NCBI RefSeq assembly: GCF_001399755.1
Contig: NZ_LJCP01000003.1
Span: 1 to 45,623 of the forward strand
Length of the DNA stretch: 45,623 nucleotides
Direction of reading: 5' to 3'
Source of the DNA: Thiohalorhabdus denitrificans
GTDB lineage: Bacteria > Pseudomonadota > Gammaproteobacteria > Thiohalorhabdales > Thiohalorhabdaceae
Shown: positions 1 through 45,623 of the stretch, one piece after another
Layout of the letters: each line of letters begins with the position of its first letter
Position numbering within the stretch: the first letter of the stretch is position 1
Position numbers and translations under genes: made by a program
Notes under the pieces: generated by a model
What the model was told of the DNA's origin: nothing
Database searches by the model: none
What the model saw: the letters and a program-made list of their open reading frames with translations, nothing else

Positions 1-127
1 GGGCTGGTACAACTTGAGGCGACGCCATTCCGCCCTCGGCCAGCAGGCCCCGAAGGCCTATGAAGCGGCCTGGCGGGATGCCGCGTAAACCAAACTGTTA
101 CCTGTCCACTGAAACGGGGCAACTCCA
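1..127 (+). mobile_element. Right end of an IS3-family insertion sequence
   Basis: The transposase tail is followed within about 15 bases by a segment (about 98-127) containing TGTCCACTGAAACGGGGCAA, which looks like the terminal inverted repeat of IS3-family elements, where a GTCC...GGGGCA-type end sits just after the OrfB stop codon. The left end and the target duplication are outside the window, so the exact boundary is inferred. Confidence 0.55.
2..88 (+). CDS. IS3-family transposase OrfB, C-terminal end (partial)
   Basis: Only the last 28 codons are in the window. They read WYN, then a basic stretch, then HSALG and a P-x-AYEAAW tail before TAA. That arrangement (W-Y-N ... R-x-H-S-A-L-G ... 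P..Y) is the usual end of the rve/DDE integrase domain of IS3-family OrfB transposases, which cut and join element ends. Whether the enzyme is intact cannot be judged because the rest lies to the left of the window. The identification rests on one short motif block, but that block is very characteristic. Confidence 0.75.
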   Translation, partial: GWYNLRRRHSALGQQAPKAYEAAWRDAA

Positions 128-170
128 GATGGGGCCGCTTGCGCGAGGGGCCGGAAGGGGGGCGGCGGTC

Positions 171-221
171 TCAGTCAGTGTCCTTCAGGAACGCGTAGCC
201 GGTTTGGCCGCGCTCGTCGCC
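171..221 (-). pseudogene. Fossil of the 3' end of an Old Yellow Enzyme gene
   Basis: Read on the minus strand, these 16 codons plus stop give GDERGQTGYAFLKDTD. The intact Old Yellow Enzyme at 12138-13247 ends GDERGYTDYPFLEDTD, so 12 of 16 residues match and both stop at the same place. Nothing upstream in this frame resembles the rest of the enzyme, because the FAD-linked oxidase occupies that DNA. I infer that a second OYE copy once lay here and was deleted or replaced, leaving only its tail between the oxidase and the IS end. Confidence 0.6.
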
Positions 222-238
222 CGGGAGAGGGGGGCGCA

Positions 239-1699
239 TCACCCCTCCACGCTTTCCGGTTCCCTTCCTTGTCCGCTCCCGGCCGGGGCGATGTTCTGGT
301 TGTTCCGGAACAGGTTGGCGGGATCGTAGCGGACCTTGATTCCCGCTAGCCGCTCGTAATTGCCGCCATAGGCGGCATGGACCCGGTCCGCTTCGTCCTG
401 GCTCAGGAAGTTGACGTACACCCCGCCGGTGGCATTGGGCGCCACTGCCTCGGAAAACGCCCGTGCCCATTGGCGGCACTGGCCGTCCGCGGCCGCATCC
501 CGCCACCGGGTATGCACATTCATAACGAAGTTGGCGTCCCGGCCGGCGTACGCCGTGGCATCCGAGGGCACCCGGGCCATGGCCCCGCCCAGGGATGCGA
601 TAAAAATCTCGCACTCGTCGGATGGCAGATGCCAGGCGTAGTCGACCACGGTCTCGAGCACCGCGTCGTTCAGGGTGGCCAGGTCCTGGGACTTCCAGTA
701 ATTGCGCGCCCCCGGCGTGAGCAGGGGGTCGAAGGCCGCCTGGAAGGCGGTATAGGGCTGCACCCCCACGTGTTTGCCAATGGGGGTTCCCAGCTCCTCC
801 AGGGGCTCCACGGCGCGCCACCCGGTTTCCGGGTCGCCCGCATACATCAGGGCCAGGGCCAACACTTCCGTGCCATGGGCGGACTCGGGGAGGAACGGCA
901 GGGGCGGTGCCTTGCGCAGCACGGCCCAGACGCTCAATTCCTCGGGCATCTCGGCCACGAAATCCCGGTAGCGGCGCAGGATCTGCGGGGCCTCGGCCAG
1001 GGGGTAGAAGATCAGGCCGGAGAGCACTTCCGGGCCCACCGGATGCAAACGGAACTCGAAGGAGGTCACCACCCCGAAGTTGCCGCCTCCGCCCCGGATG
1101 GCCCAGAACAGGTCCGGTTCGCTGGTCTCCGAGGCCTTGCGCAGGTCGCCGTCGGAGGTGACCACCTCCGCGGAAACAAGATTGTCCACCGTCATCCCGA
1201 ATTTGCGGGTCAGCCAGCCAAAGCCGCCGCCCAGGGTGAGACCGGCCACCCCGGTGGTGGAATTGATGCCGAGGGGCGTGGCCAGCCCGAAGGCCTGGGT
1301 TTCATGGTCCATATCCCCCAGGGTCGCCCCGGGCTCCACTCGGACCGTGCGGGCCTGGGGATCCACGTGCACACCGCGCAGCGCGGAGAGGTCGAGGACC
1401 ACACCGCCGTCACACAGGGCCTTTCCCGCGATGTTGTGGCCCCCGCCCCGCACCGCCAGAAGGAGCTCATGCTCTCGGGCGAAGTTGATGGTGCGGAGGA
1501 TATCCGCCTGCCCCGCCGCCCGAATGATGAGCGCGGGGCGCTTTTCGATCATGGCGTTCCATATTTGCCGGCTGGCGTCGTATTCGGGGGACGTCTCGGT
1601 CACGGCTACCCCCCTGATACCGCTCAGGAACCCATCCAGAACTTCCCTGCTCAGGGCCCTATCTTCCCCGTTTAATGCCCGAATATTGAAATCGGCCAT
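239..1699 (-). CDS. FAD-linked oxidoreductase, berberine-bridge-enzyme type
   Basis: This 486-residue protein has the FAD_binding_4 (PCMH) fold in its first ~210 residues and a BBE C-terminal segment (YVNF near residue 430, then a YGGNYERL...YDP.NLFR.NQNI block). RGGGHNIAG places His88 where this family attaches FAD covalently. The segment where bicovalent members have a Cys reads GINSTTGVAGLTLGGG and has none, so a single histidyl link is likely. Such enzymes oxidise alcohols, sugars or aromatic substrates with O2; the substrate cannot be read here. There is no signal peptide. The gene stands alone, with the OYE fossil just after its stop codon. Confidence 0.9.
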   Translation of the reverse strand: MADFNIRALNGEDRALSREVLDGFLSGIRGVAVTETSPEYDASRQIWNAMIEKRPALIIRAAGQADILRTINFAREHELLLAVRGGGHNIAGKALCDGGVVLDLSALRGVHVDPQARTVRVEPGATLGDMDHETQAFGLATPLGINSTTGVAGLTLGGGFGWLTRKFGMTVDNLVSAEVVTSDGDLRKASETSEPDLFWAIRGGGGNFGVVTSFEFRLHPVGPEVLSGLIFYPLAEAPQILRRYRDFVAEMPEELSVWAVLRKAPPLPFLPESAHGTEVLALALMYAGDPETGWRAVEPLEELGTPIGKHVGVQPYTAFQAAFDPLLTPGARNYWKSQDLATLNDAVLETVVDYAWHLPSDECEIFIASLGGAMARVPSDATAYAGRDANFVMNVHTRWRDAAADGQCRQWARAFSEAVAPNATGGVYVNFLSQDEADRVHAAYGGNYERLAGIKVRYDPANLFRNNQNIAPAGSGQGREPESVEG

Positions 1700-1907
1700 G
1701 GCTGGCTACCTCGCAACTGCTGGAGAGGGGAGCGGGTCCGGCACGGAGAGGCCCAGCCTGGGCCCTTCACTTCCTCGGTGGGTGTGGGCCTCCGAAGAGG
1801 GCCACGTAGGGGGCTGAACCGCCACCCATCCTGGAAGTATAGGCGCAAAACGGGGCGGCGGAATGGAAGGCCGAAAAATTATCCACGCCGGAAAAGGCCT
1901 CCCAAAA
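1700..1907. other. Intergenic region upstream of the FAD oxidase
   Basis: This stretch should hold the promoter and leader of the oxidase on the minus strand. I see no convincing -35/-10 pair, no hairpin with a T-run and no ORF with coding character. It ends in the first REP-like repeat. Confidence 0.3.
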
Positions 1908-1933
1908 GATAAGGGACACCCACCTTGATTGCC
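1908..1933 (+). repeat. REP-like repeat copy
   Basis: It reads GATAAGGGACACCCACCTTG and then ATTGCCC, matching the left arm of the full palindromic copy at 6689-6743 with few changes. It is a single arm with no mirrored partner nearby. Confidence 0.5.
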
Positions 1934-1988
1934 CTTGGGCAGCCTCCCTGGTAGGTTCTCGTTATGTTCTTATCAGGAGGCCTGCCCC

Positions 1989-2084
1989 ATGACCCAGCCC
2001 CGCTGGACGGCTCTGTTCTCCGGGCCACTATTGGTTCGGCAGTATCTGGCGGAAGGGCGCGAGGGGCTCGATGAAGGGAGGTGA
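1989..2084 (+). CDS. Small ORF of 31 residues before the higB remnant (uncertain)
   Basis: The ATG follows a perfect AGGAGG (1975-1980) at 8-base spacing, so translation is plausible. The product begins MTQPRWTALFSGP and ends LDEGR. I do not recognise it. It does not look like the missing N-terminus of HigB. It may be the start of a gene cut off by the same deletion that removed the 5' half of higB, or a spurious ORF that happens to have a good ribosome-binding site. Confidence 0.25.
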   Translation: MTQPRWTALFSGPLLVRQYLAEGREGLDEGR

Positions 2085-2113
2085 GGTCCTGGCGGTGACG
2101 GAGTGGTCCTTGA

Positions 2114-2278
2114 CCTATTACGTTTGAGGACCTGCGGGTCCCGCCGGCGAACCGGCTGGAGGCTCTATCCGGGGATCGGGAGGGCCAGCACAGCATCCGC
2201 ATCAACCGTCAGTGGCGGGTGTGCTTCCGGTGGGAGAACGGTGAGGCCTTCGAGGTCGAAATCGCCGATTACCATTGA
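2114..2278 (+). pseudogene. higB: higB toxin, 5'-truncated
   Basis: The frame from just after an in-frame TGA (2111-2113) to TGA 2276-2278 reads FEDLRVPPANRLEAL, then SIRINRQWRVCFRW and EVEIADYH. These are the hallmarks of the C-terminal half of HigB, a RelE/ParE-superfamily mRNA endonuclease. A full HigB is about 92 residues; here about 54 remain and there is no ATG or GTG start and no N-terminal helices. HigB lies before HigA in this TA type, and the intact antitoxin follows 13 bases later, as expected. The toxin is therefore almost certainly inactive. Confidence 0.75.
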
Positions 2279-2291
2279 GGACGGAAGGCCC

Positions 2292-2657
2292 ATGAGTATC
2301 CGAATCGAGGACCTGGAAAAAACCGATTTCGAGGAGGTGGTCGAGGCCGGCGGGGAGGAGATCGCCCCGACTCGGCCCGGGGATGTTCTGCGCCATGATT
2401 TCATGGAGCCGTTCGGCCTCAGCGCCAATGCGCTGGCCCGGGCCTTGAATGTGCCGCCCAATCGGATCACCGGTATCCTGAACGGCACCCGCAGGCTGAC
2501 CGCCGATACAGCCCTGCGCCTGGCTCGCTATTTCGGAACCACGCCGCATTTCTGGCTCAACCTTCAGGAGCAGTACGAGCTCGCCGTGACGGCCGCGGAA
2601 CATGGGGAGCGTATTGAACAGGAGGTGGAGCCGCGAAGCAGGGAAGGGGTGAATTGA
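2292..2657 (+). CDS. higA: HigA-type antitoxin (XRE-family DNA-binding protein)
   Basis: This 121-residue protein contains the HigA signature: a Pro-Gly-x-x-L entry ([17 protein letters not shown]), an HTH_3 helix-turn-helix (about residues 45-75, [20 protein letters not shown]) and the [20 protein letters not shown] block. HigA binds and neutralises HigB and represses the higBA promoter. The ATG at 2292 is chosen because homology starts near it; the same frame stays open upstream to 2103 but that part overlaps the higB frame. The N-terminus is about 25 residues longer and more acidic than in typical HigA. Its partner is truncated, so it is an orphan antitoxin that may still act as a repressor. 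Confidence 0.88.
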
Positions 2658-2662
2658 AAAGG

Positions 2663-2725
2663 GTTCCCCCTTGGTACCACTGCGTTTCCCGCTGCGTCCG
2701 CCGGGCCTTCCTGTGCGGGGAGGAC
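2663..2725 (+). pseudogene. Fragment of an IS200-like / REP-associated tyrosine transposase
   Basis: Twenty-one codons read [20 protein letters not shown] then D. The [19 protein letters not shown] block is, to my knowledge, the conserved N-terminal block of a Y1 transposase subfamily (RAYT-like, Transposase_17). After it the frame diverges and stops at 2750-2752. No HUH motif or catalytic tyrosine remains. It starts directly after higA and its end overlaps the start region of the TauE/SafE permease. Its presence fits the REP-like repeats scattered through the next 6 kb, since such enzymes are thought to mobilise REPs. Confidence 0.65.
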
Positions 2726-2748
2726 ATGAACATTTCGAAAATTAGCCT

Positions 2749-3489
2749 GTGATGCTCGCAGGCTTGCCGCTGACTGTAGGGGAGTGGCTTCTGGCCAGCC
2801 TGGTGCTGGTGGGCGGGGCGGTGGTGCAGGGCTCGGTGGGCTTCGGCGTGGCCCTGCTCGGTGCGCCGCTGTTGTTCCTGGTGAACCCGGCCCTGGTGCC
2901 GGCCCCCATGCTCATCGCCGGGCTTACCCTGCCGGCCCTCATCCTGGTCCGGGATCGGGCCGGACTGGAGAAGAGGCCGGTGGCCTGGGTCCTGCCGGGC
3001 TTCGTGGTCGGTTCGGTGGTGGCCGGCGGGGTGGTGGCTTCGTTGCCGGAGAGCGGCCTGGCCCTGGTCTTCGGCAGCCTGGTCCTCCTGGCGGTGGCCA
3101 TGAGCGCCCTGGGGTGGGCCCCCGCGGAACCGCGCGGCGGCCACCTGACGGCGGCCGGAACGCTGGCGGGGTTCATGGCCACGGCCACCTCCATTGGTGG
3201 CCCGCCCCTGGCCCTGGTTTTCCAGAACGCCTCCGGGATCCGGCTGCGGGCCACCCTGTCCGCCATCTTCGTGCCCGGAGGCCTGTTCGCCCTGCTCTCC
3301 CTGGCGGCGGTGGGCCGCTTCGGGGTCCCGGAGCTGATCCTGGGCCTGGCGCTGCTGCCGGCCGTGTTCGCGGGCTTCTGGCTGTCCGGCTTCACCGCCC
3401 GGGCCCTGGATCGGGCCTGGCTGCGTCCGGCGGTGCTGGCCGTGTCCGCGGTGGCTGGAGCCGGGGCGTTGGCTCGGGCGCTCGTCTAG
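2749..3489 (+). CDS. TauE/SafE-family sulfite/organosulfonate exporter permease
   Basis: This 246-residue hydrophobic protein has about eight predicted membrane segments in two similar halves, with the early [15 protein letters not shown] motif (about residues 30-45) and the [13 protein letters not shown] motif (about 145-157) that mark TauE/SafE (DUF81) transporters. These export sulfite, sulfoacetate or related anions; the substrate cannot be read from sequence. It starts at GTG 2749 or the adjacent ATG 2752. Neither has a close Shine-Dalgarno; the nearest purine run (2716-2724) belongs to the transposase fragment. The original start and promoter may therefore have been altered by the rearrangement. 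A large hairpin follows the stop. Confidence 0.88.
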
Positions 3490-3492
3490 GTA

Positions 3493-3531
3493 TCCGGACC
3501 CCGGGAAAGGTGAAGATCCCCCGGGTCCGGA
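3493..3531. terminator. Hairpin after the TauE/SafE permease
   Basis: TCCGGACCCCGGG (3493-3505) pairs with CCCGGG-TCCGGA at 3519-3531, leaving a short loop. It begins 4 bases after the permease stop codon. There is no T-run, so if it is a terminator it is a weak or bidirectional one. Confidence 0.45.
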
Positions 3532-3748
3532 CACATGTTTCCAGGCGTTTCTCCATCCAACCCCAACGCTTTGCCTCTCCTCTCCTCGGCCCTATTCCTC
3601 CTTCCCAAAGGATTCAGCTTTCCTGGAAAAAGAGAAAGAAAATCCATAACAATCCGGATATTGCGGGTCTGCCCGTAGGGCGCTACGGTATTACCCATAA
3701 AAAGGAAGGGCCAGAATAACGCGGTCCTGCACGCCAAAGGGGTCGGAT
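3532..3748. other. Leader region of the lipase gene
   Basis: AT-richer than its surroundings, with several A/G-rich runs (about 3629-3650). I see no well-matched promoter and no conserved ORF. It probably carries the lipase promoter. Confidence 0.3.
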
Positions 3749-4801
3749 ATGGGTTCCTATTTCGAAGCAGAAAGGCTTTTAAACGGTCCTCCCGTAACCC
3801 GGGCGGCCTACTCGGACCGCACGGCCTGGATCATGGCGGAACTATCCCGTTTAGTGTACGAGCCACTACCCGCCGAGGTATCCATCACACGACTGGTTCA
3901 TGAGATCAAAGAGTCCGTGGCGGCCGGGGAGGACGAGGATGCCGTGGCCAGCCTGGTCAAGAGAGCCATGGAGGCGGAGCAGGGAACCAGCACCGAACTG
4001 GTCTCGATTTTACGGGAAGCTGATTTTGAGCTCCTTGAAAGTTTCGATGAAGGGGGGACGCAGGCCTTCCTGGCGAGGTTTAATCCGGGAGGCTCCTTTG
4101 AAGGCATGCTGATTCTGGCCTTCCGGGGAACGGAGATGGAGGTCGCCGACATTTTCGCCGATATCAAGGCAGACCTGCGGTCGGCCCCGGGCGGGGGCCG
4201 GGTGCATCGCGGATTTCTGGAGGCCTTTGAAAGGGTTAAAGAGCCCATAAGCCGCGCTCTGGACAGGCATGCGGGCCCGCCCCTGTACATCACCGGCCAC
4301 TCCCTGGGCGGCGCCTTGGCCACGCTCGCCACCCGCTACCTGGAAAAGGACGGGACGGGGGCCTGTTATACCTTTGGGGGCCCTAGGGTCGGGGACCGGG
4401 ACTTCTTCTCCGGGATCAAAACGCCGGTGTATAGGGTGGTGAACGCGGCGGACGGGGTTCCGCGGGTGCCATTTGGGTATGGATTCAATATGTTCTCCGG
4501 TTTTATCGGCCTGTTCCCCGGGAGCATCCCTAAACGGATTTCCAGTTTCCTGGAAAACTTCCGGGGTTACACTCACTTCGGCTATCAGGTCTTCCTGAAC
4601 GCGCCTCCCAACCGTCCGGATGAATATGGGGTTCCCTTTAAGAAGTTGCGGGTGGACCAGAGCCCGAATTTTTTTAGAAAGGCCCGCCTTGTGCTGTTTC
4701 GCTGGGTAAAAACCTGGGGCGCCGCGGCGGCACAGGATCACGGATCGGGCGAGTACGCCGAAAAGCTCAAGGCCTATGCCCTTCGAAGGAATCCGGAATA
4801 G
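3749..4801 (+). CDS. Class 3 lipase (alpha/beta hydrolase, Lipase_3)
   Basis: This 350-residue protein hydrolyses acylglycerols or similar esters by family assignment. The nucleophile elbow is GHSLGGALATLATRY with Ser185, followed by the CYTFGGPRVGD block typical of fungal-type class 3 lipases. Asp234 (NAADGVPRVP) and His276 (GYTHFGY) are the likely rest of the triad. The oxyanion region AFRGTE (about 126-131) is also present. No signal peptide is visible, so it is probably cytoplasmic, or leaves the cell by another route. AAGGGG lies 8-13 bases before the ATG. It is a single gene in an AT-richer stretch and may have been acquired horizontally. Confidence 0.9.
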   Translation: MGSYFEAERLLNGPPVTRAAYSDRTAWIMAELSRLVYEPLPAEVSITRLVHEIKESVAAGEDEDAVASLVKRAMEAEQGTSTELVSILREADFELLESFDEGGTQAFLARFNPGGSFEGMLILAFRGTEMEVADIFADIKADLRSAPGGGRVHRGFLEAFERVKEPISRALDRHAGPPLYITGHSLGGALATLATRYLEKDGTGACYTFGGPRVGDRDFFSGIKTPVYRVVNAADGVPRVPFGYGFNMFSGFIGLFPGSIPKRISSFLENFRGYTHFGYQVFLNAPPNRPDEYGVPFKKLRVDQSPNFFRKARLVLFRWVKTWGAAAAQDHGSGEYAEKLKAYALRRNPE

Positions 4802-4820
4802 CTAAACCCAAGGGAATCCG

Positions 4821-4843
4821 ATACAGAACCCCCACTTTCTTGG
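4821..4843 (+). repeat. Degenerate REP-like repeat copy
   Basis: ATACAGAACCCCCACTTTCT resembles the arm ATATAGGACACCCACTTTGT with about four changes. It lies between the lipase and the lipoprotein gene. Confidence 0.35.
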
Positions 4844-4883
4844 AATAGACGGGCAATTTCGGGTTAGCCAAAAGGGGAGTAGG

Positions 4884-5210
4884 ATGCCCAGATTTTTCGT
4901 TTTCCTGGTGATTTTCGCGGGTATGGCGCTGGCCGGTTGCAATTTCGTGGGGGATTTCTCCGACGCGCAGGAGAGCCAGCAGCAGGTAACGGAGGAGCTG
5001 TCCACCGCGCTGGGTGGCGACGTCCAGGTTGGGTGGAACATCCACAATGGGACCCTTCAGCGGGTTTCGGTACACCTTCCGGAAGAGATCGCCTCCGACA
5101 GGACCTTTGAAGACTTGAAAGGCGTGATCGCCCCCGTGGTGACCAGACACTTCGAGGAGCGCCCCTCCCAGTTGCAGATTGCGGTGGTCGTCCCCAAACA
5201 GCGGCTCTAG
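4884..5210 (+). CDS. Small putative lipoprotein, function unknown
   Basis: This 108-residue protein has a short hydrophobic signal sequence (residues 4-17) ending in a lipobox MALAGC, so Cys19 should be lipidated. Residue +2 after Cys is Asn, which in Gammaproteobacteria generally favours outer-membrane sorting. The mature part is mostly acidic and polar, with a DVQVGWNIHNGTLQRVSVHLP strand-like segment, and I do not recognise a family. AAAGGGGAG precedes the ATG at good spacing. It may form a unit with the downstream membrane-protein genes, but a 200-base gap with a REP-like inverted pair intervenes. Confidence 0.75.
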   Translation: MPRFFVFLVIFAGMALAGCNFVGDFSDAQESQQQVTEELSTALGGDVQVGWNIHNGTLQRVSVHLPEEIASDRTFEDLKGVIAPVVTRHFEERPSQLQIAVVVPKQRL

Positions 5211-5255
5211 CCTTAACACGGGCCCAGGTGGGGGGTGCGGTTCGGAGGCCCCGCG

Positions 5256-5281
5256 GGTGTCCTCCCAGATATAGGACACTA
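5256..5281. repeat. REP-like inverted pair
   Basis: GGTGTCCT (about 5256-5263) faces ATAGGACACT (5271-5280) across a short spacer, so the two arms of the repeat lie in opposite orientation, as in the complete copy at 6689-6743 but with a much smaller loop. Confidence 0.45.
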
Positions 5282-5411
5282 CTTTCCTGACCGCTCTTCG
5301 GAGTGAAAGGACACACAATCCGTTTGTGGCGGTGTTGGGCCTGCCTCCGGCCAGGAAGGAATCTGAAACCGCCGGTAGGGGATGGGCGGGCATGGGCAAG
5401 GGGGGGAAAGA

Positions 5412-6020
5412 ATGACCGTTCTCTGGCGCTGCGTTGTGGTGAGCCTTGTGGTAGCGGTGGCTTACCAGCCCTTCACCGTCCTACCCGCTTCTCCCTCCTT
5501 TAGCCGGTGGGATCTGCTCATCAATACCCTTACCCATTGGCCCTGGGCGGCTTCCTTCCTGAAGCACATCGCCGTCCTTTTCTCCGTAACCCTCCTTGCT
5601 GGCTGGCTCTCCGTGAAATGGGTTCTGTCTTCCCAGCCTTTTTCCGCGGGAGGTCGAGGAGGAGGCGCCTCGCCGGATCTTCAGCGGTTTGGCGGCAAGC
5701 AGGGGCTCCTGAGAGCCCTGGGAGGCATTGCCCTGGTCTGCCTGGTTGTGGCCCTTGTCGCCCCGGCGGTCACCATGCCCCTGGCTGCCGCGGACCTGGG
5801 GGGGCGCCCCATGGTTTCACTTTCGGATTCCCCCGCGGGGGAGGCCCGGTTTTCCTTTGCACCCTTCGAACATTGGTGGGAGCGGTTCCTCTATCCATTC
5901 CAAGTGCCCGGCGCCTTGTGGTTTTGGCTGGACGCTTCGAAGGTCTTTTTCCTGAACGGGTTGGTGGCAAGTGCGGTTTCGGCGCTCTGGGTTTACCGGG
6001 CCGGGTTGAAAGCGCCATAG
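5412..6020 (+). CDS. Integral membrane protein, function unknown
   Basis: This 202-residue protein has about four hydrophobic segments: residues 4-20, 48-68 (near SFLKHIAVLFSVTLLAGWLSV), 104-126 (GGIALVCLVVALVAPAVTMP) and 180-197. A loop between segments two and three is Gly/Ser-rich. I do not recognise a family. ATG 5412 is preferred over an in-frame ATG at 5382 because GGGGGGAAAG lies just before it and the hydrophobic N-terminus begins there. REP-like repeats flank the gene. Codon use is less GC-biased than in genes further right. Confidence 0.65.
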   Translation: MTVLWRCVVVSLVVAVAYQPFTVLPASPSFSRWDLLINTLTHWPWAASFLKHIAVLFSVTLLAGWLSVKWVLSSQPFSAGGRGGGASPDLQRFGGKQGLLRALGGIALVCLVVALVAPAVTMPLAAADLGGRPMVSLSDSPAGEARFSFAPFEHWWERFLYPFQVPGALWFWLDASKVFFLNGLVASAVSALWVYRAGLKAP

Positions 6021-6087
6021 ACAGGGGGAGTAACGCGCCAGAAGAGCGGCCACACCGTTTGCCAGAGGGGTATTCGGGGGAGAATGG

Positions 6088-6109
6088 ATAAAGGACACCA
6101 ACGTTGTTA
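6088..6109 (+). repeat. Degenerate REP-like repeat copy
   Basis: ATAAAGGACACCAACGTTGT is close to ATATAGGACACCCACTTTGT. It is a single arm, just upstream of the next membrane-protein gene. Confidence 0.4.
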
Positions 6110-6130
6110 GCGGGATTTTAGGGGGCGTTT

Positions 6131-6670
6131 ATGAGAGGTCATTCGTTGATTTCGGCTGGTTTGAGGATTTTTGCCATTGTCCTGGTTGTCATTGCCTTGA
6201 GGCAGTCCGCGGAGATCATGCTTTTCATGGAGCACCTGGGCATGTCACTGAAATTTGCGGCGGCTGTATTTATGGCCATAGGGTTTCCGCTGCTCCTTGC
6301 CGGTATCCTTTGGCGGTATTCCTACCCCATTGCCCAGAAGGTGGCCCCGGATCCCTTCCTGAACAAGTCTGAAGATCCCCAGCCGCTTGGGGAGCCAGAT
6401 ATATTTCGCGTAGGGGTGACCTTGCTGGGCATGTATTTTTTTGCAAGCGCCTTGGCGAGTCTCTCTTATCAGGTGATTTCCATTCAAAGGGCAAAGAACC
6501 TCATGAACGATGCCTTTTTGTCCAGTTCCGATACTTGGATACGCCTTGCTGCGACTTCAACGGAGTTGATTATTGGGCTGGTCTTTTTTGTGGGCTCCGG
6601 ATCTCTGGTCAGGTTTTACGTTTTCGTGAAGGAACTGGGGGTGAGAGAGGATCAGGAGCAAAACCAATAG
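6131..6670 (+). CDS. Four-helix membrane protein, function unknown
   Basis: This 179-residue protein has hydrophobic segments at about residues 8-22, 42-61, 94-112 and 140-160, with charged linkers and a charged C-terminus (VREDQEQNQ). I recognise no domain. The frame is the only long one without a GC-rich shadow character, and its codon use is clearly AT-richer than the window average, so it is real but possibly foreign. A T-rich segment precedes the start and no strong Shine-Dalgarno is seen (GGGGGCG at -11). A complete REP-like palindrome follows 20 bases after the stop and could end its transcript. Confidence 0.65.
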   Translation: MRGHSLISAGLRIFAIVLVVIALRQSAEIMLFMEHLGMSLKFAAAVFMAIGFPLLLAGILWRYSYPIAQKVAPDPFLNKSEDPQPLGEPDIFRVGVTLLGMYFFASALASLSYQVISIQRAKNLMNDAFLSSSDTWIRLAATSTELIIGLVFFVGSGSLVRFYVFVKELGVREDQEQNQ

Positions 6671-6688
6671 CACGGAGAATAGCGCACA

Positions 6689-6743
6689 TATAGGACACCC
6701 ACTTTGTTTGCCCTTTTGGGGTGCGAACCAAAGTGGGTGTCCT
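6689..6743. repeat. Complete REP-like palindrome
   Basis: AGGACACCCACTTTG (6692-6706) is the perfect reverse complement of CAAAGTGGGTGTCCT (6729-6743), with a 22-base loop that itself contains GTT...AAC ends. It is the reference copy for the family also seen at 1908, 4821, 5256, 6088 and 8649. Such units are typical of REP/BIME elements spread by RAYT transposases. Confidence 0.75.
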
Positions 6744-6954
6744 CTTCTCGCTCACACCCCACCCCACCCCACTCCATCTCCACGGAGATCTCACCTATCC
6801 TCTCCCTAAGGAGGGTCCCCCATGCCCGGGCGGTTCCGGCACCTAAGGCATGCGGGGTGTTGCCCGCCCCGGTATATCAGTTGAATTTCATGAACCTCTA
6901 ATATTTAGGGTTGGTCTAAGACTATACATAGACCCTAATGAAGGGGTGAGCATC
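6744..6954. other. Intergenic region with a possible operator
   Basis: After the palindrome come a C/A-rich run and then an AT-rich patch (6880-6940). TTAGGG (6905-6910) and AGACCCTAA (6930-6938) form an imperfect inverted repeat just before the start of the ABM-like gene, which could be an operator or leader hairpin. TATACA at 6923-6928 could be a -10 element, but I find no matching -35. Confidence 0.3.
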
Positions 6955-7335
6955 ATGTTCGAACCGATCCAGATACCGGGCAACCACGTCATGCTATATA
7001 ACGTAGCCAAGCTGAAGCCCGGTTACACCGTCGAGGACGCCGAGCTGGCCCTTGGGGAGATGTGCGAGGTGGTCAAGGAGACCTACCCCGAGTTCTACGG
7101 CGGGCTTGTCTACCAGTCCGCGGGCTTCGTGTCGGAAGAGGGCAGTGTGGACCCGAGCTCCCAGCCGGAGGGCGAGGACCACCTCGCGATCCTGACCTTC
7201 TGGGAGTCCTTCGAGGCCCATGAGCGGTCCCACGCCGATGAAGCCTTTCGGGACAAGTTCAGCGTCCTTCTGGAGTACTGTTCCGACACCTACGAGATCG
7301 GCTATAACCTGCTTTGGCAGGGACAGAAGCACTGA
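6955..7335 (+). CDS. Small dimeric alpha/beta-barrel (ABM-like) protein
   Basis: The 126-residue product has the beta-alpha-beta pattern of ferredoxin-like alpha/beta barrels related to antibiotic biosynthesis monooxygenase proteins: a strand (HVMLYNVAKLKPGYT), a long helix, a strand (FYGGLVYQSAGFV), then LAILTFWESFEAHERSH, the characteristic block in which F/Y-W-x-S-x-E-A-H precedes the second helix. The assignment is by this pattern only; no catalytic activity is claimed. The start at 6955 follows GAAGGGGTGAG; the frame is open further upstream but that part is AT-rich and non-coding in character. A perfect hairpin 7 bases after the stop ends the unit, so it is monocistronic. Confidence 0.7.
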   Translation: MFEPIQIPGNHVMLYNVAKLKPGYTVEDAELALGEMCEVVKETYPEFYGGLVYQSAGFVSEEGSVDPSSQPEGEDHLAILTFWESFEAHERSHADEAFRDKFSVLLEYCSDTYEIGYNLLWQGQKH

Positions 7336-7342
7336 TCCTGCC

Positions 7343-7368
7343 GCGCCCCCTTCGTAGGGAGGGGGCGC
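7343..7368 (+). terminator. Intrinsic terminator after the ABM-like gene
   Basis: GCGCCCCC (7343-7350) pairs with GGGGGCGC (7361-7368) around a 10-base loop, followed by TTCT. It starts 7 bases after the stop codon. Confidence 0.65.
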
Positions 7369-7415
7369 TTCTGCGTTCCTCCCCCGGGGAGGGGAGGCAA
7401 AGTACGCCCACGGAA

Positions 7416-7453
7416 TAAAAAGGCCTTCCTCCGCAAGGGGGGAAGGCCTTTTT
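7416..7453. terminator. Bidirectional intrinsic terminator
   Basis: AAAAAGGCCTTCC (7417-7429) pairs with GGAAGGCCTTTTT (7441-7453). The A-run on one side and T-run on the other make it a terminator in both directions, serving the ABM-like gene (+) and the MBL hydrolase (-) that converge here. Confidence 0.9.
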
Positions 7454-7478
7454 CATGCGTTTGATTCTAGAGGGCCCG

Positions 7479-8477
7479 CTAGAAGACTTCCTCCTCCATC
7501 TCCAGGTACACGCGGTAGGCGTTGCCGCGGTTGCTGGCTTCGAAGGCCGGCATGCCTTCGTACTTGGACCAGTCGGCCTGCTCGTAGGCCTGGGCGAAGG
7601 ACCGGAAGTTCCTGGCCGCCGTTCCCATGGTGTTGCGCACGAACCCGAGGTAGGTGCTGGTGAAATCCACCGCCTCCTGGACGTTGGCGCTGGCTTCGCC
7701 GTGGCCCGGGATAATGAAGGTGGGCTTGGGCTCCATCCGGGTGAGGTAGGCCAGCCCCTCCTGCCAGCGCTTGGTGTCCACCTTGGGGCTGTCCAGGAAC
7801 GGGATGCGGCCGCGGTAGATGATGTCGCCACCGAAGACGACGCCCATCTCCGGGACCACCATGATGCTGTCGCCGGGTGCGTGGGCCGGGCCCATGTGGC
7901 GGAGCTCGAAGGTGGTTTCGCCCACCTCGAAGCTAGCCTTTTCCCCGAACAGGTGGTCCGGCTCCACCAGGTAGGTGTCCTCGTCCACCCAGGGGGACAG
8001 GGCCTCCCGCCGCTGGGCGAGCCGGCGGTCGGCGTCCTCGCCCTTCTTGAAGCGTTGGGGATCGAAATAGTCCTTGGTGAGCCGCTGCGCCCAGACCTCT
8101 GCCCCTTCGGTGTGCTCCCGGAAGGCCTGCAGTCCATAGATATGGTCGGCGTGGTAATGGCTCACCACCACCCGCCGCACCGGCTTGTCCGTCACCTTTC
8201 GGATCTCCTGGAGCAGGGCGTAGCCCAGCGCCGGGGTGCCCAGGGCATCGAACACCACCACCCCTTCCTCGGTAACCACAAAGCCGGCGTTGGAGGTATG
8301 CCCGGCGTTGTCCGAATCCGGCACCGCCGAGAAGCCCCGGGCGTAATAGACGGGCGCCTCGGGGACCTTTTGCACTTGAAAATCGAAGGGCAGCTCGCCG
8401 TAGGGATTGCTCTCGGCGAGGGCCGGACCGGCGGTCATCAGGGCAACCAGGCCCAGCAGCAGGGTTCGTAGTCGCAC
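7479..8477 (-). CDS. Secreted metallo-beta-lactamase-fold hydrolase, SoxH-like
   Basis: The 332-residue protein begins with a Sec signal peptide (VRLRTLLLGLVALMTAGPALA) and then has the MBL fold. The zinc ligands are visible: SHYHADH (HxHxDH), a later His in GPAHAPGDS, the Asp in FGGDIIYRG and the His in IIPGHGE. The layout resembles SoxH and the related quinoprotein-relay zinc hydrolases of methylotrophs and sulfur oxidisers; the substrate is unknown. GTG 8477 is chosen because GGAGGAG lies just upstream and the signal peptide starts there; the frame stays open to 8648 but that part is not coding-like. It is divergent from sulP and ends in a shared terminator. Confidence 0.88.
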   Translation of the reverse strand: MRLRTLLLGLVALMTAGPALAESNPYGELPFDFQVQKVPEAPVYYARGFSAVPDSDNAGHTSNAGFVVTEEGVVVFDALGTPALGYALLQEIRKVTDKPVRRVVVSHYHADHIYGLQAFREHTEGAEVWAQRLTKDYFDPQRFKKGEDADRRLAQRREALSPWVDEDTYLVEPDHLFGEKASFEVGETTFELRHMGPAHAPGDSIMVVPEMGVVFGGDIIYRGRIPFLDSPKVDTKRWQEGLAYLTRMEPKPTFIIPGHGEASANVQEAVDFTSTYLGFVRNTMGTAARNFRSFAQAYEQADWSKYEGMPAFEASNRGNAYRVYLEMEEEVF

Positions 8478-8750
8478 AGCGTTTCTCCTCCACAGGCCGG
8501 AACCGCGTTCAGGGGAGGCTCGGTTCCAACCTGGTTTCGGTCTCCGTGGGAATCCGTGGGGATCCGTCTTCCGGGCGTTACGCGCCTTGCGCACTGCCCG
8601 GCTCAAAACGGGCCAAGAAAGGTTACGGATCCTAGCTTGGGCGTGCAATCACACCCACTTTGGTTGCCCTGGGGTGGTCTCCTTGTTGAGTCCTCATTGC
8701 GTTAAATACCAATCCCCCGTTTGGGAAAAAGTGGATTTCTTGATAACCTG
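8478..8750. other. Divergent promoter region between the MBL hydrolase and sulP
   Basis: A 370-base gap runs to 8845. TTGGGA (8721-8726) and TAACCT (8744-8749) with a 17-base spacer could form a weak sigma-70-type promoter for sulP, giving a start near 8756. I find no clear promoter for the minus-strand gene. One REP-like copy lies at 8649-8670. Confidence 0.3.
8649..8670 (+). repeat. REP-like repeat copy
   Basis: TCACACCCACTTTGGTTGCC matches the core of the palindrome at 6689-6743 (GACACCCACTTTGTTTGCCC) with few changes. It is the rightmost copy I found. Confidence 0.5.
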
Positions 8751-8849
8751 ATGCCCCTTGTGGAAATAGGTGATTTTTCTGTGCGCCCCGGGTGGGTCGG
8801 CTTGCCCACCCGGGGCCGTCGTTTTTTAAGGGATGATCAGGTTCTATGA
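8751..8849 (+). CDS. Possible 32-residue leader ORF of sulP (uncertain)
   Basis: An ATG at 8751 opens a 32-codon frame whose TGA (8847-8849) overlaps the sulP ATG (8846-8848) in an ATGA junction, the usual layout for translational coupling. The frame runs through the terminator hairpin at 8786-8827. There is no good Shine-Dalgarno, and if the weak promoter guessed at 8721-8749 is right the ATG would not be transcribed. The overlap may be chance. Confidence 0.25.
   Translation: MPLVEIGDFSVRPGWVGLPTRGRRFLRDDQVL
8786..8827 (+). terminator. Terminator hairpin in the sulP leader
   Basis: CCCCGGGTGGG (8786-8796) pairs perfectly with CCCACCCGGGG (8805-8815) across an 8-base loop, and TTTTTT follows at 8822-8827. 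The T-run is on the plus strand only. The nearest plus-strand gene upstream ends at 7335 and already has two terminators, so this one is most easily read as an attenuator that limits transcription into sulP, whose ATG is at 8846. Confidence 0.7.
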
Positions 8850-10516
8850 ATCCGGGGCGCTGGGTTAACGGGCTGCACTTCGACAATCTGCGGGGGGATT
8901 TCTACGGCGGGCTGACGGCGGCGGTGGTGGCGCTTCCCCTGGCCCTGGCCTTCGGCGTTTCCTCCGGGGCCGGGCCGGTGGCCGGGGTGTACGGGGCGAT
9001 CTTCGTGGGCCTGTTCGCCGCCCTGTTCGGGGGGACGCCCACCCAGGTTTCCGGGCCCACCGGGCCGATGACGGTGGTCATGGCCGCGGTGTTCACCCAC
9101 TTCACGGCCCTGTACCCCGACGACCCCGGCCGCGGCGCGGCGCTGGCCTTTACCGTGGTGATGATGGGCGGCGCCTTCCAGGTGCTGTTCGGGGTGCTCC
9201 GGCTCGGGCGGTACATTGCCCTGATCCCGCACCCGGTGATCTCCGGGTTCATGAGCGGCATCGGCCTCATCATCATCCTGCTGCAGCTCGGTCCCCTGCT
9301 GGGCCACGAGACCCCTTCCGGGCCGCTGGCGGCTGCCCGCGCGGTGCCGGACTTCCTGGCCGATCCCGTGCCCGCCGCGGTGGCCCTGGGCGCCCTGTCG
9401 CTGGCGGTGGTCTACCTGCTGCCGAGCCGCATCAACCGCCTGGTGCCGGCGCCCCTGGTGGCGCTGGTGGTGGGGACCCTGGCCCTGCAGCTGTTCTTCC
9501 CCGACGGGCGGGCCGCCATCCTCGGCGACATCCCCACCGGCCTGCCCGCGCCGCAGTGGCCCACCATCGAGCTGGACCAGCTGCCCTACATGATCAAGTC
9601 GGCCCTGATGCTGGCCGCCCTGGGGAGCATCGATTCCCTGCTCACCTCGCTGGTGGCCGACAACATGACCCGCACCCACCACCGCCCGGAGCGCGAGCTG
9701 GTGGGGCAGGGCATCGGCAACACGGCGGCGGGCCTGCTGGGCGGCCTGCCCGGCGCCGGGGCGACCATGCGCACGGTGGTCAACGTCCGCGCCGGCGGGC
9801 GCACGCCCATCTCCGGCGGCCTCCACGCCCTGGTGCTGCTGGCGGTGGTGCTGGGGGCCGGCGGTATGGCGAGCTACATCCCCCACGCGGTGCTGGCCGG
9901 CATCCTCATCAAGGTGGGCACCGACATCATCGATTGGGACTACCTGCGGCGCCTCCATCGGGCGCCCTTCGCCGGGGTGGTGATGATGTTCACGGTGCTG
10001 GTGCTCACGGTGTTCGTGGACCTGATCACCGCCGTGGGCATCGGCATGATCATGGCGGCCCTGGTGTTCATGAAGCGCATGACCGACCTGCAGCTGGAGA
10101 GCATCACGGCCATCACCGACCCCGACGAGGAGGGCCCCCTGACCGAGGAGGAGGCCCGGCTGCTGGGGGCCGGCGGCGGCCGCATCCTGCTGTTCCACCT
10201 GAGCGGACCCATGAGCTTTGGCGCGGCCAAGGGCATGGTCCGGCGTCTGGCCGGGTTCGACGAGTACGACACCCTGGTGCTGGACCTGACGGACGTGCCC
10301 ACTATCGACTTCACCACCGCCCGGGCCATCGACGACATGATCAGCGACGCCCAGGGCAGCGGCCGTGCCGTGTTCGTCGCCGGTATCCAGCCCCGGGTGC
10401 GCCAGCTTCTGGAGAATCAGGATGTGCTGCAGGCGGTTCCGGCCGGCCACGACGCCGGGACCCGGCTGGAGGCCCTGCGGCGGGCGGCCTATGGAGTGCG
10501 GGCCAACGAGCAATAG
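8846..10516 (+). CDS. SulP-family anion transporter with STAS domain
   Basis: The 556-residue inner-membrane protein belongs to the SulP/SLC26 family, which carries sulfate, bicarbonate or other anions, often with Na+ or H+. The N-terminal block (GDFYGGLTAAVVALPLALAFG, about residues 11-33) is the usual SulP start, then come about 10-14 membrane segments, the VSGPTGPMTVV motif (about 70-80), GLGGLPGAGATMRT-like text (about 295-310), and a C-terminal STAS domain (about 430-540) with VLDLTDVPTIDFTTARAI. The substrate cannot be told from sequence; carbonate uptake and sulfate transport are both plausible in a chemolithotroph. The gene has a terminator in its leader and ends in a hairpin shared with the convergent oxidoreductase. 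Confidence 0.93.
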   Translation: MNPGRWVNGLHFDNLRGDFYGGLTAAVVALPLALAFGVSSGAGPVAGVYGAIFVGLFAALFGGTPTQVSGPTGPMTVVMAAVFTHFTALYPDDPGRGAALAFTVVMMGGAFQVLFGVLRLGRYIALIPHPVISGFMSGIGLIIILLQLGPLLGHETPSGPLAAARAVPDFLADPVPAAVALGALSLAVVYLLPSRINRLVPAPLVALVVGTLALQLFFPDGRAAILGDIPTGLPAPQWPTIELDQLPYMIKSALMLAALGSIDSLLTSLVADNMTRTHHRPERELVGQGIGNTAAGLLGGLPGAGATMRTVVNVRAGGRTPISGGLHALVLLAVVLGAGGMASYIPHAVLAGILIKVGTDIIDWDYLRRLHRAPFAGVVMMFTVLVLTVFVDLITAVGIGMIMAALVFMKRMTDLQLESITAITDPDEEGPLTEEEARLLGAGGGRILLFHLSGPMSFGAAKGMVRRLAGFDEYDTLVLDLTDVPTIDFTTARAIDDMISDAQGSGRAVFVAGIQPRVRQLLENQDVLQAVPAGHDAGTRLEALRRAAYGVRANEQ

Positions 10517-10551
10517 GGGGCGGGAAGCGCCGGGCCAGGGCGTGGCGCGTC

Positions 10552-10584
10552 CAGGTGCCCACCATTGTCCATGGAGGGCACCTG
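10552..10584. terminator. Hairpin between convergent genes
   Basis: CAGGTGCCC (10552-10560) pairs with GGGCACCTG (10576-10584); the loop itself contains CCAT...ATGG. CGCCTTTCTC follows on the plus strand. It separates sulP from the convergent disulfide reductase. Confidence 0.6.
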
Positions 10585-10592
10585 CGCCTTTC

Positions 10593-11984
10593 TCACAACC
10601 CGTAATGCTCCAGCAGCCGCAGCCAGTTCTCGCTCAGGGTGGGGAAGGCGGGCACGGCGTGCCACAGCCGCTCCAGGGGGACCTCGCCGGCGATGGCGAT
10701 GGTGGCCGCGTGTAGCTGCTCCCCGGCGCCCGGGCCCACGAAGGTCGCCCCCACCACGACCCGGCGGTCGGCGTCTACCACCAGCTGGCAACGGCCCTTG
10801 ATGCCCTCTCCCTGGGTGGCGGCACCGGCCACGGCGCCGAAGGGGTGCTCCACGGTGCGGACGCTGATTCCATGATCTTTGGCCGCCGCCTCGGTGAGCC
10901 CCACCTTGGCCACCTGGGGGTCGGTGAAGGTGACGCCGGGTACGGCCCAGTGGTCCGACCAGGCCGCGGTCTCCCGGCCCCCGATGACGTCGGCGCAGAT
11001 CCGGGCCTGGTATTTCCCCATGTGGGTAAGCAGGTTGCGTCCGGTTACGTCGCCCACGGCGTACAGCCAGTCCCCGGCGGCGTCCACCGCGCGCATCTGA
11101 TCGTTCACCCGGATATATTGCCCGGGGCTCAGTCCTGCTTCCTCCAGGCCCAGGTTGTCGGTGACCGGCTTGCGGCCGGTGGCAACCAGGAGCTCGGCGG
11201 CTTCCAGCTCCTCCCCCGAGTCGAGCACGGCGGAGATGGCCCCGTTGTCCCGCCGGGCCACCCGCGTCAGGCTCCCACCCAGGCGGATGTCGATTCCCTC
11301 GGCGGTCAGGGATTCGCCCAGGAGCTCCCCGGCGAAGTCGGGCAGGGCCGGCAGCAGGCGGTCATTTTGGTCCACCACGGTGACCGGGTCGGCCCCCAGG
11401 CGCCGCCAGGCCTGGGCCAGCTCCAGGCCCGTATTGCTTCCCCCGAGCACCAGCAGGCTGGCCGGCACCGCGCCCGCGGAGGTGGCCTTGCGGCTGCCCC
11501 AGGGCTCCGCCTCCGGCAGGCCCTCGATGGGCGGCACCGCCGCCCGGCTCCCGGTGGCGACCACCACCGCCCGGTTGGCCTCCAGCTCCCGGCGGCTGCC
11601 CTCGGCATCCTCCACCACCACCCGGCGCTCGCCGACGATCCGGCCGTGCCCCCGGTACCAGGCAACGTCCATGGTCTCCAGCCACTTCAGCTGGCTGCTG
11701 TCGTCCCAGTGGCTTGCCAGCTGGTCGCGGCGCCCTAGCGTCGCCGCCACGTCGATGCTGCCCGTAACGGCCTCCCGGGCGCCCGGGGTACGCCGGACCT
11801 CGGCCACCGCCTCGCCCGGCCGCAGCAGGGCCTTGCTGGGCATGCAGGCCCAGTAGGTGCACTCGCCGCCGACCAGCTCCCGCTCGATCAGCGCGGCGCT
11901 GAGCCCGTTCTGAACTGCCCGTCCCGCGGCGTTCTCGCCGACGGCCCCGCCGCCGATCACCACCACGTCGTAGCTTTCCGCCAT
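10593..11984 (-). CDS. Flavoprotein pyridine nucleotide-disulfide oxidoreductase
   Basis: The 463-residue protein is a member of the dihydrolipoamide dehydrogenase / mercuric reductase / glutathione reductase family. It has an FAD-binding GGGAVGENAA motif (residues 11-20), the redox-active pair Cys42-Cys47 (GGECTYWACMPSKALL), an NAD(P)-binding LVLGGSNTGLELA motif (about 182-194), the YAVGDVTG FAD motif (about 315) and the dimerisation domain. The usual C-terminal HPT motif reads AFPTLSE: the catalytic His is Phe. This suggests an acceptor other than lipoamide or glutathione, as in the less-studied MerA-like branch. It has no mercury-binding N-terminal domain and no mer neighbours. It is a single gene, followed 150 bases on by an OYE gene on the same strand. 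Confidence 0.9.
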   Translation of the reverse strand: MAESYDVVVIGGGAVGENAAGRAVQNGLSAALIERELVGGECTYWACMPSKALLRPGEAVAEVRRTPGAREAVTGSIDVAATLGRRDQLASHWDDSSQLKWLETMDVAWYRGHGRIVGERRVVVEDAEGSRRELEANRAVVVATGSRAAVPPIEGLPEAEPWGSRKATSAGAVPASLLVLGGSNTGLELAQAWRRLGADPVTVVDQNDRLLPALPDFAGELLGESLTAEGIDIRLGGSLTRVARRDNGAISAVLDSGEELEAAELLVATGRKPVTDNLGLEEAGLSPGQYIRVNDQMRAVDAAGDWLYAVGDVTGRNLLTHMGKYQARICADVIGGRETAAWSDHWAVPGVTFTDPQVAKVGLTEAAAKDHGISVRTVEHPFGAVAGAATQGEGIKGRCQLVVDADRRVVVGATFVGPGAGEQLHAATIAIAGEVPLERLWHAVPAFPTLSENWLRLLEHYGL

Positions 11985-12137
11985 GGGAGCCCCCTGCCTG
12001 GTTGGCTACCTCTCAACAGCTTAGGGGGGTTGCCCGTCCGGCGGTATCCGGGGGACCCCGCCATGCCGATCCCGGCAGGCTGCGGAGGGCCGCGGGTCCG
12101 GGGCCCGCGCCCTTTTCCCGCAGAGGCCTTGCCGACC

Positions 12138-13247
12138 TCAGTCGGTGTCCTCCAGGAACGGATAGTCCGTGTAGCCGCGCTCGTCGCCGCCGTAGAAGGT
12201 GGACTCGTCCCACTCGTTGAGCGGCGCGCCCTTGCGGAAGCGCTCGGCGAGGTCCGGGTTGGCGATGTAGGGGCGGCCGAAGGAGGCCAGGTCGCACCGT
12301 CCGTCGCGGATGCGGCTCCGGGCCTCGTCGGCGGTGTAGGCGCCGTTGCCGATGTAGCTGCGGCGGAAGCCGGCCTGGATGGCGTCGATCACCGGCTCCG
12401 GCCGGCCCTCCACCTCGTTGCCCTGGAAGGAGTCCTCCACCACTTCCAGGAAGGCGATGCCCCGGGCCTGTAGCTCCTCCGCCAGGGCGCCGTAGGTGGC
12501 CACGGGGTCGTCGTCGTGCATGTCGTTGAAGGTGCCGGTGGGGCTGACGCGGATGCCGGTGCGCTCGGCGCCCCATACGTCCACCACGGCGTCCACCACC
12601 TCCAGCGGCAGGCGCAGGCGGTTGGCCACGGAGCCGCCGTATTGGTCGGTGCGCTTGTTGCTGCCGCTGCGCAGGAACTGGTCGAGCAGGTAGCCGTTGG
12701 CGGCGTGGATTTCAACGCCGTCGAAGCCGGCCTCGCGGGCGTTCTTTGCCCCCTGGCGGAATTGCTCCACCACGTCCGGGACCTCCTCGGTCTCCAGGGC
12801 CCGCGGCTCCAGGCACGGGACCATGCCGGATTCGGCGCTGATGAACACCATGGTCTCGGGCTGGATGGCGGAGGGCGCCACGGGCTGCTCCCCGTTGGGC
12901 TGCAGCTCCGGCCGGGAGACCCGGCCCACGTGCCACAGCTGCAGGTAGATGCGGCCGCCCGCCGCGTGTACCGCATCGGTCACCTGGCGCCAACCGGCCA
13001 CCTGCTCAGCGGAGTGGATGCCGGGGGTGAAGGCGTAGCCCTTGCCCTGGGGGGAAACCTGGGTGGCCTCGCTGATGATCAGGCCGGCTCCGGCCCGCTG
13101 GGCGTAGTACTCGGCGTTCAGCGCGGTGGGCACGTCCCCCGGCTGGGCGGCCCGCGAGCGGGTCAGGGGCGCCATGATCACGCGGTTGGGCAGCTCCAGG
13201 TCGCCCAGGGTGTGGGGCTGGAACAGGGGGTCTTCGGCATCGCTCAC
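12138..13247 (-). CDS. Old Yellow Enzyme-family alkene reductase
   Basis: The 369-residue protein is an FMN-dependent NAD(P)H enoate reductase of the NemA/OYE class, which reduces activated C=C bonds and often nitro compounds. It shows MAPLTRSRA (about 25-33), the substrate-binding pair His181/Asn184 with Tyr186 (HAANGYLLDQ), GGSVANRLR, and the SFGRPYIANPDL phosphate-binding end. GAGGCGCAGT-type text is absent; GGAGAACCATCC before the ATG provides the ribosome-binding site. A fossil of the 3' end of a close paralogue lies at 171-221. It reads in the same direction as the flanking disulfide reductase and HipA genes, with gaps of 153 and 103 bases, so these are probably separate units. Confidence 0.93.
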   Translation of the reverse strand: MSDAEDPLFQPHTLGDLELPNRVIMAPLTRSRAAQPGDVPTALNAEYYAQRAGAGLIISEATQVSPQGKGYAFTPGIHSAEQVAGWRQVTDAVHAAGGRIYLQLWHVGRVSRPELQPNGEQPVAPSAIQPETMVFISAESGMVPCLEPRALETEEVPDVVEQFRQGAKNAREAGFDGVEIHAANGYLLDQFLRSGSNKRTDQYGGSVANRLRLPLEVVDAVVDVWGAERTGIRVSPTGTFNDMHDDDPVATYGALAEELQARGIAFLEVVEDSFQGNEVEGRPEPVIDAIQAGFRRSYIGNGAYTADEARSRIRDGRCDLASFGRPYIANPDLAERFRKGAPLNEWDESTFYGGDERGYTDYPFLEDTD

Positions 13248-13350
13248 GGATGGTTCTCCTGTGGGTCACACGCTTGGGTTGGCTGCCCGCCCTACTTGGG
13301 GATGGGCGGGGGGAGATTCAAGAACACCCGGGGTACCGGCCACTGCCCGC

Positions 13351-14736
13351 TTACCAGCCCGGCCCGCTCTCCGTCCCCCGGGGGGCGGCTTCCTCGGTCT
13401 GCCGTACCGCCTGTTCGATCAACTGATGCCGCGCCGCGGCGAGCTCCCGAAATGCTTCGGATACCCGCTCGTCCGCGCCGGCCCGCCGCCAGAAATCGGC
13501 GGCCATGGCCCCGGTCTCGGCCCAGCGCGTCCGGTTGCCACGGGATACGGGGGGATGGAATTCCGGGGTCGGCGGGACCTCGCTCTGCCTGGGGGCGTGG
13601 CGCATGGGGACCATGTCGTACAGCGGGGCCAGGGCGAGCCGGCCGTCGGGCCGGGGCTGGAGGGTGATGTTGCCCAGGTGCTGGTCGGTGTTCTCGATCC
13701 AGTCGGCGAAAGCCTCGGCGGTCTCGATCCGCTCCCGGTCCGCCCCCGTCAGCCATCCCTGGCGCGCCAGCGCCGCCGCTACCCGGCCCCAGCCCTGGCC
13801 GGCGCCGGCGAATTCGGCGTCCACCGCCCAAAGAGAAAGGGCGGGCAGCCGCCCGCCCTGCGCCGTCCGGTCGAAGCGCTCCGATTCCAGGAACAGCCGG
13901 CCCCCGGCCTCGTGCAGACGGCTCTTGGCCACGGGCAGGCCGTGCTCCGCCAGGGTGGCGAGGGCAAGGTGCTCGCAAACGAGGAGATCCCGCTGGCGGC
14001 GGGCCGCGGCCGAGTCGTTCTCGGCGGGGGAGAACTTGACCAGCACTTCCCGGCCGCCCACCGCGGCGGGGAATTTGGGCTGTTCCCCACCCGCCGAGGA
14101 GCCGGGTACCTCGCCGGCCAGCACCCGTTCCGCCTCCGCCGGAAAGTCCGCCGGGGTGAGCTGGTTCGGGCTCCAGTGCCGAAACCGCTCCACGGCGCCG
14201 TCGCCGAGCAGGAGGTCGCCGGGTAGGTCCACGGCGTGGTCCAGGAGGTAGGCCCCGACTTGGCTGGCGGTCCAGCGGTCCGGATTGTCCGGCAGATCCG
14301 CCACCCTGTGTGCGTATTGGTGGCCGAGGAAGCCCTGGGGGCGCAGGTCCTGGAGGAAGAAGGGGAGGTCGTCGTAATGGCCGTTGCCGCTGTCTCCCCG
14401 CAGGAGCCGGGGGAGGGCGGCCTCCTCCGTGGACGGGCGGACGAGCGTGGCACCGTTCGCCAGGCCCGCGAGGGTGGCCAGGTGGTGGATGGTGCCGGCG
14501 CCGTCCACCCGGTACAGCGGCAGCTCTTCGACGCGGCGATTGAACAGGGGGGCCCGGACCGCGTAGCGCGTGGCCCGTCCACGGCCGAAACGGACCACCC
14601 GGCCCGCCGCCTCCGCCCGCTGGAGATGGCGGTAGACCGTGGGGGTGCTGACGCCCAGCACCTGGGCCAGCTCGCTGCGCGAGGCGGTCCCCAGGGCCTG
14701 GAGGCGGGCGATGAGCTGTTCGGCGGAAAGGGCCAT
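13351..14736 (-). CDS. yjjJ: HipA-family kinase toxin, YjjJ (HipH) type, with fused N-terminal HTH
   Basis: The 461-residue protein combines a winged-helix DNA-binding segment (about 1-60, SRSELAQVLGVSTPTVYRHL) with a HipA-like Ser/Thr kinase. The kinase shows the Gly-rich loop SSAGGEQPKF (about 215), Lys in VLVKFSP, the catalytic NTDQHLGNI (about 350; HipA has NTDRHLKN) and the metal-binding LYDMVPM (about 375). HipA phosphorylates glutamyl-tRNA synthetase and causes growth arrest; YjjJ is a HipA homologue with its own HTH and no separate HipB. The kinase motifs look intact. No antitoxin gene is next to it. Repeats in the promoter region are candidate binding sites for its HTH. Confidence 0.9.
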   Translation of the reverse strand: MALSAEQLIARLQALGTASRSELAQVLGVSTPTVYRHLQRAEAAGRVVRFGRGRATRYAVRAPLFNRRVEELPLYRVDGAGTIHHLATLAGLANGATLVRPSTEEAALPRLLRGDSGNGHYDDLPFFLQDLRPQGFLGHQYAHRVADLPDNPDRWTASQVGAYLLDHAVDLPGDLLLGDGAVERFRHWSPNQLTPADFPAEAERVLAGEVPGSSAGGEQPKFPAAVGGREVLVKFSPAENDSAAARRQRDLLVCEHLALATLAEHGLPVAKSRLHEAGGRLFLESERFDRTAQGGRLPALSLWAVDAEFAGAGQGWGRVAAALARQGWLTGADRERIETAEAFADWIENTDQHLGNITLQPRPDGRLALAPLYDMVPMRHAPRQSEVPPTPEFHPPVSRGNRTRWAETGAMAADFWRRAGADERVSEAFRELAAARHQLIEQAVRQTEEAAPRGTESGPGW

Positions 14737-14748
14737 TATCCGATCAAG

Positions 14749-14865
14749 GTGAAACGAATTTGGAAATCGGAGTATAGCGGATAATAGTTTGTGTTTGGAG
14801 GGTTTTTTGAGTATTACTCCTGAATTTTGATGCGATTCGTGAAACGAAAAATGAAACGATTATAA
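14749..14865 (-). promoter_or_regulatory. Promoter and putative operator region of the YjjJ gene
   Basis: TGAAACGA occurs three times: 14750-14757, 14840-14847 and 14852-14859. The middle copy lies in TTCGTGAAACGAA (14837-14849), an inverted repeat TTCGT-GAA-ACGAA. On the minus strand, TATACT (complement of 14771-14776) is a good -10; no strong -35 is seen 17 bases upstream. The first repeat would lie between the transcription start and the ATG at 14736. The region is strikingly AT-rich for this genome. Autoregulation by the YjjJ HTH is the simplest inference. Confidence 0.5.
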
Positions 14866-14914
14866 AGGGTAGGAGAAAGGCCTTCCTTCGGTGATCATCC
14901 GGCTCGTTTACCTG

Positions 14915-14941
14915 GTGGGGGTTCGTGCCCCGAACCCCCAC
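14915..14941. repeat. Perfect 11-bp inverted repeat hairpin
   Basis: GTGGGGGTTCG (14915-14925) pairs perfectly with CGAACCCCCAC (14931-14941) across a 5-base loop. It has no T-run. It sits directly before a REP-like sequence. Confidence 0.6.
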
Positions 14942-14954
14942 GTGCGGCCTCGCT

Positions 14955-14992
14955 GCAAGTCGCGGTCAAGGACCGCTCCCACAGTGCCTTTT
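14955..14992 (-). repeat. Classical REP-like element
   Basis: The minus strand reads CTGTGGGAGCGGTCCTTGAC followed by CGCGACTTGCAG. GTGGGAGCGG...TGACCGCGA with an inner GCGGTC/GACCGC pairing is the familiar REP pattern of Pseudomonas-related gammaproteobacteria. It differs from the AGGACACCCACTTTG family of 1.9-8.7 kb. Confidence 0.55.
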
Positions 14993-15130
14993 CGGGCAAA
15001 CGGCTTGGATGGCCTTTGCGTAGGGTCGGCTTGGGAAGCGCGATCCCGGGAGGTGGGGGACTGTGTGGACGCCCCCCGTGCCCCGTGACAAGTTGGATGG
15101 GGAGGAGCCACGCCACCGGGAGGAGCCGCC

Positions 15131-15892
15131 ATGGCCCTGACGGAGCACCAAGCCAGCCTGTGCGCCGAGAACCGCACCGACTACTCCGACCTGCGGGCGC
15201 TGTTCGTCAACACTTCCCTGAAGAAGGCGGGTGAGGAGAGCCATACCCGGCTGTTGATGGAGGTTTCCGGGGAGATCATGGCCCGGAACGGGGTGGCGGT
15301 GGACCACCTCCACCTGCTCGACCATCAGGTGCCGCCGGGGGTCTATCCGGACATGACCGAGTACGGCTGGGAGCGCGACGACTGGCCGGCCCTGTGGGAG
15401 CGGGTGAAAGCCGCGGACATCCTGGTGGTGGGCACGCCCATCTGGCTGGGGGAGGAGAGTTCGACGTGCCGGGTGCTCATCGAGCGGCTCTACGGCATGT
15501 CCGGGCTGCTCAACGACCGCGGCCAGTCGGTCTTCTACAACCGGGTGGGCGGCACGGTGGTGACCGGCAACGAGGACGGCGTCAAGCACGTGGCCATGAC
15601 CCTCGGCTTCGCGCTGTCGCACCTGGGGTACACCATCCCGCCCCAGGCGGATTGCGGTTGGGTGGGAGAGGCCGGTCCGGGGCCGTCCTACGGCGACGAG
15701 CTGGAGGACGGCACCCGCGCGGGCTTCGACAACGACTTCACCCAGCGCAACCTCACCATCATGACCTGGAACCTGCTGCACCTCGCCCGCATCCTGCGTG
15801 ATGCCGGCGGCATCCCCAACCACGGCAACAACCGCGAGGCCTGGAAGGCGGGCTGCCGCTTCGACTACGCCAACCCGGACTATCGAGCCTGA
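15131..15892 (+). CDS. Flavodoxin-like NAD(P)H-dependent FMN reductase family protein
   Basis: The 253-residue protein has a flavodoxin-like fold: a first strand with a phosphate-binding loop-like FVNTSLKKAGEESHT (about 25-40), the second strand and a central LVVGTPIWLGEESS block (about 96-110) that in this family contacts the flavin ring, and GGTVVTGNEDG (about 140-150). Members reduce flavins, quinones or azo/nitro compounds using NAD(P)H. The C-terminal 60 residues, ending in a DYANPDYR motif, occur in a subgroup of such proteins. GGAGGAGCC is close before the ATG. It is a single gene, ending in a 20-bp hairpin. Confidence 0.85.
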   Translation: MALTEHQASLCAENRTDYSDLRALFVNTSLKKAGEESHTRLLMEVSGEIMARNGVAVDHLHLLDHQVPPGVYPDMTEYGWERDDWPALWERVKAADILVVGTPIWLGEESSTCRVLIERLYGMSGLLNDRGQSVFYNRVGGTVVTGNEDGVKHVAMTLGFALSHLGYTIPPQADCGWVGEAGPGPSYGDELEDGTRAGFDNDFTQRNLTIMTWNLLHLARILRDAGGIPNHGNNREAWKAGCRFDYANPDYRA

Positions 15893-15924
15893 GGCCGGAA
15901 TCCGTTAGGCGGGCCCGTCGAGGT

Positions 15925-15970
15925 CGGGCCGAGGAAGGGCGGGGAGAGCACCCCGCCCTTCCTCGGCCCG
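15925..15970. terminator. 20-bp perfect hairpin between convergent genes
   Basis: The arm 15925-15944 is the exact reverse complement of 15951-15970, with a 6-base loop AGAGCA. The stem begins CGGGCCGAGG. No T-run is present on either side. It sits midway between the reductase (+) and the cupin (-) and should block both transcripts. Confidence 0.75.
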
Positions 15971-15985
15971 GGGGCCGGTCGCGCT

Positions 15986-16372
15986 TCAGCCGGTGATCTT
16001 GTGGCGGATGTGCTCCATGACGGAGCTGTGCTCCTCCTGCGGGCTGAACATGACGATGTCGGTGTCCTCTTCGGCCCGGACGCTGTGCCCGGGGCGCCAG
16101 TAGAACAGGTCACCGGTGCGGGAGGTCTCCTCCTCGCCGTCGGTGTAGAGGGCGGTGATTACTCCGCTTACGACGTAGCCCCAGTGCGGCGACTGGCAGG
16201 TGTCGTCCTTCAGCCCATGTAGAAGTTGGGTGATGTCGGTTCCGGCCTCGAAGGAGAAGTATTCCGCCCCCATCTTGCCGTATCCGGTGACGTCGCCGAA
16301 TTCGGTCTGCTGCCGCGCGATGGCGCCCGGGGCGTCGATCCGGACGGGTACGTCTTCCTTTGCGATGTGCAT
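15986..16372 (-). CDS. Cupin-domain protein
   Basis: The 128-residue protein has a single cupin_2-like barrel. The first motif is represented by SPHWGYVVSGVITALYTDGEE and the second by GDLFYWRPGHSVRAEED. His in HWGYV and His in PGHSV are candidate metal ligands, but the full three-His-one-Glu set is not obvious, so a sensory or isomerase-like role without a classic metal centre is possible. GGAGGAAAGATC precedes the ATG at good distance. It converges with the flavodoxin-like reductase. The function is not assignable more exactly. Confidence 0.8.
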   Translation of the reverse strand: MHIAKEDVPVRIDAPGAIARQQTEFGDVTGYGKMGAEYFSFEAGTDITQLLHGLKDDTCQSPHWGYVVSGVITALYTDGEEETSRTGDLFYWRPGHSVRAEEDTDIVMFSPQEEHSSVMEHIRHKITG

Positions 16373-16526
16373 GATCTTTCCTCCCCGCCCTTTTCTTGGG
16401 TTTGCGCCCGTCTCTGGGTTGGCTTCGCTGCGCTATCGCCAACGGAGTATCCACTGTAAACCCTGCCTGCCGATCCCCGAATATGGATCGGTGCCCGTTG
16501 GCCCGGGGGGTTTCCCCAAGCCGTAT

Positions 16527-16763
16527 TTATTCCGGGTCAACCGTAAAGACGAGCCAGGCCTTTGGGGGGGTCTCGCCTGGGCCGTTCGGCCCCTGATCGG
16601 AAGGATCGATCGCTTCCTTCTCCAGCTTGGCAGCGGCCTTGACCAGCCGCCCCAGGGAGGGGTCGTTCGGGTCGAGGATTTCCGAAACCTTTGCAAGATC
16701 CTCGTTAAAGAACTCCCAGACCTCGCCTCGCTCGGTGAATTCCACTTTCAGGAAAAATCGCAT
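16527..16763 (-). CDS. Small protein of 78 residues, function unknown
   Basis: The frame starts MRFFLKVEFTERGEVWEFF and is rich in Glu, Lys and Asp, with a predicted strand, helix, helix, strand order and a C-terminal WLVFTVDPE strand. It is not a shadow of another gene, since nothing else in the region has coding character. CAGGAACAGCA precedes the ATG. I do not recognise a family. It reads in the same direction as the cupin with a 154-base gap, and may be cotranscribed with it. Confidence 0.6.
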   Translation of the reverse strand: MRFFLKVEFTERGEVWEFFNEDLAKVSEILDPNDPSLGRLVKAAAKLEKEAIDPSDQGPNGPGETPPKAWLVFTVDPE

Positions 16764-17015
16764 TGCTGTTCCTGTTCGGGCTGATAGGGCCGGCTGCTTG
16801 TCCCGTCCGGCGGGCGAGGGCCCGTCGCGTGGTGCCGATATCGGTTAAGGCTCCCCCAATACCTGACACCGGCGGGGGGCGCAACCGTCCGGGCCGGTTC
16901 GATCCGGATCGGGGGGCGGCCGGCGTGTTGACGGGGTCGGGCCTTTGGGCTCCCGTGAGGGAAGGGCGGGTGGCATCCTACCTATTCCGCTATGCGCAAC
17001 GGGGGAGGCTTGGCC

Positions 17016-17735
17016 ATGACATACCGGCTCTACTACTGGCCCACCATTCAGGGGCGCGGGGAGTTCGTGCGGCTGGCCCTGGAGGCGGTCGGGGCGGAGT
17101 ACGAGGACGTTGGGCGGGGGCCGGAGGGTCCCGATTTCGGCGCCGTCTCTGCCGTGCTGTGGGGCGAGCAGCCCGGCCCGCCGCCCTTCGCGCCCCCGGT
17201 GCTCGAAGCCGGCGGACGGCTCATCGCCCAGACGGCCAACATCCTGCTCTACCTCGGCCCCAGGCACGGCCTGGCGCCGGAAGGGGAGCTGGACCGGCTC
17301 TGGGTGCATCAGCTCCAGCTCACCATCGCGGACTGGGTGGTGGAGATCCACGACACCCATCATCCGGTGGGTGCGCAGCTCTATTACGAGGACCAGAAGC
17401 CCGAGGCCGCCCGGCGCGCGGAGGGCTTCCGCGAGCACCGTTTGCCCAAATTCCTCGGCTACTTCGAGCGCGTGCTGGACGACCACGTCGACGGCGGTTG
17501 GCTGGCGGGGGGCTCCATGACCTACGCGGACCTGTCCCTGTTCCAGGTGGTGGAGGGCCTGCGCTACGCCTTTCCCGACGCCATGGGAAGGGCCGAGTAC
17601 AGCGCGCCCCGGGTTACCCTGCTCCACGAGCGGGTGCGCGACCTGCCGCGGATCACCGCCTACCTAAATTCCGAGCGCCGCATCCCCTTCAACGAGGACG
17701 GCATCTTCCGGCACTACCCCGAGCTGGACGCCTGA
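17016..17735 (+). CDS. Glutathione S-transferase family protein
   Basis: The 239-residue protein has a thioredoxin-like N-terminal domain (YRLYYWPTIQGRGEFVRLAL; Tyr near residue 6 could be the catalytic hydroxyl of Tyr-type GSTs), a segment AQTANILLYLG (about 75-85) that includes the Q-S/T glutathione-binding position, and a helical C-terminal domain with WLAGGSMTYADLSLFQVVEGL (about 165-185), the N-capping box of GSTs. It conjugates or otherwise uses glutathione on electrophiles by family assignment. ATG 17016 is chosen because GGGGGAGG lies just before it, rather than the earlier in-frame ATG at 16992. It is 88 bases upstream of an SDR on the same strand. Confidence 0.88.
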   Translation: MTYRLYYWPTIQGRGEFVRLALEAVGAEYEDVGRGPEGPDFGAVSAVLWGEQPGPPPFAPPVLEAGGRLIAQTANILLYLGPRHGLAPEGELDRLWVHQLQLTIADWVVEIHDTHHPVGAQLYYEDQKPEAARRAEGFREHRLPKFLGYFERVLDDHVDGGWLAGGSMTYADLSLFQVVEGLRYAFPDAMGRAEYSAPRVTLLHERVRDLPRITAYLNSERRIPFNEDGIFRHYPELDA

Positions 17736-17823
17736 GGGGCGGGCCTGAACGATTCCCAGCTTTCCAAGTATCTGGTATGCCGGGACTCGGCGTCTGATCC
17801 TGTTACCGGCTGAGGAGCGTGGC

Positions 17824-18567
17824 ATGCGAATGGAAGGCAGCATCGCGTTGGTGACCGGCGGGGCCAGCGGCATCGGGGAGGCCACCGTCCGGGCCATGGT
17901 GGCCGAGGGGGCGCAGGTGGTGCTGGCGGATCTGGATTCGGAGCGCGGCGACGCGCTGGTCAAGGAGCTGGGGGACGCCTGGGCCCGCTTCGTGCCCACC
18001 GACGTCTCCGACGAGAACCAGGTGGCGAACCTGTTCGACCAGGCGGAGCAGTGGGCCGGGACGGTGGACGTGGTGTTCAACAACGCCGGCATCGGCCATC
18101 TGGGCGTCAGCCACGAGGTCTCCACCAAGGACTGGCAGCGGGTGGTGGACATCAACCTCACCGGCGTTTTCCTGGTGGCGCGGGAGGCCCTGGCGCGCAT
18201 GCACCAAGCGGGGGTCGCCGGGTCCCTGATCAACTGCGCCTCGATCCTGGGGCACGTGGGCCAGAGCCAGACGGCGGCCTACTCCGCGGCCAAGGGCGGG
18301 GTGGTCAACCTGACCCGGACCCTGGGCCTGGAGTACGGACCGCAGGGCATCCGGGTCAACGCCGTGTGCCCCGGCTACATCGAGACCCCGTTGCTGGACA
18401 ATCTGGACGAGGAGACCAGGGAGGTGCTCACCCGCCGCCACGCCCTGGGGCGCATGGGGCGGCCGGAGGAGGTGGCCGCGGCGGTGGTGTTCCTGGCCAG
18501 CCCCGAGGCCAGCTTCATCACCGGCTCCAGCCTGATGGTGGACGGCGGCTACACCGCCGGGAAGTAG
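17824..18567 (+). CDS. Short-chain dehydrogenase/reductase (classical SDR)
   Basis: The 247-residue protein is an NAD(P)-dependent oxidoreductase. It has the cofactor motif TGGASGIGEA (residues 10-19), NNAG (about 87-90), the catalytic Ser in INCASILGHVG and Tyr-x3-Lys in YSAAKGG (about 152-158), and the CPGYIETPL end. Asp in VLADLDSE at the end of the second strand points to NAD(H) rather than NADPH preference. The substrate is unknown. It ends MVDGGYTAGK, usual for this family. A small gene starts 7 bases after the stop, suggesting one operon. Confidence 0.93.
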   Translation: MRMEGSIALVTGGASGIGEATVRAMVAEGAQVVLADLDSERGDALVKELGDAWARFVPTDVSDENQVANLFDQAEQWAGTVDVVFNNAGIGHLGVSHEVSTKDWQRVVDINLTGVFLVAREALARMHQAGVAGSLINCASILGHVGQSQTAAYSAAKGGVVNLTRTLGLEYGPQGIRVNAVCPGYIETPLLDNLDEETREVLTRRHALGRMGRPEEVAAAVVFLASPEASFITGSSLMVDGGYTAGK

Positions 18568-18574
18568 GTCCCTC

Positions 18575-18892
18575 ATGACCCGCGACCAAGCCCCCGATCT
18601 GCCCGTTTACGGCCTTCCCGACGACCCGGGCCCCACGGAGCCCCTGCCCGACGCGCTGGACACCGCGGAGCGCTGGCGGGCCCGCGCCCGCCTGGTGCGG
18701 CCGGACGCGGAGCCCGTGGGGCGGGTGGCCATCGCCGGCGAGTGGGTCCCGGTCTACCACCGCAAGCAGACCGTCCCCATCGAGACCGACGCCGATCTCG
18801 ACGCCACCAGCGCCTATCCCCGCGCCAGCCGGGTGCCGGGGGTCTACGACTACGCCCCGAGCCATGGCAAGCCGGGGGAGGGGCGGGACTGA
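18575..18892 (+). CDS. Small acidic protein downstream of the SDR, function unknown
   Basis: The 105-residue protein is rich in Pro, Asp and Arg. It lacks hydrophobic segments and recognisable motifs. The central WRARARLVRPDAEPVGRVAI and the following WVPVYHRKQTVPIET look like paired beta strands. The gene begins 7 bases after the SDR stop codon, and its own AAGTAGGTCCCTC gives a weak ribosome-binding site, so it is probably translated from the SDR message. No function can be assigned. It might be a partner of the SDR or an unrelated small protein. Confidence 0.6.
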   Translation: MTRDQAPDLPVYGLPDDPGPTEPLPDALDTAERWRARARLVRPDAEPVGRVAIAGEWVPVYHRKQTVPIETDADLDATSAYPRASRVPGVYDYAPSHGKPGEGRD

Positions 18893-19012
18893 GGGCGAGG
18901 CCCCCTCGACGGCCTTGACCCTCGTGTCGGTCGCTCGGTCTACTCGTCTGTACGTCCGCGGAATCCCCCAACGCTGGCGACTGCCCGAACCCGACCAAGG
19001 AGTGTCCCCGTC

Positions 19013-21727
19013 ATGGGCGATCCCCCGCCCGAGGAGGTTCCCTGGCACGGCCTGAAAATCGAGGAGGTCCTCGCCAGACAGGACGCCACGGCGCACGGCC
19101 TGTCCGGCGGGCAGGTGCGGGAGCGCCTGGAGCGCTACGGGGAGAACCGTCTGCCCGCCCCGGAACGCTCGGGGCCCTGGAAGCTCTTCCTCCGCCAGTT
19201 CCACAACGTCCTCATCTACGTGCTGCTCGCCGCCGCGGGCGGCACCGCCTTCCTGGACCACTGGGTGGATACCGGGGTGATCCTGGGGGTGGTGCTCATC
19301 AACGCCGTTGTGGGCTTCCTCCAGGAGGGCAAGGCGGAGGAGGCCCTGGACGCCATCCGCGGCATGCTCTCGCCCAAGGCGCTGGTGCTGCGCGACGGCC
19401 AGCGGCGCACCATTCCCGCCGAGGAGCTGGTGCCCGGCGACCTGGTCTTCCTGCAGGCGGGCGACAAGGTGCCCGCCGACCTGCGCCTGCTCCGCGCCCA
19501 CAACATGCGCGTCAACGAGGCCATGCTCACCGGCGAGTCCGTGGCGGTGGATAAGCGCGCCGAGCCGGTGGCGCCGGACGCGGATCTGGGCGACCGCGAC
19601 TCCATGGCCTTCTCCGGGACCCTGGTGGCCTTCGGCCAGGGGCGGGGCGTGGTGGTGGCCACGGGCAGCGCTACCCAGATCGGGCGCATCTCCACCCTGC
19701 TGGAGGAGGTGGAAACCCTCACCACCCCGCTGCTGCGGGACATCGGGGTATTCGGGCGCTGGCTGTCCGTGGCCATTCTGGTGCTGGCCGGGGTCACCTT
19801 CGCCTTCGGCTACTGGGTGCGGGACTACGAGCTGGTGGAGACCTTCCTGGCGGCGGTGAGTCTGGCGGTGGCCGCCATTCCCGAGGGGTTGCCGGCCATC
19901 ATGACCATCACCCTGGCCATCGGCGTGCAGCGCATGGCCGGGCGCAACGCCATCATCCGCCGCCTTCCGGCGGTGGAGACCCTGGGCTCGGTCACCACCA
20001 TCTGCTCCGACAAGACCGGCACGCTCACCCGCAACGAAATGACGGTCCAGAACATCGTCACCGCCGAGGACACCTTCGGGGTGAGCGGCGTGGGCTACGA
20101 GCCCCACGGCGGGTTCTCCCTGGAGGGCCGGGACGTGGAGCCCGCCGACCATCCGGTCCTCGCCGAGGCGCTGCGCGCCATCCTGCTGTGCAACGACGCC
20201 GAGATCCACAACCGGGACGGCGAGTGGGTGCTGGAGGGCGACCCCACGGAGGGGGCGCTGGTCACCGCGGCGCTCAAGGGGCAGCTCGATCCCCGGGAGA
20301 CCGGCGAGCTCTATCCCCGCGACGACGTGATCCCTTTCGAGGCCGCCTACAAGTTCATGGTCACCCTGCACCACCACCACGCGGGGGACCACAGCTTCCT
20401 CTTCCTGAAGGGGGCGCCGGAGCGGGTGCTGGCCCTGTGCGACAAGGAGCGCACCCGGGATGGCGGCGCGCGGCCCATCGATACCGGGCGCTGGGAGCGC
20501 CGCATGGAGGCGGAGGCCTCCCGGGGGCAGCGCCTGCTGGCGGTGGCGGTCAAGGACGTGGAAGCGGACAAGCGTGCGCTGGAGTTCGGCGACGTGGAGG
20601 AGGGCGGCCTTACGCTGGTGGCCGTGTGCGGCATCATCGACCCGCCCCGGGAGGAGGCCATCCAGGCCGTCCGGGAGTGCCAAGAGGCGGGGATCCGGGT
20701 GAAGATGATCACCGGCGACCACGGCGTGACCGCCCGGGCCGTGGCCGAGGACCTGAAGATCCGCACCGCGGGCGGCGTGGTGGCGGGCCACGAGCTGGAG
20801 GGGCTTTCGGCGGAGGAGCTGGAGCGGGCGGTGCGGGAGGTGGACGTGTTCGCCCGCGCCACCCCGGAGCACAAGCTGCGGTTGGTGGAGGCCATCCAGG
20901 CCGACGGCCACGTCGTGGCGGTGACCGGCGACGGCGTCAACGACGCCCCGGCGCTCAAGCGCGCCGACGTGGGCGTGGCCATGGGGGTCAAGGGCACCGA
21001 GGCCTCCAAGGAGGCCGCCGAGATGGTGCTCGCCGACGACAACTTCGCCTCCATCGCCAATGCGGTGGAGGAGGGCCGCACGGTCTACGACAACCTGCGC
21101 AAGGCCATCCTGTTCCTGCTGCCCACCAGCGGCGGCGAGGGCTTCACCATCATGGCCGCCATCCTGCTGGGGGTGACCCTGCCGTTTACTCCGGTGCAGG
21201 TGCTGTGGGTGAACATGGTCACCGCCGTGACCCTGGGCCTGGCCCTGGCCTTCGAGCCCACCGAGCCCGGCGTCATGCGCCGCCCGCCCAGGCCGCCCGA
21301 GACGCCCATCCTCTCGGGCTTCCTGATCTGGCGCGTGGCCTTCGTCTCGGCGCTGCTACTGGCGGGCACCTTCGGCCACTACCTGTGGATGGAGTGGCAG
21401 GAGGCGGAGGTGGAGATCGCTCGCACCGTGGCCATCAATACCCTGGTGATGGGCGAGCTGGTCTACCTGTTCAACAGCCGCTACATCCTGGAGTCGGTGC
21501 TCAACCCCGCCGGCCTCCTGGGCAGCCGGGCCGTGCTCCTTGCTGTGGGCGTGCTGGTGGTTCTCCAGGCGCTTTTCACCTACGCCCCACCGATGCAGTT
21601 CCTGTTCGGCACCGCCCCCCTGCGTCTCGAGGAGTGGGGCATCATCCTGGTCTTCGGCGTGGCCCTGTTCCTGGTGGTGGAGCTGGAGAAGGCCTTCTTC
21701 CGGCATCGCCGGCAGCGGGTCCCGTAA
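19013..21727 (+). CDS. P-type cation-transporting ATPase (P2-like, HAD-IC family)
   Basis: The 904-residue inner-membrane pump shows in order: an N-terminal cation-ATPase domain (1-75), LTGES (about 171-175), PEGLP in M4 (about 290), the phosphorylated Asp333 in DKTGTLT, KGAPERVL (about 465), TGDHGVT, GDGVNDAP (about 640) and a C-terminal six-helix domain. It resembles SERCA-type P2A pumps, but M6 reads NMVTAVTLGLAL where SERCA has NLVTDGLPA: the calcium-binding Asp is Ala. M4 Glu and the M5 Glu (SGGEG) are kept. Calcium is therefore not a safe prediction; Na+, K+ or another cation is possible. The preceding AAGGAGTGTCCCCGTC supports the ATG at 19013. Confidence 0.93.
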   Translation: MGDPPPEEVPWHGLKIEEVLARQDATAHGLSGGQVRERLERYGENRLPAPERSGPWKLFLRQFHNVLIYVLLAAAGGTAFLDHWVDTGVILGVVLINAVVGFLQEGKAEEALDAIRGMLSPKALVLRDGQRRTIPAEELVPGDLVFLQAGDKVPADLRLLRAHNMRVNEAMLTGESVAVDKRAEPVAPDADLGDRDSMAFSGTLVAFGQGRGVVVATGSATQIGRISTLLEEVETLTTPLLRDIGVFGRWLSVAILVLAGVTFAFGYWVRDYELVETFLAAVSLAVAAIPEGLPAIMTITLAIGVQRMAGRNAIIRRLPAVETLGSVTTICSDKTGTLTRNEMTVQNIVTAEDTFGVSGVGYEPHGGFSLEGRDVEPADHPVLAEALRAILLCNDAEIHNRDGEWVLEGDPTEGALVTAALKGQLDPRETGELYPRDDVIPFEAAYKFMVTLHHHHAGDHSFLFLKGAPERVLALCDKERTRDGGARPIDTGRWERRMEAEASRGQRLLAVAVKDVEADKRALEFGDVEEGGLTLVAVCGIIDPPREEAIQAVRECQEAGIRVKMITGDHGVTARAVAEDLKIRTAGGVVAGHELEGLSAEELERAVREVDVFARATPEHKLRLVEAIQADGHVVAVTGDGVNDAPALKRADVGVAMGVKGTEASKEAAEMVLADDNFASIANAVEEGRTVYDNLRKAILFLLPTSGGEGFTIMAAILLGVTLPFTPVQVLWVNMVTAVTLGLALAFEPTEPGVMRRPPRPPETPILSGFLIWRVAFVSALLLAGTFGHYLWMEWQEAEVEIARTVAINTLVMGELVYLFNSRYILESVLNPAGLLGSRAVLLAVGVLVVLQALFTYAPPMQFLFGTAPLRLEEWGIILVFGVALFLVVELEKAFFRHRRQRVP

Positions 21728-21763
21728 CGGAAAACGTCCCCATCAGGCCGACGAGGCCGTTCC

Positions 21764-22453
21764 ATGAGCCCTGCCGACGCCTTCATACACTATGGAACCA
21801 GCCACCTCGCGGCCTTGGCGGTGGTGGCCGCGCTGGCCCTGGTGGCGGCGGTGGGGCCGCGCCGCTGGCCGGTCCTGGCGCCGTCGCGGCACGGGCGGCG
21901 GCTGCTCGCCGGGGTGCTGATCCTGGAGCTGGTGGGCTGGCACGGGCTGGCCGCCCTGCGGGGCGCGTTCGATCCGGCAACGGATCTCCCCCTGCACCTC
22001 TGCGACGTGAACCAGCTGCTGCTGGCGGTCTATCTGGTGCGGCCGCGGGCGCGGCTGTTCGATGTCCTGTACCATTGGGTCCTTACCAGCGCGAGCCTGG
22101 CGCTGCTGTTCCCGGACCTGGCCACGGATTTCCCTTCCGTGGCCTATTTCTCCATGTTTTCCACCCACGGCCTGTCGTTGGTGATCCTGTGCCATCTGGC
22201 GTGGGGGCTGAAGATTCGGCCCGGCGCGCGGAGCCCGGCGACCGCCATGGCGGCGCTGGGCCTCTACGCGGTGCCGGTGGCGGCGGTCAACGGGCTGGTG
22301 GGCGGCAACTACCTCTACCTGTCCGAGCTGCCGGCGGTGCCCGTGCCTCTCATGGGCTTACTGCCTCCGGCGCCCTATTACTGGCCCGTAGGAGCGGCCT
22401 TCCTGTACCTGGTCTTCCGGGGCCTGCTCCGCCTGGCGCCGGGGCGGGGTTGA
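21764..22453 (+). CDS. TIGR02206-family (YwaF-like) membrane protein
   Basis: The 229-residue protein has about seven membrane segments. The polar motifs LPLHLCDVNQLLLA (about 74-87), HWVLTSASLALLFPDL (about 105-120), FFSTHG-like YFSMFSTHGLSL (about 130-141), and NYLYL (about 187-191) are those of the uncharacterised YwaF/TIGR02206 family, whose role is unknown. It starts 36 bases after the P-type ATPase, on the same strand, so the two may form an operon; a function in ion homeostasis is a guess from that only. Confidence 0.85.
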   Translation: MSPADAFIHYGTSHLAALAVVAALALVAAVGPRRWPVLAPSRHGRRLLAGVLILELVGWHGLAALRGAFDPATDLPLHLCDVNQLLLAVYLVRPRARLFDVLYHWVLTSASLALLFPDLATDFPSVAYFSMFSTHGLSLVILCHLAWGLKIRPGARSPATAMAALGLYAVPVAAVNGLVGGNYLYLSELPAVPVPLMGLLPPAPYYWPVGAAFLYLVFRGLLRLAPGRG

Positions 22454-22597
22454 TCGCCCCCTGGGAGGGATCGGTAAAGGTTTTTGACGTGTCCGGGGAA
22501 ATTGGCCCGGATATCCGCTGGTGGTAAAAGGGTTTCCAGGGGCTTTGCTGCCTTTCCGCCCCACGACTTCCATCCTTTGCGCGAGGTACCACCCGCC

Positions 22598-23536
22598 ATG
22601 CGCCGGCTTGTCGTCCTGGCCCTATTGGGCGGTGTGCTCCCGGCCCACGCCTGCAACGTCCCGATCGCCTACGCTGTGGGCGAGGTGGACAAACGCTTCG
22701 ACCGCTCCCGGGCGGAATTTCGGGCCGCTGTCCGCGACGCCGCCCGCCTGTGGGAGGAGGCCGCCGGGCGAAAGCTGTTCGAGCACCGGCCCGGGGCGGA
22801 CTTCCGGATCAACCTGGCCTACGGGCCGCTCCAGGAGGCCACCGAGCGCATCCAAGGGCTGGAAAAGAGCGCGGATTCCCTGCGGGTGCGGATCGAGGAG
22901 AGGCAGGACCGCCTGGAGGCGGTGAAGGCGCGCTTCGAGGGGCGGGCCCGCGACTTCGAGGCGGAGGTCCAGGAGCTCCGGCGGGACCGGCGGGCATTCG
23001 AGGCGCGGCTCCGGAAGGTTCGCGAGGCGGGCGGGGCTGCGCCCGGGGAGGGGAAGGCGCTCGAGGAGCGCCGCCGGGAGCTCCAGGAGCGGGTGGCGGA
23101 GCTTCAGGCCCGCCAGGAGGACCTGAAGGAGCTGCAGGCCCGGCTGGACCGGCTCGCCGCGGAGACCAACGCCCTGATCGAGCGCCACAACCAGCAGGTG
23201 CGGGAGGCCAACGAGCGGGCCCGTCCCGGTAGGGAGTACCGCCAGGGCTACTACCAGCGCACGGGCTGGGGCGACGAGGAGATCACCATCCGGCAGTACG
23301 AGGGCCCGCGACGGCTGCGCTTCGCCCTGGCCCACGAGCTGGGCCATGCCCTGGGTATCGGCCACGTGGACGAGGCCGGGGCGGTGATGCACCGGGTGAA
23401 CGAGGGCGGGAAATCCACGCCTCCGTCTTTGACCGCCGCCGACCGCGCGGCCCTGCGGGAGGCGTGCGGGACGGGCGGGTCAACCGGGGACGGGGCCAGG
23501 GAAGCCGAGAGTGGGTTTCCGGTGCGGCGCCCTTGA
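22598..23536 (+). CDS. Exported metzincin (matrixin-like) protease with an internal coiled coil
   Basis: The 312-residue protein begins with a signal peptide (MRRLVVLALLGGVLPAHA). The zinc site HELGHALGIGH has His246, His250, His256 and the catalytic Glu247, and Met264 (AGAVMHR) fits the Met-turn, so it belongs to the matrixin-like metzincins. The N-terminal third (FDRSRAEFRAAVRDAARLWEEAAG ... FRINLAYG) is the start of the catalytic fold. Between it and the zinc site, residues about 85-210 form a long Arg/Glu-rich coiled coil, not found in ordinary matrixins. ATG 22598 is chosen for the signal peptide. It likely acts in the periplasm or outside the cell; substrate unknown. Confidence 0.85.
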   Translation: MRRLVVLALLGGVLPAHACNVPIAYAVGEVDKRFDRSRAEFRAAVRDAARLWEEAAGRKLFEHRPGADFRINLAYGPLQEATERIQGLEKSADSLRVRIEERQDRLEAVKARFEGRARDFEAEVQELRRDRRAFEARLRKVREAGGAAPGEGKALEERRRELQERVAELQARQEDLKELQARLDRLAAETNALIERHNQQVREANERARPGREYRQGYYQRTGWGDEEITIRQYEGPRRLRFALAHELGHALGIGHVDEAGAVMHRVNEGGKSTPPSLTAADRAALREACGTGGSTGDGAREAESGFPVRRP

Positions 23537-23639
23537 CCGGGCAACCTCGGCTGCCGTCCACTGTACCGACAAGGGGGTACGGGTAGCCCATGAGGGGGCC
23601 CCGGAGGCGGGTCGGGTCCGCAGGTGGAGGCGCCGGACC

Positions 23640-24098
23640 ATGAACGAGCTCACCGATGCCGAAATAGCCGCCCTCCACGAGGCGCTGGACGACGAGTACC
23701 GTGCCTGGGCCACCTACGACCAGGTGCTCGCCGACTTCGGGGAAGTGCGGCCGTTCAGCAACATCCGCGAGGCCGAGGCGCGCCATATCGAAGCGCTGCG
23801 CACGCTGTTCACGCGCTATGGGCTGCCGGTCCCCGAGAACCCCTGGCCAGGCAGGGTGGACCTGTACGACAGCCTGCGGGACGCGTGCAAGGCGGGCGTG
23901 GCCGCGGAGATCGCCAACGGGGCAATGTACGACCGGCTGCTGGAGGCCAGCCGGCGCGACGACATCCTCGCGGTGCTGCGCAACCTCCGGGACGCCTCCC
24001 AGCAGCGGCACCTGCCGGCCTTCCGGCGCTGCGCGCAAGGATCGCCCGGGGGGCGGGGCGGCGCGGGGCGCCATCGGGGCGGAAGGGAGCGGGCCTGA
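23640..24098 (+). CDS. DUF2202-like ferritin-family protein
   Basis: The 152-residue protein begins with a helix MNELTDAEIAALHEALDDEYRA and continues with REAEARHIEALRTLFTRYGLPVPENPW, the hallmark of DUF2202, a four-helix bundle of the ferritin-like superfamily. Glu and His (EYRAWATY and EARH) are possible di-metal ligands. In these proteins the function is not established; iron binding is suggested by the fold. The last 25 residues are Gly/Arg-rich low-complexity text and may not be part of the fold. A GGCGCCGGACC leader gives a poor ribosome-binding site. Confidence 0.8.
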   Translation: MNELTDAEIAALHEALDDEYRAWATYDQVLADFGEVRPFSNIREAEARHIEALRTLFTRYGLPVPENPWPGRVDLYDSLRDACKAGVAAEIANGAMYDRLLEASRRDDILAVLRNLRDASQQRHLPAFRRCAQGSPGGRGGAGRHRGGRERA

Positions 24099-24158
24099 GC
24101 GGCGCCGCTTCCGGAGGACAGCCGCCGGTTCAGCAACCCCCACAGAAGGGAGTGATCC

Positions 24159-24788
24159 GTGCCCAAGGCAGAGCCCTTCGAGGCCCACCACCAGCGTTAC
24201 GAGGCCTGGTTCGGCGAGCACGAAGCCCCTTACATCTCGGAGCTGCTCGCCCTGCGCCCCTTCGTGCCCTGGCGGGGCCGGGGCCTGGAGATCGGCGTGG
24301 GCAGCGGCCGCTTCGCCGCCCCGCTGGGCGTGCAGGTGGGGGTGGATCCGTCCCCGGCCATGCTGGCCTACGCCGCCGCGCGGGGCATCGAGCCCGTGGA
24401 GGGGGTGGCAGAGGATCTGCCCTTCGCCGCCGGCAGCTTCGACTACGCCCTGGTGGTGACCACCATCTGCTTCGTGGACTCGGCGGCAGCCATGGTGGCG
24501 GAGGCCTACCGGGTGCTCCGGCCGGGCGGGCGGCTGGTAATCGGCTTCATCGACCGGGAAAGCGACCTGGGGCAGGAGTATCTGGCCCACCAGGAGGAGA
24601 GCGTGTTCTACCGCGAGGCGGTCTTCCACTCCGCCGACGAGGTGGCGCGTCTGCTGGCCGACGCCGGGTTCGCGGTGGGGGAGTGGGCCCAGACCCTCGC
24701 CCATCCCCTGCCCGAGACCCGGGAGATCGAGCCCCTGTGGCCGGGGCGGGGGCGCTGCGCCTTCGTGGTGGTGGCGACCGAACGCTAG
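24159..24788 (+). CDS. Class I SAM-dependent methyltransferase (Methyltransf_11)
   Basis: The 209-residue protein has the SAM-binding motif I LEIGVGSGRFAAPLG (about 45-59), an acidic strand end GVDPSPAML (about 63-71), the EDLPFAAGSFDYALVVTT block of motif IV (about 86-103) and EAYRVLRPGGRLVIGF (about 113-128). It transfers a methyl group to an unknown small molecule. GAAGGGAGTG precedes the GTG start. A bidirectional terminator follows the stop, and the gene converges with the cytochrome gene. Confidence 0.9.
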   Translation: MPKAEPFEAHHQRYEAWFGEHEAPYISELLALRPFVPWRGRGLEIGVGSGRFAAPLGVQVGVDPSPAMLAYAAARGIEPVEGVAEDLPFAAGSFDYALVVTTICFVDSAAAMVAEAYRVLRPGGRLVIGFIDRESDLGQEYLAHQEESVFYREAVFHSADEVARLLADAGFAVGEWAQTLAHPLPETREIEPLWPGRGRCAFVVVATER

Positions 24789-24819
24789 GGCGGACCAACA
24801 GGCTCCGGCTCCGGAAGGC

Positions 24820-24855
24820 AAAAAAAGGCAGCGGGGCGCGCCCGCTGCCTTTTTT
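24820..24855. terminator. Bidirectional intrinsic terminator
   Basis: AAAAAAGGCAGCGGG (24821-24835) pairs with CCCGCTGCCTTTTTT (24841-24855) around a GCGCG loop. The A-run and T-run on opposite flanks mark termination in both directions, for the methyltransferase (+) and the cytochrome (-). Confidence 0.93.
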
Positions 24856-24892
24856 CGTGGGCCTTCGAAGGGCCGGGACGGCGCCCCGGGCC

Positions 24893-26326
24893 TCAGAGCA
24901 CGCGCATGTAGGCCACCAGCGCGTCCTTCTCCTCCTGGTCGAGGTCGAGCTGCAGCACCAGGTTGAAGAATTCCACGGTGTCCGCCAGCGTCAGCAGCCG
25001 GCCGTCGTGGAGGTACGGGGGCGAGTCCTTGATGCCCCGCAGGGTGAAGTTCTTGATGGGCCCGGTGGCCTGGGTGTAGCGGCCGTTGATCTCGCGGGGC
25101 TCGTAGAACCGGTCCACCTCCAGGTCCGACATCTCGTTGTTCATGAAGGTGGGCCCCGAGTGGCAGTCGGCGCACTGGCCCTTGCCCCGGAAGATCTTCT
25201 CGCCGAGCAGCTCCTGCTGGGTGGCCTTGTTGGGGTCCAGGTCGCCGTTCGGCTTAAGCTTGGGCGCCGGCGGGAAGTCGAACATGTTCTGCGCCTGGGC
25301 CATGGCCGACACCTGGCCGCCGCGGTCGAGGAAATTGATCCCCTTCTTGGCTGCGGTCACGTGGTCGCCGTCGAAGTAGGCGGTGCGCTGCTCGAACTCG
25401 GTGAAGTCCTCCACCGAGCGCAGCGAGCGCTTGGAGCCGTGGATCTGCTGGTTGAACATCCCCCGCAGGCTCACGGTGTCGATGCGCAGCCGCGCCTCGT
25501 TGGGCCGGGTGTCGGGGTTGAGGTGGAAGGCCGCGTTGGTGTGGCCGTTTACGTGGCAGTCCAGGCAGGAGACCCCCTGGCTCGGCTCCAGAACCTTGCG
25601 ATCGTGGGTGGCGTTGAACTGCTGCTGCGGGAAGGGGGTGAGCAGCAGCCGCATGCCCTCCAGCTGCACCGGCGTCATTACGCCCTTGAGCTTGTCCTGG
25701 AAGTTCTTGAGGGTGATCACCTCGCCATCGGAGACGTCGCCGAGATCCGGCCGGCTGGTGAGGAACAGGGGCGGCGGGTACTCGGGCAGGAAGTGCTCGG
25801 GGAGGTCGAACTCCACGTCGAAGCGCTTCAGGTCACGCCCTTCGGCCTTCTCGATGGCGTCGATCTGGTTCTCCGGGAAGACCATGCCCCCGGTCTGGTG
25901 CTTGGCGTGGGGCAGCGGCATGAAGCCCTTGGGGAACAGATCCTTCTCCCGGATCTCCTCCGGGCTCATGGCGTTGAGCTCTTCCCAGGAATCGACCCCG
26001 TCGGGGAGCTTCACGCGCACCCCCTCCTGTACCGCCTTCCTGCCCCCGGACATCATCACGTCGGAGGGCTGGTCGGACAGGTCGTAGCGCTCTTCCAGGA
26101 GCTCCCGCTGGCGCTCCATCACCTTGTCCTTCTCGGCGCGGTCCTTTTCGAGGACCTCCTGGAAGTCCATGTCCTTCACGGGGAAGTAGCTGTCGCCGGA
26201 AGGCCGTTGCTGGCCGTCGTTCGCATTGGCCCCGTTGCTGCCCTCCTGGGCGCCCACGCCGGGGAAGACGACGAGCCCCACGGCCCCTAGCAGGCACCCG
26301 CCCGCCAGAGTCTTGGTCCAGCCCAT
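24893..26326 (-). CDS. Two-haem cytochrome c peroxidase-like protein, exported
   Basis: The 477-residue protein has a Sec signal peptide (MGWTKTLAGGCLLGAVGLVVFPGVGAQ), two haem-binding motifs CLDCH (Cys254) and CADCH (Cys385), and the C-terminal FTLRGIKDSPPYLHDGRLLTLADTVEF block common to cytochrome c peroxidases and MauG. The first ~200 residues are a charged, Glu/Lys-rich extension that is unusual; classic di-haem peroxidases are near 330 residues. It probably works in the periplasm in electron transfer or peroxide reduction. AAAGGAGTGACC precedes the ATG at 26326. Membership of a two-haem family is firm; peroxidase activity is inferred. Confidence 0.88.
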   Translation of the reverse strand: MGWTKTLAGGCLLGAVGLVVFPGVGAQEGSNGANANDGQQRPSGDSYFPVKDMDFQEVLEKDRAEKDKVMERQRELLEERYDLSDQPSDVMMSGGRKAVQEGVRVKLPDGVDSWEELNAMSPEEIREKDLFPKGFMPLPHAKHQTGGMVFPENQIDAIEKAEGRDLKRFDVEFDLPEHFLPEYPPPLFLTSRPDLGDVSDGEVITLKNFQDKLKGVMTPVQLEGMRLLLTPFPQQQFNATHDRKVLEPSQGVSCLDCHVNGHTNAAFHLNPDTRPNEARLRIDTVSLRGMFNQQIHGSKRSLRSVEDFTEFEQRTAYFDGDHVTAAKKGINFLDRGGQVSAMAQAQNMFDFPPAPKLKPNGDLDPNKATQQELLGEKIFRGKGQCADCHSGPTFMNNEMSDLEVDRFYEPREINGRYTQATGPIKNFTLRGIKDSPPYLHDGRLLTLADTVEFFNLVLQLDLDQEEKDALVAYMRVL

Positions 26327-26570
26327 GTGGTCACTCCTTTTCGCATTCCGGATCCGCCGCCGGCGGACCCGTGCCGATGTGCAGGGCCGGACCGGGCGCC
26401 CGTCCCCTCCTGGCAGGTTTGGCTGGGAAGGAACGTTCATCAACAGGGAGTTGGCAAGAACTTGACGGGAAGGGGACGGCCTACGGGACGGCCGGACACC
26501 TGGAGGGACAGGGCTGAATTCGGGGGCGAATTCCGGTAGGCTGCGGGGTCATGTCCCACTGGAAGGAGCC

Positions 26571-27335
26571 GTGGTGGAGGGGAAGCCCATCCGCGCCCTG
26601 GTACTGGCCCACGGCCTGCTGCTGATCCTGGCGGGGTGCGGGGCGCCGCCCATCCAGGCCCCCAGCTACCACGGGCCCGCCCCCGAGCACTACCAAGTCC
26701 GACGCGGCGACACCGTCTACAGCATCGCCCAGCGCTTCGGTCTCGACCACGAGGCGGTTCTGGCCTGGAACGATATCCAGGACCCGAGCCGGCTGCGGAC
26801 GGGGCAGCGCCTGCGGCTAAGGCCGCCGCGGGACGCAAACGTAGGGGACGGTGGGGCGGAGACCAAGGACGGCCCGGTGGCGAGCAAGGCCGCCGTACGG
26901 GGCGGGGGAGGCGAGGGAGACGTTGCGAACACGTCCGGATCCTCGTCGACGGCGGCGCCGGGGAATTGGCGATGGCCGCTGGAGGGCCCGATCATCCAGG
27001 GCTTCGACGACGACGGCCGGGATCGCAACAAGGGCATCGAGATCGGCGCCCCCGCCGGGACGGAGGTCCGCGCGGCGGCCGACGGCGAGGTGGTCTATTC
27101 CGGGGACGGCCTGCGGGGCTACGGCAACCTGGTCATCGTCCGCCATGCCGGCGGCTACATCACCGCCTACGCCTACAACCAGGCCAACGAGGTGGCCGAG
27201 GGGGACGAGGTGGCCGCCGGCGATGTGGTGGCCCGGGTGGGAAGCACCGGCTCCGCCAGCGAGTCCTCCCTGCATTTCGAGCTGCGTCGCCGCACCGACG
27301 CCATCGACCCCCTGCGGGTCCTGCCGGCCCGGTAG
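26571..27335 (+). CDS. LysM and LytM/M23 domain lipoprotein, NlpD-like
   Basis: The 254-residue protein has a lipoprotein signal (ILAGCG), a LysM peptidoglycan-binding domain (about residues 41-85, YQVRRGDTVYSIAQRFGL), a low-complexity linker and a C-terminal LytM (peptidase M23) domain (about 130-250). In active M23 enzymes the zinc site is HxGxD and HxH; here the first reads NKGIEIGAP and the last SLHFELR. The metal His and Asp are gone, as in NlpD and EnvC, which activate cell-wall amidases rather than cutting themselves. The start is GTG 26571, with AAGGAG just before it. It ends 7 bases before the convergent methyltransferase. Confidence 0.9.
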   Translation: MVEGKPIRALVLAHGLLLILAGCGAPPIQAPSYHGPAPEHYQVRRGDTVYSIAQRFGLDHEAVLAWNDIQDPSRLRTGQRLRLRPPRDANVGDGGAETKDGPVASKAAVRGGGGEGDVANTSGSSSTAAPGNWRWPLEGPIIQGFDDDGRDRNKGIEIGAPAGTEVRAAADGEVVYSGDGLRGYGNLVIVRHAGGYITAYAYNQANEVAEGDEVAAGDVVARVGSTGSASESSLHFELRRRTDAIDPLRVLPAR

Positions 27336-27342
27336 GTCCCGG

Positions 27343-28104
27343 TCAGCCTTTGCGCTTGAGCACCCAGATCTCCAGCAGGGCCCACTCTTCCCCGGGGTAG
27401 TTCTCCTGCTCCAGGGCGGACATCTTGCGGTGGCGGCTGGCCATGCTGCCCACGAACTCGAAGCGGTCCAGAAGCATGCGCTTGGTGGCGTCGGCCGCGT
27501 CGAGGGCGAAGGGATTGAGGAAGTTGACCAGCAGGTAGCCTTCCCCGGACCCCGCAGCAAAGGCGTCGAGGACCTTGGCCACCGCATCCGATTCCAGGTA
27601 GACGAGGGCCGCGGTGGAGATGAGGATGTCGGCCTCCTGGAGGGCCGTGTCCACCGCCTGCCGGGCCTCGGGGGCGGGGGCGTTGAGGTCCGCCTCGATG
27701 GTCTCGTCGTAGATGCCGGCCGACTGACCGTAGACCAGCGCATTGGCGGAGATGTCGATCCCGGTGACCTTGGCCGGGAAGCGGCGCGGCTGGTCGACGG
27801 TCTTGCAGGCCTCCTCGTCCCGCCAGTTGTTCCGGATGGCGTCGTAGTCCATGCCGTTGACGGTGGCCAAGGTGGTGTTGCCGAAGCAGCCGGCGAGATC
27901 GACGAAGTTCAGCGGCGCGCTATCGCTCGCCTTTTCCTGGGCCCAGGGCAGGATCAGGCGATCGAAGGTCTGCTTATTGAAGTTGTCGGAGACGTACTCC
28001 AGCGCGTCCAGGATCCGTTCCTTGTAGGGAACCGGATTCTCGGCGACGTAGATGTCGTCGAAATGCTGCTTCTTCTCGTCGGTCTTCACTTCCGGCTTGC
28101 TCAT
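27343..28104 (-). CDS. Class I SAM-dependent methyltransferase-like protein
   Basis: The 253-residue protein shows a Rossmann methyltransferase core: FVDLAGCFGNTTLA (motif I, about residues 67-80), VTGIDISANAL (acidic end of strand 2, about 112-122), ADILISTAALVYLE (motif IV region) and GEGYLLVNFLNPF. The Cys in motif I is uncommon but the pattern holds. An N-terminal segment KKQHFDDIYVAENPVPYKERIL is typical of methyltransferases acting on small molecules. AAGGAACACTGTCG precedes the ATG. Its substrate is unknown, and neighbours give no hint. Confidence 0.75.
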   Translation of the reverse strand: MSKPEVKTDEKKQHFDDIYVAENPVPYKERILDALEYVSDNFNKQTFDRLILPWAQEKASDSAPLNFVDLAGCFGNTTLATVNGMDYDAIRNNWRDEEACKTVDQPRRFPAKVTGIDISANALVYGQSAGIYDETIEADLNAPAPEARQAVDTALQEADILISTAALVYLESDAVAKVLDAFAAGSGEGYLLVNFLNPFALDAADATKRMLLDRFEFVGSMASRHRKMSALEQENYPGEEWALLEIWVLKRKG

Positions 28105-28305
28105 CGACAGTGTTCCTTGGCTGGGGATAGCCGCTTATGATCGGGGTCCCCGGGCCTTCGGGTCAAGGCGCGGGGTCCGGGACCGGGATCCCCCTTTCCC
28201 TCAGGGGCATTATCCCCTAGCCTTTCGGGGGTATTCCGGGCATGCATGCTCCGGGCCCCGCTCTGCCCTGCAACCCGTTAGCCGGGATAAGGAGGTTGGG
28301 ACTTC

Positions 28306-28905
28306 ATGGTGACGGCAACCTTGTTGGGTGGCGGGCTGCTGGCCCCGTTGGTGTACGTGGCCGGCATCCTGTACGCGGCCGCCGCCTATCCCGGCTATCG
28401 CCACAGTCGACAGTTCACCAGCGAGCTGGGCACCGAGCCTTCCCCCCGCGCCACCCATTTCAACAACGCCCTGTGCGCCTCGGGGGTGCTCCTCGTGCTC
28501 TTCGCCCTGGGGGTGGCCCTGGCTCTCGGCCCGGGCCTGCTGGCCTACCTCATCGCACTGGGGCTGGGGGTGTACGGTGCCACCACAACCGTCATGGGCC
28601 GGTATCCCTGCGACCCGGGCTGCCCCGCCACCCCGCGGTCCTTCCCGGGCGTGATGCACGTTCTAGCGGGCCTGCTGGGCTCCCTCGCGCTGGCAATGAC
28701 CATGCTGATGGTCGCCGTCGCGCTCTGGCCCGACGGGCGGGGCTTCGCCCTCTACTCCCTGATCACGGCCCTTTCGGCCCTCCTCATCCTCCTCGGCATC
28801 TGGTTCCGGTACAGCGCCGAGGTGCAGGGGGTAGTGCAGCGCCTCTACTCCGCCGTGACCCTGACCTGGGTGGTGGGCTTGAGCGTGGCGCTGCTGGGCC
28901 AGTAA
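28306..28905 (+). CDS. DUF998-family membrane protein
   Basis: The 199-residue protein has about six membrane segments. SRQFTSELGTEPSPRATHFNNAL (about 31-53), the polar stretch GATTTVMGRYPCDPGCPATP, HVLAGLLGSLAL and the VVQRLYSAVTLTWVV end are characteristic of DUF998, an uncharacterised family. AAGGAGG precedes the ATG. It is a single gene. Confidence 0.85.
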   Translation: MVTATLLGGGLLAPLVYVAGILYAAAAYPGYRHSRQFTSELGTEPSPRATHFNNALCASGVLLVLFALGVALALGPGLLAYLIALGLGVYGATTTVMGRYPCDPGCPATPRSFPGVMHVLAGLLGSLALAMTMLMVAVALWPDGRGFALYSLITALSALLILLGIWFRYSAEVQGVVQRLYSAVTLTWVVGLSVALLGQ

Positions 28906-29083
28906 TTCCCCTTCCCCTGAGCTCGTTCCCTCCGCCGTGCTGTTGCCCCTCACCCTCGTTCGCCGCTTAGGGATCTGACCGTCCGACGGGAACCTCGCGG
29001 CCCTTCCCCGGTTCGGCCGCGGGGAGGATGATGGGATTCGGGGACCGTTCCGTTTCCAACCCTCCGATCGGGAAGTGGTGACC

Positions 29084-30610
29084 ATGGTCGGGCGCAGATG
29101 GCTGGTCGGGGCGCTCGCCCTGCTGCTAAGCGCCCTGCTGGCGGGGCCGCCGGGAGCGGCCGCCGGGCAGGGGGCGGAAGAGCGTGGGCGCGTGGACTGG
29201 GAGGCCGCGGGCTGGCTCGACGACCTCGCCGCGGCGCGGGCCCGCGCGCGTCAGGTCGGCAAGCCGGTGTTCGTGTACTTCGACGCTGAATGGTGCAGCT
29301 GGTGCCACCAGTACGAGGCGGAGACCCTGAGCAGGGCGCGGGTCCAACGCACCCTGCGCGCCGAGACGGTGCCGGTGCGCCTGGACTGGGACGCCCGCCG
29401 GGACCTGGTCAACCGCTACGGGGGCCGGGGCCTGCCGTTCAACGTCCTTCTGGCGCCGGACGGGCGGGTCCTGCGCACCTTCACCGGCATCCTGCCGCCG
29501 CAGGAGCTCATCGCCCTGGTGCGCGACATCCCGGAGGCCGAGCCGGGTCCGGAGGAGCCGGAAACCACCCCTTCCGGGCTCGGCCGCGCGGGCTACGAGG
29601 CGTACCGCTCCGCCTTCCTGGAGCACGTGGAGCGCCTCTACGCCCCGGATGTGGGCACCCTGGCCGGCCGCTACGAGACCGGCACGGGCCTCAAGCGCAC
29701 CCAGCCCCGTACCTGGATGTGGCTGGAGGGCCGGCCGGGGTGGTCGGAGCGCGCCCGGGAGGCGCGGGCGGTGGAGGTGGAGCGGCTGCTGGATCCGCTT
29801 GACGGCGGCTTCTTCTACTACGTGGACCCGCACCGCCCGGAGGCCCACCGCGAGACCGCCAAGCTTCTGGAGCACAACGCCTGGATGGTGGCCTGGCTGG
29901 CGGGCTCCGACCGGCATCGGGTGCGCAACGCCGCCTGGTCGGGCTGGTTCTTCCTGCGGATCACCCTGTGGGACGCGGAGAACGGCGGCTTCTGGCGGGC
30001 CCGCATCGCCGACGCCGAATACTACGCGCGTCCCGCCTCGGAGCGACTCGCCCGGAGGGCCCCGCCGGTGGACCGGGCCAAGCTGGCGGATGCCAACGCC
30101 CAGGCCGCGCTCGCCCTGCTGCGGGCCGGGCGTCGCCTGGAGGATCCGGCCCTGGCCGAGCATGCCCGGGGCGCCCTGGACTACGTGCTGGCGGAGCTGC
30201 TCCACGAGGGACGACTGTACCACAGCCTGCGGGACGGCGAGCGGGCCGTGGCGGGGCTGCCGGAGGACCTGTTCTGGGTGCTGATCGCCGGGGACGCCGT
30301 GCAGGAGCAGGCGGCCGAGGCGTGGCGGGCCGAGCGGCTGGGGGCCGTGGCCACCTTGGCCGCCCGCTGGCTGGACGAGCGGATGGAGGAGGGCGGGGGG
30401 TCGCCGCGCGGCGAGGTGGCCGCCCTGGCGGCCCGTGCCTGCGGCCTGCGCGAGCGGTACCCGGTGCTGCCGGCAGGATGCCGGGAGTGGGCCCTGGAAC
30501 GCCTGGCCCTGGGCCCCGAGACCCGCCCCGACTGGCTCGTGCCCGGCCTGCGCGCCTGGGAGGCGCGGCTCGGGGAGCGGGACGGAAGGGGCTCTGTGAA
30601 GGTACCCTGA
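29084..30610 (+). CDS. Secreted thioredoxin-fold protein with a helical C-terminal domain
   Basis: The 508-residue protein begins with a signal peptide (VGRRWLVGALALLLSALLAGPPGAAA) and a thioredoxin-like domain (about 27-160) whose active site is CSWC (Cys71-Cys74) in FVYFDAEWCSWCHQYE, followed by the cis-Pro-like GLPFNVLL. The C-terminal ~300 residues look like an (alpha/alpha) barrel of paired helices (EHNAWMVAWLAGSDRHRVRNAA ... LADANAQAALALLRAGRRL), reminiscent of the YyaL/DUF255 group, in which an N-terminal thioredoxin domain joins a glycosidase-like barrel; here the protein is exported. It probably works in the periplasm. ATG 29084 is preferred over GTG 29075/29078. Confidence 0.8.
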   Translation: MVGRRWLVGALALLLSALLAGPPGAAAGQGAEERGRVDWEAAGWLDDLAAARARARQVGKPVFVYFDAEWCSWCHQYEAETLSRARVQRTLRAETVPVRLDWDARRDLVNRYGGRGLPFNVLLAPDGRVLRTFTGILPPQELIALVRDIPEAEPGPEEPETTPSGLGRAGYEAYRSAFLEHVERLYAPDVGTLAGRYETGTGLKRTQPRTWMWLEGRPGWSERAREARAVEVERLLDPLDGGFFYYVDPHRPEAHRETAKLLEHNAWMVAWLAGSDRHRVRNAAWSGWFFLRITLWDAENGGFWRARIADAEYYARPASERLARRAPPVDRAKLADANAQAALALLRAGRRLEDPALAEHARGALDYVLAELLHEGRLYHSLRDGERAVAGLPEDLFWVLIAGDAVQEQAAEAWRAERLGAVATLAARWLDERMEEGGGSPRGEVAALAARACGLRERYPVLPAGCREWALERLALGPETRPDWLVPGLRAWEARLGERDGRGSVKVP

Positions 30611-30647
30611 ACGGGCCGGAAGTCCCTGTCCCGCGCCGAGCGGGGGA

Positions 30648-31823
30648 TCACAGGCCCCGCAGCCGGGGATGGAGGCGGCGGGCCTCCTCCAGGATGCGGT
30701 CCGGCTCGGGGCTGAGCGGCCGGTCCACCGCTTCGTCGAGGCGGGAGCGAGCGAGCCGCTCGTCTTCCTCGTCGTCCGCCAGGTCCCACTCCACTCCGGC
30801 CAGCAGCGCCCGGCCAGACTCGGGAATCTCCTCGGGCAGGTCGCGCCCGGACAGGATGCCCCAGACTCCCGCCCACCCCCGCGCCAGCAGCAGAGGGTGG
30901 TAACCGCCGCCGCCGAGCACCAGCAGGCGGGGGCTGTCGCGGTGGATGCGCTCGACGATCCGCAGGAACTGCTGGGTGCTGATGTCCAATTTGCCCAGCG
31001 GGTCGCCGCCGATGATGTCGGTACCCGGCTCCAGCACCACCGCGTCCGGGACGAAGTCCGCCAGGACCCTCGGCCACAGGGCCGTGAACAGATATTCGTA
31101 GTCGGCGTCGTGGGTCCCCTTCGGCAGGGGGACGTTCAGGCAGCTTGCCTCGCCCTTGGGACCGCCCTGGTCCGCCAGCCCTCCGCCGGTGAAGGGGAAG
31201 GCGTAGCCCGTGTCCATGTGCAGGGAGAGGGTGAAGACCTCCGGGTCGTCGGCGAAGGCCAGCTCCACCCCGTCGCCGTGGTGGGCGTCGATGTCCACGT
31301 AGAGAACCCGCAGGCCCTCCTCCCGCAGGCGGTGGATGGCGAGCACGCCGTCGTTGAGAAAGCCGAAGCCGTGGGCGTGGTCCGGTTTGGTATGGTGCAT
31401 GCCGCCGGTGGGGCTGAAGGCGGTGCGCCCCCGCAGGACCTGCTCGGCGGCCCGGATGCTGCACCCCGTCATCAGGGCCGGCAGGGTGTAGATCTCCGGG
31501 AACCAGGGGTTCTCCCGGGTGCCGATGTTGTACAGCTTGCGCGCCGCGCTGCGGACGAAGCCCAGCTCCTCGCTCTCGCGCAGGGCGTCGATGTAGCCCG
31601 GGCTGTGGTGACGCAGGAGCCGCTCCGGGGGCGCGGGCAGGGCGGCTAGGTACTCGTCCTCGGTGAAGGCCCCGTAGGCATTGATGAGGTCGAAGGTCAG
31701 CGAGGCGCGGGGGATGTCCAGCAGGGGATGGTCGAGGGCGTAGCCGTCGCGGTCGTAGTGCGCGAAGCCGACGTAGACGGCCTCCCTGGAGGCGGGTACG
31801 CGGCAAGGGGTCAGGGGTTCCAT
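30648..31823 (-). CDS. Histone deacetylase-family (AcuC/APAH-like) amidohydrolase
   Basis: The 391-residue protein has the HDAC zinc site and catalytic residues: [19 protein letters not shown] (His-His dyad, then the ND), [13 protein letters not shown] (Asp and His ligands), [12 protein letters not shown] (third ligand) and LGGGGYHP (catalytic Tyr). Bacterial members such as AcuC deacetylate acetyl-CoA synthetase or small acetylamines. The ATG at 31823 is chosen because the family fold starts there; the frame continues to 31916 with no good signal and the upstream text is not conserved. It is divergent from the ABC transporter genes. Confidence 0.88.
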
Positions 31824-31951
31824 GGCTTGTTTCCCGGGCTCGCTTTCCTTTCGGGCCGGGAATATACAACGAACCGCCCCCGTCGTGCCGCCGCCGATGC
31901 CCCGGTCGGCACGCACCCAATGAACTTTGCGGCTTGTGGAGCAGCGTAGCG

Positions 31952-32961
<1,010 letters not shown>

Positions 32962-32965
<4 letters not shown>

Positions 32966-33729
32966 GCATCAACCTGTACGCGGTGCGCGCCATATACGGG
33001 TACGAGATGGCGCGCACGGGGCGCACCCTGCTGCAGAGCATCCTCTCGCCGGTGATCTCCACCTCCCTGTACTTCGTGGTGTTCGGCGCCGCCATCGGCT
33101 CGCGCATCGAGGAGGTGGAAGGGGTGGCCTACGGCTCCTTCATCGTGCCCGGGCTGATCATGCTCATGCTGTTAACGCAGAGCGTGTCCAACGCCTCCTT
33201 CGCCATCTTCTTCCCGCGGTTCACGGGCACCATTTACGAGATCCTCTCGGCACCGGTATCGGCCTTCGAGATCGTCCTGGGCTACGTGGGTGCGGCGGCC
33301 ACCAAGTCGGTGATCCTGGGGCTCCTCATCCTGGGGACGGCGTCCCTGTTCGTGCCCCTGGAGATCGCCCATCCGGTATGGATGCTGGCCTTCCTGGTGC
33401 TGACGGCGCTCTCCTTCAGCCTGTTCGGCTTTATCATCGGCATCTGGGCCGACAACTTCGAGAAGCTGCAGCTGGTGCCGCTGCTGGTGCTCACTCCGCT
33501 AACCTTCCTCGGCGGCACCTTCTACTCCATCGACATGCTGCCGCCCTTTTGGCAGACGGTGACCCTGTTCAACCCGGTGGTCTACCTGGTGAGCGGCTTC
33601 CGTTGGAGCTTCTTCGGCCTGGCGGACGTGCACGTGGCCGTCAGCCTCGGCATGGTGCTGCTCTTCCTGGCGCTGTGCCTGGCGGCGGTGTGGTGGATCT
33701 TCCGCACCGGCTACCGGCTCAAGACCTGA
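32962..33729 (+). CDS. ABC-2 type transporter permease
   Basis: The 255-residue inner-membrane protein has six predicted membrane segments, with the ABC-2 pattern [17 protein letters not shown] (about 55-72), an amphipathic segment before the third helix, and [36 protein letters not shown] (read as the conserved ABC-2 motif: GGTFY..., then P..W, then NP..Y). It resembles YadH. It is coupled to the ATPase by a 4-base overlap, and a 10-bp hairpin lies 2 bases after its stop. The exported substrate is not known. Confidence 0.93.
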
Positions 33730-33730
33730 G

Positions 33731-33764
33731 CGCCGGCCGGGCCGGGGCTTTGGTCCGGCCGGCG
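33731..33764 (+). terminator. Hairpin after the ABC transporter genes
   Basis: CGCCGGCCGG (33731-33740) pairs exactly with CCGGCCGGCG (33755-33764) around a 14-base loop. It has no T-run. It lies between the permease and the next gene on the same strand. Confidence 0.55.
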
Positions 33765-33800
33765 GCATCCCCACATAAGCAAAGACCAAGGAGCGCATCC

Positions 33801-34466
33801 ATGGCACAGAACGTCTTGATCACGGGGGCCAACCGCGGCATCGGCCTGGAGCTGGCCCGGCAATGGCACCAGCGGGGCGACCAGGTGATCGCCGTCTGCC
33901 GCCAGCCCTCCGAGGAGCTGCAGGGGCTGGGGGTGCGGATCATCGACGGCATCGACGTCACCCGGGGCGAGGAGGTGCAGCGCATGGCCGAGGCCCTCGG
34001 CGACGAGCGCATCGACCTGCTCTACAACAACGCCGGCATACTGCTCGACGAGAGCCTCGAGAACATGAACTTCGCTACCATGGAGCAGCAGTTCGAGGTG
34101 AACACCCTCGGCCCGCTGCACGTCACCCACGCCGTGCTGGGCAACATGGGCGAGGGCGCCAAGATCGGCCTGATGACCTCCCGCATGGGCTCCATCGCCG
34201 ACAACGACTCCGGCGGCCGGTACGGCTACCGCATGAGCAAGGCGGCCCTGAACGCCGCCGGTAAGTCCCTGTCCGTGGACCTCAAGCCGCGCGGCATCGC
34301 CGTGGCCATCCTGCACCCGGGCTACGTGCGCACCGAGATGACCCAGGGCCGTGGCCACATCACCCCCGACGAGGCGGCCGAGCGGCTGGTCCAGCGCATG
34401 GACGAGCTGAACCTGGAGAACACGGGAACCTTCTGGCACTCCGACGGCTCCGTGCTCCCCTGGTAG
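33801..34466 (+). CDS. Short-chain dehydrogenase/reductase (C-factor-like)
   Basis: The 221-residue protein is a compact SDR. It has the cofactor motif [23 protein letters not shown] (with the catalytic Ser) and Tyr-x3-Lys as [11 protein letters not shown], plus HPGYVRTEM. It lacks the C-terminal extension of the earlier SDR and resembles C-factor and carbonyl-reductase-like proteins. CAAGGAGCGCATCC precedes the ATG. Its substrate is unknown; it is separated from the ABC genes by a hairpin and is probably independent. Confidence 0.9.
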
Positions 34467-34520
34467 GGGGTCAGGCCCGCGGTTCGGCCTCCGGATCGGC
34501 CCCCGTACCCTGGAAGCACT

Positions 34521-35399
34521 TCAGCCGTGGGGTTCGGGGCGCCGCGGAGCGCGGCGGGCACGGTGGCCGCCCGACAGCTCGGGCGGGATTTCGATGCGGT
34601 GCTCCTCCCCCTCCTGCCAGAAGGTGACCTCGGCCCGCTCCCCGGAGGGTGTTTCCCGCAGGAGGGCCCGGAAATGGGCGGGCCCCCGCGGCGTCTCGCC
34701 GTTGATGGCGGTGATCAGCGCGCCCGGGCGGAGGCCGGCGTGGTGGGCCGGACCGATGGCCGCACTGACCACCACCCCCTTCCGGTCGGGGAGCTCCAGG
34801 GCCCGCCGCAGCTCCTCGGTCAGGGGGTTGACGGTGATGCCGGCCGCCCGGGCGATCCGCTCCTCCATGCCGCGGTACTCCACCTCCCGGGCCGCCTCCA
34901 GCACCTTGGGGGCGGCCAGGATGGGGACCCCGGCGCGCAGGGCGAGGGCCAGCGCGTCGCTGGGCCGGCTGTCCACGCGCACGGGCGCCTCCCGCCCGGC
35001 CACGGCGAGCTCGAGCATGCCGTAGAAGGCGCCGTCCCGGACGTCGTCCACGTAGATTCGCCGCAGCTCGGCCTCCAGGGCGCCCAGGGTGTCGCGCAGG
35101 AGGTCGTGGGTCATGGGGCGGGACGGCTCCACCTCCTGGAGGGCCATGGCGATGGCCTGCGCCTGTCCGGCATCCACGAAGATGGGGACGGCCTTCCCCG
35201 CGCCCGGCCGGCGCAGCAGCACCGCCGGAGCGCCCGCGGGCGTGACTCCCACGCCGACCGCCTCCACCTCCACGAAGCGGTCCTCGTCGGCGGCCAGCTC
35301 CCGGGCCGCGGCGGTGTGATTCGCCGCAAGGAGGAGGGCGGCCCCCAGAAGAAGTCCCCAGAGCCCAGGGCGGACGGTAAGCTTGCCTCGATGAGCCAT
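34521..35399 (-). CDS. Exported DUF151 (bifunctional nuclease)-PDZ fusion protein
   Basis: The 292-residue protein begins with a signal peptide (GLWGLLLGAALLLAANHTAAA). Residues about 40-165 match DUF151, the bifunctional nuclease family: VEVEAVGVGV, PIFVDAGQAQAIAMAL, PMTHDLLRDTLGALEAELRRIYVDDVRDGAFYGML (split here) and VDSRPSDALALALRAGVPILA. Residues about 195-265 are a PDZ domain (GVVVSAAIGPAHHAGLRPGALITAINGE). DUF151 proteins are usually without a signal peptide and without PDZ, so an exported fusion is unusual. GGAGGACAGGGG precedes the ATG. It converges with the SDR gene and is probably monocistronic. Nuclease activity is not shown by the sequence. Confidence 0.85.
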   Translation of the reverse strand: MAHRGKLTVRPGLWGLLLGAALLLAANHTAAARELAADEDRFVEVEAVGVGVTPAGAPAVLLRRPGAGKAVPIFVDAGQAQAIAMALQEVEPSRPMTHDLLRDTLGALEAELRRIYVDDVRDGAFYGMLELAVAGREAPVRVDSRPSDALALALRAGVPILAAPKVLEAAREVEYRGMEERIARAAGITVNPLTEELRRALELPDRKGVVVSAAIGPAHHAGLRPGALITAINGETPRGPAHFRALLRETPSGERAEVTFWQEGEEHRIEIPPELSGGHRARRAPRRPEPHG

Positions 35400-35581
35400 C
35401 CCCTGTCCTCCCTGACGGTTGGCGGGGAAGTGTCCGGAAAGCCGACCCGGAATTTCCGAGTTTTTTCCTAGACTGATTTTCACAGAAGGATGCGGGTCCG
35501 CCCGTGTCCCTTTCCCACGTCCCGGCTACTTTCCGAATCATGATTACCTTCCGCTAGCGGGCCACCAATCCGGACGATCCC

Positions 35582-35941
35582 GTGGAGCTGCCAGGCGATG
35601 AGGGGCCGCCTAGGCCCTTGCAGCGCGCCTTGCAGGGTGAGTCCGGAGTGGTTCGGGGCGAGGACCACCGGGGGCGGGAGGTGATCGCCGCCTACCAGCC
35701 CCTGCCCCGCATGGCCGGGGCGGGGATGCTGCGGGCGGACGTGGCGGCCTTCCGGGCCTTGGCGAGCTCCAAGGCGGAGGGGCTGGGCCTGGGCCTGCGG
35801 ACCAGCCTGTCCATCGTCGAGGCCCATAGCGGGCGGATGTGGGTGGAGACCAACGAGTGGGGCGGGGCCACCTTCCGCTTCACCCTCCCCTTCGCGCGGT
35901 CGGAGGCTGACGAGTCGCGGGAGGGAGGCGAGGCGGAATAG
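35582..35941 (+). pseudogene. Sensor histidine kinase remnant with internal deletion
   Basis: The frame (119 codons from a GTG) joins two distant parts of a sensor kinase: PLQRALQGESGVVRGEDHRG then VIAAYQPLP, like the end of an extracellular CACHE-type sensor domain, followed directly by SSKAEGLGLGLRTSLSIVEAHSGRMWVETN and GGATFRFTLPF, the G2 box and end of an HATPase_c domain. The membrane segment, HAMP, phospho-acceptor His and N box are all missing. The joint is in frame. No response regulator is next to it. It is most probably a decayed gene. Confidence 0.6.
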
Positions 35942-35957
35942 CCGGGCGGGTCCGGGG

Positions 35958-36158
35958 TCAGTCGTCGTCCCGGGCCACCCGGACCTCCAGCGGCCCGCCG
36001 TCCGGGGGCCAGGAGACGGTGAACTCGATGGGGGCGCAGCACACCGGGCAGTCCTCCACGTAGGCGGCGTCCCGGGTGCCCGTGTCCACCAGGGTGGCGA
36101 AGACCTCGCCACAGTAGGGGCACTCCACCTCGACCTCCGGCAGCGGGTCGCCGTCCAT
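35958..36158 (-). CDS. CPXCG-motif cysteine-rich protein
   Basis: The 66-residue protein has two Cys pairs: Cys13-x2-Cys16 (CPYCG) and Cys37-x2-Cys40 with Cys41 next to it (DCPVCC), with Tyr-Val-Glu-Asp before the second pair, as in the CPXCG-motif family (a zinc-ribbon-like fold of unknown function). It begins at ATG 36158, immediately after the PQQ-type dehydrogenase gene ends at 36170, so the two are likely cotranscribed. CCGAGTGAGCCGGGACGCC before the ATG gives a poor Shine-Dalgarno; GAG and GGGAC are the best candidates. Confidence 0.8.
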   Translation of the reverse strand: MDGDPLPEVEVECPYCGEVFATLVDTGTRDAAYVEDCPVCCAPIEFTVSWPPDGGPLEVRVARDDD

Positions 36159-36169
36159 GGCGTCCCGGC

Positions 36170-37309
36170 TCACTCGGCCGGCCGCAGCCGCACCAGGCGG
36201 CCGTCGGCGTGGTCGGTGAGGAGGTAGAGGAAGCCGTCGGGGCCCGTGGCGACGGCGCGCACTCGCCAGCCCCGGTCGTCGAGCAGGCGGCGTTCCCGGA
36301 CCACCTCCTGGCCGTCCAGCTCCAGGTGGGCCAAGTGGGTCAGGGCCAGGGCACCGACGAACAGGTCGCCCCGCCATTCGGGGAAGCGGTCGCCGGAGTA
36401 GAAGGCCATGCCCGAGGGCGCGATGGAGGGGACCCAGTAGTGGATGGGCTGCACGGTGCCGGGCAGGCGGTCCGGGCCGATCTCCGGGCCGGAGTACTCG
36501 CGCCCGTAGGTGGTCTTGGGCCAGCCGAAGTTGCCCCCCGGCTCGGGGATGTTGATCTCGTCCCCCCCGCGGGGGCCGTGCTCGTGGATCCACACCTCCG
36601 CCGTCTCCGGATGCAGGGCGGCGCCCTGGGGATTGCGGTGGCCGTAGCTGTAGATGGCGTCGCGGGCGTCGGCGCGGTCCACGAAGGGATTGTCCTCCGG
36701 CACCGCGCCGTCCTCGTTGAGGCGCAGCACCGAGCCGTTGTGGTCGCCGAGGTCCTGGGCGCGGTCCCGCTCGCCGCGCTCGCCCACGGTCACGAACAGG
36801 TGGCCGTCGCCGTCGAAGACGATCCGCGAGCCGAAGTGCATGGAGCTGGCCACGCAGGGCTCGGCCACGAACAGGGTCTCGAAGTCCGTTAGCCGGTCGC
36901 CCTCCAGGCGGCCGCGGCCCAGGTGGGTGGCGTTGCCGGGGCCGCACTCCCCGGACCAGGTGAGGTAGACCCAGCGGTTGTCGCCGAAATCGGGGTGCAG
37001 GGCCACGTCGAGCAGCCCCCCCTGGTTGCCGGCGTCCACCGGGGGCACGCCCGCCAGGGCCCGCCGGTCGCCGCTGTCCGGGTCCAGGCGCAGCAGGGTG
37101 CCGGAGCGCTCGGTCACCAGGAGGTCGCCGTCGGGCAGGAAGGCCAGGGCCCAGGGGTGATCGAGCCCCCTGGTTACGGTCTCCACCTCGATGCCGGCCT
37201 CGGCGTCGGAGACCGCCTCCGCCTCTCCCTGGGCGTGGGCGACGGGCGTGAGCAGGGCGGCGGCCAGCAGGGCGAGGATCCCGGCCCGCGGCTGCTTGGG
37301 GCTGTTCAT
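36170..37309 (-). CDS. Exported PQQ-dependent sugar dehydrogenase-like protein
   Basis: The 379-residue protein has a signal peptide (ILALLAAALLTPVAHA) and a beta-propeller of the glucose/sorbosone dehydrogenase family: LDHPWALAFLPDGDLLVTER, NQGGLLDVALHPDF, SRIVFDGDGHLFVTVGERG, YSYGHRNPQG, IHEHGPRGGDEIN, GGNFGWPKTTYG and SPSGMAFYSGDRFPEW-like text (IAPSGMAFYSG). These bind PQQ in soluble aldose dehydrogenases (Asd/YliI type). It should oxidise sugars in the periplasm. GGGAGCGCCGCG precedes the ATG at 37309. It is divergent from the LLM oxidoreductase. Confidence 0.92.
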   Translation of the reverse strand: MNSPKQPRAGILALLAAALLTPVAHAQGEAEAVSDAEAGIEVETVTRGLDHPWALAFLPDGDLLVTERSGTLLRLDPDSGDRRALAGVPPVDAGNQGGLLDVALHPDFGDNRWVYLTWSGECGPGNATHLGRGRLEGDRLTDFETLFVAEPCVASSMHFGSRIVFDGDGHLFVTVGERGERDRAQDLGDHNGSVLRLNEDGAVPEDNPFVDRADARDAIYSYGHRNPQGAALHPETAEVWIHEHGPRGGDEINIPEPGGNFGWPKTTYGREYSGPEIGPDRLPGTVQPIHYWVPSIAPSGMAFYSGDRFPEWRGDLFVGALALTHLAHLELDGQEVVRERRLLDDRGWRVRAVATGPDGFLYLLTDHADGRLVRLRPAE

Positions 37310-37491
37310 CGCGGCGCTCCCGGACGTGACAAAGGACAGGCCTTCACTGTACTGCTTCCCGGCCCGGCTCCGGAACCGGGAGCCGCTTGGGCCCGGCGTT
37401 CCCGTGCGGTTAGACTGACCCTCCCGCCCCGCCCGACCCTGCTCCCCGGCCGGGTCCGGAAGCCGGAGCGACAAGCACAGGAGTCCCCCGC

Positions 37492-38496
37492 GTGACCGCC
37501 TTCTCCATTCTCGATCTCGCCCCCATCCGGCAGGGCGGCGACGCCGCCGCGGCCTTCGGGCACACCCGCGAGCTGGCCCGCCACGCCGAGGCCTGGGGCT
37601 ACCGGCGCTTCTGGCTGGCGGAGCACCACAACATGACCGGCATCGGCAGCTCCGCCACCGCCGTGCTCATCGGGCACGTGGCCGAGGCCACGGAGACCAT
37701 CCGCGTGGGCTCGGGGGGGGTCATGCTGCCCAACCACGCGCCGCTGGTGGTGGCCGAGCAGTTCGGCACCCTGGAGGCCCTCCATCCGGGCCGCATCGAC
37801 CTGGGGGTGGGCCGGGCCCCCGGCACCGACGGGCGCACCGTGCGCGCCCTGCGCCGTCAGGACCCGGACGCCGCCGAGCGCTTCCCCCAGGACCTGGAGG
37901 AGCTTCGGTCCTACTTCCGCCCGGCGGAGCGGGGACAGGCCGTGCAGGCGGTGCCCGGCGCGGGCCTGGATATCCCCGTCTGGATCCTGGGCTCCAGCCC
38001 CAGCAGCGCCGATCTGGCCGCCCGGCTGGGGCTGCCCTACGCCTTCGCCTCCCACTTCGCCCCGTACCAGCTCATGGAGGCCCTGGACCTCTACCGCAGC
38101 CGGTTCGAGCCCTCGGAGCACCTGGGGCGGCCCTATGTCATGCTCGGCATGAACGTGGCCGCCGCCGACACGGACGCCGAGGCGCGGCGACAGTTCACCT
38201 CCCTCCAGCAGCAGTTCCTGTCCATGGTGCGGGGCCGCACGCCCCGGCCCCTGCCGCCGCCGGTGGCGGATCTGGAGGAGGTGGCCACCCCGGGGGAGCG
38301 CGAGCGCATCGCGCCCATGCTGTGGGCCTCGGCCGTGGGTGCCCCGGAGACGGTGGAGCGCGAGGTTCGCGGGTTCCTGGAGCGCACCGGCGCCGACGAG
38401 ATCATGGCGACCACCCAGATGTACGAGCAGGCGGCCACCCTGCGCTCCTTCGAGCTGCTGGCCGGGGTGCGGGAGCGCCTCGCCGGCGGGGTGTAG
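37492..38496 (+). CDS. LLM-class flavin-dependent oxidoreductase (MsnO8-like)
   Basis: The 334-residue protein is a luciferase-like monooxygenase. It shows LDLAPI-type start ([11 protein letters not shown]), [60 protein letters not shown] and [28 protein letters not shown], all typical of the MsnO8 subgroup. It uses FMNH2 and O2 on an unknown substrate. The start is GTG, with AGGAG at 8 bases. It converges with the DsrE-like gene after 15 bases. Confidence 0.93.
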
Positions 38497-38511
38497 GCGG
38501 CCCGCCCGGAC

Positions 38512-39006
38512 TCAGTCGAGGCGGATGCGGGCGTAGCCGCGCTGGGCGTAGGCCGCAGCGGTGAGGAAGGTGTTGCCCACCTCCACCACCGGCTCCACCA
38601 GGTCCTCCTGGGAAAGCTCCACCCGTCGGGTGGCCAGGGAGCAGGCCTCGATCCGCGTCACGCCCTCGAGCCGGGCCAGCTCCACCAGCTTCCGCTGGAC
38701 CTGCCGGACCGCCGGCTCCTCGGCCAGCTCCACGCGGTCCAGGTCCTCCGCCAGCAGGCGCACCGCCCCGCTGCGGAAGGCCAGCAGCATGCGCGGCTCC
38801 ACGCCCTGGCGCTCCAGGTCCCGGTAGGTCTGCTCCACCACCTTCAGCCGGGACAGCAGCCGTCCGGGATCGTCCAGGGTCACGTCCCACAGGATGCGGC
38901 CCTCCTCGATCCCTTGCAGGGAGCGGGCGTCGTCGGGGCGCTCCGCCGCAATGGCCGGAAAAGCGGCGGGGAGCAGCAGGAGCAGCGCAAAAAGCAAATT
39001 CCGCAT
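38512..39006 (-). CDS. Exported DsrE/DsrF-like protein
   Basis: The 164-residue protein begins with a signal peptide ([17 protein letters not shown]) and then has a DsrE-fold: [48 protein letters not shown] and the [10 protein letters not shown] segment, whose Cys is a candidate active residue. Cytoplasmic DsrE/TusD proteins carry persulfide sulfur; in exported members the role is unknown, though sulfur handling fits other genes here. GGGAGGATCCCC precedes the ATG at 39006. It lies 34 bases downstream of MltF on the same strand, so they may be cotranscribed. Confidence 0.85.
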
Positions 39007-39040
39007 GGGGATCCTCCCTTGCCGGGGGCGATTGGCCCCT

Positions 39041-40417
39041 TCAGTCCTGCACCATGTTGCGCAGGACGTGGCGGTATTCCCGGATGCGCCGCACATAGCG
39101 CACGGGCTCGGTGCCGCGGGCGTAGCCGTATTTCAGGTTCCGGTAGTACTTCCGGTCCGCCAGCAGGGGCAGCACCTCCTTCATGTCGCGCCAGTGGTGG
39201 GGGCTCTTGTCGAGCTGGCGCGCCAACCGCTGGGCGTCGTGGAGGTGGGCCCGGCCCACGTTGTAGGCGGCCAGGGCCAGCCAGGTCCGGTCCGGCTCGG
39301 TGACCTCCTCGCTGAACCGTGTCTTCATCCGGGCCAGGTACTTGGCGCCCCCGAAGATGCTCTGCCGGGGGTCGAGGCGGTCTTCCACGCCCAGGGCCTG
39401 CGCGGTCCGGCGGGTCAGCATCATGATGCCGCGGACGCCGGTGGGGCTGCGGGCGTCGGGCCGCCAGTGGGACTCCTGGTAGCCCTGGGCGGCGATGAGC
39501 GTGTAGGGCAGGTCGTGCTTCTCGGCGGCCTGGCGGAAATAGGAGCGGTACTGGGGGAACCGCTGGTCGATGCGCCGGATGAAGGCGCGGGTGTCCACGT
39601 AGTCGAAGACCTCGAAGAAGCCGTAGTACTTCTCGTGGACCTGGTCCAGCCGGCCCTCGGCGCGGAATTTCGCCAGCCAGCCCGCCACCGCCCCCTCCAG
39701 CTCCGCGCTGGAGGCGGGCAGGGCCCAGGCGATGGGCTGTTCGCGGGAGAGGTTGAAAGGTGCGATCAGCTCGGGGTAGTAGCGGCGGTTGATGTCGACG
39801 ATGGTGGAATCGGCCACCGTGCAGTCGATTGCCCGCTTCCAGACCTCGTGGAGGAGGCGCTCGGTATTCAGCTCTTCCGACTCCCGCCAGCTCAGCTCGG
39901 GATAATCCTTCTCCCGGAGGCCGCGCAGGCGTGCCACGTAGCTGCTGTTTGCCACCACCGTGAGATCCAGGTCGGTGAGGTCGGCCACGTCCTGCGGGCG
40001 GGCGGTGTCCCGCCGGCAGACCACCTGCTGGGTGACGCGGTTGTAGGCGGGGCCGAAGCGGAACCGCTCCTTGCGGGCGTCGGTGGGCGTCAGGCCGGCG
40101 GCGGCCAGGTCGCCCTCGCCGTCCTCCAGGGCGGACAGGATGGCGCCCAGACCGGGCAGCACCTCGAACTCCGCCTCCACCCCGAGGTGATCGGCGAAGG
40201 CCCGCGCCATCTCGTACTCGGGGCCCCGGGGCTCCTCGTCCCGGCCGATGTACCAGGTGGTGGGGGCGTTCCGGGTGAGGACTATTAGCTTCCCGGACTC
40301 CTTGATCTCGTCCAGGGTGCGCGGCTCCTTCTGGTCCGGATTGGTGGGGCCGCTGTCGCAGCCGGAAAGCGGGGCGAGGGCCGCGAGCAGCAGGAGGAGG
40401 GAAGGTCGGAAGGGCAT
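39041..40417 (-). CDS. mltF: Membrane-bound lytic murein transglycosylase F
   Basis: The 458-residue protein has a lipoprotein signal (ALAPLSGC), an N-terminal periplasmic-binding (SBP_bac_3) domain (about 35-265, GKLIVLTRNAPTTWYIGRD ... GDLAAAGLTPT), and a C-terminal SLT lysozyme-like domain (about 295-420) with AAQGYQESHW (catalytic Glu), SPTGVRGIMMLT and LAAYNVGRAHLHDA. This is the MltF layout: an outer-membrane-anchored enzyme that cleaves peptidoglycan by transglycosylation, making anhydro-muropeptides. The ATG at 40417 is preferred for the lipoprotein signal; the frame remains open to 40819. It is divergent from the DUF429 gene. Confidence 0.95.
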   Translation of the reverse strand: MPFRPSLLLLLAALAPLSGCDSGPTNPDQKEPRTLDEIKESGKLIVLTRNAPTTWYIGRDEEPRGPEYEMARAFADHLGVEAEFEVLPGLGAILSALEDGEGDLAAAGLTPTDARKERFRFGPAYNRVTQQVVCRRDTARPQDVADLTDLDLTVVANSSYVARLRGLREKDYPELSWRESEELNTERLLHEVWKRAIDCTVADSTIVDINRRYYPELIAPFNLSREQPIAWALPASSAELEGAVAGWLAKFRAEGRLDQVHEKYYGFFEVFDYVDTRAFIRRIDQRFPQYRSYFRQAAEKHDLPYTLIAAQGYQESHWRPDARSPTGVRGIMMLTRRTAQALGVEDRLDPRQSIFGGAKYLARMKTRFSEEVTEPDRTWLALAAYNVGRAHLHDAQRLARQLDKSPHHWRDMKEVLPLLADRKYYRNLKYGYARGTEPVRYVRRIREYRHVLRNMVQD

Positions 40418-40559
40418 GGTCGGTCCTGGGGGTGTGGGGGGATCGGGAACCGGCTGGAAGGGTAGCCCAAAACGTCCTGTTTTCAAACGGTTTGTCGGCA
40501 TTTGTTGGGCCCGGGATCGGTCCCTGACCGGGCTGCGGGGTAAGCCAGGGAGAGACGCG

Positions 40560-41264
40560 ATGGCCATCGTGGCGGGGGTGGACGGCTGCCCGGGGGGCTG
40601 GCTGTGCCTGTGGGGGGATCCGGAGCGGGGGGCGCTGTCGGCCGGGATCCTGGAGCGGCTGGAGGACCTGCTGGGCCTGGAGCCCCGCCCCGTCGCGGTG
40701 GGGGTGGATGTCCCCATCGGCCTGCCGGAGCGCGGCGTCCGGGCCTGCGACCGGGAGGCGCGGCGGCTGCTCGGCCGCCCCCGGGCAAGCAGCGTCTTTC
40801 CGGCTCCCCTCCGGCCCATGCTGGCGGCGGACAGCTACCGCGAGGCTTGCCGGATCGGGGAGGGGAAGGACGGTCGCCGCCTGTCCCGGCAGGCCTGGAA
40901 CATCCTGCCCAAGGTCCGGGAGATGGACGCCTTTCTCGCGGCGGACCCCTCCCGTGCGGAGTGGGTCCATGAGGTCCACCCGGAGACGAGCTTCGCCGTA
41001 TGGAACGGCGGCGTGCCCATGGCCCACAACAAGAAGACGGCCGCGGGGGCCGCGGAGCGAAACCTGCTGGCAGAGGGCTGGCTCGGCACCGCCTGGCCGT
41101 ACGCCCGGTCCGGGCTCCCCGCCTCCGGATACGCCCGCGACGACCTCCTGGACGCCGTCGCCGCGCTCTGGAGCGCCCGGCGCATCGCTGTCGGCGAGGC
41201 CCTGCGCCGGCCCCCGGAGCCGGAGCGGGACGCACGCGGGCTGGCCATGGAGATCCGGGCCTGA
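40560..41264 (+). CDS. DUF429-family protein (predicted RNase H-like nuclease fold)
   Basis: The 234-residue protein has the DUF429 order: VAGVDGCPGGWLCLW (about 4-18; Asp-Gly-Cys motif), VGVDVPIGLPERG (about 48-60), RACDREARRLLGRPRASSVFPAP (about 61-83), EVHPETSFAVWNGG (about 138-151), and YARDDLLDAVAALWSA (about 193-208). Acidic residues in the first, fourth and last blocks form an RNase H-like metal site. Its function is unknown. It starts 142 bases from the divergent mltF and is probably transcribed alone. Confidence 0.88.
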   Translation: MAIVAGVDGCPGGWLCLWGDPERGALSAGILERLEDLLGLEPRPVAVGVDVPIGLPERGVRACDREARRLLGRPRASSVFPAPLRPMLAADSYREACRIGEGKDGRRLSRQAWNILPKVREMDAFLAADPSRAEWVHEVHPETSFAVWNGGVPMAHNKKTAAGAAERNLLAEGWLGTAWPYARSGLPASGYARDDLLDAVAALWSARRIAVGEALRRPPEPERDARGLAMEIRA

Positions 41265-41367
41265 GCCCCCAGGGCGGCGCCTACCAGTTCGGCGTCAGCC
41301 GGCAAGCGCTACGGAGTGGGCCAGCTGGCTGCCCGCTGGCAGCGGCCCTCCCCGCGGAAGCAGGAGG

Positions 41368-41457
41368 AACCCCCGACCCATTGGGGCGGGCCGGGGGTTG
41401 GAGGTGGCCCCATTGCAGCCCCGCCCCCCCGGGCCGAGCATGGGGTTGGGCGGGGCT
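41368..41457. repeat. Two tandem hairpins between DUF429 and cbiZ genes
   Basis: AACCCCCG (41368-41375) pairs with CGGGGGTT (41392-41399), and AGCCCCGCCC (41417-41426) pairs with GGGCGGGGCT (41448-41457). Neither has a T-run. The whole gap 41265-41600 carries no other coding-like frame except a 15-codon ORF (41502-41549). I looked for the conserved B12 box and adenosylcobalamin-riboswitch layout and did not find them. Confidence 0.5.
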
Positions 41458-41600
41458 CAAGCGTTGGGTGCGGAGGTCCCGGTGCCGTAGCGGAGCGGAC
41501 CATGACCGCGGAAGTGATCGGGCTCTACCCGGAGGCCAGCTTCTGCTAGATTCGGTCCTTTTCCGGCCAAGGGCCACTAGACCACTAGTAGAGCCGCTCC

Positions 41601-42284
41601 ATGCGATTCGCCCCCGGCGTCACCCTAGAACGCCATCCCCGCTGGAACGCCCTGGCCTTCGACCGGCCCTGCCCGGTGCTCTCCTCCGCACCGGTGGGCG
41701 GCGGCGACCGCCTGGTCCGGCGCATCGTCAACCTGTGCGTCCACGGCGACGGCTGCCTCGATGCCTGCGCGGACCCGGAGGCAACCTTCGCGGGATTGGC
41801 GGCCGAGCAGGGCTGGGGCGGGGCACTCACCGGGCTGATGACCGCCGTGTCCGCGCAGGATCTGGGCGTGGGTCACGCCCCGCTGCGGGACCCGCTATGG
41901 TCGGTGCTGGCCACGGCGGGCACCAGCAATGCCCATCGTGCCGGCGAGCCGGCCCCCGTCCACCCGGGCGCGGGCACTATCAACATCATCGCGGTAACCG
42001 GGCAGGGGCTTACCGCCGCCGCACGGGCGGAGGCGCTGGCCCTGGTGGCGGAGGCCAAGGCCGGGCTGCTCGCCGACCTGGGGCGGACCGTGCCGGGCTC
42101 CGGCCGAATCGCCACTGGCACGGGCACGGATGCGGTGGCCATCGCCTCCGAGGGCGGCGCCGATACGCCCTATTCCGGTTACCACACTGAATCGGGACAG
42201 GCCCTGGTGGCGGCGGTCCGGGAGGCCGTCGGCGCCTCCCTGGCACTGAGCGGGGAAAGGGGAGCGGAACCCGAGGAGACCTGA
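41601..42284 (+). CDS. cbiZ: Adenosylcobinamide amidohydrolase CbiZ
   Basis: The 227-residue protein carries the CbiZ pattern: VLSSAPVGGGD (about 26-36), a GGALTGLMTAVSAQDLG block (about 72-88), TAGTSNAHRAGEP (about 102-114), and GTGTDAVAIASEGG followed by the YSGYHTESG end. CbiZ removes the aminopropanol side chain from adenosylcobinamide so that salvaged corrinoids can enter cobalamin synthesis. No other cobalamin gene and no recognisable riboswitch lies in the window, so it acts as a lone salvage gene here. The ATG has no obvious Shine-Dalgarno; GTAGAGCCGCTCC precedes it. Confidence 0.9.
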   Translation: MRFAPGVTLERHPRWNALAFDRPCPVLSSAPVGGGDRLVRRIVNLCVHGDGCLDACADPEATFAGLAAEQGWGGALTGLMTAVSAQDLGVGHAPLRDPLWSVLATAGTSNAHRAGEPAPVHPGAGTINIIAVTGQGLTAAARAEALALVAEAKAGLLADLGRTVPGSGRIATGTGTDAVAIASEGGADTPYSGYHTESGQALVAAVREAVGASLALSGERGAEPEET

Positions 42285-42388
42285 TCAATCCGACCCTCAT
42301 GGGGGCGGGTGCCCTCCTGGGACCGCTTAGGGGGCTTCCGGCTCCTTGGACGGTCACCGAAACGTTCGCTCGGACTCCCAAAACGAAT

Positions 42389-42479
42389 CCGGGATGCGGG
42401 GTAAGCCCGGAGGGCGACTGATGGGATGCCCGAAGGGCAGGGACCCCTTGGGGCCTGGAGGGCTTGCCCCGCATCCCGG
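42389..42479. repeat. Long structured inverted repeat (possible structured RNA or REP-type element)
   Basis: The arm 42389-42408 (CCGGGATGCGGGGTAAGCCC) pairs with 42460-42479 over 20 bp with one G-U-type mismatch. The 51-base middle holds TGCCC-GAA-GGGCA (42427-42439) and a second GGACCC/GGGCCT hairpin (about 42441-42456), so the RNA would form a branched structure. It lies 60 bases before the start of the alpha/beta hydrolase and 104 bases after cbiZ. The text GCCCGGAGGGCGA inside the loop edge is of a kind seen in genomic repeats, so an interspersed element is an alternative to a dedicated regulatory RNA. Confidence 0.5.
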
Positions 42480-42538
42480 GCCCCGTGGGCCCTTCCGGCC
42501 GGATAAAGATGCTTCCTAACGGAGGAGATCGAGGCATC

Positions 42539-43429
42539 ATGCCGTATCTCGCGGGCCTGTTGGCCCTGCTCGGCGGGCTTGGTGGGATCTTCCTGGTGGG
42601 AGTCCACCTCGCCTTCCGCGTCCCACCGCGCCGGGAGACGGGCACCCCGGCTGCTTACGGGCTTTCCTTCCGGGAGGTGCGGATCCCCACGGTCCGGCGG
42701 CGACAACTGTTCGCCTGGTGGCTGCCCGGCCGGGCCTCCGCCCCCACCGTGATCATCCTTCACGGCTGGGGCGCCAACGCCGAGCTCATGCTGCCCCTGG
42801 CGGCGCCCTTCGCGGCGGCGGGCCTCAACGTGCTCCTGCTGGACGCCCGCGGCCACGGCCGTAGCGACCGCGACACCTTCGCCTCCATGCCGCGTTTCGC
42901 CGAGGACGCCGGGGCCGCCGTGGATTGGGTCAAGGCGCAAGAGGGCGGATCGCGAGGCGGAATCGTCCTGGTCGGCCACTCGGTGGGGGCGGGGGCGGTG
43001 CTGCTGGAGGCGGGGCGGCGCCGGGATGTGGGCGCCGTCATCAGCATCGCCGCTTTCGCTCATCCGCGGTGGATGATGAGCCGCTACCTGCGGGGCTTCC
43101 GCCTGCCGGGCGCCGTGGACCGGCTGGTGCAGGCCTACGTCCAGTGGCTTATCGGCCACCGCTTCGCGGACATCGCCCCGCTGCGTACCGTATGCCTGGT
43201 CCACTGCCCGCTGCTGCTGGTGCATGGCGAGGCAGACGCCACCGTACCCATCACCGATGGGGAGCGTCTGGCTTCCGTGTCCGGTGCCAGACTGCTCCGT
43301 ATCCCAGGGGCCGGTCATGGTTCGGTGGAGGAGGTAGAGGGGTACGGCGAGGGGCTGATCTCCTGGCTGCGGGACTCGCTACCTTGTGGGGTTTCTGCCG
43401 ATAAGTGCGGGACGGGAGGTTCCGACTGA
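42539..43429 (+). CDS. Alpha/beta hydrolase with an N-terminal membrane anchor
   Basis: The 296-residue protein has one N-terminal hydrophobic helix (MPYLAGLLALLGGLGGIFLVG) and then an alpha/beta hydrolase fold: ILHGWGANAE (oxyanion), LLDARGHGRSD, LVGHSVGAGA (nucleophile Ser near residue 148), LLLVHGEADATVP (Asp) and IPGAGHGSVEE (His). The helix suggests anchoring to the inner membrane. The substrate is not known; such anchored hydrolases are related to BioH/YqiA-type esterases only loosely. GGAGGAGATCGAGG precedes the ATG. A large structured repeat lies just upstream. Confidence 0.88.
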   Translation: MPYLAGLLALLGGLGGIFLVGVHLAFRVPPRRETGTPAAYGLSFREVRIPTVRRRQLFAWWLPGRASAPTVIILHGWGANAELMLPLAAPFAAAGLNVLLLDARGHGRSDRDTFASMPRFAEDAGAAVDWVKAQEGGSRGGIVLVGHSVGAGAVLLEAGRRRDVGAVISIAAFAHPRWMMSRYLRGFRLPGAVDRLVQAYVQWLIGHRFADIAPLRTVCLVHCPLLLVHGEADATVPITDGERLASVSGARLLRIPGAGHGSVEEVEGYGEGLISWLRDSLPCGVSADKCGTGGSD

Positions 43430-43527
43430 AACAGGTTCTGGTTGCGGAGCCAGCCAAGTAGGGGCTTTCCGGTTTGTCCCCGTTCTGCGCTAGGATGAAC
43501 CCACACCCCCGGGAAACCGGAACATCC

Positions 43528-43857
43528 ATGGTACGTACCATCGCATCTTCCCCAGGCCAGCCTATTCCGGAGCGTGTGCAGGAAGTGGCCCTGCTCGCCG
43601 CCGCCGCGGTGCGCGAAGAGCTGGGCCCCGGGGCCCGTGTGGTGTGGTTCGGGTCCTGGCCAAGGGGCCAGGCCCGGCCGCGTTCGGATCTCGACCTGGG
43701 GGTGGAACGGGATCCTGCCATTTCCCCGGGGGAGCTGGCGAAAGCCAGGGAGCGGCTGGAGGACCTTCCCACCCTTTATTCGGTGGATCTGGTGGACTTG
43801 GGTGAAGCAGGCCCCACCCTGCGGGAAGAGGTCGAACGCGAGGGGATGGCCTTATGA
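43528..43857 (+). CDS. MNT-type nucleotidyltransferase of an MNT-HEPN toxin-antitoxin pair
   Basis: The 109-residue protein has the minimal nucleotidyltransferase motif GSW (residues 42-44) followed by SDLDL (53-57), with a third Asp in VDLVDLGEA. It belongs to the HI0073-like family. In MNT-HEPN pairs the nucleotidyltransferase usually serves as antitoxin, adding AMP to the HEPN partner and blocking it. The 43528 ATG is used for the homologous part; an in-frame ATG at 43495 is also possible. It overlaps the HEPN gene by 4 bases (ATGA). Confidence 0.88.
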   Translation: MVRTIASSPGQPIPERVQEVALLAAAAVREELGPGARVVWFGSWPRGQARPRSDLDLGVERDPAISPGELAKARERLEDLPTLYSVDLVDLGEAGPTLREEVEREGMAL

Positions 43858-44228
43858 CCGCGCGGTGGGAAAGCCTGAACAAGGCAGTGGCCCGTTTCGC
43901 GGAGGCGCTGGATGCTCCGGAAACGGCCATGAACCGTGATGCCACCATCCAGCGCTTCGAGTTCTGCTTCGAATTGGCCTGGAAGGTGATCCAGGAAACG
44001 GCGCGCGGCCAAGGCCTTTCCTGCCAGTCCCCCAAGAGCTGTCTTCGCTTGGCCTTCCAGCAGGGATGGCTGGATGACGAGGAGCGGTGGCTGGCGATGC
44101 TGGAGGATCGGAATCGAACCAGTCATACCTACGACGAGGCCTTCGCTCATCAGCTTTACGGCAGGCTCGGCGCCTACCTCGAGCCTTTGCAGCACCTGAC
44201 CGCCCGGCTTCGGGAGCCGGAGAGCTGA
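43854..44228 (+). CDS. HEPN-type partner (HI0074 family)
   Basis: The 124-residue all-helical protein contains RNRTSH (residues 86-91), which fits the R-x(4-6)-H motif of HEPN ribonucleases, and belongs to the nucleotidyltransferase substrate-binding HI0074 family: the [14 protein letters not shown] block (residues 34-47) is a clear marker. In related pairs (HepT-MntA) the HEPN protein is the toxin and the MNT its antitoxin. Its start overlaps the MNT stop by 4 bases, so translation is coupled. Whether this pair is active cannot be told from sequence. Confidence 0.88.
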
Positions 44229-44248
44229 GAACAACCTTTCCCACCGGC

Positions 44249-44659
44249 ATGCTGCATATATCCAACCAGGTCCAGATCCCCGATAGCGAGATCGAGCTCC
44301 ATTACGTCCGGGCCCAGGGGGCCGGGGGCCAGAACGTGGACAAGGTGGCGACCGCCGTCCACCTGCGCTTCGACATCCGTGCCTCCTCCCTGCCCGAGCG
44401 CTACCGGGAGCGCCTGCTGGCCATGAACGACAACCGCATCACACGGGACGGTGTGGTGGTCATCAAGGCGCAGAGCTACCGCTCCCAGGAACAGAACCGC
44501 GCGGATGCCCTCGGCCGCCTCCAGGAGCTCATCCGCAGCGCCGGACACACCCCCAAGAAACGGCGGCCCACCCGGCCGAGCCGCGCCTCCCAGCGCAAGC
44601 GCAAGGAGGCCAAAAAGCAGCACAAGCAGAAGAAGGCCCTGCGCAAGAAGGTCTTCTGA
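44249..44659 (+). CDS. arfB: Alternative ribosome-rescue factor B (peptidyl-tRNA hydrolase ArfB)
   Basis: The 136-residue protein has the GGQ motif (residues 26-28, in [10 protein letters not shown]), which in ArfB (YaeJ) and release factors triggers peptidyl-tRNA hydrolysis, and the Lys/Arg-rich C-terminal tail (about 100-136) that enters the mRNA channel of a stalled ribosome. The tail, [19 protein letters not shown], matches the family and is intact. Its length agrees with E. coli ArfB (140). ATG 44249 is chosen because homology starts there. It follows the HEPN gene after 20 bases on the same strand and may share its transcript. Confidence 0.95.
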
Positions 44660-44682
44660 ATGGAGGGTCTGCGGAGAACCAG

Positions 44683-45396
44683 GTGAGCAACGCTAGCGAT
44701 CCCCGCAGGGCGGGTCGAAAAACAGGTGGGGAGGATGCGGTGGCGGAGAGGGGTTGCCCGCTGTGCGGAGCGGAAGGGGCGGAGGACTACCACGCTGACG
44801 CTTGGCGGACCTACCTGTGCTGCGAGGTATGCGGCTTCGTCTTCGTCCCGCCCTCTCACCACCTTTCCCCCGAGGCGGAGCGCGCCGAGTACGACCGCCA
44901 CGACAACGCCGTGGACGATCCCGGCTACCGGCGCTTCTTGGAACGGCTCGCGGCGCCCCTGCGTGAGCGGGTGCCGGTCCCCGCCACCGGCCTGGATTTC
45001 GGCTGCGGCCCGGGGCCGGCGTTGGCGGCCATGCTCCGCGAGGCGGGCTACGAGGTGGCGGTCTACGACCCCTTCTACGCCCCCGACCCCTCCGTTTTGC
45101 GCCCCGGCCTGGACTTCATCACCGCCACCGAGGTGGTGGAGCATCTGGCCCGGCCCGGCGCCGAGCTGCGCAGGCTGGCGGGGCTTCTGCGCCCCGGGGG
45201 CTGGCTGGGCATCATGACCAAGCTGGTGCTTGACCGCGAGCGTTTCGCCACCTGGCACTACATCCGCGATCCCACCCACATCGGCTTCTTCTCCCGGACC
45301 AGTTTCCGGTGGTGGGCCGAGCGCGAGGGCCTGGAGCTGCAATTCGCGGGTGACGACGTCATCTTCTTGCAACGGCCCAACCCTATCCGGAAATGA
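44683..45396 (+). CDS. SAM-dependent methyltransferase with N-terminal zinc ribbon
   Basis: The 237-residue protein has an N-terminal zinc-ribbon-like segment (Cys pairs in GCPLCG and CCEVCG, residues about 24-52), then a methyltransferase core: LDFGCGPGPALAAML (motif I, about 104-118), VAVYDPF, ITATEVVEHL (about 145-154) and LLRPGGWLGIMT. This layout, Cys-rich N-terminus then Methyltransf_11/12, is common in enzymes acting on small or nucleotide-linked substrates. GGAGAACCAG precedes the GTG start at 44683. It ends in a terminator. Confidence 0.88.
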   Translation: MSNASDPRRAGRKTGGEDAVAERGCPLCGAEGAEDYHADAWRTYLCCEVCGFVFVPPSHHLSPEAERAEYDRHDNAVDDPGYRRFLERLAAPLRERVPVPATGLDFGCGPGPALAAMLREAGYEVAVYDPFYAPDPSVLRPGLDFITATEVVEHLARPGAELRRLAGLLRPGGWLGIMTKLVLDRERFATWHYIRDPTHIGFFSRTSFRWWAEREGLELQFAGDDVIFLQRPNPIRK

Positions 45397-45398
45397 AC

Positions 45399-45428
45399 AA
45401 GGCCCCCTGGCGCGCCAGGGGGCCTTTT
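45399..45428. terminator. Intrinsic terminator between convergent genes
   Basis: AAGGCCCCCTGG (45399-45410) pairs with CCAGGGGGCCTT (45415-45426) around CGCG, and TTTT follows (45425-45428). The A/T ends on both sides make it usable in both directions. Confidence 0.85.
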
Positions 45429-45450
45429 GGTGTTGTGGCGGGTCGGCGGT

Positions 45451-45623
45451 TCAGCCGTCGCCGAACGTCTCCTCCACGTGGGTCGTGAACTCCCCAGCGT
45501 CCTTGTACCCGGCGATGCGTGCGGACTGGATCTCCTCGCCGTCGGGGCCGAAGAACATGATGGCGGGCGGGCCGATGATGTTGAAGCGGCGCTGCAGCTC
45601 CTTGTGGGCGCCGCTCTGCTCGG
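45451..45623 (-). CDS. DsbD-like thioredoxin-domain protein, C-terminal end (partial)
   Basis: The 56 visible residues end at TGA (45453-45451). They read ELQRRFNIIGPPAIMFFGPDGE then I-Q-S-A-R-I-A-G-Y-K-D (written as two parts of one stretch), which is the cis-Pro region and end of the C-terminal thioredoxin domain of DsbD-type thiol:disulfide reductases: GPPAI-F-F-DG-E is its usual text. DsbD carries electrons from cytoplasmic thioredoxin to the periplasm. The N-terminal two-thirds, including the CxxC, is outside the window, so a smaller thioredoxin-like protein is possible. Confidence 0.7.
   Translation of the reverse strand, partial: EQSGAHKELQRRFNIIGPPAIMFFGPDGEEIQSARIAGYKDAGEFTTHVEETFGDG

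Follow-up and report, generated by a model that had tools for sequence, protein, structure and literature searches.

A hairpin upstream of an alpha/beta hydrolase gene in Thiohalorhabdus denitrificans belongs to a low-copy family of probably mobile, REPIN- and MITE-like palindromes

The window analyzed here, a stretch of 45,623 nucleotides from Thiohalorhabdus denitrificans, contains a 91-nt hairpin module between cbiZ and an alpha/beta hydrolase gene, in the same sense as both flanking genes (Table 1). The hydrolase start codon (ATG) at 42539 lies 59 bases past the 3' end of the hairpin and is preceded by GGAGGAG at 42521-42527. A first-pass annotation, made from the letters of the window, had described a 20-bp outer stem with one wobble around 51 bases, about 60 bases upstream of a gene start, and this description was borne out: 20 pairs enclose 51 bases, and the single wobble in the outer stem is a T·G pair.

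Table 1. Features of the hairpin locus, in window positions
Feature	Positions	Strand	Basis or remark
Upstream gene cbiZ (adenosylcobinamide amidohydrolase)	41601..42284	+	PF01955
Left flank, expected place of an element end	42339..42388		No significant inverted repeat with right flank; weak type A likeness not accepted
Hairpin module (core), 91 nt	42389..42479	+	Fold, blastn copies, covariance model R1 101.2 bits on + strand
5' arm of the 20-bp outer stem	42389..42408	+	Sequence varies among copies with compensatory changes
Conserved inner sequence	42409..42459	+	Irregular rod as best RNA fold; invariant columns; 72-92% identity in six copies with different ends
Apical hairpin TGCCC-GAA-GGGCA	42427..42439	+	Pair C-G/U-A/G-C covaries, column 44 with 77 in alignment A4
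3' arm of the 20-bp outer stem	42460..42479	+	Includes T·G wobble 42402/42466
Right flank	42480..42529		No element end accepted
Downstream alpha/beta hydrolase gene	42539..43429	+	PF12146/PF00561

Folded as RNA, the window hairpin reaches -67.8 kcal/mol (z -7.1), a value that none of 200 shuffled sequences equaled or bettered, and its reverse strand reaches -56.5 kcal/mol (z -5.25). The best fold by RNA energies is one unbranched rod capped by the apical hairpin. The element had been called branched, with two further small hairpins in its interior; the best form of this kind that we found gives -62.4 kcal/mol for the whole element, 5.4 kcal/mol worse than the rod by RNA energies. By DNA energies the window copy does adopt the two-hairpin form, at 2% of the ensemble, and the other three of the four copies tested give the rod on the same strand. 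The consensus fold from 15 copies is likewise a rod, and the inner rod pairs 24-71 and 44-52 of this alignment (A2) show two-sided compensatory changes, which are repeated in a 20-copy alignment (A4). The conserved form of the hairpin is the rod; the branched form comes out best by DNA energies only and, of the four copies tested, in the window copy only.

The order to which the window belongs is represented by three genomes only, namely that of the window (G000), a second genome of the same genus (G001) and a third genus member (G002). The module is repeated in two of them. In G000, blastn found five copies, the window's included, at 86-100% identity, and R1, a covariance model derived from 15 copies, returned the same five loci and none further at E ≤ 10 (eight matches, three of them reverse strands). 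G001 holds 15 distinct copies at E ≤ 0.01 (17 R1 matches, two being the reverse strands of counted copies), and blastn adds a half copy at C8:38293 and a degenerate copy of 73% identity at C7:262477, where R1 has no match at E ≤ 1e-5. No copy was found in G002, an assembly that is 82% complete. The copies adjoin unrelated genes, and the other four in G000 lie beside genes other than the hydrolase. Among 369 genomes of the class, with 11 candidates scored per genome, three matched R1 at E ≤ 0.001: G000, G001 and G124. The G124 match (L044, 39 bits), a candidate distant homologue, is a foldback at a contig end and was judged on reading to be an artefact. A gapped-pattern scan of about 85,000 species genomes (genome_contigs) gave no matches; it recovers 14 of the 20 known copies and demands an exact match to the pattern, so that distant copies could escape it, and records near the window's genome were possibly left out of the set. 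Pattern scans of viral_contigs and blastn searches of phage and plasmid sets also returned nothing. Judged by these sequence searches, the family appears to be known so far from this genus alone, and its copy number is low by comparison with that of REP-type repeats.

Base pairing is kept across the copies even where the stem sequence changes. In A4, standard pairs fill 94.6% of the pair cells, and 17 of the 34 pairs show two-sided changes. Two-sided cells number 65; shuffles average 19.5, with none of 500 reaching 65, and slid registers never exceed 12. These counts come from a covariance alignment that is fitted to the structure of the model and therefore leans toward that structure and favors + strand pairs. 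The effect is also visible by eye, since the outer-stem variants CCGGGATGCGGGG, CCGCGAGGCGCGG and CCGAAGGGCGGGG are each complemented on the 3' side. In six representative copies (15 comparisons), the stem arms are 55-100% identical and the inner sequence 72-92%. Pairs are broken in the decayed copies L027-L030. Covariation in a mobile palindrome does not alone prove a functional RNA; published REPINs, as described in PMC3116915, likewise carry compensatory changes.

A structure that matters as double-stranded DNA only, or that is drifting, should show G·T and A·C mismatches equally, because the two mirror each other across strands. Thirteen copies score 92 bits or more, and in the 19 model pairs of their outer stem G·T occurs in 21 cells, spread over 10 columns, and A·C does not occur. 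Because choosing copies by the model favors a G·T excess, we used instead the 14 top copies by strand-neutral blastn, which are those 13 and L006; nine columns then have G·T only, one has both and none has A·C only (sign test 0.004). With all 20 copies the corresponding numbers are seven, four and four, which is not significant (sign test 0.55), and A·C cells are confined to L006 and the six most diverged copies having them. These counts hint that the + strand fold, as RNA or single-stranded DNA, may be maintained in intact copies, the columns not being independent of one another.

The hairpin is usually part of something larger. Recognizable ends of a larger palindromic element were found in 16 of the 20 copies, and they are of three types: nine copies have type A TIRs, three have a second TIR (type B) and four have REPs (type C). 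Type A ends (TGTCCTGTCGCAGAAATTC and variants, mostly after CTAG) are clear at both ends of L002, L006, L007, L008 and L027, weaker at both ends of L005 (shuffle p 0.02) and L024 (p 0.016), and present at the left alone in L003 and L004. Type B ends (CACCAATGGAATT-like) bound L025, L026 and L028. L020, L021 and L022 are head-to-head REP pairs enclosing the core, and L023 is REP-ended by inverted-repeat score only, with a single REP at up to four mismatches. L004 is a chimera, with a type A end at the left and, at the right, a REP resembling those beside a RAYT gene of G000. The four copies without recognizable ends are L010, L029, L030 and the window copy (L001), whose flanks contain no accepted REP or TIR. 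For the window copy, matches to possibly decayed type A ends were considered and not accepted, the best p value being 0.036 at the left and 0.028 at the right with nine comparisons each. With five copies in one genome, 15 in another and REP or TIR ends on most of them, the suggestion that the element might be a repeat of the REP/BIME kind has gained firm ground.

Type C REPs at up to two mismatches number 59 in G001, eight in G000 and none in G002, and a reversed control gave none. A RAYT gene (PF01797, 53 bits) at G001:C4:203641 has the same REPs on both sides; REPs in both orientations were seen around it (G001:C4:202800-204900, L112; also L063), and three of the four REP-ended core copies are located within about 15 kb of it. 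In G000 there are four PF01797 matches, one with two stops, and none of its core copies lies within a pair of REPs. For the TIR types, we found no transposase gene bearing type A or type B ends, and in the three genus genomes no two type A ends, at up to three mismatches, were spaced as in an insertion sequence. The 4-mers flanking the elements are often CTAG and duplication is inconsistent; no exact target duplication with a clean pre-insertion site was recovered for a core copy. Type A ends without the core were also seen in G000. L038 (C8, about 1475-1522) is a bare palindrome with few bases between its two ends, and L040:1501-1764 (G000:C14:226418-226681) is a 264-bp type A element with a different interior and no R1 match, ending five bases from a tRNA-Leu gene (L040:1769-1853); the syntenic G001 site (L022) is without the L040 element.

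With a search pattern of 21 letters, in which one position was free and another allowed two letters, the type A end was found in 28 contigs of GTDB genomes (L115-L142), where about one would be expected by chance, an expectation estimated from equal base frequencies alone and without a control pattern. The 28 contigs represent 15 genomes from at least eight phyla by record titles; carriers named in the titles are Myxococcota, Planctomycetota, Gemmatimonadota, Methylomirabilota, Latescibacterota, Nitrospirae, Acidobacteriaceae and Proteobacteria. An inverted partner (at most six mismatches in 22) lies 30-182 bases away in 18 of the 28 loci, a spacing too short for a transposase gene. TA stands on both sides in 12 of these 18 paired elements, in a comparison where the pattern fixed one A and the 22-mer partner query contains TA. 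The interiors of the paired elements varied (15 pairs compared), and near-identical ends CTAG-TGTCCTGTC-N-CAGAAATTCG were seen around differing interiors, for example in L124:4319-4481 and L129:1472-1523. Myxococcales nzgw251 holds five complete 163-bp elements, four of which differ from each other at one to five positions; the fifth differs at about 59 positions in the same reading direction and is perhaps inverted. Among the 28 loci (up to 8 kb), only L139 has a third type A end, with five mismatches and 2.3 kb off. The L131 interior (29.7 bits, E 0.0027) is a possible further homologue of the core and was left uncounted, since these hairpins score 20-32 bits even with unrelated microRNA models. 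From these matches, type A ends appear widespread, whereas the core does not. A literature search with the type A end sequence gave no repeat paper by title among the matches listed.

At the four sites compared between species (the window, L008, L022 and L002), the relative is without the element. At the window site, G001 has cbiZ, arfB and a methyltransferase gene tightly packed, with neither hydrolase nor hairpin. The G000 block between cbiZ and arfB that is absent there (42285-44228) contains the hydrolase gene, a nucleotidyltransferase gene (Polbeta/NTP_transf_2) and an NTase_sub_bind/HepT-like gene. The latter two form a toxin-antitoxin-like pair, and on reading a similar pair was seen in G002 at C183, apart from the window neighbors. 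Because the whole interval and the neighboring genes differ, the window site does not qualify as a clean empty site. Around L008, the flanks that align are separated by 26 bases in G002 (255 in G001) and by 197 bases in G000 (229 in G001), with no R1 match to the core in either genome. The G000 locus syntenic with L022 is without the core, and a type A element absent from G001 stands about 500 bases from it. In G001, the L002 site has other genes and not the element. The syntenic sites of L022 and L002 thus differ by more than the element. No G000 copy shares both flanks with a G001 copy, the only flank match between core copies being 90 bp.

Gene contexts come from genes predicted by a heuristic caller of our own, based on codon usage and trained on the window. 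Nine of the 20 copies lie between convergent genes, ten between tandem genes (two sense, eight antisense) and one between divergent genes; for comparison, the neighboring pairs formed by the first 31 of the 35 genes predicted in the window comprise eight convergent, 14 tandem and eight divergent ones. At least one gene 3' end adjoins 19 of the 20 copies, against 22 of the 30 window gene pairs. The right-end CTAG of the element supplies the stop codon (TAG) of the neighboring predicted gene at L002:1628-1630 and L008:1628-1630; relatives, on reading, use TGA or TAA as that stop.

Taking these results together, the best explanation is, with high probability, a low-copy family of interspersed palindromes that are mobile in the manner of REPINs or MITEs and have a conserved hairpin as spacer. 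The constant part of the family is the 91-nt hairpin, with the inner ~50 nt kept and the 20-bp stem varying yet paired, usually serving as the internal spacer of a palindromic element of ~150-190 bp bounded by inverted ends. In a plausible model, a transposase would act in trans on these ends, which in four G001 copies are the REPs of a RAYT (the REPIN arrangement) and in others the TIRs of a miniature inverted-repeat element. The element would transpose among intergenic sites, mainly near gene 3' ends, and the long hairpin would bring both ends together, in single-stranded DNA or as a cruciform. RAYT, whose gene lies among its REPs, would presumably move the REP-ended copies, and another transposase the TIR types. 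The window copy would then be a solitary, probably decayed core between cbiZ and a hydrolase gene absent from the locus of the relative; having no detectable ends, it may not be mobile itself. An incidental role of the hairpin at the RNA level, as an attenuator or mRNA-stabilizing hairpin, may exist. The strong conservation of the inner sequence exceeds the needs of a neutral spacer and counts against this explanation. Three accounts of the conservation are live: the hairpin may serve transposition or hitch-hike as a module, it may work for the host at the ends of genes, or template switching may keep it up.

Several other readings have to be weighed against the mobile family. That the hairpin is a cis-acting leader or attenuator dedicated to the hydrolase gene, as the first-pass annotation had considered, agrees with its position close before the start codon, its sense orientation with both flanking genes, the strong fold and the covariation. 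We nevertheless regard it as extremely improbable, since copies stand at other genes, eight of the ten in tandem contexts are antisense to the genes, and the relative keeps the neighbors and lacks hydrolase and hairpin together. Moreover, neither a promoter-like site (sigma-70 consensus only) nor an intrinsic-terminator-like site was found in 42200-42700, and the sole Rfam match there at E ≤ 1 was dauA, at 23.1 bits against a gathering score of 45. It had been stated in advance that many copies in the genome would speak against dedicated regulation and that a single copy with compensatory changes in relatives would speak for a functional RNA. The outcome is mixed: several copies at different loci count against such regulation, yet the covariation is strong. 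The window hairpin probably does not serve the neighboring gene alone as a switch. A stand-alone small RNA gene, also considered earlier, could account for the stable fold and the conserved inner sequence, but the same lack of a promoter-like site, differences of 1 and 3 nt in length within the conserved part, the location of copies in mobile-element spacers and the absence of any Rfam match above the gathering score make it very improbable. Seven other loci searched against Rfam gave sub-threshold matches to microRNA and IRES families only. Protein-coding content was rejected on reading, given the same 1-nt and 3-nt differences, and an integron attC site was considered, from its motif, and set aside.

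The remaining readings accept that the hairpin has been spread and differ in what keeps it. It may have been spread by transposition and then kept for a host function, for example as a bidirectional terminator or a 3' mRNA stabilizer. The frequent adjacency to gene 3' ends and the convergent contexts (nine of 20 copies against eight of 30 window pairs) fit such a function, as do the inner sequence kept between two species and L010, which comes after a stop codon and whose stem is followed, ten bases on, by a run of six T. However, insertion does least harm at gene ends too, stop codons provide TA targets (the stop beside L002 and that beside L008 are supplied by the flanking CTAG), the window copy has no T run after its GC-rich stem as an intrinsic terminator would, and no copy is at the same locus in both species; we consider a host function unlikely. 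Template-switch correction at quasi-palindromes yields two-sided changes without selection, and the hairpin could accordingly be neutral internal DNA of miniature elements whose arms are kept complementary in this way without selection on the fold. The broken pairs of L027-L030 and the non-significant mismatch counts over all 20 copies are consistent with neutral upkeep, whereas the identity of the inner sequence in six copies with different ends and the one-sided counts in the 14 top blastn copies, which point to one structured strand, argue against it, and we hold it to be unlikely, if slightly less so than a host function.

Within the mobile family, a more speculative reading is that the hairpin is a transposon satellite, that is, a structured single-strand module (RNA or single-stranded DNA) under strand-specific selection that passes between unrelated ends and is copied by way of their spacers. 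The chimera L004, the occurrence of one core in three end types and the excess of G·T over A·C in intact copies fit this idea and none proves it, and we think it unlikely to be correct. If it were true, the ends involved would be those of a TIR family found across phyla and of a RAYT/REP system. More generally, if one spacer is shared in this way, the hairpin spacers of REPINs and MITEs would be exchangeable between unrelated transposition systems, which bears on spacer function. What had looked like a riboregulator of one gene is here recognized as part of a mobile repeat family, and the case shows that, where a hairpin is mobile, covariation by itself says little about whether it is a functional RNA. 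No description of this hairpin was found among the papers listed by the literature searches, as judged by title or abstract start.

Known systems share parts of this organization. A REPIN consists of two inverted REPs whose spacer forms a long hairpin with compensatory changes (PMC3116915); REPIN/RAYT features are also described in PMC8266576, and structured or conserved spacers of REP dimers in PMC3733652. The present family resembles REPINs and BIMEs with RAYT (TnpA-REP) in its inverted REPs, hairpin spacer, compensatory changes and RAYT gene among the REPs, and three copies (L020, L021 and L022) have inverted REPs flanking the spacer. In contrast, REP ends occur in only four of the 20 copies besides the one-sided REP of L004, and the window copy has none; furthermore, the ends of REPINs are conserved and the spacer less so, whereas here the spacer is conserved and the ends are of three unrelated kinds. 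As to MITEs, TIRs are lacking in the window copy, while type A ends occur at both sides in seven of the 20 copies (two of them weak) and type B ends in three. The window copy alone therefore falls under neither the REPIN nor the MITE definition, and other copies of the family have ends. RUP of pneumococcus, a 107-bp element with TA targets that is thought to be moved by IS630-Spn1 (PMC2229807), is similarly short and intergenic with inverted ends, and type A ends often lie between TA dinucleotides; however, the hairpin studied here is found with REP ends as well, and no parent insertion sequence was found for type A. RU-3 and the Rickettsia palindromic elements, repeats of ~100 bp with a long stem-loop (PMC2229807), are alike in this form, belong to other lineages and are likened here by description only. 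The unusual part is that one hairpin is common to unrelated transposon ends. TIMEs, mosaic non-autonomous Tn3-derived elements, combine one end class with different cores (PMC4133298) and have Tn3-type ends of 38 bp and duplications of 5-6 bp, whereas in the present family one core is combined with different ends.
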